Under the pieces are notes generated by a model, which was not told the origin of the DNA, did no database searches, and was given only the letters and a program-made list of their open reading frames with translations. A DNA stretch of 64,000 nt from Alphaproteobacteria bacterium (lineage in GTDB: Bacteria; Pseudomonadota; Alphaproteobacteria; Micavibrionales; Micavibrionaceae): positions 323 to 64,322 of the forward strand of contig JAACQG010000012.1 in NCBI GenBank assembly GCA_009995045.1, read 5' to 3'. Position 1 is the first letter of the stretch; every line of letters starts with the position of its first letter. Both the position numbers and the translations under genes were made by a program. Positions 1 to 64,000 of this stretch are shown piece after piece.

Positions 1-1
1 C

Positions 2-556
2 GTAAAGACCCGCAAACAGATCATGTGGGATCATATCCGCGCCCTTTTGCCCGGCATGGTCATTGGCGTAATACTGGGTGTATTCGCGCTAAAATATATA
101 CAGGCTGATACGATGCGCCTGATCTTGGCGGGATATTTGATCCTACATTTGTTGCGCACCCATACGCGATTTGACCCGCTGAAAAAACCTATGCAATGGG
201 GCGGTGCAGCGATATCTGGGTTTGCGGGTGGAGCGATCAACGCAATGATCGGCGGCGGCGGCCCTGCGTTTATCCCTTACCTCAAAGATAAATGCCACAA
301 TCACGGCGTTTTTCGCGCCAATCTCAATGCAATCCTTGTGATCTCAAACATCCCGCGCCTCGCCGGGGCAATCGGCACAGGCATGCTCCACGCTGACCTG
401 TTGATCCTGTCGCTATACGCTGTGCCTGCATTCATTCTTGCCATGGTGATCGGCCAATATCTTCACGATAAAGTGCCACAAAGATTCTTCTTTATCGCGG
501 TGGATGTCGTTTTAATTTGCACAATCGTCTCTTTACTATTAAAAGTCGCCCTCTAA
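2..556 (+). CDS. TauE/SafE (TSUP) family permease, 5'-truncated by window edge
   Basis: The reading frame is open to the left edge, so the N-terminus is missing; an internal ATG at 23 is not assumed to be the start. The visible ~184 residues are strongly hydrophobic with several membrane segments. They include a glycine-rich stretch (AINAMIGGGGPAFIPYL, about codons 82-98) and a later hydrophobic pair, as in the C-terminal half of TSUP/TauE-SafE transporters, which move sulfur-containing or organic anions across the inner membrane. Family members are about 250 aa, so roughly 70 residues lie outside the window. The family is fairly clear; the substrate cannot be read. Confidence 0.75.
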   Translation, partial: VKTRKQIMWDHIRALLPGMVIGVILGVFALKYIQADTMRLILAGYLILHLLRTHTRFDPLKKPMQWGGAAISGFAGGAINAMIGGGGPAFIPYLKDKCHNHGVFRANLNAILVISNIPRLAGAIGTGMLHADLLILSLYAVPAFILAMVIGQYLHDKVPQRFFFIAVDVVLICTIVSLLLKVAL

Positions 557-670
557 TGCTATGTCTAATCATATCTGCTCGCGAGTGCTTGCAATGTAAA
601 TGACGACACATAAAAATATGCTCTGGCCGCGCAAGGGCGCAGGGGCCAAAGCTAAAGAAAGTTTTTAAAC

Positions 671-1999
671 ATGAAACCAGCAGCAAGAATTCAGGCAACG
701 ATTGATGTTCTCACCCGCATCGCCGAAAATGACCGCGTCCCAATGGACAGCGCCATCGGCGATTATATGCGCCAGCGCCGCTATATCGGCTCCAAAGATC
801 GCGCAAACATCGCGGAGCGTTGCTATAACATGGCGCGTGCCCATGCACGTTTAGGATGGTGGCTGGATAAATTCGACGCCGAAGATACGCCGCGCAACCG
901 CATCCTCTTCTGGCTTCTACTCGCAGAGGTAACAGGCGAGCCAGGTCGCATAGAAAAATACATCACCGATCTCTATGACGGTACAAAATACTCCCCAACC
1001 GCGCTAGAACCTCAAGAGCTTCACTACATCAAATTGGTACGTGAAGGCAAAATGATCGGCGGCGGTATCGACCATGCGGACATGCCCGACGCCGTGCGCG
1101 CCGAGGTCCCTGAAAAATACGAAGACAAACTCCGCAATTATTTCGGTAAGGATTTTGAGGTGGAAATGGCCGCCATGCTCAAAACCGCAACCCTTGATCT
1201 GCGCGTCAATACATTCCTCATCGACGCCGATAAAGCACAAGCCTCCCTCAAAAAAGATGGCGTGGAAACAAAGGATGGCGCATATGCAAGCACGGCTCTA
1301 CGCTGCGTTGAAAAATCATACATCTCACGCACAAAAGCCTTCACCAAGGGCTGGATTGAAATCCAAGACGAAGGATCACAGCTCATCGCCCTGATGTGTG
1401 GCGCAGAGCCAGGCATGCAAGTCCTTGATTATTGCGCAGGGGCAGGCGGCAAAACCCTCGCTCTCGGCGCTGCTATGCAATGCAAAGGCCGCATCGTCGC
1501 CATGGATAACGATTCCAAACGCCTCGCAAAAGGCCGCGATCGCTACAAAAAAGCCCGCATCGCCGACATCATCGAAGTACGTAGCCTAGAAGACGAGAAA
1601 AACCGCAAATGGGTGAAACGTCAAAAGGGCAAATTCGACATCGTCCTTACCGATGTACCATGCACCGGAACAGGGACATGGCGTCGCAATCCCGATATGC
1701 GCTGGCGTCAATTCGGCCCCACATTAGAGGAGCTTCTCCCCATTCAGGCCGACATCATCGAACGTGCCTCTGCCCTCGTCAAACCAGGCGGTAAATTCGT
1801 CTATGCGACATGCTCGCTTCTGGCTGAGGAAAATGAACACCAAATCGAAACATTCCTCAAAAACCGTGGCGATGAATTCGAAGTCATCCCAGTCCCCGAA
1901 GCATACGGCAATCCATACTTACGTATGACACCGCACCGCCATCAAACAGACGGCTTCTTCGCGGCTGTGTTAAAGCGAAAAGACGCAGCCGAGGGCTAA
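671..1999 (+). CDS. RsmB/NOL1-NOP2-type m5C RNA methyltransferase
   Basis: A 442-aa SAM-dependent RNA cytosine-5 methyltransferase, most likely acting on 16S rRNA. An N-terminal helical domain of about 140 residues is followed by a PUA/ferredoxin-like part and the Rossmann methyltransferase core. Visible motifs: SAM motif I LDYCAGAGGKTLALG (about residue 252), the catalytic motif IV DVPCTGTGTWRRNPDMRW with its Cys (about residue 328), and motif VI YATCS with the second Cys (about residue 376). The two-cysteine pattern is diagnostic of m5C RNA methyltransferases. Its stop overlaps by 4 bp the convergent small gene that follows. The exact target base (C967 by RsmB analogy) is inferred from family only, so no symbol is given. 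Confidence 0.9.
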   Translation: MKPAARIQATIDVLTRIAENDRVPMDSAIGDYMRQRRYIGSKDRANIAERCYNMARAHARLGWWLDKFDAEDTPRNRILFWLLLAEVTGEPGRIEKYITDLYDGTKYSPTALEPQELHYIKLVREGKMIGGGIDHADMPDAVRAEVPEKYEDKLRNYFGKDFEVEMAAMLKTATLDLRVNTFLIDADKAQASLKKDGVETKDGAYASTALRCVEKSYISRTKAFTKGWIEIQDEGSQLIALMCGAEPGMQVLDYCAGAGGKTLALGAAMQCKGRIVAMDNDSKRLAKGRDRYKKARIADIIEVRSLEDEKNRKWVKRQKGKFDIVLTDVPCTGTGTWRRNPDMRWRQFGPTLEELLPIQADIIERASALVKPGGKFVYATCSLLAEENEHQIETFLKNRGDEFEVIPVPEAYGNPYLRMTPHRHQTDGFFAAVLKRKDAAEG

Positions 2000-2265
2000 G
2001 CCATTTTGCTGTCAAAAGTTCTAGCTTCAGCGCCTTGATCGTCCTTAGCAGGCTTATTAGCAACTGCCGTGAGAATATCTGCACGCGGAGCGCCCGTTTC
2101 CGCGGCCAAAGCTTCAAATAATGGACAGATACCAGCTTTCAGCTTATCACATCCTGCGCATCCCGCTTTCAAATCGCTTTGATTAACCGCTTCTGAAACA
2201 CTCCCATTCCAGCCACTTTCAAGTGATTTTCTTGCGCCTTCAATTCCGTCTTTATTACCTGCCAT
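1996..2265 (-). CDS. Small cysteine-containing protein under probable Fur control
   Basis: An 89-aa soluble protein with no signal peptide that I do not recognise. It has three cysteines in a CAGC...C arrangement (Cys36, Cys39, Cys47), which could bind a metal or Fe-S cluster, and a polar C-terminus. Its promoter (TTGCCA, 17-bp spacer, TATCAA) is overlaid by a near-perfect Fur-type palindrome, so expression is probably induced by iron limitation. It is convergent with the rRNA methyltransferase gene (4-bp overlap) and divergent from the DJ-1-like gene. That the gene is real is supported by the promoter/operator arrangement and neighbour-like composition; its function is unknown. Confidence 0.65.
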   Translation of the reverse strand: MAGNKDGIEGARKSLESGWNGSVSEAVNQSDLKAGCAGCDKLKAGICPLFEALAAETGAPRADILTAVANKPAKDDQGAEARTFDSKMA

Positions 2266-2297
2266 GATTACCGTCTTAATTTAAAGTTGCTATACGC

Positions 2298-2318
2298 AAT
2301 TGATAATCATTCTCAATT
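2298..2318 (-). promoter_or_regulatory. Fur-box-like operator
   Basis: The 21-bp site reads, on the minus strand, AATTGAGAATGATTATCAAT plus T and is an imperfect palindrome. Its core TGAGAATGATTATCA matches the Fur 7-1-7 consensus TGATAATNATTATCA at almost every position. It covers the -10 element and part of the spacer of the promoter for the small Cys protein, a classical repressing position. Whether the alphaproteobacterial regulator is Fur, Mur or Irr cannot be told from the site. Confidence 0.7.
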
Positions 2319-2328
2319 AAAATGGCAA
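2300..2328 (-). promoter_or_regulatory. Promoter of the small Cys protein
   Basis: Minus-strand TTGCCA (2323-2328) and TATCAA (2300-2305) are separated by 17 bp, upstream of the ATG at 2265. The Fur-like palindrome lies over the -10. Confidence 0.55.
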
Positions 2329-2422
2329 CAGTAAAAACAAAAGAAAAGCACTTTTCCCAAGATAAAATAAATTTGCCAAAACGCGAATACTCCCTACATC
2401 ATTATTCAACAAGGAGAACATC

Positions 2423-3118
2423 ATGAACACATTAGCAATATTATTCATCGTCACATCCAGCGCGACAATGGGAAGCTCGGCCGAGCCAACAGGCGTATGG
2501 TTAGAGGAATTAACAACACCCTATTACGAATTTGTTGACGCGGGATATGATGTGACCGTGGCATCCGTCTCCGGCGGTGAAATTCCCATCGACGAGAGAT
2601 CCCTCGGCGAAGACGCAAAGAAAGAACCGAGCGTTGCCCGTTATTTCGATGATAAAGATTTCCAACAATTGATCAAAACCACGCCTGCCGCCAATGATGT
2701 CGATGCATCAAAATACGCCGCAGTGTTCTTCCCCGGCGGCCACGGCACAATGTGGGATTATCCCGATAATGAAACTCTGGCTGATATCGTCACGCAAACG
2801 CTTGATGATGATCGCATCGTCGCATCCGTGTGTCACGGCCCCGCTGTCTTGGTTGGTCTGAAAGATAAAAACGGTGATCCATTGGTTAAAGGCAAAAACA
2901 TCGCTGCCTTCACCGACAGCGAAGAAGAAGCCGTCGGCCTCACCGATAAAGTGCCTTTCCTGCTTGAAACCCGCCTCCGTGAACTCGGTGCAAATGTGAT
3001 CACCGTCGATGATTTTGAGCCTCATTCCGTGGTTGATGGAAACCTTGTCACAGGACAAAACCCATCCTCCGCCAAGGCCGTCGCAGCAGATGTCATAAAA
3101 CTGCTCAAAGAAAAATAA
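2423..3118 (+). CDS. DJ-1/PfpI family protein, Hsp31/glyoxalase-III-like
   Basis: A 231-aa class I glutamine-amidotransferase-like protein of the DJ-1/PfpI superfamily. The nucleophile elbow is ASVCHGPAVLVG with Cys near residue 138. FFPGGHGTMWDYPD, about residues 102-115, is the typical preceding glycine-rich segment with an acidic partner. Members act as glyoxalase III, chaperone or deglycase-like stress proteins. The start is supported by an AAGGAG ribosome binding site 8 nt upstream of the ATG. A TTGCCA (2373) / TACATC (2395) pair is a possible promoter. It is divergent from the Fur-box gene, so the two may share stress or iron signals, but that is inference. Confidence 0.85.
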   Translation: MNTLAILFIVTSSATMGSSAEPTGVWLEELTTPYYEFVDAGYDVTVASVSGGEIPIDERSLGEDAKKEPSVARYFDDKDFQQLIKTTPAANDVDASKYAAVFFPGGHGTMWDYPDNETLADIVTQTLDDDRIVASVCHGPAVLVGLKDKNGDPLVKGKNIAAFTDSEEEAVGLTDKVPFLLETRLRELGANVITVDDFEPHSVVDGNLVTGQNPSSAKAVAADVIKLLKEK

Positions 3119-3187
3119 AACTTTTATTGACATAATTTTTTTTCAACTATTTTGCATACATTATTAATGTAAATAAAGGAAATCAAT

Positions 3188-3610
3188 ATGTCCTTAGAAA
3201 CGAAACGCAAGGCAGTACTTGGATATCGTCTTATGCAAACGTGGAGAGCAGGCGCAAATCCAGAAGGCTTCACAGGGGATCAGATTGCAAAACTGAATGA
3301 AGAAGCCAAACCCGAAGAAATCAGACTCATAACAGATGAAATTTCGGTTACAGGATTGATAGAATTTATGAATGACATTGAAGATATAGAAGAGATGGCA
3401 AATGCACTTGCTGATGAGGCAGAAGAAGACAGCATATATGTTATAAGTGAATGTGCAGGCCTCTTGAATGCAATAGCACGCTCCGCACCTGAATTGCTTA
3501 CAAGTTTTAATGAAGGTCTTAATGAGGAGGACAGAAATGCTGTTATTGTTAATTTTGCGGATGTTGCGCCTGAACTTGTAGACGTTCTTGGTGGTGGACA
3601 ACCCGCGTAA
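3188..3610 (+). CDS. Hypothetical acidic protein
   Basis: A 140-aa, Glu/Asp-rich, soluble protein with no recognised motif. A good ribosome binding site (AAAGGA) lies 6 nt before the ATG, and a TTGACA at 3127 may be part of a promoter. The coding strand is chosen over the equally long opposite-strand frame because of the ribosome binding site and because the opposite frame translates to a Cys/Phe/Ile-rich sequence typical of antisense reading. Base composition is more AT-rich than the neighbours. Function unknown. Confidence 0.6.
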   Translation: MSLETKRKAVLGYRLMQTWRAGANPEGFTGDQIAKLNEEAKPEEIRLITDEISVTGLIEFMNDIEDIEEMANALADEAEEDSIYVISECAGLLNAIARSAPELLTSFNEGLNEEDRNAVIVNFADVAPELVDVLGGGQPA

Positions 3611-3648
3611 TTATCTCCTCGCCCTATGCGTCTCTGCGGTTCAAAAAC

Positions 3649-3682
3649 AAAAAAGCCCGCATCATTCGACGCGGGCTTTCTT
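3649..3682. terminator. Bidirectional rho-independent terminator
   Basis: A 9-bp stem AAAGCCCGC / GCGGGCTTT with a 10-nt loop, with A-runs on one side and T-rich sequence on the other. It separates the convergent acidic-protein gene and metE. Confidence 0.85.
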
Positions 3683-3703
3683 AATTCTTACAAGTGGCTA
3701 ACC

Positions 3704-6040
3704 TTAAGCCGCTTTCGCTTCTGAGCTTTTCGCGCGCATTTGTTTTGCTGCTTCAACCATGTGCTTAAGCGCTTCTTTGGTTTCTGGCCATGCACGTGTC
3801 TTAAGACCACAATCAGGGTTCACCCAGATTTGACGCTCCGCCAAGTTCTTCTTCGCTTTTTCAAGCAAATCAGTCATTTCCTGTGTTGTTGGAACACGCG
3901 GTGAGTGAATATCATAAACGCCCGGACCAATTTCGTTCGGATAGTTATAATCGATAAACGCCTCAAGCAATTCCATTTGCGAACGTGAACACTCGATAGA
4001 GATCACATCTGCATCCATCGCGCCAATGCTGTCGATAACATCATTGAATTCTGAATAACACATATGTGTGTGGATCTGTGTTTCGTCCTCAACACAACAT
4101 GAAGAGATACGGAAGTTCTCAACCGCGTTATCGAGATACTCTTTCCAATCTGAACGACGAAGTGGCAAACCTTCACGGAACGCTGCTTCATCGATTTGGA
4201 TCATCTTGATGCCTGCATCTTCCAAATCTTTCACTTCATCACGGATCGCAAGAGCGATCTGACGCGCTGTGTCATTACGTGGCTGGTCATCACGAACGAA
4301 AGACCACTGCAAGATTGTGATCGGGCCGGTTAACATGCCCTTCATGATCTTGTCTGTTTGCTCTTGCGCAAATTTTGACCAAGAAACAGTCATCGCTTTT
4401 GGACGGGAAACATCACCGAAAATGATCGGTGGCTTCACGCAACGCGTACCATATGATTGAACCCAACCATATTGAGAGAACGCGAAACCATCAAGCTGCT
4501 CACCGAAATATTCAACCATGTCATTACGCTCTGGCTCACCATGCACAAGAACATCAAGATCAACGTCATGTTGGAATGCAACAACGTCTTTGATTTCCTG
4601 TTCCATCGCGGCTTTGTATGTCGCCTCGTCAATATTGCCCTTCTTAAAGTCTGAACGCGCTTTACGGATTTCCGCAGTCTGCGGGAATGAGCCGATAGTC
4701 GTCGTCGGATAAAGAGGAATATCAAGCGCAGCATGTTGCTTTTCTTGACGCACATCAAACGGAGATTTGCGCTCTTTCATGTCTTCGGTGATGTGAGACA
4801 CACGATCCTCAACCACTTTGTTATGAATGCGTGGAGAGTTTTTACGGCTCTCTTGTGCATTATTGCTCGCAGTCAGCGCGGCAGCGATATTCTCGCGGCC
4901 TTCATTCGCACCTTTTGCAATCAACGCAAGTTCGTCCAATTTCTGTGTCGCATATGCCATCCAGCCCTTAAGCTCGTCATCAAGCTTAACTTCAGATTTA
5001 AGATCAACAGGAGAGTGAAGCAATGAACAGCTAGGCGCAACGAACACGCGCTCTGAACCAAGTTGCGCAACCGCCTTTTCGATATAGCCAAGAGACTGGC
5101 CAATGTTGTTTTTCCAAATGTTACGACCATCAACAACGCCCAATGAAAGGATCTTTTCATCACCAATCAATGAAAGCGCCTGATCAACATCTGCTTTCGC
5201 GCTGTTTGATGTTGTGTTCGCACGGCCTGAACCTCGGCAAAGATCAATATGGATCGCCTGTGTTGGAAGTGAGAATGCAAGTTCTGCATTTTCCTTAAGG
5301 GATTCAAAGTAAGTCGCAGTGATAACCTTAAGACCTTCAGGAATAACAAGTGCATCATACGCTGCCTTGATCGTACCCTGACCGATTTCGCAAAGATCAA
5401 GCGAGAATACAGGCTCATCAATTTGAACCCATTTCGCGCCACGCTCAGCAAGACCAGCAAGAATTTCGTTATAAACAGGGATCAAACCTTTAACGAATTC
5501 AACATGGTCGAAATCTTCATATTGTGGCTTACCAAGGAAAGTATAAGTCGCAGGACCCGCAATGACTGGGCGTGTTTCAATGCCCAACGCTTTTGCTTCT
5601 TCATACTCATCAAAAATCTTCGTTGATGAAAGCTTCGGTGTCATGCCTTTTTCAAATTCAGGAACAAGATAGTGATAGTTTGTGTCATACCACTTTGTCA
5701 TTTCCATCGCAGTCACATCAAGACCGTCACGCTGCGCACCACGTGCCATCGCGAAATATGTGTCAAGGTCAACATTGCCGCCTGTATGCTTATAACGTGA
5801 AGGGACAAGACCCAATGTCGTTGTCAAATCAAGGATAAGGTCATAATAAGCAAAATCATTCGATGGAATGCTATCAAGGCCAGCATCTTTTTGACGCTTC
5901 CAATTTGCAGCACGAAGTTCTTTACCAAGTGCAAGCAATTCGTCTTTCGAAGATTTGCCTTTCCAATAGGCTTCAACGCCCTTCTTAAGTTCCCGCATTG
6001 GACCAATGCGGGGGAATCCGAGGTTAGTCGCTAAAACCAT
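3704..6040 (-). CDS. metE: Cobalamin-independent methionine synthase
   Basis: 778 aa, the usual MetE length (about 750-780). It transfers a methyl group from 5-methyltetrahydrofolate-polyglutamate to homocysteine in the last step of methionine synthesis. The N-terminus (NLGFPRIGPMRELKKGVEAY) is the folate-binding barrel signature. The C-terminal barrel shows the zinc/homocysteine ligands in HTHMCYSEFNDVI (about residue 654), the conserved IECSRS and NPDCGLKTR with the third ligand Cys (about residue 739). A minus-strand promoter lies 46 bp upstream of the start. No cobalamin riboswitch is visible upstream. metF lies about 0.5 kb further upstream on the same strand. Confidence 0.97.
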   Translation of the reverse strand: MVLATNLGFPRIGPMRELKKGVEAYWKGKSSKDELLALGKELRAANWKRQKDAGLDSIPSNDFAYYDLILDLTTTLGLVPSRYKHTGGNVDLDTYFAMARGAQRDGLDVTAMEMTKWYDTNYHYLVPEFEKGMTPKLSSTKIFDEYEEAKALGIETRPVIAGPATYTFLGKPQYEDFDHVEFVKGLIPVYNEILAGLAERGAKWVQIDEPVFSLDLCEIGQGTIKAAYDALVIPEGLKVITATYFESLKENAELAFSLPTQAIHIDLCRGSGRANTTSNSAKADVDQALSLIGDEKILSLGVVDGRNIWKNNIGQSLGYIEKAVAQLGSERVFVAPSCSLLHSPVDLKSEVKLDDELKGWMAYATQKLDELALIAKGANEGRENIAAALTASNNAQESRKNSPRIHNKVVEDRVSHITEDMKERKSPFDVRQEKQHAALDIPLYPTTTIGSFPQTAEIRKARSDFKKGNIDEATYKAAMEQEIKDVVAFQHDVDLDVLVHGEPERNDMVEYFGEQLDGFAFSQYGWVQSYGTRCVKPPIIFGDVSRPKAMTVSWSKFAQEQTDKIMKGMLTGPITILQWSFVRDDQPRNDTARQIALAIRDEVKDLEDAGIKMIQIDEAAFREGLPLRRSDWKEYLDNAVENFRISSCCVEDETQIHTHMCYSEFNDVIDSIGAMDADVISIECSRSQMELLEAFIDYNYPNEIGPGVYDIHSPRVPTTQEMTDLLEKAKKNLAERQIWVNPDCGLKTRAWPETKEALKHMVEAAKQMRAKSSEAKAA

Positions 6041-6085
6041 TATTTTATCTCCAAATTTAATTCGAATTTTTAATTAATCTGCCCT

Positions 6086-6114
6086 TGAATATAGAGCTTT
6101 TCCGCGGTGGTCAA
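6086..6114 (-). promoter_or_regulatory. metE promoter
   Basis: Minus-strand TTGACC (6109-6114) and TATTCA (6086-6091) with a 17-bp spacer. It gives metE its own transcript, separate from metF. Confidence 0.55.
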
Positions 6115-6191
6115 GGGGGAAATGCGCAATAGCACACTGGCATACGCACGGTTTCAGGAATTTGTAAGAATATTAGAAAATAAAAGGCCAA

Positions 6192-6584
6192 TTACTGAAG
6201 CGGCAACAAACCTCGATCTTTACCAAGCTTGCCGCAATATTGCACCCATTCCCAGTTTTCTTTCATGTGAGAGAGCACTTTAACATCATCGCCGGATAAC
6301 CATCTTTCGTCCCATTTTTCAATCAACGCAGGAAGCTGCTTATCAATATAGGCTTTGCCATCACTCTGCCCTTCGGCCTTTGCTTGTGTGGCAGCGGCAT
6401 CTTTATAGGCATCGGATGTCTTTCTAAGGGCCTTAATTTGCGTTTCGGGCTTGCCCTTAGCTTGGGCAGTCATGCTAACGACATTATAAATTACCGAACA
6501 TTCCGCAAGGCTAATCGAAATCGGCTGCGCCGCTCGCGCGGATTGAAATGGAAAGATCAGCAAGAGCACGAGCAAATACCTCAT
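6192..6584 (-). CDS. Secreted hypothetical protein coupled to metF
   Basis: A 130-aa protein with a clear Sec signal peptide (MRYLLVLLLIFPFQSARA, cleavage after the Ala pair). The mature part is rich in Ala/Lys and has two cysteines (near residues 29 and 117) that could form a disulfide. Its ATG overlaps the metF stop (ATGA, 6581-6584), so it is translationally coupled to metF. I do not recognise the family; nothing in the sequence suggests a methionine role beyond the operon position. Confidence 0.65.
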   Translation of the reverse strand: MRYLLVLLLIFPFQSARAAQPISISLAECSVIYNVVSMTAQAKGKPETQIKALRKTSDAYKDAAATQAKAEGQSDGKAYIDKQLPALIEKWDERWLSGDDVKVLSHMKENWEWVQYCGKLGKDRGLLPLQ

Positions 6585-7435
6585 GACCCAGTATACCCCA
6601 ACGCCTCACATGCCTCTTTCGTAATCCCTGATTTATTGAGCGTATAATAATGAATATGCTCAACGCCGTTTGCCGCCAAATCAAGGGATTGCTCAACCAG
6701 CAATTCCGTCGCGATCTTGCGCGCCTCTTCAGGCTTATCATCAAGCCCCTCAAATTTCTCACACACCCAATCGGGCACATTCGCCTGACAATTCTTCGCA
6801 AAGCGAACAATCCCCGCAAAATTATGAATCGGCGTTAAACCCGGCACAACGGGTTTATCAATCCCCGCCGCCGCGCATTTATCCATGAATGTGTAATAAA
6901 CATCATTATCAAAGAAAAACTGTGTAATCCCGCGATGCCCGCCCGCATCCAATTTCGCTTTTAATGTGGCGATATCCTCATCCAAGCTCTTCGCATCAGG
7001 ATGCTTTTCAGGATACGCGCCAACCGAAATCTCAAACGGATGCATCGAAACAATATCTTCGATAAATTCCGGCGTGCTCTTATAAAATTCATCACCAAGG
7101 AAATCATCAAATGTCTTGCCCTTTGGCACATCCCCGCGTAGCGCAACAATATGGCGCACATTCTTGCCCCACAACTCCTCAAGATACCCCCGCAATTCAT
7201 CGCGCGTCGTCGTCAAAAACGTCAGATGCGACGCAATCGGCATAGGCTGCTCCGCGGCCATTGTTTCCGCGATCTTTAATGTCGTATCTTTCGTCGTCCC
7301 GCCCGCGCCATATGTCACAGTCATGAATGTCGGATCAAGCGCCGCCAAACTCGGCACACTCTCCCACATAGCCGCCTCTGCATCCGCAGATTTAGGGGGA
7401 AAAAATTCAAATGAAATATCAGGTTTCTTGTTCAT
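6581..7435 (-). CDS. metF: 5,10-methylenetetrahydrofolate reductase
   Basis: A flavoprotein that reduces methylene-THF to methyl-THF, the methyl donor used by MetE. I start at 7435, giving 284 aa beginning MNKKPDISFEFFPPKS, which is where MetF proteins normally begin. The frame remains open another 33 codons upstream, but that extension is unlike the family. Family signatures seen: SFEFFPPKS with the catalytic Glu near residue 10, TVTYGAGG, HIVALRGDVP, GAYPEKHPDA and FFFDNDVYY. The stop overlaps the start of the secreted ORF by 4 bp. Confidence 0.95.
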   Translation of the reverse strand: MNKKPDISFEFFPPKSADAEAAMWESVPSLAALDPTFMTVTYGAGGTTKDTTLKIAETMAAEQPMPIASHLTFLTTTRDELRGYLEELWGKNVRHIVALRGDVPKGKTFDDFLGDEFYKSTPEFIEDIVSMHPFEISVGAYPEKHPDAKSLDEDIATLKAKLDAGGHRGITQFFFDNDVYYTFMDKCAAAGIDKPVVPGLTPIHNFAGIVRFAKNCQANVPDWVCEKFEGLDDKPEEARKIATELLVEQSLDLAANGVEHIHYYTLNKSGITKEACEALGYTGS

Positions 7436-7603
7436 AAAATTTTGTAACAGGAAGAAAGAAAATCGCAAAGTGCAAAATGACGATCCCTGCATTTTGTTTC
7501 CGCGCCCCCACTGATCCTCATAGTTGATCATCACATAAAACGCACATCAATTGAAATTTGACTGCGAATAACCTTTGCATCTGCGCGCGCACCCGTTTAA
7601 ATA

Positions 7604-9205
7604 ATGCATATGACACAAGCAGAAAAAATTATCACACCCGAAGTTGCCACCGACCATGAGCATATCCTCATCCTCGATTTTGGCTCCCAAGTCACCCAAT
7701 TGATCGCACGCCGCGTCCGTGAAAGCGGCGTCTATTGCGAGATTTGGCCATTCAACGCAACTGATGTTGAGCGTATAAAGCAATACAACCCCAAAGGGAT
7801 CATCCTCGGCGGCGGCCCGTGTTCGGTCACCGATGAAGATTCCCCGCGTGCACCCGACGGCATATTTGACCTCGGCCTGCCGATCTTTGGCATCTGCTAT
7901 GGTCAGCAAACAATGGTTGAACAGCTCGGCGGTAAAGTCGTCGGCGGACAAGGCGAGGGCGAATTTGGCCGCGCCAAGGTCGAAGTGTTAGAACATTCCG
8001 ACATCACCACCGATGTCTGGGACGCAGGCGCAGTTGAGCAAGTCTGGATGAGCCATGGCGACCATGTCGAATCCCTGCCCGATGGATTCCAAGTCATCGC
8101 CAAATCAAGCGGCGCACCCTTTGCCTTCATCGCCGACCCAAAACGCAAATTCTACGGCGTGCAATTCCACCCCGAAGTCGTGCATACCCCCCATGGGAAA
8201 GACCTTCTCAAAAACTTCACCCATAATGTCTGTGGCTGTTCGGGTGATTGGACGATGCAAAATTTCCGCGACGAAGCGATTAAGAAAATCCGCGAACAAG
8301 TGGGCGACGGCAAAGTCATCTGCGGCCTCTCGGGCGGCGTTGATTCCTCCGTGACCGCTGTCCTCCTGCACGAAGCCATCGGCGATCAGCTCACCTGTAT
8401 CTATGTTGATACCGGCATGATGCGCGCAGGCGAAAGCGAACAAGTCGTGACCCTCTTCCGCGACAATTACAACATCCCCCTTATCCACGAAGACGCGAGT
8501 GAGAAATTCCTCGGCGGCCTCGAAGGGGTCAGCGATCCTGAAATGAAACGCAAAATCATCGGCGGCATGTTCATTGATGTCTTCGATAATTGTAAAAAAC
8601 GCGTCGGCGGCGCAGATTTCCTTGCCCAAGGAACGCTCTATCCTGATGTGATCGAATCGGTATCCTTTACAGGCGGCCCATCGGTCACTATCAAATCCCA
8701 CCATAATGTCGGCGGTCTGCCCGAGCATATGGAGCTAAAACTGGTTGAACCTCTGCGTGAGCTGTTCAAGGACGAAGTCCGCGATCTTGGCCGCGCCCTC
8801 GGCATGCCCGAAGATTTCATCGGCCGCCATCCATTCCCCGGCCCCGGCCTTGCCATCCGCATCCCCGGTGAGATCACGGGCGAAAAGCTCGAAATCCTAA
8901 GAAAGGCCGACACGGTCTATCTTGATGAAATTCGAAAAAGCGGTCTTTATGATGATATCTGGCAAGCCTTCGCTGTCCTGCTTCCCGTGCGCACCGTGGG
9001 TGTAATGGGCGATGCCCGCACCTATGATTTCGTCTGCGCCCTACGCGCCGTCACATCCACCGACGGCATGACCGCTGACTACTACCCCTTCGAACATGAA
9101 TTTTTGGGCCGCGTCAGCACCCGCATCATCAACGAAGTCAAAGGCATCAACCGCGTCGTCTACGACATCACCAGCAAACCACCAGGCACGATTGAGTGGG
9201 AGTAG
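7604..9205 (+). CDS. guaA: GMP synthase (glutamine-hydrolysing)
   Basis: 533 aa. It converts XMP to GMP using glutamine and ATP. Domains in order: class I glutamine amidotransferase (nucleophile in [10 protein letters not shown], about residue 107; His-Glu in [10 protein letters not shown], about residue 194); ATP pyrophosphatase with PP-loop [12 protein letters not shown] (about residue 246); C-terminal dimerisation domain ending PPGTIEWE. A second ATG at 7610 is an attractive alternative start: TAAATA at 7598-7603 lies just upstream of it and there is no Shine-Dalgarno, which would make the mRNA leaderless. The last 17 bp before the stop region are repeated at 10080-10096. Confidence 0.97.
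9187..9203 (+). repeat. 17-bp direct repeat, copy 1 (inside guaA 3' end)
   Basis: CACGATTGAGTGGGAGT lies inside the last codons of guaA and recurs exactly at 10080-10096. The guaA 3' end is a known integration hotspot for genomic islands, so this looks like an attachment-site core. Confidence 0.75.
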
Positions 9206-9212
9206 AAGACTG

Positions 9213-10007
9213 ATGAACGTGAAAAAAGCACTCAAAGTATTGGTAGGTTTTGTTTTGGGTGCATTCGCTGTTCTCTTCGTGATGGCGTATATTCTTCTGT
9301 TTGCTGTAACTGGAACAGAACCGATCTCACAGATGGCGCGGGGATTTCAAAACAGATGTGAATCTGATTTGTCGAAAGAAACGACCCTTGTTAATTTTGT
9401 AGAGCGCGATTTGTATTTGCCGAGTAAGCATCTTCACGCTTGTTACCCGCTAGATATGAGCACTTCATTTGATTATGACCCAGCATCAGTATCGCTTGTA
9501 GGTTTGTTACCAGATTTCAGCATTCCTAATTTTGAACCTGAAATTTACTTAGAAAAAGAAGATGAAATCAGAATTCATTTCACAGGTTCGCGACCAGACA
9601 TTAATGAAGTTGATCCGATGATTAAACTCGGTTTCTCTGATCTTGAGAAGAGCTTTAACTATATGACAAATGTTAAGCTGAATCGTGATGGACAAAAAAT
9701 TGCAAAATATGACGAAGGACAAAAGACAGATTATGGTCTAACTTTTTACAAGACGAATGCAACAGGAACATTTGCAAAAGACTTGTATGTTCATAGAAAT
9801 GATGCTGGGAAAATAGACTTTATGATCGAGTGTTATAACAAAGATAAAAAACCAGCGCCGCGTGTTTTCTACTGCTCATCTGTATCGGAAAGTCTATATG
9901 ACAACGTATCGTTCAAATATGGTTTCACGCTTAAGCACATTGCTGATGCTGAAAGGATTGATCGGATGGTAAAAGACATTGTTCAGGATACGGTCGAGGC
10001 GAAATAA
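9213..10007 (+). CDS. Membrane-anchored hypothetical protein (accessory)
   Basis: 264 aa from the ATG at 9213, 7 nt after the guaA stop and preceded by GGGAG in the guaA tail. The frame is open further upstream, but that part overlaps guaA. There is one N-terminal membrane helix (about residues 8-32); the rest is a predicted periplasmic domain of about 230 aa. Four cysteines stand out, including a C-terminal pair around FMIECYNKDKK...RVFYCSS. I do not recognise the family. Codon use and AT content differ visibly from guaA, and the gene lies between the two 17-bp repeats, which suggests horizontal acquisition. Confidence 0.7.
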   Translation: MNVKKALKVLVGFVLGAFAVLFVMAYILLFAVTGTEPISQMARGFQNRCESDLSKETTLVNFVERDLYLPSKHLHACYPLDMSTSFDYDPASVSLVGLLPDFSIPNFEPEIYLEKEDEIRIHFTGSRPDINEVDPMIKLGFSDLEKSFNYMTNVKLNRDGQKIAKYDEGQKTDYGLTFYKTNATGTFAKDLYVHRNDAGKIDFMIECYNKDKKPAPRVFYCSSVSESLYDNVSFKYGFTLKHIADAERIDRMVKDIVQDTVEAK

Positions 10008-10079
10008 TTCAACATCGGACTGTGAATATACTACAAACGGATTTTTTATGATTAAAAATCAAATGCTTAATATAATACT

Positions 10080-10096
10080 CACGATTGAGTGGGAGT
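10080..10096 (+). repeat. 17-bp direct repeat, copy 2 of the guaA 3' end
   Basis: An exact second copy of CACGATTGAGTGGGAGT, 893 bp after the first. It supplies the GTGGGAG ribosome binding site of the DUF6338-like gene that starts at 10100. No integrase gene remains between the copies. Confidence 0.75.
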
Positions 10097-10099
10097 GAT

Positions 10100-10684
10100 A
10101 TGCCTGAATTAGACATTGAAAAATTACTATATTTTTCTGCTTTTATTTTACCGGGGGCGATATCACTGTTGGTACACAAACTCATTGAAAGTTCTAAAGA
10201 GGATAACTTAAAAGAAAAAATTATTGAGGCGATAGTATACAGCATGGCAAATATAACTATTGTTATCTTGCCATTAAAATATGCTTTCGAATCTTTTCAA
10301 AGTAACGAATTTTTACTTGCTTATGGGGTGATAGTTTTTTGCTTTTTTATTACTCCTGCAATTTGGCCATTTGTTTTAATCAAAACACTCAAAGAAATGG
10401 AAAAAAATAAGCTGATAAAACCTAGAATGAAAACTGCGTGGGATCACTATTTTACTAATTTGAGAGAAGGTTCTTATGTTATTGTTCATATGAACGATGG
10501 AACTCATATAGGAGGAATGTTTGGAGAAAAATCTTACGCTAGTGGTTTCCCTAATACAGGCGAAATATATATTGAAGAGTTATGGGACGTAAATAAAGAT
10601 GGAAAATTTACTGGCACGTCCTTAAAAGGGCAGGGTATTATAATAAAAGCAGATCAATATAAGTATATTAGAGTTTCTTCATAG
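10100..10684 (+). CDS. DUF6338-like membrane protein
   Basis: 194 aa starting at the ATG at 10100, with a ribosome binding site inside the second 17-bp repeat. The N-terminal half carries three predicted membrane helices (about residues 10-28, 45-65 and 75-98). The C-terminal cytosolic domain has AWDHYFTNLREGSYVIVHM, DGTHIGGMFGEKSYAS, GEIYIEELW and a DKDGKF-like turn. That pattern matches my memory of the DUF6338 family, which has no known function. It is strongly AT-rich compared with guaA and is followed 17 nt later by a tiny proline-rich gene, a pairing that I recall as recurrent. Gene call firm; family assignment moderate. Confidence 0.7.
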   Translation: MPELDIEKLLYFSAFILPGAISLLVHKLIESSKEDNLKEKIIEAIVYSMANITIVILPLKYAFESFQSNEFLLAYGVIVFCFFITPAIWPFVLIKTLKEMEKNKLIKPRMKTAWDHYFTNLREGSYVIVHMNDGTHIGGMFGEKSYASGFPNTGEIYIEELWDVNKDGKFTGTSLKGQGIIIKADQYKYIRVSS

Positions 10685-10701
10685 ATAAAGGAAAGTTAAA
10701 G

Positions 10702-10863
10702 ATGTCTGAAAAAGATAATAATAAAAAAACTGAAATCAAAAATGACAACGCTGGCAGAACAGTACAATTGAGGGAACAGCGGGGGTATACGGCCCCAGCG
10801 CCCGCACCTTCTAAGCCGCCTTCAAGCATGATGTCGAACCAGTCAGACGGGAAAAAGAAATAG
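10702..10863 (+). CDS. Small proline-rich partner of the DUF6338-like protein
   Basis: 53 aa, ATG at 10702, preceded by AAAGGAAAG. The N-terminal half is Lys/Asn-rich and polar. The second half contains REQRGYTAPAPAPSKPPSS and ends in GKKK. The QRGY-(T/Q)-x-Pro-rich arrangement is what I recall in small proteins encoded next to DUF6338 genes. No membrane segment or signal peptide. It probably forms a two-gene operon with the preceding gene; function unknown. Confidence 0.6.
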   Translation: MSEKDNNKKTEIKNDNAGRTVQLREQRGYTAPAPAPSKPPSSMMSNQSDGKKK

Positions 10864-10912
10864 AAAATCTGGTTTTTTAATCTTCTTGCCCGCCGGGCGC
10901 TTCTTGTCTAAA

Positions 10913-11140
10913 TCAAACCTCAACCCACTCCCCGTCATCATTCTTCTCGTACTTATTCTTCACCGCCGCCCATGCCACGCGGTGGGAGATTTCTTCGCGG
11001 CTGATATCGCCGTCTCGATCATCGGGGTCTTTATATTCGTCCCACGCGCTGTTATACGCTTCTTTATAAATATCCTGCGCATGTTCGGGCAAATGGTCAC
11101 GCACAGAATTGGGTAAATTTTTACGGGCGGAATAGGGCAT
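10913..11140 (-). CDS. ChaB family protein
   Basis: 75 aa from the ATG at 11140, which has GGAG 6 nt upstream; the upstream frame extension is rejected. The sequence begins MPYSARKNLPNSVRDHLPEH, then an acidic DDRDGDISREE stretch and a C-terminal AWAAVKNKYEK. This is the ChaB pattern: ~70-80 aa, NLP..VR..LP..AQ..Y..A.N.A, then A...AW.AVK..Y. ChaB was named from the cation-transport locus chaABC, but its activity is unclear. No chaA or chaC is nearby. Confidence 0.85.
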   Translation of the reverse strand: MPYSARKNLPNSVRDHLPEHAQDIYKEAYNSAWDEYKDPDDRDGDISREEISHRVAWAAVKNKYEKNDDGEWVEV

Positions 11141-11272
11141 AATGATCTCCTTTTTTATGCAACACAGCAAACGCGTAAATAACAAAGAGCGTTCCCAAAA
11201 AAACGACCTGCAAAATTCAATGGACTTATTCTGCCAAACGCATTAACAAAATCGCATCACACTAAAATAAAT

Positions 11273-11301
11273 TTGACATAATAATTAAGCGCACCTATAA
11301 C
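11273..11301 (+). promoter_or_regulatory. Consensus promoter giving a leaderless transcript
   Basis: TTGACA (11273-11278), 17-bp spacer, TATAAC (11296-11301). The -10 ends exactly 7 nt before the ATG at 11309, so transcription should start at or next to the start codon. Confidence 0.7.
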
Positions 11302-11308
11302 ACTGCCC

Positions 11309-11779
11309 ATGACAATAAAATCATCCATCCGTAATATTGCCTTAGCCACAATCTTCGCTGCCACCGCATCTGTCGCCGCGGCGCAGGATACGCATAGCGA
11401 TATCGGCCTTGACACGAGCGCGCCCGACCGATTTCCGGAATTTGTATGCTGGCGACAGGATCTGCAATTCGGCCCACTCGCGCTGTTCACTGCCAGCATT
11501 CACCCAAAAGGCTTGGATTTAAATGGACACGTAACACCCGATGGTTTCATCGCTTATGAGCAATCCCACATTATATCTCAAGTTGAATTTGGCGTTCCCG
11601 CTCTCAGCAAAAGCTCGCTAGCATATGCGCTGGGTGAAGCGGATGAAGTAACCTTTGATCAAGCCCTAGCAGCTTTATCCGAATTCGACCAAAAAGCAAT
11701 TCGTGAAATTATAAAAGCGGATCAAAACCGCGATAAAACCTGTGCCGCAACTGCTCCAAGCAGAATGCTTATCAGCTAA
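11309..11779 (+). CDS. Periplasmic hypothetical protein
   Basis: 156 aa with a Sec signal peptide (about residues 1-25, cleavage after SVAAA). The mature protein has a Cys at FVCWRQD and another near the C-terminus (CAAT), a possible disulfide. I do not recognise the family. There is no Shine-Dalgarno; the start follows a consensus -10 by 7 nt, so a leaderless mRNA is likely. It is convergent with the 75-aa gene downstream, 3 bp apart. Confidence 0.7.
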   Translation: MTIKSSIRNIALATIFAATASVAAAQDTHSDIGLDTSAPDRFPEFVCWRQDLQFGPLALFTASIHPKGLDLNGHVTPDGFIAYEQSHIISQVEFGVPALSKSSLAYALGEADEVTFDQALAALSEFDQKAIREIIKADQNRDKTCAATAPSRMLIS

Positions 11780-11782
11780 ACC

Positions 11783-12010
11783 CTATGCCTCAAACACAAC
11801 CTTCACACCGCGCTTTTTGAAATAGCTTTGCATCATCTTGCGTCCCGCACGATTATTCTGGCTCAGGCGTTCAGGGACGAAAACCGCTTCCTTTTCTCCC
11901 GCCTCGTTCATTGCTGTTTTCAAATCCGCAATCGCCGCGTCAATATCTTCGTTATCCGCATTTAATGATGCGTAAACCGCTTCCTTCGCGTCTTCAAGAG
12001 TTTTAGCCAT
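11783..12010 (-). CDS. Small hypothetical protein
   Basis: A 75-aa soluble, mostly helical protein, acidic in the N-terminal half (AKTLEDAKEAVYASLNADNE) and basic toward the C-terminus (RAGRKMMQSYFKKRG). No recognised motif or signal. An AAAGGATTATTTTAC leader precedes the ATG, giving a reasonable ribosome binding site. It is divergent from the tiny cysteine-motif ORF at 12060. Confidence 0.6.
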   Translation of the reverse strand: MAKTLEDAKEAVYASLNADNEDIDAAIADLKTAMNEAGEKEAVFVPERLSQNNRAGRKMMQSYFKKRGVKVVFEA

Positions 12011-12059
12011 GTAAAATAATCCTTTATTTTTAAATCAATTCGATGCTACAAACCCAATC

Positions 12060-12194
12060 ATGAACACGCAAGATGAAAAACAACAAACGCCCAAAACCAC
12101 ACCCGTGACGGCTGCGAATATCGCACCGAAAGGTCACGGCGGCGGATGCCCGTGTTGCACCCCCGAAGATGATGATCTCGACGACGAAGAGTAG
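12060..12194 (+). CDS. Tiny CPCC-containing ORF
   Basis: 44 aa: a polar Gln/Thr/Pro-rich N-terminus, then GHGGGCPCCTPEDDDLDDEE at the C-terminus. Three cysteines in CPCC next to a His-Gly-Gly-Gly run and an acidic tail could bind metal. No Shine-Dalgarno is seen, but TACAAA ends 7 nt before the ATG, the same spacing seen at other leaderless starts here. The gene call is tentative because it is short. Confidence 0.4.
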   Translation: MNTQDEKQQTPKTTPVTAANIAPKGHGGGCPCCTPEDDDLDDEE

Positions 12195-12253
12195 TTTTGC
12201 CTTATCGCGGGCGTGACACGCGAATAAAAAAATCGCTAAAGGCTATAGACTCT

Positions 12254-12281
12254 TTGCTTTTCAGAGACATATATGTATAAA
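12254..12281 (+). promoter_or_regulatory. pdxS promoter with nearby ACATAT palindromes
   Basis: TTGCTT (12254-12259), 16-bp spacer, TATAAA (12276-12281). ACATATATGT (12268-12277) overlaps the -10 and a related ACATATGT lies about 20 bp downstream. They may be an operator pair, but that is inference. Confidence 0.45.
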
Positions 12282-12325
12282 TACCGCACCTGATAAGACA
12301 TATGTAAGAATAAGGAACGAAAGAA

Positions 12326-13210
12326 ATGGGCGAAAATGTAATCAACATTAAAACGGGTTTGGCTGAAATGTTAAAAGGCGGCGTCATCATGGACGTTGTA
12401 ACAGCCGAACAAGCAAAAGTCGCAGAAGACGCAGGCGCAGTGGCTGTTATGGCATTGGAACGCGTTCCATCCGATATCCGTAAAGCTGGCGGTGTTGCCC
12501 GCATGTCGCCCCCTGAATTGATCGAAGAGATCATGGCCGCATCATCCATCCCCGTGATGGCAAAATGCCGCATCGGTCACTTCGCCGAAGCACAAATCCT
12601 GCAGCATATCGGCGTTGATTACATCGACGAGAGCGAAGTGCTCACCCCTGCAGATGAAGAATATCACATCAACAAACACGACTTTAAAGTCCCATTCGTT
12701 TGTGGCGCTAAAAACCTTGGTGAGGCTCTACGCCGCATCGGTGAAGGCGCAGCGCTTATCCGCTCCAAAGGCGAGCCGGGCACAGGCAATATCGTCGAAG
12801 CCGTTCGCCACATGCGTGACATCAACAACGACATCAAACGCGTCATCAGCGCAGATGATGCAGAACTCATGACAATGGCGCGCGACATGGGCGCACCATT
12901 CGAGCTATTGAGAATTGTAAAAAGAGAAGGCCGCCTTCCTGTGCCGCTCTTTTCTGCTGGCGGTATTGCAACCCCTGCGGACGCAGCCCTTTGCATGCAG
13001 CTCGGCGCGGATACAGTATTCGTGGGCTCTGGTATCTTCAAATCCGATAACCCCGAGAAATTCGCAAAAGCCATCGTTAAAGCAACGGCGCATTTCGATG
13101 ACCCAGCAATTGTCCTCGAAGCATCAAAAGAGCTTGGCGGCGTAGCGATGCGCGGTACAGAAATCAGCGAATTAGACGAGCCAATGAAAATGGCCAATCG
13201 CGGCTGGTAA
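12326..13210 (+). CDS. pdxS: Pyridoxal 5'-phosphate synthase, synthase subunit
   Basis: 294 aa, the standard PdxS length. It condenses ribose-5-phosphate (or ribulose-5-phosphate), glyceraldehyde-3-phosphate and PdxT-derived ammonia to PLP. The (beta/alpha)8-barrel shows [38 protein letters not shown] (conserved active-site lysine), [15 protein letters not shown] and phosphate-binding GSGIFKS near residue 232. An AAGGA ribosome binding site precedes the ATG. pdxT follows after 16 nt, so they are co-transcribed. This deoxyxylulose-independent route is unusual in Alphaproteobacteria, which mostly use PdxA/PdxJ. Confidence 0.97.
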
Positions 13211-13226
13211 GAGGTTTTTTTAGAAA

Positions 13227-13799
13227 ATGCCTGAACCCGTAATAGGATGCCTAGCCCTCCAAGGCTGCGTAGATAGACATCGCCCGCACATCGAAGCTGC
13301 GGGCGCTTCTTTTAAAGCCGTAAAAACCGCAAAACAATTCGATGAAATCGACGCCTTCATCCTGCCCGGCGGCGAAAGCACGACGATGCTGAAATTGATC
13401 GAGAATTTCGATCTGTGGGATATCCTCAGCCAGCAATTCGCCGCCAAGCCTGTCTGGGGCATCTGCGCCGGATCCATCCTCCTCGCCGAGATCGTCGAAA
13501 ATCCTGCACAAAAATCATTCGGCGTTCTCCCCGTGACCGCCATCCGTAACGGTTATGGCCGTCAGCTAGAGAGCGAGATCATCGCCGTTGATGGCTATGA
13601 CGTCTCCTTCATCCGCGCGCCCATCCTCACCAAACCCGCAAGCCGCGTGGAAATCCTCCACACCCGCAACGGTGAGCCAACATGGATTAGAGACGGCAAA
13701 AACATGGCCTCTACCTTCCATCCCGAACTCACATTTGATTTCCCATCCCCTATGCATTCTATGTTTGTCGAGATCGTGAAGAAAACCGCAACAGCATGA
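13227..13799 (+). CDS. pdxT: Pyridoxal 5'-phosphate synthase, glutaminase subunit
   Basis: A 190-aa class I glutamine amidotransferase of the PdxT/SNO family, supplying ammonia to PdxS. Seen: IGCLALQGCVDRHRPHIEA at the N-terminus, PGGESTTM (about residue 47), nucleophile elbow WGICAGSILLA (about residue 79) and the His-x-Glu pair STFHPELTFD (about residue 168). All three triad members are present. Forms the 12+12 complex with PdxS in studied species. Confidence 0.96.
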   Translation: MPEPVIGCLALQGCVDRHRPHIEAAGASFKAVKTAKQFDEIDAFILPGGESTTMLKLIENFDLWDILSQQFAAKPVWGICAGSILLAEIVENPAQKSFGVLPVTAIRNGYGRQLESEIIAVDGYDVSFIRAPILTKPASRVEILHTRNGEPTWIRDGKNMASTFHPELTFDFPSPMHSMFVEIVKKTATA

Positions 13800-13888
13800 A
13801 GGTTTTTTCGCAAACTATAAGAGTAAAAAATCACGCAAAACAAAAAGCTGCGTAGGAGTTTTTGAAAATTGCGGGTATATTAAACGCT

Positions 13889-15529
13889 ATGTCACTGTTC
13901 ACCGATATCATCCAACGCATCAATACCGAGCCGAAAAAAGCGCCTCAGCCGTTGCCCGAAACAAAATCGGGTTTCGATGAGCCGATCTATAAGCAAGATC
14001 AGCAGCACCCATCAATCGCGTATATGTACTTGAAACGCAAATTCCGCGACCTCGGGCGTATGAACGCCATCATCGAGACATTGGGTCGTGATTTCCTAAC
14101 CGCCATGCCAAACGGTGCATATCAAAGCCGCCTCGGACAAATCTCATTCATGCATCGGCTCATGCACGAAGACCTCACTGAGGAAGAAACCCAGCGCTGG
14201 TTGGATCGCGCCCGTGACCATCAATATAAAAGCCCGGATGATTGGGATGAATGGGACACCGCGAATTTGAACGAGATGACAAACATGTATCTCATGTTCA
14301 CCAATGTTGATCCCGATCTGATCGAAGACAAAGCGCGCCTGTCATATGAAGGACGAAACCATCACCGCGCCCTTAAAGAAACCGGTGATTGGGAACAGGC
14401 AAAGGGATTCTTATCCGCGCAAATCGACCTAAACCGAAAAATCGCCGATGCACGCTGTAAAACGTTGGGCGTCGATTCCCATTACCAAATGCTCATGCAG
14501 GAATTTATGCCTGGCATGACGATCTATGACACCGAGCTATTGTTCAATTCCCACGAAGATGCGCTCAATAAAATCTATCCGCTCATTCAGGCAAAACAGG
14601 CAAGCGAGTCACCGCCGATCGAAATTGACGCCAAATACGATTCCGAAAGCCAGATGTGGCTCAACCGCTCGCTACTAGAGGTGATCGGCTTTGATTTTGA
14701 GCGCGGCGGTCTTTATGAGACAGGCCATAACCCCGTTGAGGGCGGAACTGTTGATGACACACGTCTCGTTATCAGCAACGTGGACGAAACCAACTTCCTC
14801 AATTCCATGAAAAGCGCCCTTCACGAGGGCGGCCATGGCATTTATATCCAAGGGCTTCCGCGCCAAAGCTGGCGCTATCAACCCGTCGCCATGGATCTCG
14901 GCGCGGCAGTGCATGAATCCCAAGCGCTCCTCATTGAGATGATTTTAGGGCGCACCCCTGAGTTTTTCGAATTCCTCTCCCCCCGCCTCGAAGGGCTCTT
15001 CCACGGTATGAACAATCAGGCTTTAAGCCCGGAAAATCTCTATAAACGCAAAACCCGCATCAAGCCGGGCGTTGACCGTAAAAAAGCTGATGAAGTCACC
15101 TATTTCTTCCATGTGAACTTACGCTTCAAACTCGAACGCGACCTGATTGACGGCAGCCTCAGCATCAATGACCTTCCAGAGGCATGGGTTGAAGGAATGC
15201 ATGCCTCTCTCGGCGTCCTCCCCGAAAACCACCTCGATGGCTGCCTTCAGGACGTCCATTGGTTTGTCGGTAAATTCGGCTATTTCCCTGCTTATGCACT
15301 GGGGCATATGATGGCCGCGCAATTCCACAACACCATGAAAAAAGAAATTCCCGATATGAGCGAACAAATCAGCGAAGGCGATTTCTCACAAATACAAGGC
15401 TGGCTCAATGAAAATATTTATCGCCATGGCCGCCTGATGAGCACAAAAGAGATGCTGAAAAAAGCGACAGGCAAAGAATTACGCGCCGAATATCTGGAAA
15501 AGCACCTGCGCAAGCGCTATCTGGATTAG
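13889..15529 (+). CDS. M32 family (Taq-type) metallocarboxypeptidase
   Basis: About 546 aa, cytoplasmic. Thermostable-carboxypeptidase-1 family enzymes release C-terminal residues using a metal held by HExxH. Here the motif is HEGGHGIYIQG near residue 310, with the downstream Glu in HESQALLIEM about 28 residues later. Other family segments: VDETNFLNSMKSALHEGGHG, KADEVTYFFH and the Tyr-rich C-terminal PAYALGHMMAAQF. I choose the ATG at 13889 because TATATT ends 7 nt upstream, as at other leaderless starts in this window. A TTG at 13862 would add 9 residues and has AGGAG only 3 nt before it. Confidence 0.92.
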   Translation: MSLFTDIIQRINTEPKKAPQPLPETKSGFDEPIYKQDQQHPSIAYMYLKRKFRDLGRMNAIIETLGRDFLTAMPNGAYQSRLGQISFMHRLMHEDLTEEETQRWLDRARDHQYKSPDDWDEWDTANLNEMTNMYLMFTNVDPDLIEDKARLSYEGRNHHRALKETGDWEQAKGFLSAQIDLNRKIADARCKTLGVDSHYQMLMQEFMPGMTIYDTELLFNSHEDALNKIYPLIQAKQASESPPIEIDAKYDSESQMWLNRSLLEVIGFDFERGGLYETGHNPVEGGTVDDTRLVISNVDETNFLNSMKSALHEGGHGIYIQGLPRQSWRYQPVAMDLGAAVHESQALLIEMILGRTPEFFEFLSPRLEGLFHGMNNQALSPENLYKRKTRIKPGVDRKKADEVTYFFHVNLRFKLERDLIDGSLSINDLPEAWVEGMHASLGVLPENHLDGCLQDVHWFVGKFGYFPAYALGHMMAAQFHNTMKKEIPDMSEQISEGDFSQIQGWLNENIYRHGRLMSTKEMLKKATGKELRAEYLEKHLRKRYLD

Positions 15530-15536
15530 CCTAAGA

Positions 15537-15565
15537 TTGACTTAAAACCCCAAACCCCCTAAATA
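15537..15565 (+). promoter_or_regulatory. thrC promoter, near-leaderless
   Basis: TTGACT (15537-15542), 17-bp spacer, TAAATA (15560-15565). The -10 ends 8 nt before the first ATG of thrC. Confidence 0.6.
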
Positions 15566-15573
15566 CTAAGCTT

Positions 15574-17004
15574 ATGATGAAATACATTTCGACCCGCGGT
15601 CACACAAATACAGACGGAGCCAGAAGCTTCGAAGATGTTCTCCTAACCGGCCTCGCGCCTGATGGTGGATTATACGTCCCCGAAAAATTCCCATTCTTCG
15701 ATAAGGACGAATTGGAAGATTTGCGCGGAAAATCTTATATCGAAGTCGCAAGCGCCGTCATGTGGCCATTCGTCGAAGGCTCAATTGAGCGCGAAGATTT
15801 CGATAAAATCGTCAGCGAAACTTACGCCCGCGAAGTGTTTGACCATGAAAGCGTGACACCGCTCGTCCAACTTGATTCAAAACTTTGGCTCATGGAATTG
15901 CACCGCGGCCCGACAATCGCGTTCAAAGATGTCGCCCTGCAAATGCTTGGTCGTCTTTTTGATCACGTCCTGAAAAAACGCGGTGAGCGTGTGACAATTG
16001 TTGGCGCAACATCGGGTGATACGGGATCTGCCGCCATCGAAGGATGCAAATCATGCGACAATGTCGATGTCTTCATCCTCCACCCAAAAGGCCGCGTCAG
16101 CGACGTCCAGCGCAAGCAAATGACAACCATCAACGCTGCCAATGTCTATAACCTCGCAGTTGAAGGCACATTCGATGATTGTCAAAACGCGGTTAAAGAT
16201 ATGTTCAATGACCCGACATTCCGCGCCGATATGTCGCTCTCTGCGATTAACTCAATCAACTGGGCGCGCATCATGGCGCAAATCGTATATTATTTTACCA
16301 CCGCCCTCGCGCTCGGCGCACCAGAACGTAAAGTATCATTCAGCGTGCCAACGGGAAATTTCGGCAATGTTTTCGCCGCCCATTGCGCCCGCAAAATGGG
16401 ATTGCCAATTGATCGCCTTTTGATCTCAACCAATAAAAACGACATCCTCACACGATTTTTCGAAACCGGTGACATGAAAATGGATGGCGTGGATGCAACA
16501 TTATCCCCCTCCATGGATATCCAAATCTCCAGCAATTTCGAACGCTATCTGTTCGAGCTTTTTGACCGTGACGCGGCAACCTTAACCGCAGCAATGGAAG
16601 AATTTAAAACCACGGGCAGCATGTCTGTCGGTGATAACCTTCTCGAAATTGCAAAAGGCGACTTTTCCGCACATCGCTGCGACGATGAAGGCACGTTGAA
16701 CATCATCCGTGAAGTGTATCATGACACGGGTGAAATCCTCGACCCACACACCGCCGTTGGCGTATCCGCCGCAAAAGATTATCAAGACGAAATCGAAGGC
16801 CCTATCGTCGCATTGGCCTGCGCCCATGCTGCAAAATTCCCCGACGCGGTAGAAAAAGCCATCGGCATCCGTCCACCACTTCCCGCGAAAATGAGTGATC
16901 TGTTTGATCGCGAAGAGTTTGTGACCGAGCTTCCGAATGATCTTGCCACAATCCAATCCTTCGTTAGAAAAAACGCACGCTCCACAAAGAAAGACGCGGC
17001 ATAA
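15574..17004 (+). CDS. thrC: Threonine synthase
   Basis: 476 aa, the long ThrC type found in proteobacteria. A PLP enzyme that converts O-phosphohomoserine to threonine. The start MMKYISTRGHTNTDGARSFE and ALAPDGGLYVPE-like segment are family hallmarks. The PLP lysine is in GPTIAFKDVALQMLG (about residue 112), followed by GATSGDTGSAAIEG and the phosphate-binding PTGNFGNVFAA. The M16 peptidase gene begins 2 nt after the stop, an arrangement common in Alphaproteobacteria. The start codon sits just downstream of a good promoter, with no Shine-Dalgarno. Confidence 0.96.
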   Translation: MMKYISTRGHTNTDGARSFEDVLLTGLAPDGGLYVPEKFPFFDKDELEDLRGKSYIEVASAVMWPFVEGSIEREDFDKIVSETYAREVFDHESVTPLVQLDSKLWLMELHRGPTIAFKDVALQMLGRLFDHVLKKRGERVTIVGATSGDTGSAAIEGCKSCDNVDVFILHPKGRVSDVQRKQMTTINAANVYNLAVEGTFDDCQNAVKDMFNDPTFRADMSLSAINSINWARIMAQIVYYFTTALALGAPERKVSFSVPTGNFGNVFAAHCARKMGLPIDRLLISTNKNDILTRFFETGDMKMDGVDATLSPSMDIQISSNFERYLFELFDRDAATLTAAMEEFKTTGSMSVGDNLLEIAKGDFSAHRCDDEGTLNIIREVYHDTGEILDPHTAVGVSAAKDYQDEIEGPIVALACAHAAKFPDAVEKAIGIRPPLPAKMSDLFDREEFVTELPNDLATIQSFVRKNARSTKKDAA

Positions 17005-17005
17005 A

Positions 17006-18268
17006 ATGACCAAACCACGCCTCACCACATTGCCGAGCGGCCTGCGGGTTGTATCCGATCATGTTCCTTCCATGCACTCTGTCGCATTGGGCATATGGAG
17101 CGGCGTCGGCACACGTTACGAAGACATGGCCAATAACGGCGCGGCGCATATGGTTGAACATATGATGTTCAAGGGCACAAAAACCCGCGACGCGCTTGAT
17201 ATTGCACAAAGCATTGAAAATGTCGGCGGCCACATGAACGCCTATACCAGCCGCGAAGTCACAAGCTATCACGCACATATGCTTGAAAATGACATGGGGC
17301 TAGGCCTCGAAGTTCTCGGAGATATGTATAAAAACTCCACACTCCCCGATGATGAAATCGAACGCGAACGCCAAGTCATCCTTCAGGAAATCGGCATGTG
17401 CCATGATACCCCCGATGATCTTGTCTTCGATAATTATTACGAAACTGCCTATCCGGGGCAAACCCTCGGCGCGCCAATCCTCGGCAGCAGCAATCACGTG
17501 ACCAACATGTCCCGCCAGGCGCTCACCGACTTCATCAAAAACTTCTACACCCCTTCACGCACCGTTATTTCTGCCGCAGGCAATGTCGACCATGACGCAT
17601 TGGTAGAAAAAGCCTCCACCGTTTTTGCCGATCTACCGAAAGATATAGATTTTGAGCCAAAACCCGCAGCCTATAACGGCAATGAAAACCGCGTGCAAAA
17701 AGACCTTGAACAGGCACATTTCATTCTCGGCTTCCAAAGCTTTAGCCGCCTCGACGATGACCATTATACCGCTCAGGCACTCTCAACATTGCTCGGCGGC
17801 GGCATGTCTTCGCGCCTCTTCCAGGAGGTGCGTGAAAAACGCGGCCTCGTCTATTCCATCTTCTCTTTCAATTCCGCCTACCAAGATGATGGCCAATTCG
17901 GCATTTATGCGGGAACAGGGCCAGACAGCCTAGCCGAGATTATTCCCGTTATCTCCGATGAAATCTTGAAAGTGACCCAAGATGTGACCGAAGAAGAAGT
18001 CATCCGCGCCAAAGCACAGCTAAAATCCAGCCTCCTCATTGGACGCGAATCCATGATGACCCGCGCCGATCAGTACGCAAAATACGCATTATTTAGAAAC
18101 GCTGAGTTTGATATCGAAAAAACATTGGCGCAGATCGAAGCCATTGATGAAAACGCAATCCATAATGTGGCCAAACGTATCTTTAGCACAAAGCCAAACC
18201 TAGCCGCGCTCGGCCCTCTTGACAAATTACCGTCATTCAACGCAATTCAAGAGCGCTTAGCCGCTTAA
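17006..18268 (+). CDS. M16 family zinc peptidase (processing-peptidase-like)
   Basis: 420 aa from the ATG at 17006; an upstream frame extension overlaps thrC and is rejected. The inverted zinc motif HxxEH is seen in HMVEHMMFKGT (about residue 49), with the third ligand Glu expected in the VILQEIGM segment. The C-terminal half has the family R/Y signature LVYSIFSF. This is the bacterial homologue group closest to the mitochondrial processing peptidase beta subunit, usually co-encoded with thrC. Its substrate is unknown. Confidence 0.92.
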   Translation: MTKPRLTTLPSGLRVVSDHVPSMHSVALGIWSGVGTRYEDMANNGAAHMVEHMMFKGTKTRDALDIAQSIENVGGHMNAYTSREVTSYHAHMLENDMGLGLEVLGDMYKNSTLPDDEIERERQVILQEIGMCHDTPDDLVFDNYYETAYPGQTLGAPILGSSNHVTNMSRQALTDFIKNFYTPSRTVISAAGNVDHDALVEKASTVFADLPKDIDFEPKPAAYNGNENRVQKDLEQAHFILGFQSFSRLDDDHYTAQALSTLLGGGMSSRLFQEVREKRGLVYSIFSFNSAYQDDGQFGIYAGTGPDSLAEIIPVISDEILKVTQDVTEEEVIRAKAQLKSSLLIGRESMMTRADQYAKYALFRNAEFDIEKTLAQIEAIDENAIHNVAKRIFSTKPNLAALGPLDKLPSFNAIQERLAA

Positions 18269-18271
18269 ACC

Positions 18272-18859
18272 TTAAGCATTGCCGCCATCCGCAACCAACA
18301 ACGCCGGATCAAAACCAAGCGTCTCAACCGCTGCCTGCCATTTCATATCATCCGCTGTTTTGAAAATGAGCGACGCTGCAGGCTCAGCCACCAACCATGA
18401 ATTGGCCTGAATTTCCTCATCCAATTGTCCCGCGCTCCACCCCGCATAGCCAAAAATAATCAGCTTATCGGCTGGCCCCTTGCCTTCTGCCACCTCACGC
18501 AAGACATCCAATGTCCCGCTAATCGAGATATCGCCATCAATCGAAATCGTCTCTTTATGCTGAAAATCGGGGCTATGCAGTAAAAAACCGCGCCCTGTAT
18601 CAACCGGCCCGCCATTCATCAACGGCGTTTTCAAAACTACGGGATCTACAACAATATCCGACGCCATATCCAATTCATTGAGCAAATGTTTAAACGCCAT
18701 CCCCGGCAATTGATTATTAATCACCAGTCCCATCGCGCCGTTTTGATCATGGCTACACAGGTAAATAACTGCATTTTCAAAACGCGGATCAAGCATGCCA
18801 GGCATCGCTAGCAATAGCTTTCCCGCAAAATAACCCTCTGAACTACCCATATGATACAT
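18272..18859 (-). CDS. YqgE/AlgH family protein
   Basis: 195 aa. The conserved opening GYFAGKLLLAMPGMLDPRF and NAVIYLCSHDQNGAMGLVIN, then GGPVDTGRGFLLHS, identify the UPF0301 family. FGYAGWSAGQLDEEIQANSW near residue 146 is the family C-terminal signature. Biochemical role unsettled; AlgH is linked to alginate regulation in Pseudomonas. It lies tail to tail with the M16 gene and divergent from the DsbD-like gene, whose -35 element sits only 9 bp from this start codon. Confidence 0.92.
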   Translation of the reverse strand: MYHMGSSEGYFAGKLLLAMPGMLDPRFENAVIYLCSHDQNGAMGLVINNQLPGMAFKHLLNELDMASDIVVDPVVLKTPLMNGGPVDTGRGFLLHSPDFQHKETISIDGDISISGTLDVLREVAEGKGPADKLIIFGYAGWSAGQLDEEIQANSWLVAEPAASLIFKTADDMKWQAAVETLGFDPALLVADGGNA

Positions 18860-18867
18860 CCATTTTA

Positions 18868-18896
18868 TTGTGATTATTGCTCATGAGAGATATAAT
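18868..18896 (+). promoter_or_regulatory. Leaderless promoter of the DsbD-alpha-like gene
   Basis: TTGTGA (18868-18873), 17-bp spacer, perfect TATAAT (18891-18896), ending 7 nt before the ATG at 18904. Confidence 0.7.
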
Positions 18897-18903
18897 AGTC
18901 CTT

Positions 18904-19710
18904 ATGAAGAAATTATCAATTTATACGATCATCCTATCCCTCATTGCGCCTATATCCGCGCATGCTCAAACAAGTGATTGGTTTAAATCGAAAAACGTCA
19001 ACGCTAGGCTTGTCGCGGGATCAGATAACCAAGCCGCGCTTGAAATCGACCTCGCCGCTGGATGGCACACATATTGGCGCATTCCCGGCGATAGCGGCCT
19101 TCCACCGATGCTATCATGGGCAGATAGCACGAATTTGGAAGCAATCGAAATCGATTGGCCCGCCCCCAAACGTAAAAAAGAATATGAGTTCAACACATTT
19201 GGCTATGATGGTAATGTTACTTTCCCGCTGACCGTTCTTCCCATCGACCCATCCAAAGACACAAAGCTCGCCCTTAACGCGCAGATCATGATCTGTAACG
19301 ATATTTGCATCCCGCAAGCTTTCAAGCTTACGCTCGACACCAATAAAGACGCTGATCACACAAAAGAAGACGCGAAGATCGCCGCAGCAAAAACAAAACT
19401 GCCGAGTGAAGACCCTAACCAAGACCTGACAATCGACAGCATTATCGCAGCAAAAGACGCGCTCGTCGTGGCCATCACAAGCAAAACAGGCTTCGAAGGA
19501 ATCGACGTCTTCCCCGTGATTGAAGAAGACAAAATCGCGCTTACCCTGCCTGCCGTGATTGAGATATCCGAATATGATCCTGAAAAAGCAATGATTCGCG
19601 TTGATAATGGCTCTGATTTTGAAAATATAGCGGGAGCGCTACAGGGTAAAACCCTCACAGTGACATTAACACAAGGCGACACAACAATCGTAAAATCTGT
19701 GCAATATTAA
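18904..19710 (+). CDS. Periplasmic DsbD N-terminal (alpha) domain-like protein
   Basis: 268 aa from the ATG at 18904. A Sec signal peptide (KKLSIYTIILSLIAPISAHA) is followed by an immunoglobulin-like domain. Segments GWHTYWRIPGDSGLPP, FGYDGNVTFPL and the cysteine pair CNDICIPQ match the N-terminal alpha domain of DsbD/ScsB thiol-disulfide reductases, in which those two cysteines pass electrons to periplasmic partners. The membrane beta domain and thioredoxin-like gamma domain are absent, so this is a stand-alone alpha-like protein. The internal ATG at 18904 is favoured over an ATG/TTG upstream because the promoter places the transcript start there. Confidence 0.82.
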   Translation: MKKLSIYTIILSLIAPISAHAQTSDWFKSKNVNARLVAGSDNQAALEIDLAAGWHTYWRIPGDSGLPPMLSWADSTNLEAIEIDWPAPKRKKEYEFNTFGYDGNVTFPLTVLPIDPSKDTKLALNAQIMICNDICIPQAFKLTLDTNKDADHTKEDAKIAAAKTKLPSEDPNQDLTIDSIIAAKDALVVAITSKTGFEGIDVFPVIEEDKIALTLPAVIEISEYDPEKAMIRVDNGSDFENIAGALQGKTLTVTLTQGDTTIVKSVQY

Positions 19711-19726
19711 ACCCTGACACTAGGTT

Positions 19727-20869
19727 TTATTGCGCTTTCATCGCAACATCATAAACACGCAGCGTGCGTTCAACAACGCTATTCACATCATATTCCGCCG
19801 CTGCAAATTCACGTGCAGCATGCCCCATTGTATTGCGCAATGTTGCGTTTTGAATCAATGTCGCCATTGCATCTGCTGTTGCCTCGCTATCTTTGATCGG
19901 CACCAATATACCGCTCTCTGCGTCAATGATTGCTTCCCGACACCCCGCATGGTCAGTCGTGATAATCGCGCGTCCCGTTGCTGCCGCCTCCAATAAAACC
20001 TTCGGCACACCCTCGCCATAATAAGAGGGGTACACAACAAGATTACATTTGCGATATAGCCCCACAATATCAGAGACATGCCCCAACCATGTCACATTGC
20101 TACCCTCAAGCATCGCATGCATCGCATCCGTTGAAATCTCACGCGGGTTATAAGGCGCGCCGCCGCCTGCGATCTGAAAGTCTGCATCAATGCCGCGCTG
20201 GGTTAATATGTTGCACGCATCAATAAAAACTTTAATCCCTTTTTCGTGAATAAGGCGCGTGGGCATAACAACCAATGGCTTATCGCTTTGTGGCTCTGGT
20301 GTGAACGCATATTCATCCAAATCAATTCCTGATCCTTTAATCAAGGTCGATTGATCGGCGTGAACATAACCACCCTCAATCATCACCCGCATATCATCGG
20401 GGTTTTGAAACGTTAAAAAACTACGCTTATTGCGCAATGCCAAAGTCAAAAATGGTCCAATCAAAAACCGCAGCAATTTTGGCTTAAACCCCTCGCCAGA
20501 AAACAAATACCCCAATCCCGCAATCGTATGAACGACCTTAACGCGGGGCACAAAAAGACAAACAAGCCCCGTCATAAACGCATATTTCAACGTCATCGCA
20601 TGAATCAAATCAGGCTTTTGCGCCCGAATAACCCGCAGCATAACCAACATAATTTTCACATTTGAAACAATCACATGCGCGCGGCTTGGCTCGGGCAAAC
20701 CAAGCCCCTTAAATCCATAGTCGGATAATCGATCATCGCTATCCGCGCCACTCGCACAGACGCTCACATCCCACCCCTCTTCGGGTGTGATGGCTTGTTT
20801 CGCGATTGGAAAACGTCGTGTCCAAAAACAATCCATATGATTGACGATAAAGAGTAGTGATTTGCTCAT
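19727..20869 (-). CDS. Glycosyltransferase family 4
   Basis: 380 aa, GT-B fold. The C-terminal nucleotide-sugar domain shows VVMPTRLIHEKGIKVFIDA, GHVSDIVGLYRKCNLVVYPS and the E-x7-E motif in EGVPKVLLEAAATGR (about residue 288). The N-terminal half has the AMTLKYAFMTGL segment seen in WcaI/EpsD-like enzymes building capsule, O-antigen or exopolysaccharide. It follows the asparagine-synthetase-like gene with a 9-bp gap on the same strand, so the pair probably acts in one surface-polysaccharide pathway. Substrates unknown. Confidence 0.88.
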   Translation of the reverse strand: MSKSLLFIVNHMDCFWTRRFPIAKQAITPEEGWDVSVCASGADSDDRLSDYGFKGLGLPEPSRAHVIVSNVKIMLVMLRVIRAQKPDLIHAMTLKYAFMTGLVCLFVPRVKVVHTIAGLGYLFSGEGFKPKLLRFLIGPFLTLALRNKRSFLTFQNPDDMRVMIEGGYVHADQSTLIKGSGIDLDEYAFTPEPQSDKPLVVMPTRLIHEKGIKVFIDACNILTQRGIDADFQIAGGGAPYNPREISTDAMHAMLEGSNVTWLGHVSDIVGLYRKCNLVVYPSYYGEGVPKVLLEAAATGRAIITTDHAGCREAIIDAESGILVPIKDSEATADAMATLIQNATLRNTMGHAAREFAAAEYDVNSVVERTLRVYDVAMKAQ

Positions 20870-20878
20870 ATCTTCAAT

Positions 20879-22780
20879 CTACCCCATCCATCGTCGATGC
20901 CAAGCCTGAAACATCAAAACATTCCACAACGCATCACAATGGCGTGGCTTATCACGCAAATGCGCATCCCACAGATCACGAATAGCCGCGCTATCAAACA
21001 AGCCTTGTTCTTTAAGCGCACGGGGATCAAGTAAATCCTCCGCCCAATCGCGTAAATCCCCACATAACCAATCAGCAAGCGGAATACCAAAACCCTGCTT
21101 CGGGCGCTCGAACATCTCACGCGGGACATGCCGCGCCAACAGCTCGCGCAACAACCACTTGCCCTTGCCCTCACGAATTTTCACATCCATCGGCAAATTC
21201 CACACAAATTCAAAAATCCGTCGATCCAATAAAGGCGCGCGCGCCTCTAAGCTCACCGCCATCGTACTGCGATCAACCTTGGTCAAGATATCATTGGGCA
21301 AATAAAACTGTGTATCCCAAAGCATCAATTGTTCAGACAAACCAAGCGCAGCATTTTCGTCTACATCAAGCCGCGCATTTTGATGTAGTAAAGCCGGATT
21401 ATCATCCCAATTGCGCAGCAAAATATCATATATGTCATTGCGCGTATCCGCTGATAACAAACGCGCTGTTTTATCCAAATGTTTCGCCATAAGCGGCTTT
21501 GTCGGTATAAGAGTCTTTAACGCTCCCTTAGGAATTGCGTTAATAAGATGTCGCGTAAAAGCAGGCAGCGCAGCAATCTTAGGCGTAGAAATATGCCGCG
21601 AATAACCACCCAACATTTCATCGCCGCCATCCCCCGAAAGCGCAACCGTAACATCGCGGCGCGCAAATTGTGCCACCAAATAGGTTGGAATTGCGGATTG
21701 ATCGGCAAATGGCTCGTCAAACATATCCGGCAATTTTTCAATCACATTGCGCGCATCCGCCGCGCTGCACATGTGCTCGTGATGATCCGTCCCCAGATGC
21801 TTGGCGACGTCACGTGCATAAAGCGCTTCATTAAATCCCGCCTCTTCAAAACCGATCGTATAGGTATGAACAGGGCGCGCCGATTGCGACTGCATCAAGG
21901 CAACAATCGCCGAGCTATCAATCCCTCCAGATAAAAACGCACCAATCGGCACATCGGATAGCATCCGCTCTCTCACGCATTGCTTGAGCAGAAATTGAAA
22001 TTCATCAACAATGTCGCTATGTGAGTCGGTGTGGGGCAAATCTCTTATGTTGCGCTCTTGCACAATTTTTGCTGCAGACCAATACTGCGTCATCTTATCT
22101 AAAAGATCACACCCTGTATCCAGCCCCTCTATAGCAATCGAAAGCAAACACCCGGGTTTGATCTGCCAAACGCTCTTATAAATCGAATGCGGCGCAGGAA
22201 CGCAATTATACTGTGTGTATAGCGAAAGCGCGTGCGGATCGATCTCCGCCTTAAAATCCGGATGCGCCTTTAACGCTTTTAACTCCGACCCGAAAACAAG
22301 CGCTTTGCCCGCCCATCCGATATATAGTGGCTTTTTGCCAAAGCGATCACGCGCAACATGCAAAACCCGCGCCTCACGATCCCACAGCGCAAATGCAAAC
22401 ATCCCGTTAATCGCCTCTAATGTCTGGTCAAGGCCAATACGCTCAATCAAGGCCAATAAAGTTTCGGTATCGCTATGCCCTCTGAATTGATGCTCTGACA
22501 AATACATGGCGCGTAATTCAAGATGATTATAGATCTCGCCGTTAAAGACGATCATATATCGCTGGCTTTGTGATGCCATCGGTTGATGCCCATGTTCGGA
22601 TAGATCAAGAATAGAGAGCCTGCGATGCCCGAAATTTAGGGCAACATCAGGGTCCTGCCAAACATCACCATAATCAGGGCCGCGATGCGCAATCGCATCA
22701 CACATGGCACGCACAATGCCGTGATCGTCGCTACGCGATCGTTCTGTATTGAATGCAAAAAAACCTGTAAAACCGCACAT
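20879..22780 (-). CDS. asnB: Asparagine synthase (glutamine-hydrolysing) / sugar amidotransferase
   Basis: 633 aa. N-terminal nucleophile class II glutaminase (MCGFTGFF, catalytic Cys2 after Met removal; AHRGPDYG; FNGEIYNHLELR), then the ATP-pyrophosphatase domain with SGGIDSSAIVALM near residue 287 and a C-terminal FGIPLADWL segment. It either makes asparagine or amidates a sugar acid in polysaccharide assembly; many homologues sit in glycan clusters. The neighbouring glycosyltransferase favours the latter, but sequence alone cannot decide. TATAGT lies 6 nt upstream of the ATG on the minus strand, possibly another near-leaderless start. Confidence 0.88.
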   Translation of the reverse strand: MCGFTGFFAFNTERSRSDDHGIVRAMCDAIAHRGPDYGDVWQDPDVALNFGHRRLSILDLSEHGHQPMASQSQRYMIVFNGEIYNHLELRAMYLSEHQFRGHSDTETLLALIERIGLDQTLEAINGMFAFALWDREARVLHVARDRFGKKPLYIGWAGKALVFGSELKALKAHPDFKAEIDPHALSLYTQYNCVPAPHSIYKSVWQIKPGCLLSIAIEGLDTGCDLLDKMTQYWSAAKIVQERNIRDLPHTDSHSDIVDEFQFLLKQCVRERMLSDVPIGAFLSGGIDSSAIVALMQSQSARPVHTYTIGFEEAGFNEALYARDVAKHLGTDHHEHMCSAADARNVIEKLPDMFDEPFADQSAIPTYLVAQFARRDVTVALSGDGGDEMLGGYSRHISTPKIAALPAFTRHLINAIPKGALKTLIPTKPLMAKHLDKTARLLSADTRNDIYDILLRNWDDNPALLHQNARLDVDENAALGLSEQLMLWDTQFYLPNDILTKVDRSTMAVSLEARAPLLDRRIFEFVWNLPMDVKIREGKGKWLLRELLARHVPREMFERPKQGFGIPLADWLCGDLRDWAEDLLDPRALKEQGLFDSAAIRDLWDAHLRDKPRHCDALWNVLMFQAWHRRWMG

Positions 22781-22856
22781 GGAAAAACTATATCTTTACT
22801 AAGCTAACTTCTGATAAAATAAATCAGCACCAACCGCAAGGGTATCTGACTACGAT

Positions 22857-23465
22857 ATGAATATCGATCTCTTATTTACACAAAACGGCGAAGCAGGGCT
22901 CATCTGCAATGAAAACCCAGTTAAAAAAGCCATCGGCATGACCTTCGATGCGCAAACCGGCACTCTGACCACTGAATATGCCGATATGGATTTCCTTGAG
23001 CTTAACATCCCCGTCGAGATGGATTTCTTCGACGCCCTAGATCGTAATCAACAGATCCATATCGGCGCAATCAAAGAGGGTAATATCTCCCAAGCCTATC
23101 AGGTGCCATTCATGTTCCTTGATGATCCATATCGCACGCAAAACATGCAAAATGTTCAACAACTCCCTAACCCGCTACAGGCCTTCCAATTCTTTGTAAA
23201 ATCCTGCGTCGCCGGACAGCCCGTTCATCGTGACGATCTTGGCGATGAAGACGCGATGGGCTGTGTGCTCGGCGATGCTGTCCCATCAAGTCTGCAATTT
23301 GCACCCCATCTCGCCCGCCGCGTTCAAATGGAAGCAGGACCAAAAGCGATGCCATCGCTCAATCTTGGCCCATCCGCGCCAGGCCTCGGCGGTGGAGGAG
23401 GGGGCGGCCAAATCCCGCGCGGCACAGGCAACACAACCCCACCCAAAAAACGCGACGATACTTAA
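22857..23465 (+). CDS. Hypothetical protein with Gly/Pro-rich tail
   Basis: 202 aa, no signal peptide. The first ~160 residues form an acidic globular part (TTEYADMDFLELNIPVEMDF) with several Met/Gln clusters (YRTQNMQNVQQLPNP). The last ~40 residues are disordered, with an eight-residue run of glycine and PPKKRDDT at the end. I do not recognise the family. There is no clear Shine-Dalgarno; TATCTG lies 8 nt before the ATG. Confidence 0.65.
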   Translation: MNIDLLFTQNGEAGLICNENPVKKAIGMTFDAQTGTLTTEYADMDFLELNIPVEMDFFDALDRNQQIHIGAIKEGNISQAYQVPFMFLDDPYRTQNMQNVQQLPNPLQAFQFFVKSCVAGQPVHRDDLGDEDAMGCVLGDAVPSSLQFAPHLARRVQMEAGPKAMPSLNLGPSAPGLGGGGGGGQIPRGTGNTTPPKKRDDT

Positions 23466-23531
23466 AAAATATTCGGAACTTTTTCCTCGCCCATGCGTAG
23501 GCACGGGCACAAACACAGGAGGAAACTTAAA

Positions 23532-23975
23532 ATGAGCAAGCAAGATGTTGCTAAAGAATTAAACAAAGTATTGGCCGACACATTCGTCTTATACTTTAAA
23601 ACCCATTCATTCCATTGGAACGTAACGGGCGCAAGATTCCACTCGCTTCACGTGTTGTTCGAAGAGCAATACACAAATATGTGGGAATCAATGGATGTCT
23701 TGGCCGAACGTATTCGCGCACTAGGCGAATTTGCCGCCGATAATCCAAATGACCTCATGAAAAACGCGAGCCTCAGCCATGTCGGCCAAACACCCGACAG
23801 CGAGGAGATGATCGAAATGCTCGCCAATGACAATCGCGAGATCGTAAAGACATTGAAAAACGGTATTGATGTTGCCAGCAAAAATGATGATGACGCGACC
23901 GAGGATATGTTGATTGAGCGCATTCAAATCCATGAACAATTTGCATGGATGCTAGAAAGCTCAAAAGCAGCCTAA
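23532..23975 (+). CDS. dps: Dps family ferritin-like DNA-protection protein
   Basis: 147 aa from the ATG at 23532, which has a strong AGGAGG 9 nt upstream; an upstream frame extension is rejected. The intersubunit ferroxidase motif is complete: FHWNVTGARFHSLH with its two His and EEQY...DVLAERIRALG with the acidic ligands. Dps dodecamers oxidise Fe2+ with peroxide, store iron and protect DNA. A short imperfect hairpin (23489-23508) precedes the ribosome binding site; its role is unknown. Confidence 0.95.
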   Translation: MSKQDVAKELNKVLADTFVLYFKTHSFHWNVTGARFHSLHVLFEEQYTNMWESMDVLAERIRALGEFAADNPNDLMKNASLSHVGQTPDSEEMIEMLANDNREIVKTLKNGIDVASKNDDDATEDMLIERIQIHEQFAWMLESSKAA

Positions 23976-23982
23976 ACAGGCA

Positions 23983-24630
23983 TTAAGCATTTTTAAAAAC
24001 CAGACAATGTGTGAGGGCGTATCCATCGGGTGCGTCCTCCCATTTTATAATGACATCTGCCTGCGGTTTAAAACTGCGTGACACCGCAAGGCTCATATCC
24101 CGCACAAGCGGCGTAAAGCTCTTTTTGTGCGCGATATTATCGACATGTACCACAATCAAAGCATTGTGCTTCATCACGCCCTTCACCGCCGCAAAAATCT
24201 CCGCCATCCGCGCCAGATACGCATCATACCCTGCATATTCAGGGTCACCGCCATATAAGGGGTTCCAATTCTCATGCATCGGAATAAAGGGCGGCGAGGT
24301 GATACAAAAATCCATCATCGGAAAATCATACGTGCCAATCTCCGCCGCATCGCCGCAAATAATATTCTGCCAGCCCTCAAGCTGACCCGCGCTCCACTCA
24401 AACCGTTCGCCATCCGCTTCAACGCCATAGGGCACGCGCCCTAAATCCTCGGCGACAAAGGCGCTTGTACCAAATCCCATAAAGGGATCAAACACGCGCT
24501 GTTTTGGCTTGGTATAGGCTTCAATAAAGTGGCGCGGCAAAGCGCTCGGATATTGATCCGATGCATCTTCGCCATGCTGCGCGGCGTATTCTTGGATATA
24601 GGGCAGGGTGATAAAATCAGGATACTGCAT
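23983..24630 (-). CDS. Orphan DNA (N4-cytosine / N6-adenine) methyltransferase-like protein
   Basis: 215 aa. SAM motif I FDPFMGFGTSAFVAEDLGR (about residues 46-64) is preceded by a motif X-like segment; catalytic motif IV is TSPPFIPMHENW (about residue 111). The Ser-Pro-Pro-Phe form is typical of N4-cytosine enzymes. The X-I-IV order with no clear target-recognition domain and the small size are unusual for a restriction-modification enzyme. No endonuclease gene is adjacent. An alternative is an RNA-modifying or regulatory methylase of the same fold. Confidence 0.8.
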   Translation of the reverse strand: MQYPDFITLPYIQEYAAQHGEDASDQYPSALPRHFIEAYTKPKQRVFDPFMGFGTSAFVAEDLGRVPYGVEADGERFEWSAGQLEGWQNIICGDAAEIGTYDFPMMDFCITSPPFIPMHENWNPLYGGDPEYAGYDAYLARMAEIFAAVKGVMKHNALIVVHVDNIAHKKSFTPLVRDMSLAVSRSFKPQADVIIKWEDAPDGYALTHCLVFKNA

Positions 24631-24636
24631 AAAGAA

Positions 24637-25731
24637 CTATTGTGCTTGTTCGCGACGTATTTTGCGCCATTTTGCCACATTATTATTATGCTCACGCAGC
24701 GTCTTTGCAAAACTATGTCCGCCGCTGCCATCGGCAACAAAGTAAATATAATCATGCGCTTCTGGATTAAGCGCCGCCTCAATCGATGCCTTACCGGGAT
24801 TGGCAATCGGCCCGGGCGGCAAGCCCGCATATTTATACGTATTATAAGGCGAATCGTAATCCAGATCCTTGCGCAACAACCGTCGACCCAATGGCCCTTT
24901 GCCGTCATTTTTATGCACGCCCTTGGTAATCGCGTAAATAACGGTAGGATCAGTCTGCAGCGGAATACCGCGATTTAAACGATTAATAAAAACGCCTGCT
25001 ACTTGGGCACGCTCACCCGCGACGCCAGTTTCTTTTTCGATGATTGAGGCCAGCGTCAAAACATCGCCAACATTTTTGAGCGGTTCACTGCCGCAGGGTT
25101 TGCTAATAAAGCTCTGCCAATCAAGCTCACGCGGGTTTTCTATTGCACATAATGCACCGACTTCATCGCGCATCATATTCTGCATTCTATCCAGTACGGA
25201 AAAAACCTCTTCACCCAATTGATAGCTATATGTTTGCGGCAATAAAGACCCTTCTTCTGGAAGTGATTTTGCGCGCCGGGGTATTAACTCTTCATAACCA
25301 TTAAGAAGGACCACAACCTCATAACTGGTAAGCCCCTCGCGCACAGTTACAAACCGCCCGAAAACGTCATGATTGCGCATCTTCGCAACAATGTCTTTCG
25401 CGCTAATGCCCGGCTCTAGCTGATATTCACCAGCCTTCAAATCCGCCGCCGCCCCGAGGAAACGCGCGCCCAAAATAAAAATATATTTGCTGTCGATCGC
25501 ATTTTCGGCTTCTAAATGCGTGGCAATCTGGTTAAGCCCCATGCCGCGTTCAACAGCAATAAGCGTGTCTTCTTTTAAAGGGCCAGCACCAGTAAAATGC
25601 TGCGCCGCCCAGAAAAACCCAACCGCCGCTACAACAATTGCTGTTGTAATGAGATAGACCAAAAACCCTAAAACAAATCGCCCGCCGCGTTTTTGGGGCG
25701 TGTTCTCTGCTGGGGCGGGCTGCTCTGTCAT
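24637..25731 (-). CDS. mltG: Endolytic transglycosylase MltG
   Basis: 364 aa. Cuts nascent peptidoglycan strands at the inner membrane and so sets glycan length. One N-terminal membrane helix (about residues 20-45), a LysM-like region, then the YceG core with catalytic Glu in ASIIEKETG (about residue 221) and the family signatures VFINRL, LQTDPTVIYA and PYNTYKYAGLPPGPI. It follows fabF with a 1-bp gap in the order acpP-fabF-mltG that is conserved in Alphaproteobacteria. Confidence 0.95.
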   Translation of the reverse strand: MTEQPAPAENTPQKRGGRFVLGFLVYLITTAIVVAAVGFFWAAQHFTGAGPLKEDTLIAVERGMGLNQIATHLEAENAIDSKYIFILGARFLGAAADLKAGEYQLEPGISAKDIVAKMRNHDVFGRFVTVREGLTSYEVVVLLNGYEELIPRRAKSLPEEGSLLPQTYSYQLGEEVFSVLDRMQNMMRDEVGALCAIENPRELDWQSFISKPCGSEPLKNVGDVLTLASIIEKETGVAGERAQVAGVFINRLNRGIPLQTDPTVIYAITKGVHKNDGKGPLGRRLLRKDLDYDSPYNTYKYAGLPPGPIANPGKASIEAALNPEAHDYIYFVADGSGGHSFAKTLREHNNNVAKWRKIRREQAQ

Positions 25732-25732
25732 G

Positions 25733-27004
25733 TTAAACCGCTTTCATCACCAATGAAGCATTCGTCCCGCCAAACCCGAATGAGTTCGACAAAACAGTCG
25801 TCACCTTTTTCTCTTTGGCAACTTTCGGCACTAAATCCATGCCCTGACAGGTTTCGGAAGGGTTATCCAAATTAAGCGTGGGCGGCAAAACGCCCGTTTG
25901 TATCGCCTTAATCGAATAAATCGCCTCAACCGCGCCCGCCGCACCAAGCAAATGTCCGATCGCCGATTTGGTCGATGACATGGAAACCGTATCAAGCGCG
26001 TTACTAAACATCCGCTTAACTGCGCCAAACTCAATACCATCGCCCATCGGAGTCGATGTGCCATGCGCGTTGATATAATCAATATCTTCGGGGTTAATTT
26101 TCGCGCGTTTAATCGCCGCTTCCATCGCGCGATACCCGCCATTTCCATCTTCCGCTGGAGATGTGATGTGATGCGCGTCACCTGAGAGGCCATAGCCGAT
26201 AATCTCGCCGTAAATCTTTGCGCCGCGTGCTTTCGCATGCTCATATTCTTCCAATACAACAATGCCTGCACCTTCGCCGATCACAAATCCATCACGATCT
26301 TGATCCCATGGGCGCGATGCTTCGGTTGGGCGATCATTGTAACCCGTCGAGAGCGCACGCGCCGCCGCAAACCCTGCAACACCAATGCGACATACTGCGG
26401 CTTCACCGCCGCCCGCAATCATCACATCCGCATCATCAAACGCAATCAAACGTGCCGCATCACCAATCGCATGCGTACCCGTTGCACACGCGGTTACAAC
26501 CGCATGATTTGGCCCGCGATAGCCATATTTAATCGAAACTTGTCCTGAAATAAGGTTAATCAAAGCCGCAGGCACGAAGAACGGAGACACACGGCGCGGC
26601 CCTTTTTCCGCCATCAATTGTGATGTGCGGTCAATCTCGTCAAGCCCGCCAATGCCCGAACCAATCAAAACACCCGTACGGTTCAATGATTCCTCATCTT
26701 CTGGTGTCCAGCCTGAATCTTCAATCGCTTCTTGCGCAGCCGCCATGCCAAAGACGATAAATGTATCAACCTTGCGCTGTTCTTTTGGGTGCATAAACAA
26801 ATCGGCATTGAATTCGCCATTCGTCGGATTTTCATCCGTTGTACGAGGAACAATTCCTGCGATCTTTGATGGAATATCAGACACATCAAACTCGGTAATT
26901 GGCTTAATCCCTGATTTGCCATTGGTAATCGCATCCCAGTTGTGGTCCACACCAAAACCGAGCGGTGAAACCATCCCTAAACCTGTTACAACAACGCGTC
27001 TCAT
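25733..27004 (-). CDS. fabF: 3-oxoacyl-ACP synthase II
   Basis: 423 aa thiolase-fold condensing enzyme elongating acyl chains with malonyl-ACP. Catalytic residues all visible: Cys in VVTACATGTHAIGDA (about residue 169), His in NAHGTSTPMGD (about residue 309) and the second His in KSAIGHLLGAAGA (about residue 346). The N-terminus RRVVVTGLGMVSPLG and C-terminal NSFGFGGTNASLV are typical of FabF. It lies 113 bp after acpP. Confidence 0.97.
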   Translation of the reverse strand: MRRVVVTGLGMVSPLGFGVDHNWDAITNGKSGIKPITEFDVSDIPSKIAGIVPRTTDENPTNGEFNADLFMHPKEQRKVDTFIVFGMAAAQEAIEDSGWTPEDEESLNRTGVLIGSGIGGLDEIDRTSQLMAEKGPRRVSPFFVPAALINLISGQVSIKYGYRGPNHAVVTACATGTHAIGDAARLIAFDDADVMIAGGGEAAVCRIGVAGFAAARALSTGYNDRPTEASRPWDQDRDGFVIGEGAGIVVLEEYEHAKARGAKIYGEIIGYGLSGDAHHITSPAEDGNGGYRAMEAAIKRAKINPEDIDYINAHGTSTPMGDGIEFGAVKRMFSNALDTVSMSSTKSAIGHLLGAAGAVEAIYSIKAIQTGVLPPTLNLDNPSETCQGMDLVPKVAKEKKVTTVLSNSFGFGGTNASLVMKAV

Positions 27005-27062
27005 ATGCCTTACTCACTTATTCTATTAATAAAAATAAAAAACCAATACCCACATACTAGAA

Positions 27063-27081
27063 TCCCCGCGGGGGGCGGGGA
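27063..27081 (-). promoter_or_regulatory. GC-rich hairpin between acpP and fabF
   Basis: TCCCCGC / GCGGGGA, a perfect 7-bp stem with a 5-nt G loop, lies in the acpP-fabF spacer. No T-run follows, so it may be an mRNA-stabilising or partial-termination structure that lets acpP mRNA exceed fabF mRNA (inference). Confidence 0.5.
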
Positions 27082-27117
27082 AAGTAGTAAATTTAAAAGC
27101 TAACAACTAAAAAGTTA

Positions 27118-27351
27118 TTATGCATTTTCTTTGATGAATGAAACAGCATCGCCGAAAGTTTGAATTTTTTCTGCGGCATCATCAGGGATCTCAACGCTGA
27201 ATTCTTCTTCAAACGCCATAACAAGCTCAACTGTATCAAGCGAGTCTGCACCCAAATCATCGATAAAGCTTGCGCTTTCAACGACTTTGTCTTCTTCAAC
27301 ACCAAGGTGCTCAACAACTATTTTTTTCACGCGATCAGCAATGTCACTCAT
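27118..27351 (-). CDS. acpP: Acyl carrier protein
   Basis: A 77-aa, highly acidic helical protein that carries growing acyl chains on 4'-phosphopantetheine. The attachment Ser is in [19 protein letters not shown] (about residue 37). The start [20 protein letters not shown] is typical of alphaproteobacterial AcpP. The AcpS that modifies it is encoded at 55810. fabG, usually directly upstream, is displaced by about 3 kb in this genome. Confidence 0.97.
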
Positions 27352-27399
27352 CGTAAATTCCTATTCTTTGTTTATTAATTGAACTCAAACTTGCGGGGG

Positions 27400-27427
27400 A
27401 CTCTAACAGTGTCCAAAACAATTGCAA
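27400..27427 (-). promoter_or_regulatory. acpP promoter
   Basis: Minus-strand TTGCAA (27422-27427), 16-bp spacer, TAGAGT (27400-27405), giving acpP a promoter independent of fabG. Confidence 0.45.
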
Positions 27428-27478
27428 GTGCTTTATTGTGGTAACACGGGCTGCGCTGTGAATGAAGGCTTTGCACAA

Positions 27479-28141
27479 TTAAACATGCTGCAGAATGTGG
27501 ATAAGATTATCCGTGATGATATTGGCGCCGGCATTATCCAGCATATCGGCCTGTACGGCGCGGTCATGCGCGCATCCCGTATACCCAATCACCGTGATCC
27601 CCGCCGCAACCGCCGCGCGCACGCCCGTAGGGCTATCTTCGATAATCAAACATTGCTCGGGTTCAAACCCCATTTGCTCGGCGGTGAATAAAAATAAATC
27701 CGGTGCGGGCTTTGGCCGTGGTACCTGTATTTTGGTAAAAACATGGTCTTCATGAAAATACGGCATTAACCCCGTCATGTTCAGCGATTTAAGAACATTC
27801 CCGCGCTCACCATTGGACGCCACACAGATGCTATGGCTGTCCTTAAGGGTGCAAATAACATCCTCCGCACCGTCTGCGGCGATCAAATCTTTGTCCATGC
27901 GCACGCTAGCAATTTGAATATACCGATCCACCAAATCACGCGGAATTGCCGCGCCATGCTTGTCTTCCAATATCGTCTTAATCGTACTCCAACTTTGCCC
28001 GCCAAACAATTCAACACAGCGCAAAGGCGTATATTCGCTAAACCCCATCTCGGTCAGCAATTCGGAGGTAATCGTGTTATAAAGCATCTCGCTATTCACA
28101 AGAGTCCCGTCACAATCAAAAATAATCAGATCTTTTTTCAT
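27479..28141 (-). CDS. HAD-superfamily phosphatase (beta-PGM-like subfamily)
   Basis: 220 aa from the ATG at 28141; the family start MKKDLIIFDCDGTLVNSE sets it. Motif I DCDGTLV carries the nucleophile and general-acid Asp; motif II is ASNGER; motif III/IV are PRPKPAPDLFLF and IIEDSPTGVRAAVAAG. A four-helix cap sits after motif I. Members hydrolyse sugar phosphates or phosphoglycolate or interconvert beta-phosphoglucose; the substrate here is unknown. It lies between acpP and the P1 gene at a place where fabG would be expected. Confidence 0.88.
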   Translation of the reverse strand: MKKDLIIFDCDGTLVNSEMLYNTITSELLTEMGFSEYTPLRCVELFGGQSWSTIKTILEDKHGAAIPRDLVDRYIQIASVRMDKDLIAADGAEDVICTLKDSHSICVASNGERGNVLKSLNMTGLMPYFHEDHVFTKIQVPRPKPAPDLFLFTAEQMGFEPEQCLIIEDSPTGVRAAVAAGITVIGYTGCAHDRAVQADMLDNAGANIITDNLIHILQHV

Positions 28142-28176
28142 AAAGTATAGCTGGCCGATGTTTATGCAAAATAACA

Positions 28177-28205
28177 TTGTAATTTATAGATGAGCAGTGT
28201 AAATT
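28177..28205 (+). promoter_or_regulatory. Promoter of the 567-aa lytic-transglycosylase-like gene
   Basis: TTGTAA (28177-28182), 17-bp spacer, TAAATT (28200-28205), about 40 bp before the GTG start. Confidence 0.5.
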
Positions 28206-28244
28206 ATAAGAAAAAATAATAATAGAGCTAATCATTAGAAGAGT

Positions 28245-29948
28245 GTGCACGTGCCAGATAAGATAGACGCAATCATTGCACTGCTTAGCGATGATAAACC
28301 GTTAAGCAGCGATCAGATCAAAGACTTACAAGCAGATTTGTCGGATCAGGGGCATGTCAATAATGCTGATCGCTATCCAAACCCCGACGGCGTTATGGGC
28401 TCACTAACGCAATCCGATATCATTGATTTCATCGCGCAAAACCCAGAAGCACTTTTGACAATAAGCCCCACAATGGTTCAAACCCTGCGTGATAAGGGTT
28501 TAGGTGATGAATTACAAAACATCGTCGATGAAAACCCTTCAATTCAAAACGCATTAGCCCAGCAAGCAAAAACGATTTTAGACGGCCAGAATGTCGACAG
28601 GCTGCATGGCACGCCTGAATTAAAAGAGTTTCAAACAAAAGCAGCCTTGCTTGGCAGCTATAGCGCCCGTATTGACGGTTTTACTGGATCCAAATCCCGC
28701 GAAGCAGCAGATGGATTGAACGAACAATTTGCACCACAACAAACAACGCGCCCTGTGAAGCGCCCTGATTTAGAGGCAGCAACACAAGACGCTGACGCTT
28801 TAGAGCCTACGCGAGATGAACCAACATCAGCGCAAACACGTGCCGCCGAGCCTGAACCTGAAGAGGCAGTGGTTGAAGCAGACGCGGAGCAAGAAACCTC
28901 TGTATCAAACACCCAAGACATCCAAGAATCCATAACGGCGCTCTATATGAAAGCATTGGATTTCGATGAGCGCGGCCTGAAAATCGGCGATGGCGGTGAG
29001 AAGAATTGGAGCCAAAAACGCGACCCACAAGTATGGAACCTACAAGTTTTACTCAATCGCGCTGGCGCGGATATTGCCGTAGATGGCGATTACGGCGGCG
29101 GCACAGCTGGCGCAGTAAGGCAATTTCAAAAAGATAATGACCTACCTATAACAGGCCAAGCAGATTTTGAAACGCTGAAAACTCTGGCATCCTTGCCAGA
29201 GACGCAATTCACGGTCGCGGCGCAGGACAACCCGAAAATGTACACCATCGTCGAGCAGCACAGAATCATGGAAGATATCGCTGGCCAGATGCAGTCTGAT
29301 ACCCGTGTCTCATCTGGATTTTTAAAATCCCTACGTGGAATGGAAACACATTTCGGCACTGACATGTCAAGCGGCACTGGCTCAAAAGGGCCATATCAAT
29401 TTACCGGCGGAACATTCACCGAAATCATAAATCGATACGGCGAGCAAATTGCTGATAATTTAAGAGGGCTAGGCCAAGATGACCTGGCCGATGAGGTTCT
29501 TCAATCACAAGCGGGAAATGTTGACCGAACCCTCAGATACGATCCGTATATTTCAACATACGCCGCTGCCTATCTAACCCGCCAAAATGGGGTTAACACA
29601 TTAGACCAAGACAATTGGGGCGAGGCATATGCCGCGCATAATATCGGCGGCGGCGGTTTAAGAACGTTAAAGGCTAATTTAAATACCTCTAATGTTGGTG
29701 CAGTGCTGGATCGAAAATATGATCCTGACCCAGCGAGGAACAACCCGTATTTTTTCCGAGGCGGCGTGACTGGACAAGGCGCGCTCAATCGATATCAAGA
29801 TGAAATGGAAACATGGCACGGCGAATATGACAAGCGTGTTGAGCCGCAGCTACAATCAATCAGGGATATGGAGGCCTTGCAGCTAAGCCAGCAAATCGCG
29901 TCCATAGCGCCAACAAGCCCTGCCGTAACGATGGGCAGATCTGCTTAA
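28245..29948 (+). CDS. PG-binding and lytic-transglycosylase-like protein (P1)
   Basis: 567 aa, GTG start (28245; a second GTG at 28251), no signal peptide. Regions: N-terminal ~120 aa of unknown type containing IAQNPEALLTISP; a degenerate PG-binding-like repeat (ELKEFQTKAALLGSYSARID, about 124-158); an acidic Glu/Ala linker (about 185-225); a clear PG_binding_1 repeat (VWNLQVLLNRAGADIAVDG, about 260-297); and a lysozyme-like domain (about 345-520) with LRGMETHFGTD (candidate catalytic Glu near 367), GSKGPYQFTGGTF and YAAAYLTRQNG. The C-terminal domain follows SLT-type transglycosylases. Lack of a signal suggests non-Sec export, lysis-dependent release or a phage-related origin. Confidence 0.8.
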   Translation: MHVPDKIDAIIALLSDDKPLSSDQIKDLQADLSDQGHVNNADRYPNPDGVMGSLTQSDIIDFIAQNPEALLTISPTMVQTLRDKGLGDELQNIVDENPSIQNALAQQAKTILDGQNVDRLHGTPELKEFQTKAALLGSYSARIDGFTGSKSREAADGLNEQFAPQQTTRPVKRPDLEAATQDADALEPTRDEPTSAQTRAAEPEPEEAVVEADAEQETSVSNTQDIQESITALYMKALDFDERGLKIGDGGEKNWSQKRDPQVWNLQVLLNRAGADIAVDGDYGGGTAGAVRQFQKDNDLPITGQADFETLKTLASLPETQFTVAAQDNPKMYTIVEQHRIMEDIAGQMQSDTRVSSGFLKSLRGMETHFGTDMSSGTGSKGPYQFTGGTFTEIINRYGEQIADNLRGLGQDDLADEVLQSQAGNVDRTLRYDPYISTYAAAYLTRQNGVNTLDQDNWGEAYAAHNIGGGGLRTLKANLNTSNVGAVLDRKYDPDPARNNPYFFRGGVTGQGALNRYQDEMETWHGEYDKRVEPQLQSIRDMEALQLSQQIASIAPTSPAVTMGRSA

Positions 29949-29963
29949 ATTATTGTGTTGAAA

Positions 29964-30395
29964 TTACAAAGACACCAAACCAGATACAATAAGCGTGCCG
30001 CTCACTATCATCGTAAGGTTGCGACGAAATGTGAAATACCCCTCGGGGATGAAACCGAGTGGCATCAGGCGTTTATCGGCTAAAAATACAATCCAAAATA
30101 ACCCCGCCATCGCAAATAATGGCATAGCGGGATCAGCGACCAATGTCCAAACCATCAACGCCAAGCACGCAATTGTCGGAACCATGGCAAACCCCATTTG
30201 CTTTGCATTATTGGAAGGGATCGCTTGTCCCCAATGCACGCCGCCCAAAAACGACAATATCATCGCACCATAAGAAAGCTGTATAAAGCTAAGCGCCTGA
30301 AAATGCCGTGCCTCATCCATGCCAAAACTCAAAAGCATGAAAAGCACAAACGGCAACGCCCCAGCATAGCCAAAATAAAGCGGAAGTTTATTCAT
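29964..30395 (-). CDS. DUF3429 membrane protein
   Basis: 143 aa with four to five predicted membrane helices. YFGYAGALPFVLFMLLSF, SYGAMILSFLGGVHWGQAI and a C-terminal LMPLGFIPEGYFTFR are the DUF3429 pattern (small inner-membrane proteins of unknown function, common in Proteobacteria). It is convergent with P1 (15-bp gap) and separated from fabG by a hairpin element. Confidence 0.85.
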   Translation of the reverse strand: MNKLPLYFGYAGALPFVLFMLLSFGMDEARHFQALSFIQLSYGAMILSFLGGVHWGQAIPSNNAKQMGFAMVPTIACLALMVWTLVADPAMPLFAMAGLFWIVFLADKRLMPLGFIPEGYFTFRRNLTMIVSGTLIVSGLVSL

Positions 30396-30455
30396 GGTTT
30401 ATAGTCTTTCGATTAAATCTTTTGAGCAAGAGCATTTTAGCATGGCTAGGAAAAC

Positions 30456-30492
30456 AAACCGCCGCATAGCAACGCTATGCAAGGTGCGGTTT
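30456..30492 (-). repeat. Intergenic hairpin element (family 2, copy G)
   Basis: Outer stem AAACCGC / GCGGTTT (7 bp) encloses an inner stem GCATAGC / GCTATGC (7 bp, 3-nt loop). On the minus strand it is preceded by ACTGCGT, a box shared with the elements after era and before rpsF. It lies 3' of fabG and could also weakly terminate its transcript. Confidence 0.55.
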
Positions 30493-30521
30493 GACGCAGT
30501 CCATGATGAAATAATCGTCGC

Positions 30522-31259
30522 TCAAATCATGGCCATGCCGCCATTGACGTGAACAGTCTGACCCGTCACATATCCTGCTTCGTCTGATGCCAAATAAATA
30601 CAAGCGCTAGAGATATCTTCGCTCGCGCCCATCTTACCCGCGGGGATCGTGCTGTTAATCTTCGCTTTTTGATCATCATTGAGCGCATCTGTCATCGCCG
30701 TTGCAATAAAGCCGGGTGCAACGCAATTGATGGTAATGCCCCGCGATGCAACCTCCGCCGCCATGGCCTTGCTCCATCCAATCATGCCTGCTTTGGAGGC
30801 AACATAGTTACACTGCCCGGGATTACCTGTCACACCCACAACAGACGCAATGTTAATAATGCGCCCATGACGACGCTTCATCATACCGCGCTGCACGGCT
30901 TTGGCGAGTTTGAAAGTCGCTGTCATATTGACATCAATCACGCTCTGCCAATCTTCATCGCTCATGCGCATGGAAAGACCATCGCGTGTTAGGCCGGCAT
31001 TGTTAATTAAGATATCAACCTGCCCAAGCTGTTCTTCCGCACGTTTCGCCAATTCCTGCGCCGCTTCTGCTGTCGATAAATCCGCTGTTAAAACACTCAC
31101 GCGATCACCAAGCTCCGCGGCAAGGGCTTCAAGCTTTTCAGTGTTGCGCCCTGAAATACCGACATGTGCGCCCTGTGCGTGCAATGCCTTCGCAATCGCT
31201 CCGCCAATACCGCCTGTCGCGCCAGTAACCAATGCGCATTTTCCTGTGAGATCAAACAT
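30522..31259 (-). CDS. fabG: 3-oxoacyl-ACP reductase
   Basis: 245 aa from the ATG at 31259 (MFDLTGKCALVTGATGGIGG); the frame extension upstream is rejected. A short-chain dehydrogenase using NADPH: TGATGGIG cofactor motif, NNAGLTRD, catalytic Ser in NIASVVGVTG (about residue 136) and YVASK (about residue 151). The C-terminal APGFIATAMTD and GQTVHVNGGMAMI are typical of FabG. In related genomes fabD-fabG-acpP-fabF are contiguous; here fabG stands alone with an unrelated gene on each side. Confidence 0.96.
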   Translation of the reverse strand: MFDLTGKCALVTGATGGIGGAIAKALHAQGAHVGISGRNTEKLEALAAELGDRVSVLTADLSTAEAAQELAKRAEEQLGQVDILINNAGLTRDGLSMRMSDEDWQSVIDVNMTATFKLAKAVQRGMMKRRHGRIINIASVVGVTGNPGQCNYVASKAGMIGWSKAMAAEVASRGITINCVAPGFIATAMTDALNDDQKAKINSTIPAGKMGASEDISSACIYLASDEAGYVTGQTVHVNGGMAMI

Positions 31260-31348
31260 AGTTTTACCTTTTCTAATATTCTTTACTTTAAATCCATTCA
31301 TAAAAGGCTTATATCGCTGTTAATCGGGTGTCAATGAAGTGAATAATA

Positions 31349-31768
31349 ATGAGTAAAAGCAAATCACAACAAATCATGCTGCCACGCGGCATGTTCAAGG
31401 AATTTCACAAGGGGTTTTCTTTTGTGAAGCATCATGAGCTATCGCCTGCGGAAGGCTTTCGAGAGCTACATGACGCTGTCTGTGAGGCTTTCACGCGTAT
31501 TGATCTGACCGATGACGCGCGCAAAGATGCAAATAATCTCATCAATTCTCTGCAAAACCTGCATGAAACATTGCTCGATCAAGAAAAAATTATGCCCGAT
31601 GCGGACGGATATTTCGTGGAAAGTCAGGATTTGGAGCATGTTGTGACAAACCTAAAAAGCCTCGGTGACGCCATCAGAATGCACCAAACAGAATTGGCGC
31701 ATCACGATGTCGCCAAAGCTTTGCTCTGGTCAAAAACCGCCCTCAGAAAAATCATCGCTCAGGCTTAA
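31349..31768 (+). CDS. Hypothetical helical protein
   Basis: 139 aa, soluble, mostly helical, His-containing (FVKHHELSPAEGFRELHDAV; TELAHHDVAKALLWSKTAL). No motif that I recognise and no signal. It is divergent from fabG and convergent with fabD (18-bp gap), so it splits the fabD-fabG pair. No clear ribosome binding site; gene reality is supported by length and neighbour-like composition. Confidence 0.6.
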   Translation: MSKSKSQQIMLPRGMFKEFHKGFSFVKHHELSPAEGFRELHDAVCEAFTRIDLTDDARKDANNLINSLQNLHETLLDQEKIMPDADGYFVESQDLEHVVTNLKSLGDAIRMHQTELAHHDVAKALLWSKTALRKIIAQA

Positions 31769-31786
31769 ATGCTGGCACACAAAGTG

Positions 31787-32734
31787 CTAGCGCAAAGCTT
31801 CAATCAACGCTTCAATCTCCGCAGGTAGGCCTGCATTGCTTGTCTTGATCTCTTTATCAATACGGCGAATAAGCCCGCATAGCACTTTACCCGTGCCAAG
31901 CTCGACCATCTCTTGGACGCCGTTTTCACCCATCCATAAAACAGATTCGCGCCACCTCACCATGCCCGTGACCTGATCGACCAATAATTTACGGATCGTA
32001 TCTGGCTCGCTGACCGCGTTGGCGGTCACATTGGTAACAACGGGAACAATCGGCGCATTAATGGTCGCCGCGCCAAGCGCTTCAGCCATTTCCGCCGCCG
32101 CTGGCGCCATCAATTTCGAATGAAACGGCGCAGATACAGGAAGCATCACTGCGCGTTTCGCGCCTTTCTCGCTCGCCAAATCAATCGCCCGCAACACCGC
32201 GCCTTTATGGCCGCTAATCACAACTTGTCCGACGGAATTATCATTGGCCGCCTCAACATCTTCGCCATTTTGCGTGGCGTCTTGTGCTATTTGCTCAACC
32301 TCTTCAAAGGATAGCCCCAAAATTGCCGCCATCGCGCCAATGCCAACGGGAACCGCGCGCTGCATCGCTTCCCCGCGCAGCTTAAGCAATTTTGCCGCAT
32401 CCGAAAGGCTAAACGCACCCGCCGCCGTCAACGCCGAATACTCTCCTAAAGAATGCCCCGCAACATATGAACAGTTTGAAGCGATATCAATCCCGCCCTG
32501 TTTTTCCAAAATACGCGCCACCGCAACCGATACCGCCATCAATGCGGGCTGTGTATTGGCGGTTAAATTCAATTCTTCAACTGGCCCCTCAAACATCAAT
32601 TGAGACAATTTTTGCCCCAGTGATTCGTCCACTTCTTCAAAAACTTCACGCGCTTCTACGAAACTCGCCGCTAATTCTTGGCCCATACCCACAACTTGGG
32701 ATCCTTGTCCCGGAAATACAAAAGCACGCGTCAT
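31787..32734 (-). CDS. fabD: Malonyl-CoA:ACP transacylase
   Basis: 315 aa. Loads malonate onto ACP for fatty-acid synthesis. The N-terminal FVFPGQGSQVVGMGQEL, the nucleophile elbow GHSLGEYSALTAAGAFSL (Ser near residue 95) and the catalytic-His segment APFHSKLMAPAA (about residue 205) are intact. A GGAG ribosome binding site precedes the ATG. Divergent from the small gene at 32991 across a 256-bp AT-rich spacer in which I see no confident gene. Confidence 0.96.
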   Translation of the reverse strand: MTRAFVFPGQGSQVVGMGQELAASFVEAREVFEEVDESLGQKLSQLMFEGPVEELNLTANTQPALMAVSVAVARILEKQGGIDIASNCSYVAGHSLGEYSALTAAGAFSLSDAAKLLKLRGEAMQRAVPVGIGAMAAILGLSFEEVEQIAQDATQNGEDVEAANDNSVGQVVISGHKGAVLRAIDLASEKGAKRAVMLPVSAPFHSKLMAPAAAEMAEALGAATINAPIVPVVTNVTANAVSEPDTIRKLLVDQVTGMVRWRESVLWMGENGVQEMVELGTGKVLCGLIRRIDKEIKTSNAGLPAEIEALIEALR

Positions 32735-32990
32735 TTTTTACTCCAATCTATTGTTTCACCAAAAAAATAAGTGAAATATTATTTTAAAAACAATGTGTAT
32801 ACATGCGTATTTATTTCGCTTTGCAGCACAATTTCTTTCTCAAAATTTTGCATTTTAATAAAATCTTGTGTAAGATCTGTATCTACATACAAAAGCGCAT
32901 TGCACGATACCGCTCCTTTTTTAACGAGATTTATAAAAAGAGGAAAGCATCATTTCAATGAAGCTAAAATAATTAAGGGATAAAAGACAC

Positions 32991-33278
32991 ATGGCACATC
33001 AAACACAAAACCGAATTAAAATGCTCATTCAACAAACAAACGATGTTTTTGAAAATTGTGGCGGTGTGAACACCGATTATGCAGATTTCGCCGCGACCAT
33101 CGCTTTGTCTGATTTTAAAGCATTGTTGGGCAACACTGAAATCACGGATCGCCAATTAAAACGCCTCATCCGTATCGCAAGCCAGCGTTACTGCAAAGAC
33201 AAAACACCAATTAGCTGGTCTGCCTTTACCGCGGCTTATATCAATAAAAAAGCCAACGGCAACCTACAAACAGTTTAA
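32991..33278 (+). CDS. Hypothetical small protein
   Basis: A 95-aa basic soluble protein with a helical pattern (FAATIALSDFKALLGNTEIT, then RQLKRLIRIASQRYCKDK). No recognised family. AAGGG lies about 13 nt upstream of the ATG. It is followed by a strong terminator at 33309, which supports a real monocistronic gene. Confidence 0.6.
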   Translation: MAHQTQNRIKMLIQQTNDVFENCGGVNTDYADFAATIALSDFKALLGNTEITDRQLKRLIRIASQRYCKDKTPISWSAFTAAYINKKANGNLQTV

Positions 33279-33308
33279 ATTTTACGTCCCACATAACCTT
33301 CCCTGCCC

Positions 33309-33343
33309 AAGAAACGTAAGCCTCGTCTTACGTTTCTTTTTTC
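33309..33343 (+). terminator. Rho-independent terminator
   Basis: AAGAAACGTAAG / CTTACGTTTCTT, a 12-bp stem with a 6-nt loop, followed by a T-run. It ends the transcript of the 95-aa gene. Confidence 0.9.
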
Positions 33344-33415
33344 AAAATAAGCAGCGCATGTCTGGCAAGCGCTTATCGCGCTCCGCCAACGACGTAAATA
33401 GAGTGAATAAAACCC

Positions 33416-33444
33416 TTGCATTTCCTTGCCGCATACGCCATAAA
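33416..33444 (+). promoter_or_regulatory. Ribosomal-protein operon promoter
   Basis: TTGCAT (33416-33421), 17-bp spacer, CATAAA (33439-33444), giving a leader of about 165 nt before rpsF that contains the structured element at 33517-33579. The 341-bp gene-free stretch 33279-33619 thus holds a terminator, this promoter and structured leader sequence. Confidence 0.55.
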
Positions 33445-33516
33445 ACCCCCACATTACTAACAATGTACCTCGCTGGCGCATGGTGTGTCAGCTAACCGCC
33501 GAAGAGATTTTTGGTT

Positions 33517-33579
33517 TTACAAGGCGCGAGGAGCGTAGCGTACAACAAGTACGGTAGCGACCGAGCAACGCAGTAAAAG
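33517..33579. repeat. Structured rpsF leader / family-2 hairpin element (copy D)
   Basis: The ends pair as TTTTAC with GTAAAA; inside is a CGTAC / GTACG hairpin with loop AACAA, flanked by GACCGAGCAACGCAG. On the minus strand it opens TTTTACTGCGTT, similar to the element before cnoX (47422-47469). The unpaired CCG and the position in an rpsF-rpsR leader also recall the S6:S18 autoregulatory RNA; which explanation is right cannot be settled by eye. Confidence 0.5.
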
Positions 33580-33619
33580 CGGAAATATCGAAGGCACAAA
33601 CCAAGAGGAAAGGACAGCT

Positions 33620-33988
33620 ATGCCTGTTTACGAAACCGTGTTTATTGCACGCCAAGACTTGACTGAAAACCAAGTAAAAGACCTGACCGACCGCTTCTGC
33701 AAAGTGATTACAGATGCAAAAGGCAAAATCAACAAAACCGAGCAATGGGGCCTTCGCACCCTTGCATACAAAATCAACAAAAGCCGCAAAGGCCACTACA
33801 CACTCATCGAGTGCGAAGTAGCCGGCCCTGCAATCATCGAGCTTGAGCGTGTTATGCGCCTAGACGAAGATGTAATGCGCGCGCTTACCATTCGCCTTGA
33901 CGAAGCCACTGACGGCCCATCCATCATGATGGACTCTGGCAAATACGACAAAAAAGACGATAAAAGATCAGAGAAGGAAGCAGCATAA
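33620..33988 (+). CDS. rpsF: 30S ribosomal protein S6
   Basis: 122 aa. [19 protein letters not shown] and the [18 protein letters not shown] segment are S6 hallmarks. The C-terminal ~25 residues are a charged, disordered tail ([13 protein letters not shown]). AGAGGAAAGGA provides a strong ribosome binding site. Its stop overlaps the rpsR start by 1 nt (TAATG). Confidence 0.97.
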
Positions 33989-34305
33989 TGTCAGCAGCAG
34001 ACGCACCAACAGTAAAACGTCCATTTTTCCGCCGCAAAAAAACATGTCCCTTCACTGGGCCAAAAGCACCGGCGATTGACTGGAAAGATACAAAAACATT
34101 GAGCCGTTACGTGTCCGAACGCGGTAAAATGATTCCTAGCCGTATCACAGCAGTGTCACAAAAGAAGCAACGCGAGCTCTCAAAAAATATCAAGCGCGCG
34201 CGTTTCATGGCTCTTATGCCATATGTGAACGTTGATACAGAAGCCTCACGCCCACCACGCAAGCCTTATGATGGTAACAAATCATACGGCGACAAGCGTT
34301 CATAA
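33988..34305 (+). CDS. rpsR: 30S ribosomal protein S18
   Basis: 105 aa. [34 protein letters not shown]-type core (here [19 protein letters not shown]) and [20 protein letters not shown] are diagnostic. It carries a C-terminal extension of about 20 residues ([18 protein letters not shown]). Translationally coupled to rpsF; S6 and S18 bind 16S rRNA as a pair. Confidence 0.97.
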
Positions 34306-34327
34306 GCGCTAACCAAGGAGATATAAA

Positions 34328-35086
34328 ATGGCTACACAATTAATCCTACTAGAGCGTGTTGAAAAGCTTGGTAACATGGGCGATGTCGTCTCTGTTAAAC
34401 CTGGTTATGCACGTAACTACTTGCTTCCTCAAAAGAAAGCCCTTCGTGCAAGCAAAGACAATGTTGCTTATTTCGAAGCGCAAAAGAAAGCAATTGAATC
34501 ACAAAGCAATGAGCAGAAAAAAGACGCAGAGAAATTGGCGAAAAAAGTCGCTGGTATCAAAGTACCTCTTATCCGCGCAGCCAGCGAAAGCGGCCAGCTC
34601 TACGGTTCAGTAAACACACGCGACATCGCACAAGCAGCCGCGGAAACATCAGGCGAGGCACTTACACGCCCAATGGTGAAGATCAACACAAACTTCAAAA
34701 CAGTTGGCTTGTTCCCCGTGAACATTCAATTGCACCCTGAAGTGATCGTTGAAATCACTGTGAACATCGCTCGCTCTAAAGAAGAAGCCCAAATTCAGGC
34801 AGAAACTGGCAGAGCATTGATGGCTGATGATTCACGCGACGATGAACCACAAGAAGAAGCAGTCGATGAAGATGCATTGGCTGGCGCTCTTGAAGATGAC
34901 GCGCTTGAAGCAAACAAAGAACGCACAGCAGAAGAAGCAGCCAAAGCCGCAGAAGAAGCCGCTAAGACTGAAGTGAAATCTGCAAAACGTGCTGAGAAAA
35001 AAGCGGCAAAAGCTGAAGAAGAAGGCGAAGACGAAATCGCCGAACTCACAGCCGACGCACCAGCCGAAGAGTCAAAAGAAGACTAA
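34328..35086 (+). CDS. rplI: 50S ribosomal protein L9 with long acidic/coiled tail
   Basis: 252 aa, about 100 more than the ~150-aa core. The core is standard: ILLERVEKLGNMGDVVSVKPGYARNYL (interrupted here only for length), then the central helix and the C-terminal domain ending near residue 160. From about residue 165 on there is an Asp/Glu-rich part (DDEPQEEAVDEDALAGALED) followed by Ala/Glu/Lys heptad-like repeats and a final acidic end. Alphaproteobacterial L9 often has some extension, but this is at the long end. A GGAG ribosome binding site precedes the ATG. Confidence 0.95.
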   Translation: MATQLILLERVEKLGNMGDVVSVKPGYARNYLLPQKKALRASKDNVAYFEAQKKAIESQSNEQKKDAEKLAKKVAGIKVPLIRAASESGQLYGSVNTRDIAQAAAETSGEALTRPMVKINTNFKTVGLFPVNIQLHPEVIVEITVNIARSKEEAQIQAETGRALMADDSRDDEPQEEAVDEDALAGALEDDALEANKERTAEEAAKAAEEAAKTEVKSAKRAEKKAAKAEEEGEDEIAELTADAPAEESKED

Positions 35087-35098
35087 AAAGAGATTGCC

Positions 35099-35121
35099 AT
35101 CCTGCGACTTGATCGCAGGAT
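35099..35121 (+). terminator. Hairpin 3' of rplI (first of two)
   Basis: ATCCTGCGA / TCGCAGGAT, a 9-bp stem with a 5-nt loop, 12 bp after the rplI stop; no T-run, so it is probably an RNA 3'-protective or pause structure ahead of the true terminator. Confidence 0.6.
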
Positions 35122-35128
35122 CTCATTC

Positions 35129-35162
35129 AAAAAAGCCTGTATCACACGATACAGGCTTTTTT
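35129..35162 (+). terminator. Rho-independent terminator of the rps operon
   Basis: AAAAAAGCCTGTAT / ATACAGGCTTTTTT, a 14-bp stem with a 6-nt loop, bidirectional in appearance. It separates the ribosomal genes from dnaB. Confidence 0.92.
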
Positions 35163-35178
35163 ATTGCTTCGTCATTGC

Positions 35179-35236
35179 ACCGAACAAGGGCGAGGCGCAC
35201 AAAGTGCGTAAAACCAACAAACGTAGAACGTTTCGC
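35179..35236 (+). repeat. Two-hairpin intergenic element (family 1, copy A)
   Basis: ACCGAACAAGGGCGAGG box, hairpin 1 CGCAC-AAA-GTGCG, linker TAAAACCAAC, hairpin 2 AAACGT-AGA-ACGTTT. Same architecture as copies at 49113 and 49597, with different but still complementary stem bases. Located 80 bp upstream of dnaB. Confidence 0.8.
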
Positions 35237-35316
35237 CAAAAAGGTATCCCCGCTATTCACAGGGCTGCTCGCGCATTATCTGGAACTTTCCCTCTTCTCA
35301 TTATATAGTCACTTTC

Positions 35317-36810
35317 ATGAGTACAGACCTAGCATTCCAAAATATGAGCCGCGACGAAAGCGATACGCCAAGCTACCGCATCCTCCCCCATAACATGGAG
35401 GCGGAGCAGGGCTTGCTTGGCGTGCTCTTGGTCGATAACCGCGCCGTTGAAAAGCTGGGCGACCACCTCCACGCGGATCATTTCTTCATGCCCGCGCATC
35501 AACGCATTTTCGCCGCCATCCGCACCATGATCGACCGCGGCCAAAACGCCAGCCCCGTCACATTAAAAAATTACTTCGAACAAGATGATGATCTCAAAGA
35601 TGTGGGCGGCGCGGAATATCTTGCTGATCTTGCTGGCTCCGTCGTAAATGTTATCAATATCGACGATTACGCCCGCGCAATCTATGACCTGCATTTGCGC
35701 CGCGAATTGATCACCCTCGGTGAGGATGTTGTTAATGAGGCCTATGACCACAACCTTGAATCCGACGCTGTCGGCGCGATTGAACGCGCAGAGAGCAAGC
35801 TCTTCTCCCTCGCGGAAAGTGGCGAGGTCAAAGGCGGCTTTGTAACTTTGCGTGATTCTGTCCTCGTCGCCATCGAACACGCAGAAAAAGCATATAAAAC
35901 AAAAGGCTCCGTCACGGGCATTACCTCTGGGATCCGCGATGTCGATAAAAAGCTCGGCGGCTTCCAACCCTCTGACTTGCTCATCCTTGCGGGACGACCA
36001 TCCATGGGTAAAACCGCGCTCGCTGTGAACTGGGCATTCAACGCCGCCAAAGCATACGCGGATTCGGGCGGCGAAGAGGGCGGGCGCGTGGCGTTCTTCT
36101 CCCTCGAGATGTCCGCAGACCAGCTCGCTGGACGTATCCTGTCCGAACAATCAGGCATCTCTGGCGATGCCATTCGTAAAGGAAATATCAAACAAGAAGA
36201 CTTCAAAGCCTTCGTCGAAGCCTCGCAGCGCATGAGCCAAGTGCCGCTTTATATCGACGACACGCCCGCGCTGTCTATCGCCGCTGTGCGCACCCGCGCC
36301 CGCCGTCTTAAACGCCAACATGGCCTCGATATGCTCGTGGTCGACTATCTTCAGCTTCTGCGCGGAAACGGTTCCAAACGCGGCCAAGAAAACCGCGTGC
36401 AGGAAGTCTCCGAAATCACAATGGGCCTCAAGGCCATCGCCAAAGAACTTCAAATCCCCGTGATCGCCCTGTCACAGCTATCGCGTCAAGTCGAACAACG
36501 CGAAGACAAGCGCCCGCAACTCTCTGATCTACGCGAATCCGGATCAATCGAACAAGACGCGGACGCCGTTATGTTTGTGTATCGTGAGGAATATTACCTA
36601 TCAAGAACCGAACCCGAGCCAGGCACAGAAAACCACATGAAGTGGCAAGAAAGCATGGAACGCGCCCATAATATCGGTGAATGTATCGTCGCAAAACAAA
36701 GACACGGCCCCATCGGGAACGTGAAAATGTATTTCGATCCCAATATCACAAGATTCTCAGATCTAGACCCCAGCTATTTCGGCGATCAAAATCAAGACGA
36801 TGAATATTAA
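35317..36810 (+). CDS. dnaB: Replicative DNA helicase DnaB
   Basis: 497 aa hexameric 5'-3' helicase of the replication fork. The N-terminal domain begins LPHNMEAEQGLLGVLLVDN; the RecA-like domain has Walker A in GRPSMGKTALAVNWA (about residue 230), Walker B MLVVDYLQLL, LSQLSRQVEQREDKRPQLSD and the arginine finger region MFVYREEYY. No Shine-Dalgarno is present; TATAGT ends 7 nt before the ATG, so the mRNA may be leaderless. Its 3' end overlaps the convergent P2 gene by 4 bp. Confidence 0.97.
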   Translation: MSTDLAFQNMSRDESDTPSYRILPHNMEAEQGLLGVLLVDNRAVEKLGDHLHADHFFMPAHQRIFAAIRTMIDRGQNASPVTLKNYFEQDDDLKDVGGAEYLADLAGSVVNVINIDDYARAIYDLHLRRELITLGEDVVNEAYDHNLESDAVGAIERAESKLFSLAESGEVKGGFVTLRDSVLVAIEHAEKAYKTKGSVTGITSGIRDVDKKLGGFQPSDLLILAGRPSMGKTALAVNWAFNAAKAYADSGGEEGGRVAFFSLEMSADQLAGRILSEQSGISGDAIRKGNIKQEDFKAFVEASQRMSQVPLYIDDTPALSIAAVRTRARRLKRQHGLDMLVVDYLQLLRGNGSKRGQENRVQEVSEITMGLKAIAKELQIPVIALSQLSRQVEQREDKRPQLSDLRESGSIEQDADAVMFVYREEYYLSRTEPEPGTENHMKWQESMERAHNIGECIVAKQRHGPIGNVKMYFDPNITRFSDLDPSYFGDQNQDDEY

Positions 36811-39800
36811 GATGTGAGCCCTGTGCTTAATCTAACTGCTGGCTGCGCCACAACATCTGGCGCGACATCATCAGAAACACCGACGTTTTCTAAAACGTCT
36901 TTGACGATTTCGTACAGCCCATTAACAACTTGGCCATAGTCTGTATTGCTTCCAAAAACAGGCTGCTCTTCATAATATGCCATAGCAGATTCTAAAAACG
37001 CCTTCTGCTCATCTTCGGGCAATGAGGCTGTCAGCTCTGTAATCGCTGAGAAAACACCTTCTGAGTTATCAAGAACATCACGGTCAAATGCAGAAATTGC
37101 ATCACCAATACTAAGGCCAGACGCCTCAATATCAATGGGCGATAACCCTGCTTCAATGATAGTTTGGCTGCTCATTACAATCTTATAACCTGCCCCAACT
37201 GAGCTTTGCGGATCGCCCGCACTTGCTATAAACGCTGAACCGATTTCTGTCGGTGAAACACTAGGAGCCTCATCAGCAGGCTCTGGCTCAACCAGATTTT
37301 GCATGTACTCGCGAATAGCGTCCAACTCACCTGTCTCTGCCAAGGCGGCCACTTGTGTCTCATATAATTCTTTGGCAGCCACTGCAGTCTCACGCGCTGC
37401 TGTAATTTCCATTTGACCAATAATACGGTCATTCGCATACCATGCTGGCAAATTATCTTTTTCTGTTTGCAAAGCATTTTCGGCCAAAACCCATTGTGCA
37501 TGAAGATTCATAACATCTGAAACGGCCTGCGGTACGCCTTCTGCATTAAGGTCAGCACCATTGAGAAATTCATGCGCCTCATTGGCAAAAGCTTCGAATA
37601 CAACTTCTGCATCAGATGTTGTAAGATAATCCCAAACACCTTCGCGATACGCATCTTCCATGGTGGGAAGCTCAATTCCTTTTGCATCTGCAAGCGTGAT
37701 TAAACCTGCACGCGCTGCGCCAATTCCTTCAATGCCCCATCCCAATGGTGTAAGGTAGCTGACATAAGCACCTGCAGTTTCTCCGATAACAACACCTGCA
37801 CGCTCGCCATTTGTTTCTGCGGCTTCAAAATTTCTGGCTGCTTCGGCCACACCGCTAATCTCTGCGGCAACACTACCGTAATTTCCATCAACGAAGTCCT
37901 GAACAACCGCCTCGCCAAGGCCCATATTACCTAAGAATACAGCCATTTGTGCGTTATCACCCACAGCACGCGCAACAACTGCGCTCATAAGGTTTTCTAC
38001 CATTTCAGGATGGTCTGTCATAAGGTTTTGAAGCTCTTCAGCATGCTGACCGCCACCTTGTTCTACATAAAGCGCCGCTGCCTCTCCAATTTGTCCGTTT
38101 TCAGCAAGTTCAAGAACATCCGCAGGAAGTTCATCAGCTCTAACCGCAAGAGTACTCAAACCAATAGCTGCTAAAGCGGCCGCACCAATTTTTCCAAATT
38201 TCCCCAAACGTCCAAATCTAGAGTGACCCGCTCCATCTGCACCTGCCCTAGGCGTGTTGACATCAGGTGTCCCTGCATCGGGCGCAGCGTCAGCACGCGG
38301 TGCATCCGCATTTGGTGCATCCGGCTCAGGCGCATCCGCGGCGGGGGTGTCTACATCCGGCGCATCAGCAGCATTATTTTGATGCGTGTAATAATCGACG
38401 CCATCATCATCAAAAGCACCCGTAGCAGTGTCTCTAGGTTTATCACCTTCCCAATATTCTACATCTTCGTCTGCAAAACGAGGCGCATCATCTGGTTTTG
38501 CATCTTGCATATCAGGGCGCTCATCCCTCAAATCGGGAGCATCTCTATCTTGAGCAGGGTTTTGACCGTTATTATGCTCGTTATATTCGGCGTAATCACC
38601 CTCTCTGCCATCAAAAACATTCTCATCATTATCAAAATTAAAGACAGGATCACCTGATCCAGGCGCATTGTTGCGGCTGCTCCATCTATAAAAACCATAA
38701 CCTGCAGCACCTCCAGCAGCAGCTACGCCAAGATCATCCAAACCTATACCATCATCATTATCACTGGCCGTCGCGGCAGGATCCGCCGTCGCATCCGTCG
38801 CCGCAGGATCTGGAATTGTAATCGTATCTGGGTCAATGCCGGTCGCCTCAAAAATTTGAGCTCGTTCGTCTGGTGATAATGTGGCCAGCGCCTCGGGTGA
38901 GTTTGTAATAAGGTTGCTAAGCGTCCCATCACTGGCAAGAACCGCGTCACGATCAAAGATCGCCACATGCTCACCAACACCGATCATCACGCCAGCTTCA
39001 TGGGGGCGCACAGCAATGGTGGGATCGTTCAACTCTAAAACGTCCTCAATAATCGCATCACGATTGCTAAGCAATTTCGTCGCATCGGGGATCGCATCCA
39101 ACGTCTGTTGATCACGCTCACCTGTCACCTCTACATCAAAGCCCAAAGCTTTCAAAAGTGTTTGAAGCATAGCGGTAAATCCGCCACCTTGCTCTTGTGA
39201 AAGCGCATCAAGAGACGTTATTAAATCACGATTAGCAAGCTCTTGAGCCACTGTTCCCAATTGAGCAAAATCTTCATCCGCATAAGGCGCAGTGTCGTCA
39301 TTAACAAGGCCAGTAACATCGTTCTGCGATACACCTGGTGCGCCAGTGATCGCAAGCAAACCTTGCTGATAACGAAGATCATTATTGGGGGTAGGGGTTG
39401 TTGTATCATCCGGTGTCGAATCGGCTGGCGTGGCCTGTGGTGTCTGCTCTGGCGCGACCTGTGTCGGCGCTGGCGTCACGGTCATGCCAAGCTGCGCTTT
39501 ATATGCATCAAGCGACGCAACGCCTTGTTCTCTTAAAAAATCTTGTGCCAATGCAGGATTATTTTCCATACCCGCAATTATCGCGTTGCGAAATGTTGGA
39601 TCATTTTGCATTTTAACATCAAGAGCATCCGCATATTGACGCTCGGTCATCGCGTTCAGCTGTGAAATAGAGTGGCCTGTCATGGCAACCATGGAATTAC
39701 CGGTGCGTCTGCCGCCTTGCCCATCGATGGCACTCATTGTCATGCCTTGCAACGGCGCGTATCCGCCATCTTGTGCAAGTTGCGCGAAACGCTGAATCTC

Positions 39801-39833
39801 TTTAACCGCTACTGTATCCCAGCTATGTGCCAT
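36807..39833 (-). CDS. Large uncharacterised protein with PG-binding-like segment (P2)
   Basis: 1008 aa from the ATG at 39833 (GAAGGG upstream). No N-terminal signal. Regions: N-terminal ~140 aa (SAIDGQGGRRTGNSMVAMTG; NNPALAQDFL); a Thr/Pro-rich linker; LQTLLKALGFDVEVTGERDQ (about 221-250), which fits a PG_binding_1 repeat; an ITNSPEALATLSPDE segment (about 315-335) resembling IAQNPEALLTISP in P1; a long Asp/Ala/Pro-rich disordered stretch (about 395-535) with APNADAPRADAAPDAG-type repeats; one hydrophobic segment (FGKIGAAALAAIGLSTLAV, about 545-563); and a ~440-aa acidic helical C-terminal part. Family unrecognised. It interrupts the usual dnaB-alr adjacency. Confidence 0.75.
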   Translation of the reverse strand: MAHSWDTVAVKEIQRFAQLAQDGGYAPLQGMTMSAIDGQGGRRTGNSMVAMTGHSISQLNAMTERQYADALDVKMQNDPTFRNAIIAGMENNPALAQDFLREQGVASLDAYKAQLGMTVTPAPTQVAPEQTPQATPADSTPDDTTTPTPNNDLRYQQGLLAITGAPGVSQNDVTGLVNDDTAPYADEDFAQLGTVAQELANRDLITSLDALSQEQGGGFTAMLQTLLKALGFDVEVTGERDQQTLDAIPDATKLLSNRDAIIEDVLELNDPTIAVRPHEAGVMIGVGEHVAIFDRDAVLASDGTLSNLITNSPEALATLSPDERAQIFEATGIDPDTITIPDPAATDATADPAATASDNDDGIGLDDLGVAAAGGAAGYGFYRWSSRNNAPGSGDPVFNFDNDENVFDGREGDYAEYNEHNNGQNPAQDRDAPDLRDERPDMQDAKPDDAPRFADEDVEYWEGDKPRDTATGAFDDDGVDYYTHQNNAADAPDVDTPAADAPEPDAPNADAPRADAAPDAGTPDVNTPRAGADGAGHSRFGRLGKFGKIGAAALAAIGLSTLAVRADELPADVLELAENGQIGEAAALYVEQGGGQHAEELQNLMTDHPEMVENLMSAVVARAVGDNAQMAVFLGNMGLGEAVVQDFVDGNYGSVAAEISGVAEAARNFEAAETNGERAGVVIGETAGAYVSYLTPLGWGIEGIGAARAGLITLADAKGIELPTMEDAYREGVWDYLTTSDAEVVFEAFANEAHEFLNGADLNAEGVPQAVSDVMNLHAQWVLAENALQTEKDNLPAWYANDRIIGQMEITAARETAVAAKELYETQVAALAETGELDAIREYMQNLVEPEPADEAPSVSPTEIGSAFIASAGDPQSSVGAGYKIVMSSQTIIEAGLSPIDIEASGLSIGDAISAFDRDVLDNSEGVFSAITELTASLPEDEQKAFLESAMAYYEEQPVFGSNTDYGQVVNGLYEIVKDVLENVGVSDDVAPDVVAQPAVRLSTGLTS

Positions 39834-39991
39834 AATATTACACCCTTCTTTTCTCGTCACGGCGTTTTATTATTGCTTATATGCCGCTTATTACAAATAC
39901 CACTTCATCATATGCCAATCTTCTTACTTTGGATTGGTCACCTGCAAATTATGAAGACAAAAGTTTAAGAATTGGTTAATACTCTTACCCT

Positions 39992-41059
39992 ATGGCGCAA
40001 CTATCCATACATTTATCGGCAATCAAGGCCAATTACGACCTCTTGAAAGCAAGAGTAGGAAACGCCTGCGACGTGGCGGGCGTGGTCAAGGCAAATGCCT
40101 ACGGGCTCGGCGTATCGCGCGTGGCGGGCGCATTGAGGGACGCGGGATGCACGACATTTTTCGCCGCGACGCTGCCGGAATCCATTGAATTGCGCATGCT
40201 ATTAGGTGCTTCACCCACAATCGCCATGCTCAATGGCTTCGCCCCACAAGACGCCGAGCTCTACCATGAAAACACAATCACCCCTGTTTTAAACGATATC
40301 GAGCAAGTAAACGCCTATCAGCGCTTTTCGAGCGCGCAAAACACCCATATGCCCGCAATTGCACATATCGATACGGGCATGAACCGCCTCGGCATCCATC
40401 CCGGTGACATGAGCGCGGACATGTTCGACGGCCTAAACATCCGCGCTCTCATGTCACATTTCATCTCAAGCGAAGAAAAAGAATCCCCACTCAATCCCAA
40501 GCAAAATAAAGCTTTCCAAACTATCGTTTCTGCTTTTCCCGCCATGCCAAAATCCCTGTGTAATTCCGCAGGGATATTCCTGTCTGACGATTATCATTAC
40601 GATATGGTGCGTCCCGGAATGGCACTCTATGGATTAAACCCAACGCCTTATGCCGCCAACCCGATGCATGATGTTGTCACTCTCGATGCCAAAATTTTGC
40701 AAATCCATTCGGTGCGTAAAAACGAAACAGCAGGATATAACGCAACATATCGTTTTGAAAAAGACAGCGCAGTTGCAATTGTTGATATTGGATATGCAGA
40801 CGGCCTGTTTCGAAAGACATCAAATACGGCAAATTTATCCTATAATGGCATCGCATGCCCGATCCGCGGCAATGTATCAATGGATTTAACCATCATCGAT
40901 CTGGCCAATATCCCCGAAAGCCAAATGCCTAAAACGGGTGATATGGTCGAAGTGATCGGCCCCAACCAAAGCGCTGATGATCTTGCCCGTGACGCGCAAA
41001 CAATCGGCTATGAAATCCTGACATCCTTAAGCCGTCGCTTCGAACGCAATTATACCTAA
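39992..41059 (+). CDS. alr: Alanine racemase
   Basis: 355 aa PLP enzyme making D-alanine for peptidoglycan. The PLP lysine is in VVKANAYGLG (about residue 32); HIDTGMNRLGI, RPGMALYGLNP and the second catalytic Tyr segment AGYNATYRF (about residue 248) follow. The C-terminal beta domain contains RGNVSMDLTIIDL. There is no ribosome binding site; TAATAC lies just upstream. The gene overlaps the convergent dipeptidase gene by 4 bp, so both D-Ala supply and D-Ala-D-Ala cleavage are encoded here. Confidence 0.95.
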   Translation: MAQLSIHLSAIKANYDLLKARVGNACDVAGVVKANAYGLGVSRVAGALRDAGCTTFFAATLPESIELRMLLGASPTIAMLNGFAPQDAELYHENTITPVLNDIEQVNAYQRFSSAQNTHMPAIAHIDTGMNRLGIHPGDMSADMFDGLNIRALMSHFISSEEKESPLNPKQNKAFQTIVSAFPAMPKSLCNSAGIFLSDDYHYDMVRPGMALYGLNPTPYAANPMHDVVTLDAKILQIHSVRKNETAGYNATYRFEKDSAVAIVDIGYADGLFRKTSNTANLSYNGIACPIRGNVSMDLTIIDLANIPESQMPKTGDMVEVIGPNQSADDLARDAQTIGYEILTSLSRRFERNYT

Positions 41060-41736
41060 TCCATCAACCGCATATGCGCCGGCAAATCGGAATCGGATAA
41101 CGGCGCATATTGTTCATAAACATCTTTCGGAAGACGATAATCCCACCATTCTTGTGGCAACGGATGCAGCGTGCTGCCTTTTTCCCTCGCGGCGCTCATC
41201 ATCGCATCGTCCAAAATCTTGCGATTATCCTGTACCTGCTGCGAATGCGCATAATCACGATGCGCTGGATTGGTCTGAGGTGAGGGATCATTGCTCAAAA
41301 AATCAAACGGCGTGCCCATATCCAGTAATTCACCCGCGCTATTCCGAATGCTAACATCCACCGCCATACCACGCGGATGGCCACCCGCGCCGGGCGGCGA
41401 TAAAAGCCGAGGCTCCTCAAGCCATTGCGGATTACTACGAACCCGCCGCGTCTCTAGCATCGCTTTTTGCGCATCACGAACGCGCAATCCATCATACAAA
41501 ACCAAAACCCCACCGGTCGCCTTGAACACATGCCGCGACGCCGCAATCACAATCTTCGCCAAATCCTTATGCAGCCAAAGCTTCGCCCCTGTGCGATATA
41601 TTTGCTCACCAAATAAGAGATTACTATCACGCATATACGCCAATTCAACCGCCATCGGATGTTCCCACGCATAATCATTCATGCATAACAGATCGTCTGG
41701 TTGGATTGTCTTTAATGGCTGCGATAGATGATTCAT
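41056..41736 (-). CDS. D-alanyl-D-alanine dipeptidase (VanX/DdpX-like, M15D)
   Basis: 226 aa. LVLYDGLRVRDAQKAM, the zinc motif GGHPRGMAVDVSI (His and Asp ligands, about residues 125-132) and QEWWDYRLP (about residue 198) match VanX/DdpX dipeptidases, which cleave free D-Ala-D-Ala. In VanX the third zinc ligand is the His of EWWH; here it is Asp, so zinc binding may differ or the enzyme may have altered activity. No signal peptide is seen, implying a cytoplasmic or non-Sec location. Linked to alr but on the opposite strand. Confidence 0.85.
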   Translation of the reverse strand: MNHLSQPLKTIQPDDLLCMNDYAWEHPMAVELAYMRDSNLLFGEQIYRTGAKLWLHKDLAKIVIAASRHVFKATGGVLVLYDGLRVRDAQKAMLETRRVRSNPQWLEEPRLLSPPGAGGHPRGMAVDVSIRNSAGELLDMGTPFDFLSNDPSPQTNPAHRDYAHSQQVQDNRKILDDAMMSAAREKGSTLHPLPQEWWDYRLPKDVYEQYAPLSDSDLPAHMRLMD

Positions 41737-41814
41737 TGCTGGACTGAATGTTGTTGATGCACTATGTTTTCATACCTATTGTACATTAATTAAAGCGCGA
41801 TAAAAATAAAGAAT

Positions 41815-42651
41815 ATGTCCAGCACATCAATTTCAAAACCAAAGAGTGATAAACCGCAAAACGCGATTGTAGAAACAGCTTTGGAAACCTGCGAAGCAAC
41901 AGGGCGCACAATACTATCATTTTTCGCGCTGGTCGGGCGTATTGCAAACTTCATCGGCAAGAGCATTTATCACTGCTTCACCCCGCCATTCTTCCCGTCT
42001 CAATTGGGCCGTCAAATCCTTAACATCGGCTATTACTCTCTGCCGGTCGTGGGAATGACGGCTCTGTTTACGGGGATGGTGCTTGCACTGCAAAGCTATA
42101 CAGGGTTCACACGTTTTAATGCGGAGGGCGCAATCGCCGGCGTTGTTGCCCTTTCCGTGACCCGCGAATTAGCGCCTGTCCTTGCCGGCCTGATGGTTGC
42201 CGGACGCGTTGGCGCGTCAATCGCCGCCGAAATCGGAACAATGCGCGTGACCGAACAAATCGACGCGCTTACAACATTATCCGTCAATCCGTTCAAATAC
42301 CTCGTCGCCCCACGTATCCTTGCGGGCACATTAATGCTGCCTATCCTTGTACTCATCGCCGACATCATCGGCATTTACGGCGGCTATGTGGTCGCAATTT
42401 ACAGCCTCGATTTCTCCGTCGGCTCTTACATCACGCAGACATGGGATACAATCCAGCCTATCGACGTAATTTCCGGCCTGATTAAGGCTGGCGTATTCGG
42501 CTTTATCGTGACGATCATGGGATGTTACCACGGATATAACTCCGCCCGCGGCGCACAAGGCGTTGGCGCGGCCACAACCAACGCGGTTGTGTCATCCTCA
42601 ATTTTGATCCTGATCTTCAATTACCTCCTGACGCAGGTCTTTTTCTCATGA
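41815..42651 (+). CDS. mlaE: MlaE-family ABC permease
   Basis: 278 aa. Permease of the inner-membrane complex moving phospholipids between inner and outer membrane (Mla) or a related substrate. Five membrane helices; conserved GMVLALQSYTGFTRF, REL(A)PVLAGLMVAGRVGAS, EIGTMRVTEQIDAL and NPFKYLVAPR segments. The stop overlaps the mlaF start by 4 bp (ATGA). No mlaD gene follows in the window. Confidence 0.93.
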   Translation: MSSTSISKPKSDKPQNAIVETALETCEATGRTILSFFALVGRIANFIGKSIYHCFTPPFFPSQLGRQILNIGYYSLPVVGMTALFTGMVLALQSYTGFTRFNAEGAIAGVVALSVTRELAPVLAGLMVAGRVGASIAAEIGTMRVTEQIDALTTLSVNPFKYLVAPRILAGTLMLPILVLIADIIGIYGGYVVAIYSLDFSVGSYITQTWDTIQPIDVISGLIKAGVFGFIVTIMGCYHGYNSARGAQGVGAATTNAVVSSSILILIFNYLLTQVFFS

Positions 42652-43436
42652 CGCCAAAAAACACAGATACTGATATCCCGAAATTAGAATTAAAAGGCCT
42701 CAAAAAGTCTTTCGGCAATAAGCACATCCTTCGTGGCCTTGATCTTTCAATCCCAAAGGGAAAATCCCTCGTCATCATTGGCGGCTCTGGAACGGGAAAA
42801 TCTGTGATGTTGAAATGCATTCTCGGCCTCATCCATCCCGATGAGGGCTCTATCCTGATCGACGGCAAGGAAACAATTGGCACAAGCGCGAAAGAACGCG
42901 ACATCTTCATGCACAAATTCGGCATGCTCTTCCAAGGCGCGGCCCTGTTTGACTCGCTCAAAGTGTGGGAAAATGTGGCATTCGGCCTGATCCATGGTCG
43001 CAATATCGACCGTAAAAAAGCTCGCGAAATCGCACAAGAAAAAATCAAAGCTGTCGGCCTACGCGCCGAAGTCGCTGATCTCTACCCCGCTGAGCTATCT
43101 GGCGGCATGCAAAAACGCGTCGGCCTTGCCCGCGCCGTTGCCGCATCCCCCGAAATCATCTTTTTCGATGAACCAACAACCGGCCTCGACCCGATCATGG
43201 CCGATGTCATCAATGACCTGATCGTTGATTCGGTAAAAGGCCTTGGCGCAACTGCGCTTTCCATCACCCATGATATGGCCTCTGCCCGCAAAATCGCCGA
43301 CCACATCGCCATGCTCCATGAGGGCAAAATCGTCTGGCACGGCCCGATCGACAAGCTTGATAACAGCGGCAATGAATATGTCGAACAATTCATCCATGGC
43401 CGCGCCGATGGCCCAATCACACGCAGAGTGGCGTAA
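42648..43436 (+). CDS. mlaF: MlaF-family ABC transporter ATPase
   Basis: 262 aa. Walker A GGSGTGKSVMLKCILG (about residue 45), Q-loop in MLFQGAALFDSL, signature LSGGMQKRVGLARA (about residue 147), Walker B IIFFDEPTTGLDP and switch His in SITHDMASA. Partner of MlaE in the same operon; mrcA follows 13 bp later on the same strand. Confidence 0.95.
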   Translation: MTPKNTDTDIPKLELKGLKKSFGNKHILRGLDLSIPKGKSLVIIGGSGTGKSVMLKCILGLIHPDEGSILIDGKETIGTSAKERDIFMHKFGMLFQGAALFDSLKVWENVAFGLIHGRNIDRKKAREIAQEKIKAVGLRAEVADLYPAELSGGMQKRVGLARAVAASPEIIFFDEPTTGLDPIMADVINDLIVDSVKGLGATALSITHDMASARKIADHIAMLHEGKIVWHGPIDKLDNSGNEYVEQFIHGRADGPITRRVA

Positions 43437-43449
43437 CCGGAGACATTAA

Positions 43450-45966
43450 ATGAAATATCTTTGGTACGGCTTTCTTGGATTATTCTCTCTCGGCTTTCTC
43501 GGCGCAATTGCATCGGTTATCGGCGTGTTTGGTGTTATCAATTATTACGGCTCCGACCTCCCCGATTATGAACAGCTAAAAACCTACGAACCGCCAATCG
43601 TCTCGCGCCTCTACGCGGGGGATGGCCGCCTCATGGCCGAATTTGCGCAGGAAAAACGCGTATTCATGCCCATCGAATCGATCCCCGATTTGGTCAAACA
43701 GGGCTTCATCGCCGCAGAAGATAAAAATTTCTACACTCATCCTGGCCTTGATTATACAGCGCTCATGCGCGCGGTATTCGTATATGCACAACATTTAATC
43801 GGCAAGGATGTCCCCGTTATCGGTGGCTCGACCATCACACAGCAAGTTGTAAAAAACATGCTGCTGACCAATGAAAGAAAATTCAAACGTAAAATCAAAG
43901 AAGCGATTTTGTCATACCGCCTCGAAAAAGCGATGAGCAAAGATCGCATCCTCGAGCTATACCTCAACGAAATTTTCCTCGGCAGCCGCGCATACGGCAT
44001 CGCCGCCGCCGCCCTGCAATATTTCAACAAACCCCTCGACGAGCTAACCGTCGCGGAGGTCGCATATCTCGCCGCCCTGCCAAAAGCGCCGAATAACTAC
44101 CACCCCGTTCGCAATCATGATCGTGCAATTGAACGCCGTAACTGGGTCATTGGCCGCATGCTGGAAGACGGCTATATCACCCAAGCCCAAGCCGATCTCG
44201 CCGAAATCTCCCCGCTGGAGATTTACAGCCGCGATGAAAATAAAACAGTCAACGCTCCATTCTTCGCTGAAGAAGTCCGCCGCGAGTTGGTCGAAAAATA
44301 CGGCAAAGAAAGCCTGTATGGCGGCGGCCTTGCCGTACGCTCAACCATTGATCCAAAACTACAGAAAATCGCGCAACAAACCCTGCGCGATGGCCTCCAA
44401 GCCTATGATCAACGTCACGGCTATCGCGGCCCATTGACCACCATCAAAAACATGGATGAATGGCGCGAAAAGCTTGGAGCATACGACGCACCACAAGCAA
44501 TGCCCGACAATTGGTCACTCGCCGTCGTACAATCGGTCAATAACGAAGCCGCCCGTATCGGCCTCACAAATGGCGAAGAAGGCCTGATCCATCTTGAGGA
44601 TCTCAAATGGGCGCGCAAATATCTCAACGAAGGATACGCCCAAGGCCCCGAAATCACGGGCGCATCACAAGTGCTCTCACGCGGTGACATCGTGATGGTT
44701 GAAAAGCTAAAAGGCAACAAACACGCCCTGCGCCAAATTCCCGATATCGAAGGCGCGCTGATCGCTCTTGATCCACACACTGGACGTATCCTCGCCATGC
44801 AAGGCGGCTGGAAATACGGCCCCTCATCCGAATTTAACCGCGCCACCCAAGCCAAGCGCCAGCCCGGCTCCGCCTTCAAACCATTTGTCTATCTTGCAGG
44901 GCTTGATAACGGTTTTACACCTGCGACCCTGATCCTCGATGCACCCTTCGTGATCGAAGACCGCCCCGGCCATTTCTGGAGCCCGACAAACTATTCAAAC
45001 GTCTATTACGGCCCGACCACCATGCGTGTGGGGGTCGAAAAATCTAAAAACCTGATGACGGTGCGTCTCGCTGATTATCTTGGTATGGATATCATTTCGC
45101 AATACGCCGAGAAATTCGGCATCACCGAAAACATGCCAACCCATCTTGCCAACGCGCTCGGCGCGGGGGAAACAACCCCTCTCAAACTCACCGCAGCCTA
45201 TGGCATGTTGGTCAATGGCGGAAAAAAGGTCACACCCACATTCATCGACCGCATTCAGGATCGCCGCGGAAAAACCATCTTCCGCCACGATGATCGCAAT
45301 TGCCAAAATTGCGGCAGCCTCATTCGATGGAAAGGCCAAGAAACACCAGCCTTGCCCGATGATCGCGAACAAATTGCCGATCCACGCACCGCATATCAAA
45401 TGGTTTCAATCCTCGAAGGGGTCGTTCAACGCGGAACAGGTGTACGCATCAAATCACTAAACCGCCCATTGGCCGGGAAAACGGGAACCACAAACGCATC
45501 AAAAGACGCATGGTTTGTTGGCTTCTCACCTGATTTGGTGGTGGGTGTTTTCGTTGGCTTTGATGATCCCCGCTCAATGGGACGCAGAGAAACCGGCTCT
45601 TCCGCCGCCGTGCCAATCTTCAAAGATTTCATGCAACAAGCCTTGGAAGACAAACCTCTCACACCATTTCGCGTGCCGCCCGGCATTCGCAATGTTCAAA
45701 TCAACGCCGAAACAGGCGCAAGCGCGTCATTCGACACCAAAAACACAATCTGGGAATCATTTGTTACGGGAACCGAACCCACCGAAGATGTCTACATCCT
45801 CGACAGCAACGGCATTTCAATCATGAACAATTACACCCCCGAAGACGAGTTCGACATTGATGCATACAACGCAAACCAAAACGATGGTTTCGATTACAAT
45901 AATATGGGCATCACAGACGAACCCACACCACCAGACGCAACAAGCGGCACAGGCGGAATATACTAA
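43450..45966 (+). CDS. mrcA: Bifunctional penicillin-binding protein 1A
   Basis: 838 aa. One N-terminal membrane helix (about residues 5-27). Glycosyltransferase (GT51) domain: catalytic Glu in AAEDKNFYTHPGLDY, GGSTITQQVVKNMLL and SYRLEKAMSKDRILELYLN. An OB-like insert typical of PBP1A follows. Transpeptidase domain: RQPGSAFKPFVYLAGLDNG with the active Ser of SxxK (about residue 478), SxN-like motif and KTGTTNASKDAWF with KTG (about residue 677). The C-terminus is Asn/Asp/Pro-rich. Polymerises and cross-links peptidoglycan during growth. Confidence 0.97.
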   Translation: MKYLWYGFLGLFSLGFLGAIASVIGVFGVINYYGSDLPDYEQLKTYEPPIVSRLYAGDGRLMAEFAQEKRVFMPIESIPDLVKQGFIAAEDKNFYTHPGLDYTALMRAVFVYAQHLIGKDVPVIGGSTITQQVVKNMLLTNERKFKRKIKEAILSYRLEKAMSKDRILELYLNEIFLGSRAYGIAAAALQYFNKPLDELTVAEVAYLAALPKAPNNYHPVRNHDRAIERRNWVIGRMLEDGYITQAQADLAEISPLEIYSRDENKTVNAPFFAEEVRRELVEKYGKESLYGGGLAVRSTIDPKLQKIAQQTLRDGLQAYDQRHGYRGPLTTIKNMDEWREKLGAYDAPQAMPDNWSLAVVQSVNNEAARIGLTNGEEGLIHLEDLKWARKYLNEGYAQGPEITGASQVLSRGDIVMVEKLKGNKHALRQIPDIEGALIALDPHTGRILAMQGGWKYGPSSEFNRATQAKRQPGSAFKPFVYLAGLDNGFTPATLILDAPFVIEDRPGHFWSPTNYSNVYYGPTTMRVGVEKSKNLMTVRLADYLGMDIISQYAEKFGITENMPTHLANALGAGETTPLKLTAAYGMLVNGGKKVTPTFIDRIQDRRGKTIFRHDDRNCQNCGSLIRWKGQETPALPDDREQIADPRTAYQMVSILEGVVQRGTGVRIKSLNRPLAGKTGTTNASKDAWFVGFSPDLVVGVFVGFDDPRSMGRRETGSSAAVPIFKDFMQQALEDKPLTPFRVPPGIRNVQINAETGASASFDTKNTIWESFVTGTEPTEDVYILDSNGISIMNNYTPEDEFDIDAYNANQNDGFDYNNMGITDEPTPPDATSGTGGIY

Positions 45967-45992
45967 TTACAAATGTTGGAAAAAAGGTTAAA

Positions 45993-46067
45993 TGGAGCGA
46001 GTGAAGAGATTCGAACTCTCGACCTAAACGTTGGCAACGTTTCGCTCTACCCCTGAGCTACACTCGC
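45993..46067 (-). tRNA. tRNA-Gly (anticodon GCC)
   Basis: The minus strand folds to a full cloverleaf of 75 nt including an encoded CCA. Acceptor GCGAGTG / CACTCGC, D arm GCTC-AGGGGTA-GAGC, anticodon stem AAACG / CGTTT with loop TTGCCAA, anticodon GCC at 46033-46035, T arm with GTTCGAAT. It lies between mrcA and small hypothetical genes; no integrase or att duplication is seen next to it. Confidence 0.97.
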
Positions 46068-46134
46068 ACGCCATTTAATGAAGATGATTTATAGAGAATT
46101 TAAAAAAGAATTCAAGGAAAAAATGGATGAAAAA

Positions 46135-46422
46135 TTAATAAAGCTCGCCAACCTTAACAAGCGGCGCTTTATAGCCGATAGGCGGATGATCGGGGAACAT
46201 TGAATAAATAATAATATTTGGACTTTTTACAACCCCATCAACCATTTCCATCGGCACTTCATATTGCATCATATCGTCATCAACATCTTGCGGCTTATAA
46301 ACGACCATGATCATGCGTTGCTCGCTATAATATTCAACACGTTTAACGATATGTGGAAACGGCTCACTCCCCGCTAAAATAACACCACCGTCATTAAGAA
46401 CCATCAACTCGATATTCATCAT
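46135..46422 (-). CDS. Hypothetical protein, second gene of a pair
   Basis: 95 aa, acidic, Met-rich (QDVDDDMMQYEVPMEMVDG), soluble, with a likely beta pattern. No motif recognised. Its ATG overlaps the stop of the gene upstream by 4 bp (ATGA), so the two are translationally coupled and probably work together. Function unknown. Confidence 0.6.
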   Translation of the reverse strand: MMNIELMVLNDGGVILAGSEPFPHIVKRVEYYSEQRMIMVVYKPQDVDDDMMQYEVPMEMVDGVVKSPNIIIYSMFPDHPPIGYKAPLVKVGELY

Positions 46423-46763
46423 GTAAACTCCGGTGTGTCATATTGCACGTCATATTTGGGCGTATCAGGCGCAGGCTCTGGAGCAATACCGCCACCAAAT
46501 GATGAAGCAAACGCGGCCTTGAAATCGGGAAGATGCGCCGCAGGGCCAAGCCCTTCAATCAAATCAGCCCCTAAAACAGAACCCGCAGGGCCACATACTT
46601 GATCCGCTGTAGAAATACCGACAGGAGAAACACCCGCAACCATACCATCAGGTGGATCACCGAAGCGCGCCGCAATAACAGCATTATCAACGGGAATAAC
46701 CGCCGCCATAAGCGCCGCAGGGTTTGTTGCGTCTGTTATATCAATGTTAGGATCATTTGACAT
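46419..46763 (-). CDS. Hypothetical protein, first gene of a pair
   Basis: 114 aa from the ATG at 46763 (a GTG at 46784 would add 7 residues). Ala/Pro/Gly-rich with a single Cys (ADQVCGPAGS) and a Pro-rich C-terminus (GGIAPEPAPDTPKYDVQYD). No signal peptide, no recognised domain. Coupled by a 4-bp overlap to the following 95-aa gene. Confidence 0.55.
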   Translation of the reverse strand: MSNDPNIDITDATNPAALMAAVIPVDNAVIAARFGDPPDGMVAGVSPVGISTADQVCGPAGSVLGADLIEGLGPAAHLPDFKAAFASSFGGGIAPEPAPDTPKYDVQYDTPEFT

Positions 46764-46861
46764 GATTCTTACTTTTTCTCCCACTGTTCACACGCTAATG
46801 ATAATCTTAAATGATTAACAAAGTTTAAAATTCACATAAAAAGTTAAGAAATACGCACAAA

Positions 46862-47368
46862 ATGTCTGAAACGCCTGAAATCCCCACATCTTCACAAAAA
46901 CTGCTCACCACATTGGAAGCCCACACAATCCCCTACACCCTCCACCACCACACACCTATTTTCACGGTAGAGGAGGGGCTGCACCTTAAATCTGAAATTC
47001 CCGGCACCCATTGCCGCAATTTGTTCCTGAAAGATAAAAAAGGCGCAATGTTCCTCATCACCGCCGCCAATGAAACACAAATCGATCTAAAATCCCTGCC
47101 GGAGCGCTTAAACTGCGGGCGCTTGTCTTTCGCCTCTAAAGAACGCCTGATGGATTATCTTGGAATATATCCGGGTGCGGTCACGCCCTTCGCCGCCATC
47201 AATGACACATCCAACGCCATCACCATCATCCTCGATCAAAGCATGATGGAGGCCGAAATCATAAATGTGCATCCACTTGATAACGCCATGACAATCGGCC
47301 TCACCCCCGCCGATTTGCTCAAATTCTTTAACTATACGGGACATGAACCGCTAACCCTTGCTTTTTAG
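46862..47368 (+). CDS. Prolyl-tRNA editing protein (YbaK/ProX family)
   Basis: 168-aa single-domain trans-editing deacylase that clears Ala (or Cys) from mischarged tRNA-Pro. Conserved features: YTLHHHTPIFTVEEG, the key Lys in NLFLKDKKGAMFLI (about residue 59), FASKERLMDYLGIYPGAVTP and VHPLDNAMTIGLTP near the C-terminus. This is the PrdX/ProXp-ala type common in Alphaproteobacteria, whose ProRS lacks the INS editing domain. Starts directly downstream of an AT-rich spacer. Confidence 0.88.
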   Translation: MSETPEIPTSSQKLLTTLEAHTIPYTLHHHTPIFTVEEGLHLKSEIPGTHCRNLFLKDKKGAMFLITAANETQIDLKSLPERLNCGRLSFASKERLMDYLGIYPGAVTPFAAINDTSNAITIILDQSMMEAEIINVHPLDNAMTIGLTPADLLKFFNYTGHEPLTLAF

Positions 47369-47421
47369 GCATCGAAGAGTGTAGAAATTGTGTCATATAA
47401 CAAACATCAAGCGTGCGACGA

Positions 47422-47469
47422 CACGCTCGCGGAACGCCCCGCGCAGAACACGAACGCAGCGAGTAAAAC
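47422..47469. repeat. Two-hairpin intergenic element (family 2, copy E)
   Basis: Tandem stems: AGCGTG-CGACGA-CACGCT and CGCGG-AACGCC-CCGCG at about 47409-47447, followed by AACGCAGCGAGTAAAAC just before the cnoX ATG. On the minus strand it opens GTTTTACTCGCTGCGTT, like the rpsF-leader element. Confidence 0.5.
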
Positions 47470-48384
47470 ATGCTTTTAGAAGAAACAGCCCAACCATCCG
47501 CAAATTTCATATTCGACGCGACCACCGATGATTTCGAAACCACAGTGATGCGCGCCTCCATGCAAACCCCCGTCATCGTTGATTTCTGGGCGCCATGGTG
47601 CGCACCGTGTAAACAGCTCATGCCGATGCTCGAAAAAGCAGTGAACGCGGCAGGCGGTGAAGTCTTACTGGCCAAAGTCAATCTCGACGAAAACCCCGAA
47701 CTTGCACAAGCGCTACGCGTGCAATCGGTTCCAACCGTCTTCGCTTTCATGAACGGTCAACCCGTTGATGCCTTCCAAGGCGTTGTCCCCGAAAGCCAGA
47801 TCAAAGCGTTCATCGATAAACTCGTCCAAGCAGCCCGCGCAGGCAAACCCGGCGCGATTGATATCCCTCAGGCGCTCAAAGACGCCGCCGATGCCATCAT
47901 CGAGAACGACCTCTCTAAGGCCAACGCGCTCTACATGCAAATCCTCGAACAAGATGAGAAAAATGCCAAAGCCTTCGCAGGGCTAGTCCGTGTATTCCTC
48001 GCCGCCTATGAAACCGAACAAGCTGAAGAGTTGCTCAACAACGCCCCCGATGACATCGCAAAAGACCCCGCATTGGATGAGGTCAGAACCGCTTTAGCCC
48101 TCGCGAAAAACGCGCCCAAACCAGACGAGCTAGAAGCCCTGAAAAAAGCGGCAGCCGATAAACCAGAAGATCATCAGGCACAAATCGACTACGCTCAGGC
48201 GCAATTCGCCGCGGGATATAAGGAAGATGCGATTGATACGCTCATCGCTTCCATCACAATCGATCAAGATTGGAACGAGGCCGCCGCGCGCACCGCTTTG
48301 CTCAAATTCTTCGAAGCACTCGGCCACAGCGATCCGTTAAGCGTGCAGGGGCGTAAAAAATTACGCACGATACTGTTTTCCTAA
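47470..48384 (+). CDS. cnoX: Thioredoxin-TPR co-chaperone CnoX (YbbN-like)
   Basis: 304 aa. N-terminal thioredoxin domain with FWAPWCAPCKQLMPMLE (about residues 40-56); both cysteines of CAPC are present, as in alphaproteobacterial CnoX and unlike the E. coli form. SVPTVFAFMNGQPV carries the cis-Pro. The C-terminal ~180 residues are Ala-rich tetratricopeptide repeats. CnoX holds oxidised or unfolding clients and hands them to GroEL/ES. It heads the conserved run cnoX / Lon-N protein / Trm112-like. Confidence 0.92.
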   Translation: MLLEETAQPSANFIFDATTDDFETTVMRASMQTPVIVDFWAPWCAPCKQLMPMLEKAVNAAGGEVLLAKVNLDENPELAQALRVQSVPTVFAFMNGQPVDAFQGVVPESQIKAFIDKLVQAARAGKPGAIDIPQALKDAADAIIENDLSKANALYMQILEQDEKNAKAFAGLVRVFLAAYETEQAEELLNNAPDDIAKDPALDEVRTALALAKNAPKPDELEALKKAAADKPEDHQAQIDYAQAQFAAGYKEDAIDTLIASITIDQDWNEAAARTALLKFFEALGHSDPLSVQGRKKLRTILFS

Positions 48385-48408
48385 ATAAAGCGCACTATAT
48401 GGTATCCT

Positions 48409-49077
48409 ATGGATAACAACCCGTACGCACCAAAATTCGATACTTTGCCGGACACCCTCGCGGTTTTCCCGCTCACGGGCGTTTTGCTTTTGCCCCACGG
48501 CAATTTGCCGCTGAATATATTCGAACCGCGATACACCGCGATGATTGATGACGCGCTGTCCTCGTCGAAAATGATCGGCATGCTACAGCCACAAAAACCC
48601 AATGGCGATGGAACAAACGCAACCTATAAAATCGGTTGTGCAGGGAAAATCACCGAATATGCCGAAACACCCGATGGCCGCTATATCGTCAATCTCACGG
48701 GCATCTGCCGCTTTCATATCAAAGAAGAATTAGACACCCCCCGCCCATATCGCATCGTTCAACCCGATTGGAAAGAATTTGAACATGATGTAAAAATACC
48801 GAAGGCGCTGGGCGTGGATCGTGAAAAACTGATGAGCTTGCTCTGCGGATATTTCAAACAAAACGGCATGTCATGCAACTACGACAAATTCGAAGACATC
48901 CCCGATAACAAACTCATCACAACCCTCGCCATGATTTGCCCGTTCGAACCTTCGGAAAAACAAGCCTTGCTCGAAAAAATGTGCCATGTCCAACGCGTGG
49001 AGACCTTCATGACCATGCTGGAAATGGCCACAAAAACTGGCGGCAGCAACGATGACGACACCCCCAAACACCATTGA
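48409..49077 (+). CDS. Lon N-terminal (LAN) domain protein
   Basis: 222 aa. LAVFPLTGVLLLPHGNLPLNIFEPRY is the start of the Lon substrate-recognition domain (quoted across its 26-residue span by its ends: LAVFPLTG... and ...NIFEPRY). GCAGKITEYAETPDGRY and LTGICRFHI follow. No ATPase or protease domain is present. Such stand-alone LAN proteins follow cnoX in many Alphaproteobacteria; role unknown. TATATG ends 7 nt before the ATG, with no Shine-Dalgarno. Confidence 0.9.
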   Translation: MDNNPYAPKFDTLPDTLAVFPLTGVLLLPHGNLPLNIFEPRYTAMIDDALSSSKMIGMLQPQKPNGDGTNATYKIGCAGKITEYAETPDGRYIVNLTGICRFHIKEELDTPRPYRIVQPDWKEFEHDVKIPKALGVDREKLMSLLCGYFKQNGMSCNYDKFEDIPDNKLITTLAMICPFEPSEKQALLEKMCHVQRVETFMTMLEMATKTGGSNDDDTPKHH

Positions 49078-49112
49078 TTTTCGCCCAAACTCTCTTTATT
49101 CTTAAATTCCTA

Positions 49113-49173
49113 CCGAGCAAGTGCAAGGCGTCCGAAGGACGGAAATAACTAGAAAAATGCTTTAGCATTTTTT
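49113..49173 (+). repeat. Two-hairpin intergenic element (family 1, copy B)
   Basis: ACCGAGCAAGTGCAAGG box, hairpin 1 CGTCC-GAA-GGACG, linker GAAATAACTAG, hairpin 2 AAAAATGC-TTTA-GCATTTTT. Hairpin 2 plus its T-run could also end the upstream transcript. Located 17 bp before the Trm112-like gene. Confidence 0.8.
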
Positions 49174-49189
49174 CAATAAAGGAATTCTT

Positions 49190-49366
49190 ATGACACAAAT
49201 CGATCCAAAACTATTAGAAATCCTCGTCTGCCCCCTCACCAAAACAACACTCCGCTACGACAAGGACGCAGGCGAGCTAATCTCCGACCAAGCCAAACTC
49301 GCCTACCCCATCCGCGACGGCATCCCCGTCATGCTCGTCGACGAAGCGCGCGAATTGAAGGCGTAG
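49190..49366 (+). CDS. Trm112 family (UPF0434) small protein
   Basis: 58 aa: [20 protein letters not shown], then [17 protein letters not shown]. This is the bacterial Trm112/YcaR pattern; the second Cys of the usual CP..K..L pair is replaced, as in many members. Trm112 proteins activate methyltransferases in eukaryotes; the bacterial role is unclear. AAAGGA supplies the ribosome binding site. Third gene of the cnoX run. Confidence 0.92.
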
Positions 49367-49367
49367 C

Positions 49368-49396
49368 TTGACAAAGAGCCGAAAAATAAGTTTATA
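49368..49396 (+). promoter_or_regulatory. leuA operon promoter
   Basis: TTGACA (49368-49373), 17-bp spacer, TTTATA (49391-49396), directly after the Trm112 stop. The ATG of the leucine leader peptide follows 7 nt after the -10, so this leader mRNA also looks leaderless. Confidence 0.7.
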
Positions 49397-49403
49397 TACT
49401 CTT

Positions 49404-49460
49404 ATGACTAAGAAGCCGACACAGATTCTCAACCTGCTTCTCCTCCTTACCCGCCTTTAA
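49404..49460 (+). CDS. leuL: leuA leader peptide (Leu-rich attenuator peptide)
   Basis: 18 codons: MTKKPTQILNLLLLLTRL, then TAA. Seven of the last ten residues are Leu, five of them consecutive (CTG CTT CTC CTC CTT), as in leu attenuator peptides. It lies directly downstream of a consensus promoter and 227 bp upstream of leuA. Its last codons lie in CCTTTAAGCG (49454-49463), which is perfectly complementary to 49502-49511, so ribosome position should switch RNA folding. Confidence 0.88.
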   Translation: MTKKPTQILNLLLLLTRL

Positions 49461-49511
49461 GCGAGTATGGGATGCCCCTTTTTGACTAAAAGACGCATCT
49501 ACGCTTAAAGG
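49454..49511 (+). promoter_or_regulatory. Alternative-pairing region of the leuA leader
   Basis: CCTTTAAGCG (49454-49463) pairs perfectly over 10 bp with CGCTTAAAGG (49502-49511). In between, GATGC (49471-49475) pairs with GCATC (49495-49499), enclosing CTTTT / AAAAG. These can act as switching stems. A classical terminator with a T-run is not obvious, so the final control step (termination or translation) is unresolved. The 320-bp stretch 49367-49686 is fully used by promoter, leader, these stems and element copy C. Confidence 0.6.
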
Positions 49512-49596
49512 ACGATCCCCCCAGATATTGACCAGCAACCAAAGCTTTGCTTTAACAGCACATCAGTAATTTTTAAATCATGAGGATTTAAATTGT

Positions 49597-49651
49597 ACCG
49601 AGCGACTGCGAGGCGCATACAGTGCGAAAAACTAGAAATGCGCGAGCATTT
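49597..49651 (+). repeat. Two-hairpin intergenic element (family 1, copy C)
   Basis: ACCGAGCGACTGCGAGG box, hairpin 1 CGCAT-ACA-GTGCG, linker AAAAACTAG, hairpin 2 AAATGC-GCGA-GCATTT. Located 35 bp before leuA, inside its leader transcript. Confidence 0.8.
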
Positions 49652-49686
49652 CGTATAAAAGCAAGGCAGAGAAGAAAGATAACATT

Positions 49687-51261
49687 ATGAGCCGAGCATA
49701 CGACAAAGTAAAAAACGACCCGAACCGTATCATTATATTCGATACAACCTTACGCGATGGTGAGCAATCACCGGGCTGTTCCATGAACCTCGAAGAAAAA
49801 TTGAAAATGGCCGCCATTTTGGATGAGCTTGGCGTCGACGTGATCGAAGCTGGCTTTCCTATCGCCTCCGCAGGGGACTGGGAAGCGGTTAACCAAATCG
49901 CAAAAACGGTTAAAAACGCAACGGTCTGCGGCCTTTCCCGCGCCAAAAAATCAGACATAGAAGCCTCAGGCGAAGCAATCAAACCCGCCGAAAGCCGCCG
50001 CATCCATACCTTCATCTCAACCTCGCCCTTGCATATGAAATACAAACTTCAAATGCCGCCCGAGGATGTCTTGAACGCCGTCACCGAAAGCGTGACAGCC
50101 GCGCGCAACTACACCGATGATGTCGAGTGGAGCGCCGAAGATGCATCGCGCACCGAAGCCGACTTTTTATGCCAATGCGTTGAAGCCGCCATCCGCGCGG
50201 GCGCAACCACCATCAACATCCCCGATACTGTGGGATATGCGGTTCCCGATGAATATGGCGCGCAAATCGCCATGCTTTTCGCTCGTGTGCCCAATATCGA
50301 CAAAGCCATCATCTCTACCCATTGTCACAACGACCTTGGCTTGGCAGTCGCCAATTCTTTGGCGGGCATCCAAAACGGCGCGCGTCAGATCGAATGTACC
50401 ATCAATGGGATCGGTGAGCGCGCAGGCAACGCCGCCCTTGAGGAAATCGTCATGGCGATCAAAACCCGCAACGATGCGCTTAAATTCCACACGGGCGTTG
50501 ATACCACCAAAATCACCAAAGCCTCGAAAACGCTCTCAACGGTGACGGGCTTTTCTGTGCAACCCAACAAGGCGATCGTCGGCGCAAATGCTTTCGCCCA
50601 CGCCAGCGGTATCCATCAGGACGGCATGTTGAAACACGCGGAAACATACGAAATCATGACCCCCGCCAGCGTCGGCCTTACCGAATCCAAATTGGTCATG
50701 GCCAAACATTCGGGCCGCGCCGCGTTCAAATCCAAACTCGCCGAAATGGGCTACGAGCTTGGCGATAACGCCTTCCAAGATGCCTTCACCCGCTTCAAGG
50801 ATTTGGCCGACCGCAAAAAAGAAATCTTCGAAGATGATTTGAAAGCCTTGATCGAGGACGAAGTCGTCCGTGAAAATGAAACAATGAAATTCATCTCGCT
50901 TCAGGTAAACGCCGGATCAAAAGGCCCGCAAACCGCAGACCTCACCGTGACAATTGACGGCGAACGCCACAGCGCAAAAGTCGAAGGCAACGGCCCCGTC
51001 GATGCAATCTTCAAGGCCATCCGCGACATTTACCCGCACCCGGATGCGCATCTTCAACTCTATCAGGTACACGCAGTGACTGGCGGAACAGACGCGCAAG
51101 CCACCGTCAGCGTACGTCTTGAGGAAAATGGCAAAACCGTAAACGGCCAAAGCGCCGATGCCGACACCCTCGTCGCCAGCGCCCGCGCCTACATGCACGC
51201 TCTCAACAAGCTTTTGAATAAACGCCAAAGCATGAACCCGCAAACGGCGGCCCAAAACTAG
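49687..51261 (+). CDS. leuA: 2-isopropylmalate synthase
   Basis: 524 aa. First committed step of leucine synthesis: acetyl-CoA plus 2-oxoisovalerate. The catalytic TIM barrel starts IIIFDTTLRDGEQSPGCSMN with the metal-binding Asp, continues HCHNDLGLAVANSLAG (metal-binding His pair) and NGIGERAGNAALEE. The C-terminal ~130 residues form the LeuA regulatory domain that binds leucine. Regulation therefore seems twofold: feedback inhibition and the upstream Leu leader peptide. Its 3' end overlaps the convergent UDG gene by 4 bp. Confidence 0.97.
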   Translation: MSRAYDKVKNDPNRIIIFDTTLRDGEQSPGCSMNLEEKLKMAAILDELGVDVIEAGFPIASAGDWEAVNQIAKTVKNATVCGLSRAKKSDIEASGEAIKPAESRRIHTFISTSPLHMKYKLQMPPEDVLNAVTESVTAARNYTDDVEWSAEDASRTEADFLCQCVEAAIRAGATTINIPDTVGYAVPDEYGAQIAMLFARVPNIDKAIISTHCHNDLGLAVANSLAGIQNGARQIECTINGIGERAGNAALEEIVMAIKTRNDALKFHTGVDTTKITKASKTLSTVTGFSVQPNKAIVGANAFAHASGIHQDGMLKHAETYEIMTPASVGLTESKLVMAKHSGRAAFKSKLAEMGYELGDNAFQDAFTRFKDLADRKKEIFEDDLKALIEDEVVRENETMKFISLQVNAGSKGPQTADLTVTIDGERHSAKVEGNGPVDAIFKAIRDIYPHPDAHLQLYQVHAVTGGTDAQATVSVRLEENGKTVNGQSADADTLVASARAYMHALNKLLNKRQSMNPQTAAQN

Positions 51262-51908
51262 AGAAGGTCTTCAATCTTTTCAAAAATATCTTCAAACATG
51301 GGCGTCGTCAGTCGCCCTGTTTGTGTATTATAGCGCGAGCAATGATAGGAATCTTGCAAGAGATACCCATTGCCCAAATCATGCTGCGCCCCATGCGCAA
51401 ATTTAAACCGCGACAGGGTCAATCCGAAACACTTCAAAACCGCATTATGCGAGATCAAACCAAGGCTTAAAATCACCTTCAGGTTTTTCATCGCCGCAAG
51501 CTCAACTTTCAAATATGTTTCCATACATGTGCGCGTTTCTTGCGTCGTCGGTTTGTTCTCCGGTGGCACGCATTTAACGGCGTTGGTGATCCGGCAATTG
51601 ACCATCTCCAACCCGTCATTCTTATGCTTGGCATAGCTTCCCCGCGCAAACCCGTATTTGCCCAGCTTTTGATATAGCAAATCACCCGCATAATCACCGG
51701 TAAACGGACGCGAAGAAAAATTCGCCCCTTTGAGGCCTGGCGCAAGGCCAACAATCACCATCTGCGCATCCATCGGGCCAAACCCTTCAACGGGCGCATT
51801 ATGCTTATCGGGAAATTTCTCACGGTTCATATCGCGAAATTCCTTAAGCCGCGGGCAGAGATCACAATCTCGCGGTGGAATAGGATATTGGGCTTGCAAA
51901 TCGTTCAT
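51258..51908 (-). CDS. Family 5 uracil-DNA glycosylase (UDGb), Fe-S type
   Basis: 216 aa. Removes uracil and related deaminated bases from DNA. Cluster cysteines: CDLC near residues 15-18, Cys in AVKCVPPENKP and Cys in TRTCMETY. Catalytic and binding motifs: GLAPGLKGANFSSRPFTGDY (motif 1, UDGb form) and DSYHCSRYNTQTGRLT near the C-terminus (motif 2 with the His). The order and spacing fit family 5 rather than family 4. Convergent with leuA. Confidence 0.92.
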   Translation of the reverse strand: MNDLQAQYPIPPRDCDLCPRLKEFRDMNREKFPDKHNAPVEGFGPMDAQMVIVGLAPGLKGANFSSRPFTGDYAGDLLYQKLGKYGFARGSYAKHKNDGLEMVNCRITNAVKCVPPENKPTTQETRTCMETYLKVELAAMKNLKVILSLGLISHNAVLKCFGLTLSRFKFAHGAQHDLGNGYLLQDSYHCSRYNTQTGRLTTPMFEDIFEKIEDLL

Positions 51909-51954
51909 CTAGCCGTTATAAACCAACACTCAAGATTAAAAAAGGATTAGATTT

Positions 51955-52350
51955 ATGGCTCGCGTAACCGTCGAAGATTGTGTCGAAAAGATTCCAAACC
52001 GTTTCCAACTCGTAATGGCGGCTGCACAACGTGCGCGCAAAATCGGCTCTGGTGCGGCTTTAACCGTTGATCGTGACGATGACAAAAACCCCGTTGTTGC
52101 CTTGCGTGAAATCGCGGAAGAGACAGTGGACAAAGACGAGCTTAAAGAAGAATTGATCAAATCCCACCAACGCATGGTCGCCTACGAAGAAGAAGACGAT
52201 TCAATCGACCTCATGGACGGCGAAGAAGAGTGGGGCTCAATCGCGGGTCAACAGCAAGCTGCCGAAGGCATGTATAGCGATGACGTTGTTGACGATGAAA
52301 AAGGCGAGCCATCTCTTGAAGATCTCGCTGGCGGCGCACCAAAAGAATAA
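51955..52350 (+). CDS. rpoZ: RNA polymerase omega subunit
   Basis: 131 aa. [28 protein letters not shown] and [14 protein letters not shown] are the conserved omega core, assisting RNA polymerase assembly. The C-terminal half is acidic and disordered, as usual in Alphaproteobacteria. AAAGGATT provides the ribosome binding site. Followed by a strong terminator, then rsh, the common alphaproteobacterial order. Confidence 0.95.
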
Positions 52351-52380
52351 ACCTCTACACAATATTGTGAAAAAACAACC

Positions 52381-52407
52381 AAAGCCGCTGAAATGCGGCT
52401 TTTTTTT
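52381..52407 (+). terminator. Rho-independent terminator of rpoZ
   Basis: AAAGCCGC / GCGGCTTT, 8-bp stem, 6-nt loop, then a run of T. Confidence 0.92.
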
Positions 52408-52464
52408 ATGTATTTATACATTTTCGTGCTAGCTTAATCACCCGTAAAATAACCAAAGTAAACA

Positions 52465-54624
52465 ATGCCAAACACGCAAACCCTGATCGACCAAGTCAAA
52501 TCCTACAACCCTGATGCGGATATCAGCGTGGTTGAAGACGCGATTGAGTTCGCCAAAAAGATGCATGAGGGTCAAACCCGCTCAAGCGGAGAGCCATATT
52601 ACACCCACCCCGTAGAGGTCGCAGGAATCCTCGCCGACATGAAAATGGATATCGGCACCATCTTGACCGCCATCCTCCACGACACCCTCGAAGATACCGA
52701 CGCCACCTTCCAAGAACTGGAAAAGAAATTCGGCCATGTCGTTGCCGAACTGGTCGATGGCGTCAGCAAACTCAACCGCATCGAAAGCAAAACCGTCGAA
52801 GGCAAACAGGCCGAAAACTTCCGCAAACTCCTCCTCGCAATGTCCGAAGATATCCGCGTGTTATTGGTAAAGCTCGCCGATCGCCTGCATAATATGCGCA
52901 CCATCGACGGCATCAAAAAACCGGAAAAACAGCGCCGCATCGCGCTGGAAACATTGGAAATTTATGCCCCCTTAGCGGAGCGCGTAGGCGTAAACGCCAT
53001 CAAATCAGAGCTAGAAGACCTCGCTTTCGGCGTCCTCAACCCCGAAGCCCGCGACAGCATCACAAACCGCCTTTCTTTCCTACGCAAAGAAGGCACAATC
53101 GTCGTCGATAAAATCATCACCGAACTTGATAAACTCCTCAGCGATTCTGACATCCACGCCGAAATCACAGGGCGCGAAAAAACTCGCTATTCCATCTGGA
53201 AAAAGATGCAGCGCAAAAACGTGGCCTTCGAACAGCTTTCCGACATCATGGCGTTTCGCATCGTGGTCAAAGACATCGAACAATGCTACGGCGTGCTCGG
53301 CCTCATCCATAGCCGCTATCACTCTGTGCCTGGGCGCTTCAAAGATTATATCTCGACCCCGAAGCCAAACGGCTATCAATCGATTCACACCACCGTGATG
53401 GGCCCCGCCCGCCAACGCATTGAAGTGCAAATCCGCACCTATGACATGCATCATCAGGCCGATATGGGGGTCGCCGCGCATTGGGCGTATAAGGGCGGCA
53501 ATATGCCCTCGCTCAAAGACGTTAAAAAATACCGCTGGCTGCGCGAATTGCTCGAAATTCTCGAACAAGAACAGCGCCCCGAAGATTTCTGGGAAAACAC
53601 CAAGCTTGAACTCTTCCAAGACCAAGTCTTCGCCTTCACGCCCAAAGGCGACCTCATCGAGCTACCTTCGGGCGCAACACCAATTGATTTTGCCTATGCC
53701 ATTCACTCCGATATCGGTGACAAATGTGTGGGCGCAAAAATCAATGGCCGCATCGCGCCGCTCAACACCAAATTACAAAACGGGGATCAGGTCGACATCG
53801 TCACCGCCAAAACCCAACAACCTTCCCCCACATGGGAGCGTTTCGTGGTCACCGGTAAGGCACGCAGCCACATCCGCAAATTCATCCGCAATCAACAGCG
53901 CGGCGAATATGTGACCTTGGGCAAAGCAATGCTCCAAAAAATCTTCCGCCAGGAAGGATATGACTTCACTGAAAAAGCAGTCACGGGCATTACCAAAGAA
54001 TACAGCGCCGACGAAAATGATGATATCTACGCGAAAATCGGCTCCGGCCTTTTGGTGGCGCGTGAAGTGTTCAAATCCATCTTCCCCGCCCATAAAACCG
54101 CAATCGCCAAACGCCCCTCCGCCGATATGGACGCCGCCACCATGGTGCGCCGCCCCGTTGATGGCGACACCCCAATGCCCATTAAGGGACTCATCCCCGG
54201 CATGGCCGTGCACATGGCGCGTTGCTGTCACCCATTGCCGGGTGATCGCATTGTCGGCATTGTAACAACAGGAAAAGGCGTCACCATTCACACCATTGAT
54301 TGTGACACTCTAGAGACCTTCGCCGACACGCCGGAACGCTGGATTGATGTGTCATGGGGCAATGGCGACGATTCCCCCGAAAGCCATGTCGGACGTATTA
54401 ACATGATCATCCAAAACGAAGCCGGCGCGCTCGGCACGCTCTCCACCGTGATCGGCATCAATGGCGGCAACATCACCAACCTAAAAATCACAAGCCGATC
54501 CGAAGATTTCTGGGAACTCCTCATCGATATCTACGTCAACGATACCAAACACCTCAACAACATCGTCGCCGCCCTCCGCGCCACCCCCGCCGTCGCCAAC
54601 GTGGAAAGGGCAAAGGGGCGTTAG
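52465..54624 (+). CDS. Bifunctional (p)ppGpp synthetase/hydrolase (Rsh)
   Basis: 719 aa. Domains in order: HD hydrolase (YYTHPVEVAGIL, AILHDTLEDTDATF with the HD pair near residue 74), RelA/SpoT synthetase (YSIWKKMQRKN, DIMAFRIVV, PNGYQSIHTTVMGP), TGS (VFAFTPKGDLIELPSGATPI, about 390-450), a Cys-containing zinc-finger region (HMARCCHPLPGDRIVG) and C-terminal ACT. Both catalytic halves look intact, so it is probably the single Rsh that controls the stringent response in Alphaproteobacteria. Product of a gene directly downstream of rpoZ; omega binds ppGpp in many bacteria. Confidence 0.95.
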   Translation: MPNTQTLIDQVKSYNPDADISVVEDAIEFAKKMHEGQTRSSGEPYYTHPVEVAGILADMKMDIGTILTAILHDTLEDTDATFQELEKKFGHVVAELVDGVSKLNRIESKTVEGKQAENFRKLLLAMSEDIRVLLVKLADRLHNMRTIDGIKKPEKQRRIALETLEIYAPLAERVGVNAIKSELEDLAFGVLNPEARDSITNRLSFLRKEGTIVVDKIITELDKLLSDSDIHAEITGREKTRYSIWKKMQRKNVAFEQLSDIMAFRIVVKDIEQCYGVLGLIHSRYHSVPGRFKDYISTPKPNGYQSIHTTVMGPARQRIEVQIRTYDMHHQADMGVAAHWAYKGGNMPSLKDVKKYRWLRELLEILEQEQRPEDFWENTKLELFQDQVFAFTPKGDLIELPSGATPIDFAYAIHSDIGDKCVGAKINGRIAPLNTKLQNGDQVDIVTAKTQQPSPTWERFVVTGKARSHIRKFIRNQQRGEYVTLGKAMLQKIFRQEGYDFTEKAVTGITKEYSADENDDIYAKIGSGLLVAREVFKSIFPAHKTAIAKRPSADMDAATMVRRPVDGDTPMPIKGLIPGMAVHMARCCHPLPGDRIVGIVTTGKGVTIHTIDCDTLETFADTPERWIDVSWGNGDDSPESHVGRINMIIQNEAGALGTLSTVIGINGGNITNLKITSRSEDFWELLIDIYVNDTKHLNNIVAALRATPAVANVERAKGR

Positions 54625-54633
54625 AATTTAAGG

Positions 54634-55149
54634 CTAAGCAGGCAATTCCAACAACGCTTCAAACGGCGCGACCAATTTATCGCGCCCACCAAGCCCTTCC
54701 AGCTCGATCAAAACCGCATTCGCCACGACAATCGCCTGCGCTTCGGTTAATAACGCCTCTGCCGCGGCCATCGTCCCGCCCGTGGCCAATAAATCATCAA
54801 CCAGCAAAACCTTCGTGCCCGCTGCGATCAAATCGGGCTGAATCTCGATCGTGTCGCTCCCGTATTCTAAATCATACGTATAGGACAAAACCTCACCCGG
54901 CAATTTTCCCGCTTTGCGCACCATGCCAAACCCGCACCCCAATGCCATGGCGAGCGGCCCGGCAATCAAAAATCCACGGCTTTCAATGCCCATCACCATA
55001 TCCGGTTGATAACTCTCAACCTGATCATAAAGCTGCGCAATCGCCTCACGCCATGCCGCGGGATGCCCAAGCAAGGTCGCAATATCATAAAAATTGATCC
55101 CCGCTTTGGGGAAATCAGGAACAACACGGACATAATCTTCTAAATTCAT
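54634..55149 (-). CDS. apt: Adenine phosphoribosyltransferase
   Basis: 171 aa, standard size. Salvages adenine to AMP with PRPP. The PRPP-binding motif is VLLVDDLLATGGTMAAAEAL (about residues 113-132); GIESRGFLIAGPLAMALG and the start YVRVVPDFPKAGINFYDI are family hallmarks. Convergent with rsh (9-bp gap) and divergent from the DUF2062 gene. Confidence 0.96.
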   Translation of the reverse strand: MNLEDYVRVVPDFPKAGINFYDIATLLGHPAAWREAIAQLYDQVESYQPDMVMGIESRGFLIAGPLAMALGCGFGMVRKAGKLPGEVLSYTYDLEYGSDTIEIQPDLIAAGTKVLLVDDLLATGGTMAAAEALLTEAQAIVVANAVLIELEGLGGRDKLVAPFEALLELPA

Positions 55150-55228
55150 AACCCATCATACCATTTTTCTCTCATCTTGAAGCCCTTAATCTATATCTTT
55201 ATGAGAATTTATTGGTATATAAGACTCT

Positions 55229-55813
55229 ATGTTTAAACGCCGCGAGCCACGATCAATTGCTGAAAAAACCCGCGAAACCGTATGGCCATCAATGGGATGG
55301 GTGCGCCTTGCGACCTATCTTAAGCATCGCGTATTGCGCCTCTCCGATACCCCGCGAAACATCGCACTCGGCCTCGCCATCGGGGCAGGGGTCTCGTTTT
55401 CACCCCTCATGTTCACACATTTTATTCAAGGGGCAATCATCGCCTTTGTCCTGCGCGCCAATATACCCGCCGCCCTGATCGGCACGATTATCGGCAATCC
55501 ATGGACATTCCCGGTCATCTGGTGGGCGTCAATCACGCTCGGCTCCATTATGTTTTCAACCTTTGGCTTTCCTGCCGATCACAACATCCCCGATGTTGTC
55601 ACAACATCCATCCTTTGGGACATGCTCTGGCATGATCCTATGCGCTTGTTGATGCCGTGGATGCTGGGCGGATATATCCTCTGCGCCATTGTGATCGCCC
55701 TGACATATCCGCTATATTTATGGCTGATAAAGGCCGCCCAATCTGCCCGCGCAAAAGTGATGCAGCGCGCCGCGCATAAAAACGCCAAGCAAGTAACAGG
55801 ACAAAAAAAATGA
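55229..55813 (+). CDS. DUF2062 membrane protein
   Basis: 194 aa. Basic N-terminus, then [22 protein letters not shown] segment (here [20 protein letters not shown]), a central [20 protein letters not shown] and two to three membrane helices: the DUF2062 pattern. TATATA ends 7 nt before the ATG and no Shine-Dalgarno is visible. The stop overlaps acpS by 4 bp (ATGA). In most Alphaproteobacteria pdxJ lies between this gene and acpS; here it is missing. Confidence 0.9.
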
Positions 55814-56217
55814 TCATCGGCATTGGTTCAGATCTGCTCGACATTCGCCGCTTCGAAAAAGTCATGACCCGCTTCGAAAGCCGCTTCCTCGCACGCAGCT
55901 TTACAGAGGTGGAGCGCGCAAAAGCCGAAAAGCGCCGTCCCGGCGGCACGCATATCGCAACCCTTGCCAAACGCTTCGCCGCAAAAGAAGCCTGCTCAAA
56001 GGCGCTCGGCACGGGTTTTAATCAAGGGGTGTTCATGAAGGACATGGGCGTTGTAAACCTGTCCTCGGGCGCGCCCACCATGCATCTAACGGGCGGTGCA
56101 AAAACGCGCTTAGACGCGCTAACCCCCAAAGGGCATAAGGCAGTTATCCACCTCACTTTGACCGATGAACCACCCATCGTGCAGGCACAAATCATCATTG
56201 AGGCCATCCCCCTATAA
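55810..56217 (+). CDS. acpS: Holo-ACP synthase
   Basis: 135 aa. Transfers 4'-phosphopantetheine from CoA to Acp[21 protein letters not shown] carries the Mg-binding Asp; [16 protein letters not shown] carries the Glu-Lys pair. Translationally coupled to the DUF2062 gene. The lepB start follows 80 bp later. Confidence 0.95.
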
Positions 56218-56296
56218 GCCGCCTTACATAAACCCCTAGCAAGATACGCGACAATCCTATAAAACAAACAAACCATAACAAGCGAGTGATCAGACA

Positions 56297-57142
56297 TTGA
56301 AACCTGAAACAGATAATATAGACGTCAAGGACGCGCCAGACAGCGCAAACGAAGATGATAACAAAGATGTAAAAACTAAAGAGGCACCTTTAAACGCCAA
56401 AGAAGAAGCCAAAGAATTCTTTAAAACCGCGGTGATAGCGGTCTTGCTCGCAATCATTATTCGCTCGTTCTTATTCGAACCCTTCAACATCCCGTCTGGC
56501 TCCATGAAGCCAACGCTTCAGGTCGGTGATTATCTCTTCGTTCAAAAATCAGCCTACGGATATTCGCGCTATTCCTTCCCCTTCGGCATCGCCCCCATCG
56601 AAGGGCGCATCTGGGAAAAGCAACCAACACGCGGTGACGTGATCGTCTTCAAATTACCAACCAACCCAAGCATTGATTACATCAAACGCATCATCGGCAT
56701 GCCCGGCGACACCATTCAGGTCAAAAGAGGCCGCCTCTTTTTAAACGGCGAAGAAGTGCCGCGTGAATCTGTGGGCCTGAAAAAAATCGACGATGAATAT
56801 CTCGGTGAAGTCACAATGCATGAATACATCCAGACATTGCCAAATGGCACGATGTTCTCCATTTATGAGGAAAGCGATAACGAGCCCCTCGATAACACTC
56901 AAATCTACACCGTCCCCGAAGGGCATTATTTCATGATGGGTGATAACCGCGACAATTCCCAGGACAGCCGCGTTAGCCATGCTGTCGGATATGTCCCGTT
57001 TGAAAACCTCGTTGGCCGCGCTGACTTCATCTTCTTTTCCACCAACAGCTTCGCACGCATTTACGAAGTCTGGAAATGGCCATGGACAATCCGCTATGAT
57101 CGCGTCCTAAAAGATATCGACCCCGTAAGACCAAAAGAATAA
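56297..57142 (+). CDS. lepB: Signal peptidase I
   Basis: 281 aa, TTG start at 56297; no in-frame ATG exists before the active site, so the TTG is forced. An acidic cytosolic N-terminus of about 40 residues precedes one membrane helix (VIAVLLAIIIRSFLF). Catalytic Ser in NIPSGSMKPTLQVGDYLFV (about residue 73), catalytic Lys in IDYIKRIIGMPGD (about residue 134) and box E GDNRDNSQDSR are intact. Cleaves Sec/Tat signal peptides. First of the coupled run lepB-rnc-era. Confidence 0.95.
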   Translation: MKPETDNIDVKDAPDSANEDDNKDVKTKEAPLNAKEEAKEFFKTAVIAVLLAIIIRSFLFEPFNIPSGSMKPTLQVGDYLFVQKSAYGYSRYSFPFGIAPIEGRIWEKQPTRGDVIVFKLPTNPSIDYIKRIIGMPGDTIQVKRGRLFLNGEEVPRESVGLKKIDDEYLGEVTMHEYIQTLPNGTMFSIYEESDNEPLDNTQIYTVPEGHYFMMGDNRDNSQDSRVSHAVGYVPFENLVGRADFIFFSTNSFARIYEVWKWPWTIRYDRVLKDIDPVRPKE

Positions 57143-57144
57143 TC

Positions 57145-57819
57145 ATGTCCAAACTCCTCGCCCTACAAGAAAAAATTGGCCACACATTCACAAATATAAA
57201 TTTGTTGGAAGTCGCCTTCACACATTCCAGCACAGGCGCAAAGCATAATTATGAACGCCTCGAATTTTTGGGCGATCGTGTGCTTGGCCTTGCTGTGTCT
57301 GAAACACTGTACGAAAAATTCCCCAATGAACCCGAAGGGCATCTCGCCAAGCGTCTCTCCGCCCTCGTACAGGGCAGCTTCCTCGCCATCATCGCGCGTG
57401 AAATGCAGCTCGGCCAATATATCATTTTCTCTGACGCGGAAAGTGCATGCGGCGGGGCAGAAAACGACAACATCCTCGCCGATGTTTTTGAATCCATGAT
57501 TGGCGCGCTCTATCTCGATAGCGATTATGAAACCTGCCGCGCCCTCATTCGTAAACTTTGGGCGGATCGTTTCGATACGATGAAAAAACCACCCCAACAT
57601 CCAAAAACAAAATTACAGGAATGGGCGCAAAGCAAAAACCTGCCCCTCCCGCGCTACGAAATTGCTGCACAATCAGGGCCGGATCACGCGCCCATTTTTG
57701 ACATTAAACTCACAATCGAAGGCTTCGATAACATCACCGTCCAAGGGCCATCCCGCCAAGAAGCCGAAAAACGCGTAGCTACCGCGTTCATCGAAAAACA
57801 TGCGAAAGACATGACATGA
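57145..57819 (+). CDS. rnc: Ribonuclease III
   Basis: 224 aa. Processes double-stranded RNA, including the rRNA precursor. The RNase III signature ERLEFLGDRVLGL (about residue 35) and DVFESMIGALYLD (about residue 113) carry the metal-binding Glu/Asp; the C-terminal dsRNA-binding domain (KTKLQEWAQSKNLPLPRYE) is complete. It starts 2 nt after the lepB stop and overlaps era by 4 bp. Confidence 0.97.
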   Translation: MSKLLALQEKIGHTFTNINLLEVAFTHSSTGAKHNYERLEFLGDRVLGLAVSETLYEKFPNEPEGHLAKRLSALVQGSFLAIIAREMQLGQYIIFSDAESACGGAENDNILADVFESMIGALYLDSDYETCRALIRKLWADRFDTMKKPPQHPKTKLQEWAQSKNLPLPRYEIAAQSGPDHAPIFDIKLTIEGFDNITVQGPSRQEAEKRVATAFIEKHAKDMT

Positions 57820-58724
57820 CCGACACACCCCAAAACCCAATTGAAACAACCTGCGGCTTCGTTGCTGTTATCGGCCTGCCGAACGCCGGAAAATCAACAC
57901 TCATCAATCAAATTGTGGGGCAAAAAGTCTCCATCGTTTCACCCAAGAAACAAACAACACGTTGCCGCGTTCTCGGCATCATGATCCATGAAGACAAAGA
58001 CCAAATGATCTTCATTGATACGCCCGGTGTTTTCGACGCGCAAAAAACAATGGAACACGCCATGGTCGGCGCGGCGTTTGACTCCCTTGATGAGGGCGAT
58101 TGTATCCTCCATCTCGTCAGCGCGAATGAACCAAAGGCGATCGAAAAAGCCAAGCTCATCGAACAACGCTTGCCAAGGGATAAACCCGTTTTCCTCGCAC
58201 TCAATAAAATCGACGCCATCCAAAAAGAAAAACTGCTCACCCTCACTCAAGAGCTAAACGCAAATTTCGACTATAAAGCCACCTTCATGATCTCCGCGCT
58301 TAAGAATAAAGGCCTTGATCGTATGCTCGATAAACTCGCCGAGGAAATGCCAAAAAGCGTCTGGCATTTCGAAGAAGACGAGGTCACAACCATGCCCATG
58401 CGCATGCTCGCGGCCGAAATCACGCGTGAAAAAATCTTCAACCAACTCTACCGCGAACTGCCTTATGCTGCGTTGGTTGAAACCGAAGAATGGGAACAAT
58501 TTGATAACGGCGACATCAAAATCACCCAGGCCGTCTATATCCAACGCGACAGCCAAAAGGCAATCGTCCTTGGCAAAGGCGGCGCGCAAATTCAAAAAAT
58601 CGGCAAGGCCGCCCGCCTAGAACTCGAAGAAATGCTCGGCTGTAAAGTGCATATAAAACTCTTCGTAAAAGTAAAAGAAAACTGGCCAGATAATCCCGAA
58701 AATTTTGGTCTCATGGGATTGTAA
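57816..58724 (+). CDS. era: GTPase Era
   Basis: 302 aa. Binds the 3' end of 16S rRNA in 30S maturation. G1 GLPNAGKSTLINQ, G2 region KKQTTRCRV, G3 DTPG, G4 NKID (about residue 125) and a C-terminal KH domain (KAIVLGKGGAQIQKIGKAAR). Coupled to rnc. recO, the usual next gene, is not found here; a family-2 hairpin element follows instead. Confidence 0.97.
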   Translation: MTDTPQNPIETTCGFVAVIGLPNAGKSTLINQIVGQKVSIVSPKKQTTRCRVLGIMIHEDKDQMIFIDTPGVFDAQKTMEHAMVGAAFDSLDEGDCILHLVSANEPKAIEKAKLIEQRLPRDKPVFLALNKIDAIQKEKLLTLTQELNANFDYKATFMISALKNKGLDRMLDKLAEEMPKSVWHFEEDEVTTMPMRMLAAEITREKIFNQLYRELPYAALVETEEWEQFDNGDIKITQAVYIQRDSQKAIVLGKGGAQIQKIGKAARLELEEMLGCKVHIKLFVKVKENWPDNPENFGLMGL

Positions 58725-58740
58725 TTATTGCATCAAAAGG

Positions 58741-58780
58741 TCACGACTGCGTTGACGGGCTTCATAGCCCGCTCCGCCGA
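58741..58780 (+). repeat. Intergenic hairpin element (family 2, copy F)
   Basis: ACTGCGTTGA box, then stem CGGGC-TTCATA-GCCCG, then GCTCCGCC. The same ACTGCGT(T/C) box opens the elements near fabG and rpsF when read on their minus strands; a related GCGCTCCGCC segment also occurs near 33375. Lies 17 bp after the era stop. Confidence 0.5.
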
Positions 58781-58968
58781 AGCTAATTAAAAAGCACCAC
58801 GAGGCAATTAAAAAACTTTAAAAATGTGTATAACGAATCGTTTTTCACAAACCTGTCTTGGCAGAGCTAATCCCTTCCTGTTACTCTCTCTTTATTAAAT
58901 ACATTGTTAAACGTTTTTATTATATTTCAAAGGGTTAATGCCCATGAAATTGTGTGGGAGATACTAAA

Positions 58969-59475
58969 ATGAGTTGGACTGATGATCGCGTAGCTACGCT
59001 TAAAAAGCTTTGGGGTGAAGGCAAAACAGCGGCAGAAATCGCTAAAGAATTAGGCGGCGTGACACGCAACGCTGTGATCGGAAAGGCGCATCGCCTTAAA
59101 CTATCCAACCGCGTATCTCCGATCCAACAAAACAAAAAAGTGGCCGCTCCCAAACCACAAAATCAAAACAAAAAACCGGTCGAGGCCATTCAGCCCCGCA
59201 AGCGCGCAAAAGAATTCGTCGATGACGGGCGCGAGCGTATTCCCCTCACTGACCTCCAGGCAGGCGGATGCCGTTGGCCGATGGGCGACCCACGCGAAAA
59301 AGATTTCGGCTTTTGCGGATGTAAATCCCTCCCAAGCCTTCCATACTGTCTTGAGCATTCACAGGTCGCGTATCAACCCGCAACCCGTAACCGCATCATG
59401 AAAGACCAAGGAACAATACAAACAGTCAGCGCCGAAGAACTTGAGGCAGCCAAAAAAGCCGTCGCAAGCAAGTAA
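58969..59475 (+). CDS. gcrA: GcrA cell-cycle regulator
   Basis: 168 aa from the ATG at 58969 (GGAG 9 nt upstream); the ATG at 58954 would add 5 residues. MSWTDDRVATLKKLWGEGKT and AEIAKELGGVTRNAVIGKAH form the GcrA helix-turn-helix; the C-terminal sigma-interaction region contains GGCRWPMGDPREKDFGFCG and CLEHSQVAYQP. GcrA binds sigma70 holoenzyme and activates promoters carrying GANTC methylated by CcrM. This gene marks the genome as alphaproteobacterial. ccrM is not in this window. Confidence 0.95.
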   Translation: MSWTDDRVATLKKLWGEGKTAAEIAKELGGVTRNAVIGKAHRLKLSNRVSPIQQNKKVAAPKPQNQNKKPVEAIQPRKRAKEFVDDGRERIPLTDLQAGGCRWPMGDPREKDFGFCGCKSLPSLPYCLEHSQVAYQPATRNRIMKDQGTIQTVSAEELEAAKKAVASK

Positions 59476-59495
59476 GCCTAATAGACCTTCCTGCT

Positions 59496-59529
59496 AAAAA
59501 GCTGAGCCCTCAAAAGCTCAGCTTTTTTT
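59496..59529 (+). terminator. Rho-independent terminator of gcrA
   Basis: AAAAAGCTGAGC / GCTCAGCTTTTT with an 8-nt loop and T-run. Confidence 0.92.
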
Positions 59530-59565
59530 ATGCTGATTTTAATCTGTATGTGTAAATAAGATCGC

Positions 59566-60087
59566 TTAGCGCACAACCTGAATATCAACCGCCTCGCGGC
59601 CTTTATCAACGCTCTTAAGCGTAACGCGCACACGCTGCCCCGCTTCAAGCTCTTCAATCTCAAGCTTATCAAGCAAGCTTTTATGAATGAAAACATCCTT
59701 CATTCCGTCATCTGGAATAATAAACCCAAACCCTTTTTCAGGCTTATACCACTTCACCAAACCACTCATGGTGAATGTGCCGTCTTCTTCGTTGATTTCC
59801 GGCATCATATTCACGCTGCCTTGCTCAATCACTTCAATCACTTCTTTAACCTGCTTGCCTTTTTGCCCGTCAAATATCGTGCAAAGCAAAACTGCACCCT
59901 CACCAAGAAAATGCATCCCGCATTCCTGAAGCGTGGTGATGTGCAAAAACGCATCGAAACTTTCATCCTCGGGCACCAAAAACCCAAAGCCTTTCGTGCC
60001 GTTGAACCATTTCAAATGTAACTTAATTGGTTTGATATCACCCGAAGTCTGGGCGCCCTCAGAGAGGGATTGATCGTAAGAAGACAA
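59566..60087 (-). CDS. Two-domain cold-shock protein
   Basis: 173 aa, TTG start with AAGGA 8 nt upstream. Two cold-shock domains: the first (about 20-88) has FNGTKGFGFLVPEDESFDAF and FLHITTLQECG, with RNP1 KGFGF and a degenerate RNP2; the second (about 105-172) has KWYKPEKGFGFIIPDDGMKD and VFIHKSLLDK. An acidic linker joins them. Double-CSD CspA proteins are typical of Alphaproteobacteria and act as RNA chaperones. Confidence 0.93.
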   Translation of the reverse strand: MSSYDQSLSEGAQTSGDIKPIKLHLKWFNGTKGFGFLVPEDESFDAFLHITTLQECGMHFLGEGAVLLCTIFDGQKGKQVKEVIEVIEQGSVNMMPEINEEDGTFTMSGLVKWYKPEKGFGFIIPDDGMKDVFIHKSLLDKLEIEELEAGQRVRVTLKSVDKGREAVDIQVVR

Positions 60088-60215
60088 GATAAATTCCTTT
60101 TATTCAACGCTGGGGAGGACTGCATGATGCATTACCGCGAACCCATAATTTGATTCTGCAGGAATTTGCCTAAAAAATCCAGAACAAATCCAACTAAAGG
60201 ATTAAGACAAAAATA

Positions 60216-60224
60216 TGGTATACT
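60216..60224 (+). promoter_or_regulatory. Extended -10 of the fadD-like gene
   Basis: TGGTATACT: an extended -10 (TGn plus TATACT at 60219-60224), about 60 nt before the ATG at 60285. Confidence 0.45.
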
Positions 60225-60284
60225 AAAAAGAATAAGAATTCACACCGCGTATAGTATTGCGAATGGAAAGGAGTCTCATTCATT

Positions 60285-61997
60285 ATGACGGATATCGACA
60301 ACACACAAAGCTATGTATGGTTAAAAAATTACCCTCCGAAACCTGATTGGAATATGGAGATAAAACCCTGCAGCATGTTCGACATTCTTGAAGACACCGC
60401 CGCAGCAAAACCAAACGAAAACGCCTTCGATTTCATGGGCAATGGAACCACCCATACTTGGTCTGAACTCCTCGATCTTGTCAATAAATTTGCAAAAGGC
60501 CTGCAAGGGATGGGCGTCCAAAAAGGCGACAAAATCGGGCTTTTTCTGCCAAATTGCATCTATGTTCCCATCGCCTATTACGCCACCCTTAAAATCGGCG
60601 CGACCGTCGTCAATTATAATCCGCTCTATGCCGAGGCCGAACTTCGCCACCAAATCGAAGACAGTGACACCGATATTTTCGTCACTCTTGATCTTGCATT
60701 AATGACCGACAAAGCGGTCAAAATGCTCTCGGAAACGCGCCTGAAAAAACTCATCATCTGCCCGTTTATCGATATCCTCCCATTCCCGAAAAACATCCTC
60801 TTTCCAATTTTCAAAGCCAAAGATCGCGGCAAAGTAAAATTCAATCAGCGCATCTTATCGTATGCTGATATCATCAATAATGATGGCGTAACGACGAAGG
60901 TTGATATCGACCTCAGCAATGATGTCGCTGTTTTGCAATATACCGGCGGTACAACCGGCGTACCAAAAGGCGCCATGCTCACCCACGAAAATATCCACGC
61001 CAACGCGGTGCAATGCTATTCCAATTTCCCCGATCCTGAGGGACACGAAAAGATGCTTGCCGTCTTGCCGTTTTTCCACGTCTTCGCCATGACCGTCTGC
61101 ATGAATATGGCTGTCCTCGCAGGGATGGAAATCGTCACCATCCCCCGTTTCGAACTGAAAGACACGCTAAAGCTCATCCAAAAATGCAAACCGCAATATA
61201 TGGCCGGCGTTCCCGCCATTTACAATGCGATAAATAACTACTCAAAGGTACAAGAGTTCGACCTCTCCTCCCTCAATTATTGCATCTCTGGCGGTGCGCC
61301 GCTCCCCGTTGAGGTCAAAAAGAAATTCGAAGCCAAAACGGGATGTAAAGTATTCGAAGGATACGGCCTCACCGAATCCACACCCGTCGCAACCGTCAAC
61401 CCGCCCTTTGGCGAAAATGTCGCGGGATCAATCGGCCTGCCCGTGCCCCAAACTGTGATCGAAATCATCGACCGCGAAGACAAAGAAACCCCCATGGAAT
61501 TAGGCGAGCGCGGTGAGCTATGCATCCGCGGGCCACAGGTGATGAAAGGCTATTACAACAACGAAAAAGCCACCGCCGATGTCTTGCGCAAAACACCCGA
61601 TGGCGGCCTGCGCCTGCATACGGGCGATGTCGCAATCATGGACGAACAAGGCTACATCTACATTGTTGACCGCATCAAAGACCTGATCATCACCAACGGC
61701 TATAACGTCTACCCAAGACATGTCGAAGAAGCCATCTACCAACATCCCAATGTCGAAGAATGCATCGTCGCGGGGATTCCGGATGCCCAACGCGGCGAAA
61801 TCGTCAAAGCATGGATCAAGCTAAAAGAAGGGCGCGAACTCACGGTCGAAGACCTCAAAGATTTCATGACAGACAAAATCTCCCGAATAGAAATGCCCAA
61901 ACGCTTCGAATTCCGCGACAAACCACTGCCAAAAACAATGATCGGGAAATTGAGCAGAAAGGATATTCTGGCCGAGGAATTGGGAGATAAGGGTTAA
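60285..61997 (+). CDS. fadD: Long-chain acyl-CoA synthetase
   Basis: 570 aa ANL-superfamily adenylating enzyme. P-loop/AMP motif YTGGTTGVPKGAMLTHEN (about residue 220), SGGAPLPVEV, the adenine motif EGYGLTESTPV, TGDVAIMDEQGYIYIVDR and the hinge/catalytic Lys near the C-terminus (KTMIGKLSRKDIL). AAAGGAG provides a strong ribosome binding site. Activates fatty acids for degradation or phospholipid use. Followed immediately by a gene remnant. Confidence 0.93.
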   Translation: MTDIDNTQSYVWLKNYPPKPDWNMEIKPCSMFDILEDTAAAKPNENAFDFMGNGTTHTWSELLDLVNKFAKGLQGMGVQKGDKIGLFLPNCIYVPIAYYATLKIGATVVNYNPLYAEAELRHQIEDSDTDIFVTLDLALMTDKAVKMLSETRLKKLIICPFIDILPFPKNILFPIFKAKDRGKVKFNQRILSYADIINNDGVTTKVDIDLSNDVAVLQYTGGTTGVPKGAMLTHENIHANAVQCYSNFPDPEGHEKMLAVLPFFHVFAMTVCMNMAVLAGMEIVTIPRFELKDTLKLIQKCKPQYMAGVPAIYNAINNYSKVQEFDLSSLNYCISGGAPLPVEVKKKFEAKTGCKVFEGYGLTESTPVATVNPPFGENVAGSIGLPVPQTVIEIIDREDKETPMELGERGELCIRGPQVMKGYYNNEKATADVLRKTPDGGLRLHTGDVAIMDEQGYIYIVDRIKDLIITNGYNVYPRHVEEAIYQHPNVEECIVAGIPDAQRGEIVKAWIKLKEGRELTVEDLKDFMTDKISRIEMPKRFEFRDKPLPKTMIGKLSRKDILAEELGDKG

Positions 61998-61998
61998 T

Positions 61999-62112
61999 GT
62001 GAAAAATATTTCACCGATTTTGTTAGCCCGCTTCGGAAAAAAAGAGCACATACAGGCATTTGTTGGGGAAGGTTTACTTTATATGAATCCTATTTCATAT
62101 TTCCATGTATAA
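61999..62112 (+). pseudogene. N-terminal remnant of an accessory gene
   Basis: A 37-codon frame from a GTG encodes LLARFGKKEHIQAFVGEGLL and then YMNPISYFHV before TAA. The opening FGKKEHI..F...GLLYMN..SYF resembles the N-terminus of a widespread uncharacterised family of 200-250 aa often found in accessory regions. Only the first ~35 residues are left; no continuation is seen in any frame of the following 120 bp. Likely a truncated relic; the family link is from memory and only moderate. Confidence 0.45.
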
Positions 62113-62128
62113 AGGCTCCCTCACACTC

Positions 62129-62148
62129 AGTATTTAAATTTAAATACT
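62129..62148. repeat. Perfect 20-bp AT palindrome
   Basis: AGTATTTAAATTTAAATACT is fully self-complementary. It lies between the gene remnant and the next small gene and could be an operator, a recombination scar or a weak hairpin. Confidence 0.6.
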
Positions 62149-62232
62149 CCTGTAGTATAACCATAAACCTTGCCAAATTAGGAATAATATCCTATACTAT
62201 CGCCTTTCACCCCAAACGAAAGGACCGCAAAA

Positions 62233-62529
62233 ATGAGCAAAAACTGGACACCCGAACGACGCGAGGCACAGCGCCAACGCTGCTTAAAAAACAAACCATG
62301 GGCGCAATCAACCGGCCCCAAAACATCCGCTGGCAAAGCCCGCGTTGCAATGAATGCCTATAAATATGGCGGCGATGGATTATACAAAAAACTCATCACC
62401 GAGATGCTCCATCACAACCGCGAATTTGTAAAACATGCGGTCGAATTGGAGGAAATCAAACTGATAAAAGCCATGGAAAAACAAAGCCGTATAGGGGGCA
62501 TAGTCCCAAATCCCCCAAAAACAAAGTGA
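62233..62529 (+). CDS. Conserved uncharacterised 'STGPKT' protein
   Basis: 98 aa, basic. WTPERREAQRQRCLKNKPWA followed by QSTGPKTSAGKARVAMNAYK: the K-P-W-x-x-STGP(K/R)T-x-x-GK-x-x-x-x-x-NAxK(H/Y)G pattern is a short conserved domain seen in many alphaproteobacterial and cyanobacterial proteins of unknown role, often in accessory DNA. A good AAAGGA ribosome binding site precedes the ATG. Basic charge suggests nucleic-acid binding (inference). Confidence 0.75.
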   Translation: MSKNWTPERREAQRQRCLKNKPWAQSTGPKTSAGKARVAMNAYKYGGDGLYKKLITEMLHHNREFVKHAVELEEIKLIKAMEKQSRIGGIVPNPPKTK

Positions 62530-62554
62530 AGGCTATTTGCGATGGGGTATAATG

Positions 62555-63136
62555 TTAAATCTCGGGGATCGAGATGCCCAGATCACTCAACAGATGGTAA
62601 TACGCAACCACCGTCAAAACGCCAAGCCCGACAATCAGCACGATCTTATATTTAAACCCGTGCTTATGATGCTTGTCGCGATCCTTATGCTTGGTCACAT
62701 CCATCATCTCGTCGCCAAACCAGATAGACAGCGCCGTGCCCGTAGCCGCAATCGCCAAAATGCCCCAATATGGCCACGGCGTCGTCAAAATTGAATGCAG
62801 CAAACGCGTCAGCGCAATATCATCATAGCTATCAGGAGAGAAATAAAGCGCCGCCAGATTAACCACAATCGCCACAACCCAAATCACGGCCTGTGTAATT
62901 AACATCCGCGCCCCGAACAAAAGCCGGATCGGAAACGCAACAATAAACCCACCATCGGCAACAGGCGTGCAAAGCACAAAGAAACTCCAACTCAAAACCG
63001 AAAGCCAAGCCCCCGTCGCCGCATCAAATTTCCAGCTCATATAGCCAAAATATGCAGCCAAAACGCCTAGCAAAGCGAGGAATTTCCAAAGGCTTTCCTT
63101 ATGTGTTTCATGTTTCTTATGCGCAAAATCAACCAC
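62555..63136 (-). CDS. Membrane protein of unknown function
   Basis: 193 aa from a GTG at 63136, chosen because GGAGG lies 8 nt upstream. An in-frame ATG at 63163 lies inside pheT and has no ribosome binding site. Five predicted membrane helices, with a conserved-looking FVLCTPVADGGFIVAFPIRL loop and a His/Lys/Asp-rich cytosolic segment (DVTKHKDRDKHHKHGFKYK, about residues 143-161) before the last helix. Overlaps the pheT stop by 8 bp. Family unrecognised. Confidence 0.75.
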   Translation of the reverse strand: MVDFAHKKHETHKESLWKFLALLGVLAAYFGYMSWKFDAATGAWLSVLSWSFFVLCTPVADGGFIVAFPIRLLFGARMLITQAVIWVVAIVVNLAALYFSPDSYDDIALTRLLHSILTTPWPYWGILAIAATGTALSIWFGDEMMDVTKHKDRDKHHKHGFKYKIVLIVGLGVLTVVAYYHLLSDLGISIPEI

Positions 63137-64000
63137 GCAAAATGCCTCCGGTTTTCTTGCCAACCAAATCGATCACGGCCTGCATGATCGCCTCAATCTG
63201 CTCATCCTTAAGGCTCTCATCAATCGGCTGTATGGTTACGTTTAGCGCGACGGATTTCTGACCATCCTCAACACCTTTGCCGGTATACACATCAAACACA
63301 GACGCGCCGGAAATCAATTTCTTATCCGCGGCCATTGCCGATTTCACGATATCCTTAGCATCAACACTGTCATCAACGAGGAACGCAAAATCACGCGAAA
63401 GCGCCTGAAGTGGAGGCAGGGCAAGAAACGGCTTTTCTGTGCCTTTGCGTTTCGGCTCTGGAATGTTTTCAAGGAAGATCTCAAACCCGACAACTGGGCC
63501 TTTCACATCAAACTCCTCAAGGATCGAGGGGTGGATCTCACCAAATTGCGCAAGGATATTCTTGCCCAAACGAATAGCGCCCGAACGACCGGGATGGAAA
63601 TATTCCGCCGCATCGCGTGTAACCTGCGCCGTCGCCGCTGGCGCGCCCGCTGCCTCTAGCGCAGCCAGACAATCGGCCTTCGCATCAAATAAATCAACAT
63701 CTCGCGATGCATTGCTATCGCTCCAATTGCGCGCTGAATATGCGCCGCTGCGAATGCCTGCCGCAACGCTCGCTTGCCCATCGGGACGCGGAGAATTGAA
63801 CACTGGTCCAACTTCACACAGCGCAACATCGGCAAATCCACGCGCCGCATTACGACGCGCTGCTGCAATCAAATTCGGCAATATACTGGGGCGCATCACA
63901 TCCATCTCGCTAGAGATCGCATTTTGCAGCGTGAGCGCCTTAATCGCATTGTCATTCGCGCCAAACGCAATCGCCTCATCCTTGGACAGGAAAGACCAGG
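63129..64000 (-). CDS. pheT: Phenylalanine-tRNA ligase beta subunit, 3' part
   Basis: The frame is open to the right edge, so only the C-terminal ~290 residues are seen. TLQNAISSEMDVMRPSILPN is the conserved PheT catalytic-like domain segment; the last ~95 residues form the FDX-ACB domain (FLALPPLQALSRDFAFLVDD) that binds the tRNA anticodon. The beta subunit pairs with PheS. The 193-aa membrane-protein gene overlaps its 3' end. Confidence 0.95.
   Translation of the reverse strand, partial: WSFLSKDEAIAFGANDNAIKALTLQNAISSEMDVMRPSILPNLIAAARRNAARGFADVALCEVGPVFNSPRPDGQASVAAGIRSGAYSARNWSDSNASRDVDLFDAKADCLAALEAAGAPAATAQVTRDAAEYFHPGRSGAIRLGKNILAQFGEIHPSILEEFDVKGPVVGFEIFLENIPEPKRKGTEKPFLALPPLQALSRDFAFLVDDSVDAKDIVKSAMAADKKLISGASVFDVYTGKGVEDGQKSVALNVTIQPIDESLKDEQIEAIMQAVIDLVGKKTGGILRG

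Follow-up and report, generated by a model that had tools for sequence, protein, structure and literature searches.

A guaA 3´-end insertion site in Micavibrionaceae and a mobile gene pair of DUF6338 with a small proline-rich partner

Described guaA islands, DUF6338 operons and the window locus

Genomic islands at the 3´ end of guaA share an 8-bp repeat core, GAGTGGGA (citing Song et al. 2012), and their integrases are frequently of the phage P4 type, according to PMC7775301. In Pseudomonas stutzeri, a DUF6338 gene is predicted to share an operon with the genes of small Pro-rich proteins, and a 2023 proteomics study detected these proteins by mass spectrometry; the passage concerned with the small proteins calls them found only in P. 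stutzeri and gives neither function nor fold (PMC10433244). The miniature channel TcMscS has two membrane-embedded helices and can conduct with this minimal layout (PMC12334622).

The locus described here lies in the window, the whole stretch of 64,000 nucleotides of Micavibrionaceae DNA that was analysed. The first gene of the locus is presumably guaA, a name taken over from the original prediction that fits the GMP synthase sequence. The features are:

7604 to 9205, + strand: guaA, GMP synthase, a 533-aa ORF ending GTIEWE, with its 3´ end as the integration site
9187 to 9203, + strand: repeat copy 1, an att-like core with GAGTGGGA, made up of the last guaA coding bases and one stop base
9213 to 10007, + strand: orf1, 264 aa, AT-rich, with an N-terminal membrane anchor, the only gene enclosed by the repeats
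10080 to 10096, + strand: repeat copy 2, an exact copy and RBS-like leader of the DUF6338 gene, its GGGAG ending 4 nt before the ATG
10100 to 10684, + strand: DUF6338 gene, 194 aa, matching PF19865, with a start 3 nt past copy 2
10702 to 10863, + strand: 53-aa proline-rich partner gene with QRGYTAPAPAP and C-terminal GKKK, 17 nt past the DUF6338 stop

The original prediction, that the end of guaA recurs exactly at 10080 with an AT-rich membrane-anchored gene in between and a DUF6338-like gene behind, was borne out. The 17-bp CACGATTGAGTGGGAGT is exact in both copies, the second offset 893 bp downstream of the copy at the guaA end. The window showed no third copy, and the genome (1.89 Mb in 32 contigs, an assembly that may be incomplete) has no match beyond the two copies at up to 2 mismatches; in shuffled versions of the window, matches at up to 3 mismatches averaged 0.17. 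The repeat contains the published core, such that the window, like guaA genomic islands, has direct repeats with GAGTGGGA, one of them at the guaA 3´ end. The GC content is 0.55 in guaA, 0.38 in orf1, 0.32 in the DUF6338 gene and 0.45 in the 53-aa gene. The DUF6338 protein matches PF19865 over residues 5-193 at 120.1 bits (cut-off 26.5); weak Pfam matches below the cut-off (Pox_D3, E 0.015; DUF7649, E 0.04) were set aside. For the orf1 protein, which has a single hydrophobic stretch at the N-terminus, searches of Pfam, PHROG and PADLOC gave nothing at E ≤ 1, and NCBIfam gave a sub-threshold match (E 0.034; 13.4 bits versus a cut-off of 500); the protein is matched in 3 of 105 family genomes, its own included, with a best non-self identity of 26%. 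As for known anti-phage systems, orf1, DUF6338 and the 53-aa gene matched no PADLOC family at E ≤ 1. Set against the described guaA islands (PMC7775301; ICERspD18B), the window shares the guaA 3´ end and a direct repeat holding GAGTGGGA, but the enclosed segment is 893 bp long, with one gene and no integrase, and the docked genes begin at the guaA stop.

The guaA 3´ end as an insertion site in the family

We surveyed the guaA C-terminal part across the family, matching it in 98 of 105 genomes (own included), and took downstream DNA from 40 relatives; with L066 left out because its guaA frame lacks the usual end point, the usable set was 40 sequences (39 relatives and the window). In 23 of these 40, a frame no shorter than 120 codons is docked at guaA, with its start at -4 to +17 nt relative to the guaA stop; in the controls, such a frame was present at 1608 of 11,700 random positions (13.7%) and at the ends of 56 of 334 other genes (16.8%). 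The docked genes are mostly AT-rich (GC ≤ 0.41 in 19 of 23), and kinship among them is low, with four homologous pairs among 26 frames compared, each spanning two genera.

Four of the 40 sequences (the window, L069, L073 and L088) have a second repeat copy on the guaA strand at up to 3 mismatches, and all four carry accessory genes between the copies; both repeats without accessory genes were seen in no relative. The reverse-strand control gave two matches, each with 3 mismatches. The 9-mer GAGTGGGAG occurs four times forward versus zero times reverse in 451 kb, a difference not significant alone, and the case against chance second copies rests on the exact 17-mer together with L088. At this last locus (genome G098), guaA is followed by a 441-aa tyrosine integrase, further genes including a second integrase-domain protein and an AAA ATPase, and a repeat copy at +9863 with one mismatch; another frame begins just inside the distal copy. 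The five best matches to the integrase (G098 itself, G099, G006, G012 and G023) and a 90-residue integrase fragment with a stop in G084 are all located 110-190 nt past the matched end of guaA; matches from G021 onward are located elsewhere. Short cases like the window are L069, where one gene separates guaA from a copy at +1042 with 3 mismatches, and L073, where the copy stands at +435 with 2 mismatches. Copy 2 of L069 is fused with another small reading frame. Relatives thus have integrases directly behind guaA and one island bounded by the same repeat. For this family, an integration hotspot at the guaA 3´ end is well supported.

A different origin of the repeat, in which the second copy of the guaA tail arose through local duplication or homologous recombination, would fit the lack of an integrase, the shortness of a 17-bp repeat and the fused small frame at L069. 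However, the core holds the published guaA-island consensus, the integrase-bearing L088 island has the same ends, and many relatives have single AT-rich genes docked at this position, so that we regard duplication or recombination as improbable and prefer to read the repeat as an integration scar.

When the outer flanks of the window islet are joined, guaA ends GAG TGG GAG TGA, and the DUF6338 ATG follows one base later, a spacing within the range of the relatives' docked genes. Since the joined flanks restore both the guaA stop and the DUF6338 start, DUF6338 and its partner probably docked first, with orf1 inserted later between guaA and the pair; repeat copy 2 is then probably an older guaA end that now serves as the leader of DUF6338. 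The arrival of orf1 would have duplicated the 17-bp core, and the pair seems to have arrived separately from orf1. A single genomic island spanning 9187-10863 was rejected, as the repeats enclose orf1 only. The suggestion of a decayed or minimal island thus stands for an islet without integrase at a hotspot and fails for the DUF6338 pair, which lies outside the repeat-bounded segment. No integrase was found between the window repeats, where orf1 is the sole gene, as originally noted, and a search for the L088 kind of integrase gave no match in the window's own genome (E ≤ 1e-10). As no integrase of this tested guaA kind is left, the islet may have been mobilised in trans or may be a remnant. 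In the family, accessory genes dock directly behind guaA, where the att-like core with its GGGAGT could serve the first arrival as leader and RBS.

The DUF6338 gene and its GYxP partner

Partners were sought at 43 DUF6338 loci from GTDB contigs and 51 from IMG/VR, of which 42 and 50 could be tested downstream, L158 and L229 being dropped from the partner counts at contig ends. A partner was defined as a same-strand frame of 30-100 aa with a G[YWF]xP motif and a start between -40 and +160 nt of the DUF6338 stop. Such a frame is present at 89 of the 92 loci (49 of 50 from IMG/VR and 40 of 42 from the GTDB contigs, a set gathered with a four-sequence alignment of one clade and biased to that clade), compared with 136 of 7329 random positions and 25 of 793 ends of other long frames. 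DUF6338 and a small proline-rich gene thus form a conserved unit, as had been proposed from the one locus, and the opposite outcome, a partner rare beside DUF6338 homologues, was not seen. Of the three remaining loci, L138 has SYxP instead, L149 has a variant and the frame at L224 is truncated.

Some loci are near-duplicates, and the 89 partners correspond to 77 distinct sequences of 42-86 aa with 17% proline, of which 75 lack cysteine. Each has 1-4 motifs, GYQP occurring 130 times, and tails such as PPPKKP, PPPKKR or PPGDE. The window partner, with GYxxP (QRGYTAPAPAP) rather than strict GYxP, belongs to the same module; it has no family match in Pfam, NCBIfam, PHROG or PADLOC searches and presumably is disordered. 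In codon comparisons across four groups, pN/pS ranged over 0.17-0.31 in the partner and 0.14-0.25 in DUF6338, and both are therefore read as protein and are under purifying selection.

The association also was observed at loci gathered with the Pfam model, free of the alignment bias: under a looser composition rule, 15 of 16 were flagged, versus 187 of 1311 control positions. By eye, flagged L112 is doubtful and unflagged L120 looks right; L115, L116, L119, L128 and L129 (split, partial or unresolved) were left out of this sample. Partner-like frames are found at all six plasmid or phage loci (L130-L135) and all five E. coli loci (L230-L234), and Acinetobacter plasmids have two partner frames in tandem. 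The E. coli partner at L234 is without annotation. Actinobacterial loci are mixed, with partner-like frames at L236 and L239, weaker ones at L235 and L238, and none convincing at L237.

The arrangement is the same as that of the P. stutzeri operon in the passage cited above (PMC10433244), with the difference that here the partner occurs in many genera and is accompanied by a motif, selection and a predicted fold. For the arrangement and the motif, the features compared here in place of the P. stutzeri sequences themselves, these results speak against the species-specific claim made for the peptides in that passage. Beyond P. stutzeri, no description of the pair was found in the open-licence literature searched for DUF6338. 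No searched family library or paper describes this combination as a system.

The settings of the pair are mobile. DUF6338 was rejected as a family housekeeping gene, being above the cut-off in one of 105 genomes (the window's own), with sub-threshold matches in five more. In what we read from the annotation as E. coli prophages, the pair lies near the repressor-integrase end (L231, L233) or beside phage tail-fibre genes (L234); L230 and L232, satellite-like on the same reading, are integrase-helicase elements with TIR, and SIR2 in one of the two. DNA similar to one E. coli-type copy was present in 10 of 5426 E. coli genomes. The pair also is carried on plasmids, and at L130 a Tn7-like element carries it together with TIR and caspase genes. 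TIR and caspase genes adjoin the pair in Proteus, Lysobacter (L148) and Curtobacterium (L239); we take these loci to be Thoeris-like, and nothing of the kind is present in the window patch. A phmmer search of the 94 loci with these caspases gave one further strong neighbour match, in Lysobacter L148. CHAT is beside the pair in Streptomyces, and nucleotidyltransferase/SLATT in Mesorhizobium.

A scan of 145 of 161 chosen neighbour proteins (outside it were proteins >900 aa, L178, most of L177 and others) gave, among the matches listed, at least three caspase, two TIR, two RT and two SIR2 matches, counts that stand without a control set and to which we attach no claim of enrichment. A conserved same-strand third component was rejected, as the nearest upstream or downstream same-strand neighbours form clusters of at most 4; an opposite-strand helicase recurs at 15 of 94 loci, in one element type. 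Also rejected as a component was orf1, with no match among 1273 predicted neighbour proteins of the 94 loci (E ≤ 1e-3). The pair looks autonomous because no same-strand neighbour is widely shared, and an autonomous mobile two-gene module of DUF6338 and a GYxP partner is well supported.

Two short adjacent genes in mobile settings, carried by plasmids and prophages, are what might be expected of a toxin-antitoxin or addiction module for element maintenance, in which DUF6338 would harm the membrane and the small protein would neutralise it. However, the partner follows the membrane gene and does not precede it, tandem partners stand behind a single DUF6338, and the truncated partner at L224 adjoins a stop-free DUF6338 frame, observations that make an addiction module distinctly unlikely in our view.

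Predicted fold and possible role of the pair

In the single-chain AF2 model of the window DUF6338 protein (pLDDT 84.1, pTM 0.60), long helices at residues 6-29, 37-67 and 71-102 and a short helix at 113-119 are followed by an Sm-like barrel at 125-193; hydropathy is above 1.6 in two stretches only, 41-59 and 69-97. Membrane helices and an Sm/LSm/Hfq-like fold are present in the AlphaFold models of two distant DUF6338 members, and the best 50 PDB structure matches listed are all Sm-type chains covering most of the domain. As a prediction, the Sm-like fold is well supported; the three predicted helices ahead of it we take to span the membrane. In a viral structure library, the uncharacterised protein A0A8S5PTE5 was the one match over the full length (E 5.7e-6). 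Among 42 candidate stretches from a viral scan that used the window DUF6338 alone, there was no relative, and P0003 had no plasmid match.

The likeness to Sm/LSm/Hfq proteins lies in residues about 107-194, a predicted helix and small barrel, and the PDB matches listed are Sm/LSm/Hfq-type chains that mostly bind RNA. The Sm1-like stretch VxVxLxxGxxxxG also aligns in register with Hfq. The protein might accordingly form a membrane-anchored, RNA-binding Hfq/LSm-like ring, with the small protein as a cofactor like the disordered Hfq tail. However, unlike in these proteins, membrane helices precede the domain and the RNA-binding signature is not evident: D-x-x-x-N is the RNA-binding Sm1 motif, and the conserved loop of DUF6338, assigned by eye, is SFASSxP. 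Moreover, the DUF6338 profile compared with 13 Hfq proteins of relatives, a narrow profile, gave an hhalign probability of ~1%, which is not significant, and the sequence matched no PDB chain at E ≤ 1. An RNA-binding ring therefore appears unlikely.

The middle domain of MscS also has an Sm-like fold, and in layout MscS-like channels resemble DUF6338, with a cytoplasmic beta domain behind membrane helices. A minimal channel of this kind in host physiology, with the peptide as its gate, has a precedent in the layout of TcMscS (PMC12334622). However, hhalign gave no alignment to the relatives' MscS and there was no PF00924 match at E ≤ 1, such that membership by sequence is supported for neither Hfq nor MscS. 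By eye, the Gly/Ala-rich pattern seen in MscS sequences of the relatives is missing from the third DUF6338 helix, and the distribution is phage-rich; MscS is absent among the best 50 structure matches, which is no evidence of a difference. We give a channel in host physiology little credence.

Our best guess is that the pair is a membrane-anchored Sm-fold assembly, controlled by the peptide and used in phage or plasmid conflicts. Sm-fold proteins usually form rings of six or seven members and DUF6338 has predicted membrane helices, and for these reasons we suggest that its Sm domains would assemble into a membrane ring. Small beta domains typically bind short motifs repeated along proline-rich chains, and the partner, with its 1-4 G-Y-x-P repeats and proline tail, may therefore bind the Sm domains as a linear-motif ligand and regulator, holding the ring inactive or signalling when to act. 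A conflict between mobile elements is suggested by the mobile, patchy and phage-rich distribution: a phage or other invader that disturbs the pair might be the trigger, upon which the ring would change the membrane, by leak or block, and infection would be stopped. The reading we favour, to which we assign a probability of about 0.4, joins two layers, the guaA dock site and a mobile DUF6338/partner cargo acting as a peptide-held membrane ring. The fuller version is doubtful as a whole: an undescribed immune or superinfection-exclusion system, in which an invader displaces the peptide from the membrane Sm ring and the membrane is opened or blocked, together with a guaA cassette dock at which promoterless single genes, mobilised in trans, would be captured and at once expressed from the guaA leader.

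These observations take the pair from a single-locus idea to a widespread module whose fold is predicted, spanning many proteobacterial genera, contigs labelled as other phyla, prophages, plasmids and elements that appear satellite-like, and largely unrecognised, probably because its partner half is short. Within this bacterial family, the guaA end is a variable dock for single genes. The pair joins predicted membrane helices to a fold familiar from RNA biology and has a peptide motif that can be searched for, turning a domain of unknown function into a testable pair.

Genes flanking guaA and genes docked behind it

The neighbors of guaA and of the patch in the window carry tentative names, given from the look of their sequences:

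3704-6040 and 6581-7534, adjoining guaA: presumably metE- and metF-like genes
12326-13799, after the patch: what we take to be pdxS- and pdxT-like genes

Among the guaA loci of the 40 relatives, several contain matches to both the pdxS-like and the pdxT-like gene downstream of guaA. Homologous genes were also observed at the same guaA-downstream position in family members of different genera (genome pairs G053/G001, G054/G085, G057/G009 and G055/G096), which points to either site-specific exchange or common inheritance.

Repeat-bounded DNA in two relatives

In one relative (G098, locus L088), an island of ~9.9 kb spans 108 to 9880 nt past the guaA stop codon, is bounded by the window's repeat with one mismatch, and carries two integrase-domain genes, a gene for an 897-aa AAA protein and several further genes. 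In another (G007, locus L069), inspection by eye revealed a small frame that ends in repeat copy 2, ~960-1060 nt past guaA, and whose start is similar to that of a second small frame ~450 bp further (~1430-1510 nt past guaA). This arrangement looks as if a gene start had been joined to the guaA tail through recombination.

Settings of DUF6338 genes elsewhere

DUF6338 was also observed in a satellite-like element, where a DEAD/DEAH helicase gene lies on the opposite strand, ~1.4 kb before DUF6338; TIR, SIR2 or VRR-NUC genes come next in several of these elements.

Loci with the satellite-like helicase element
L230, L232, L165
Viral: L191, L193-L198, L212, L215, L216, L220, L221, L226, L227

At seven loci (L132, L133, L134, L167, L187, L189 and L204), one DUF6338 gene is followed by two small proline-rich partners of the GYxP type in tandem, which may be comparable to the three small proteins of Pseudomonas stutzeri (PMC10433244).
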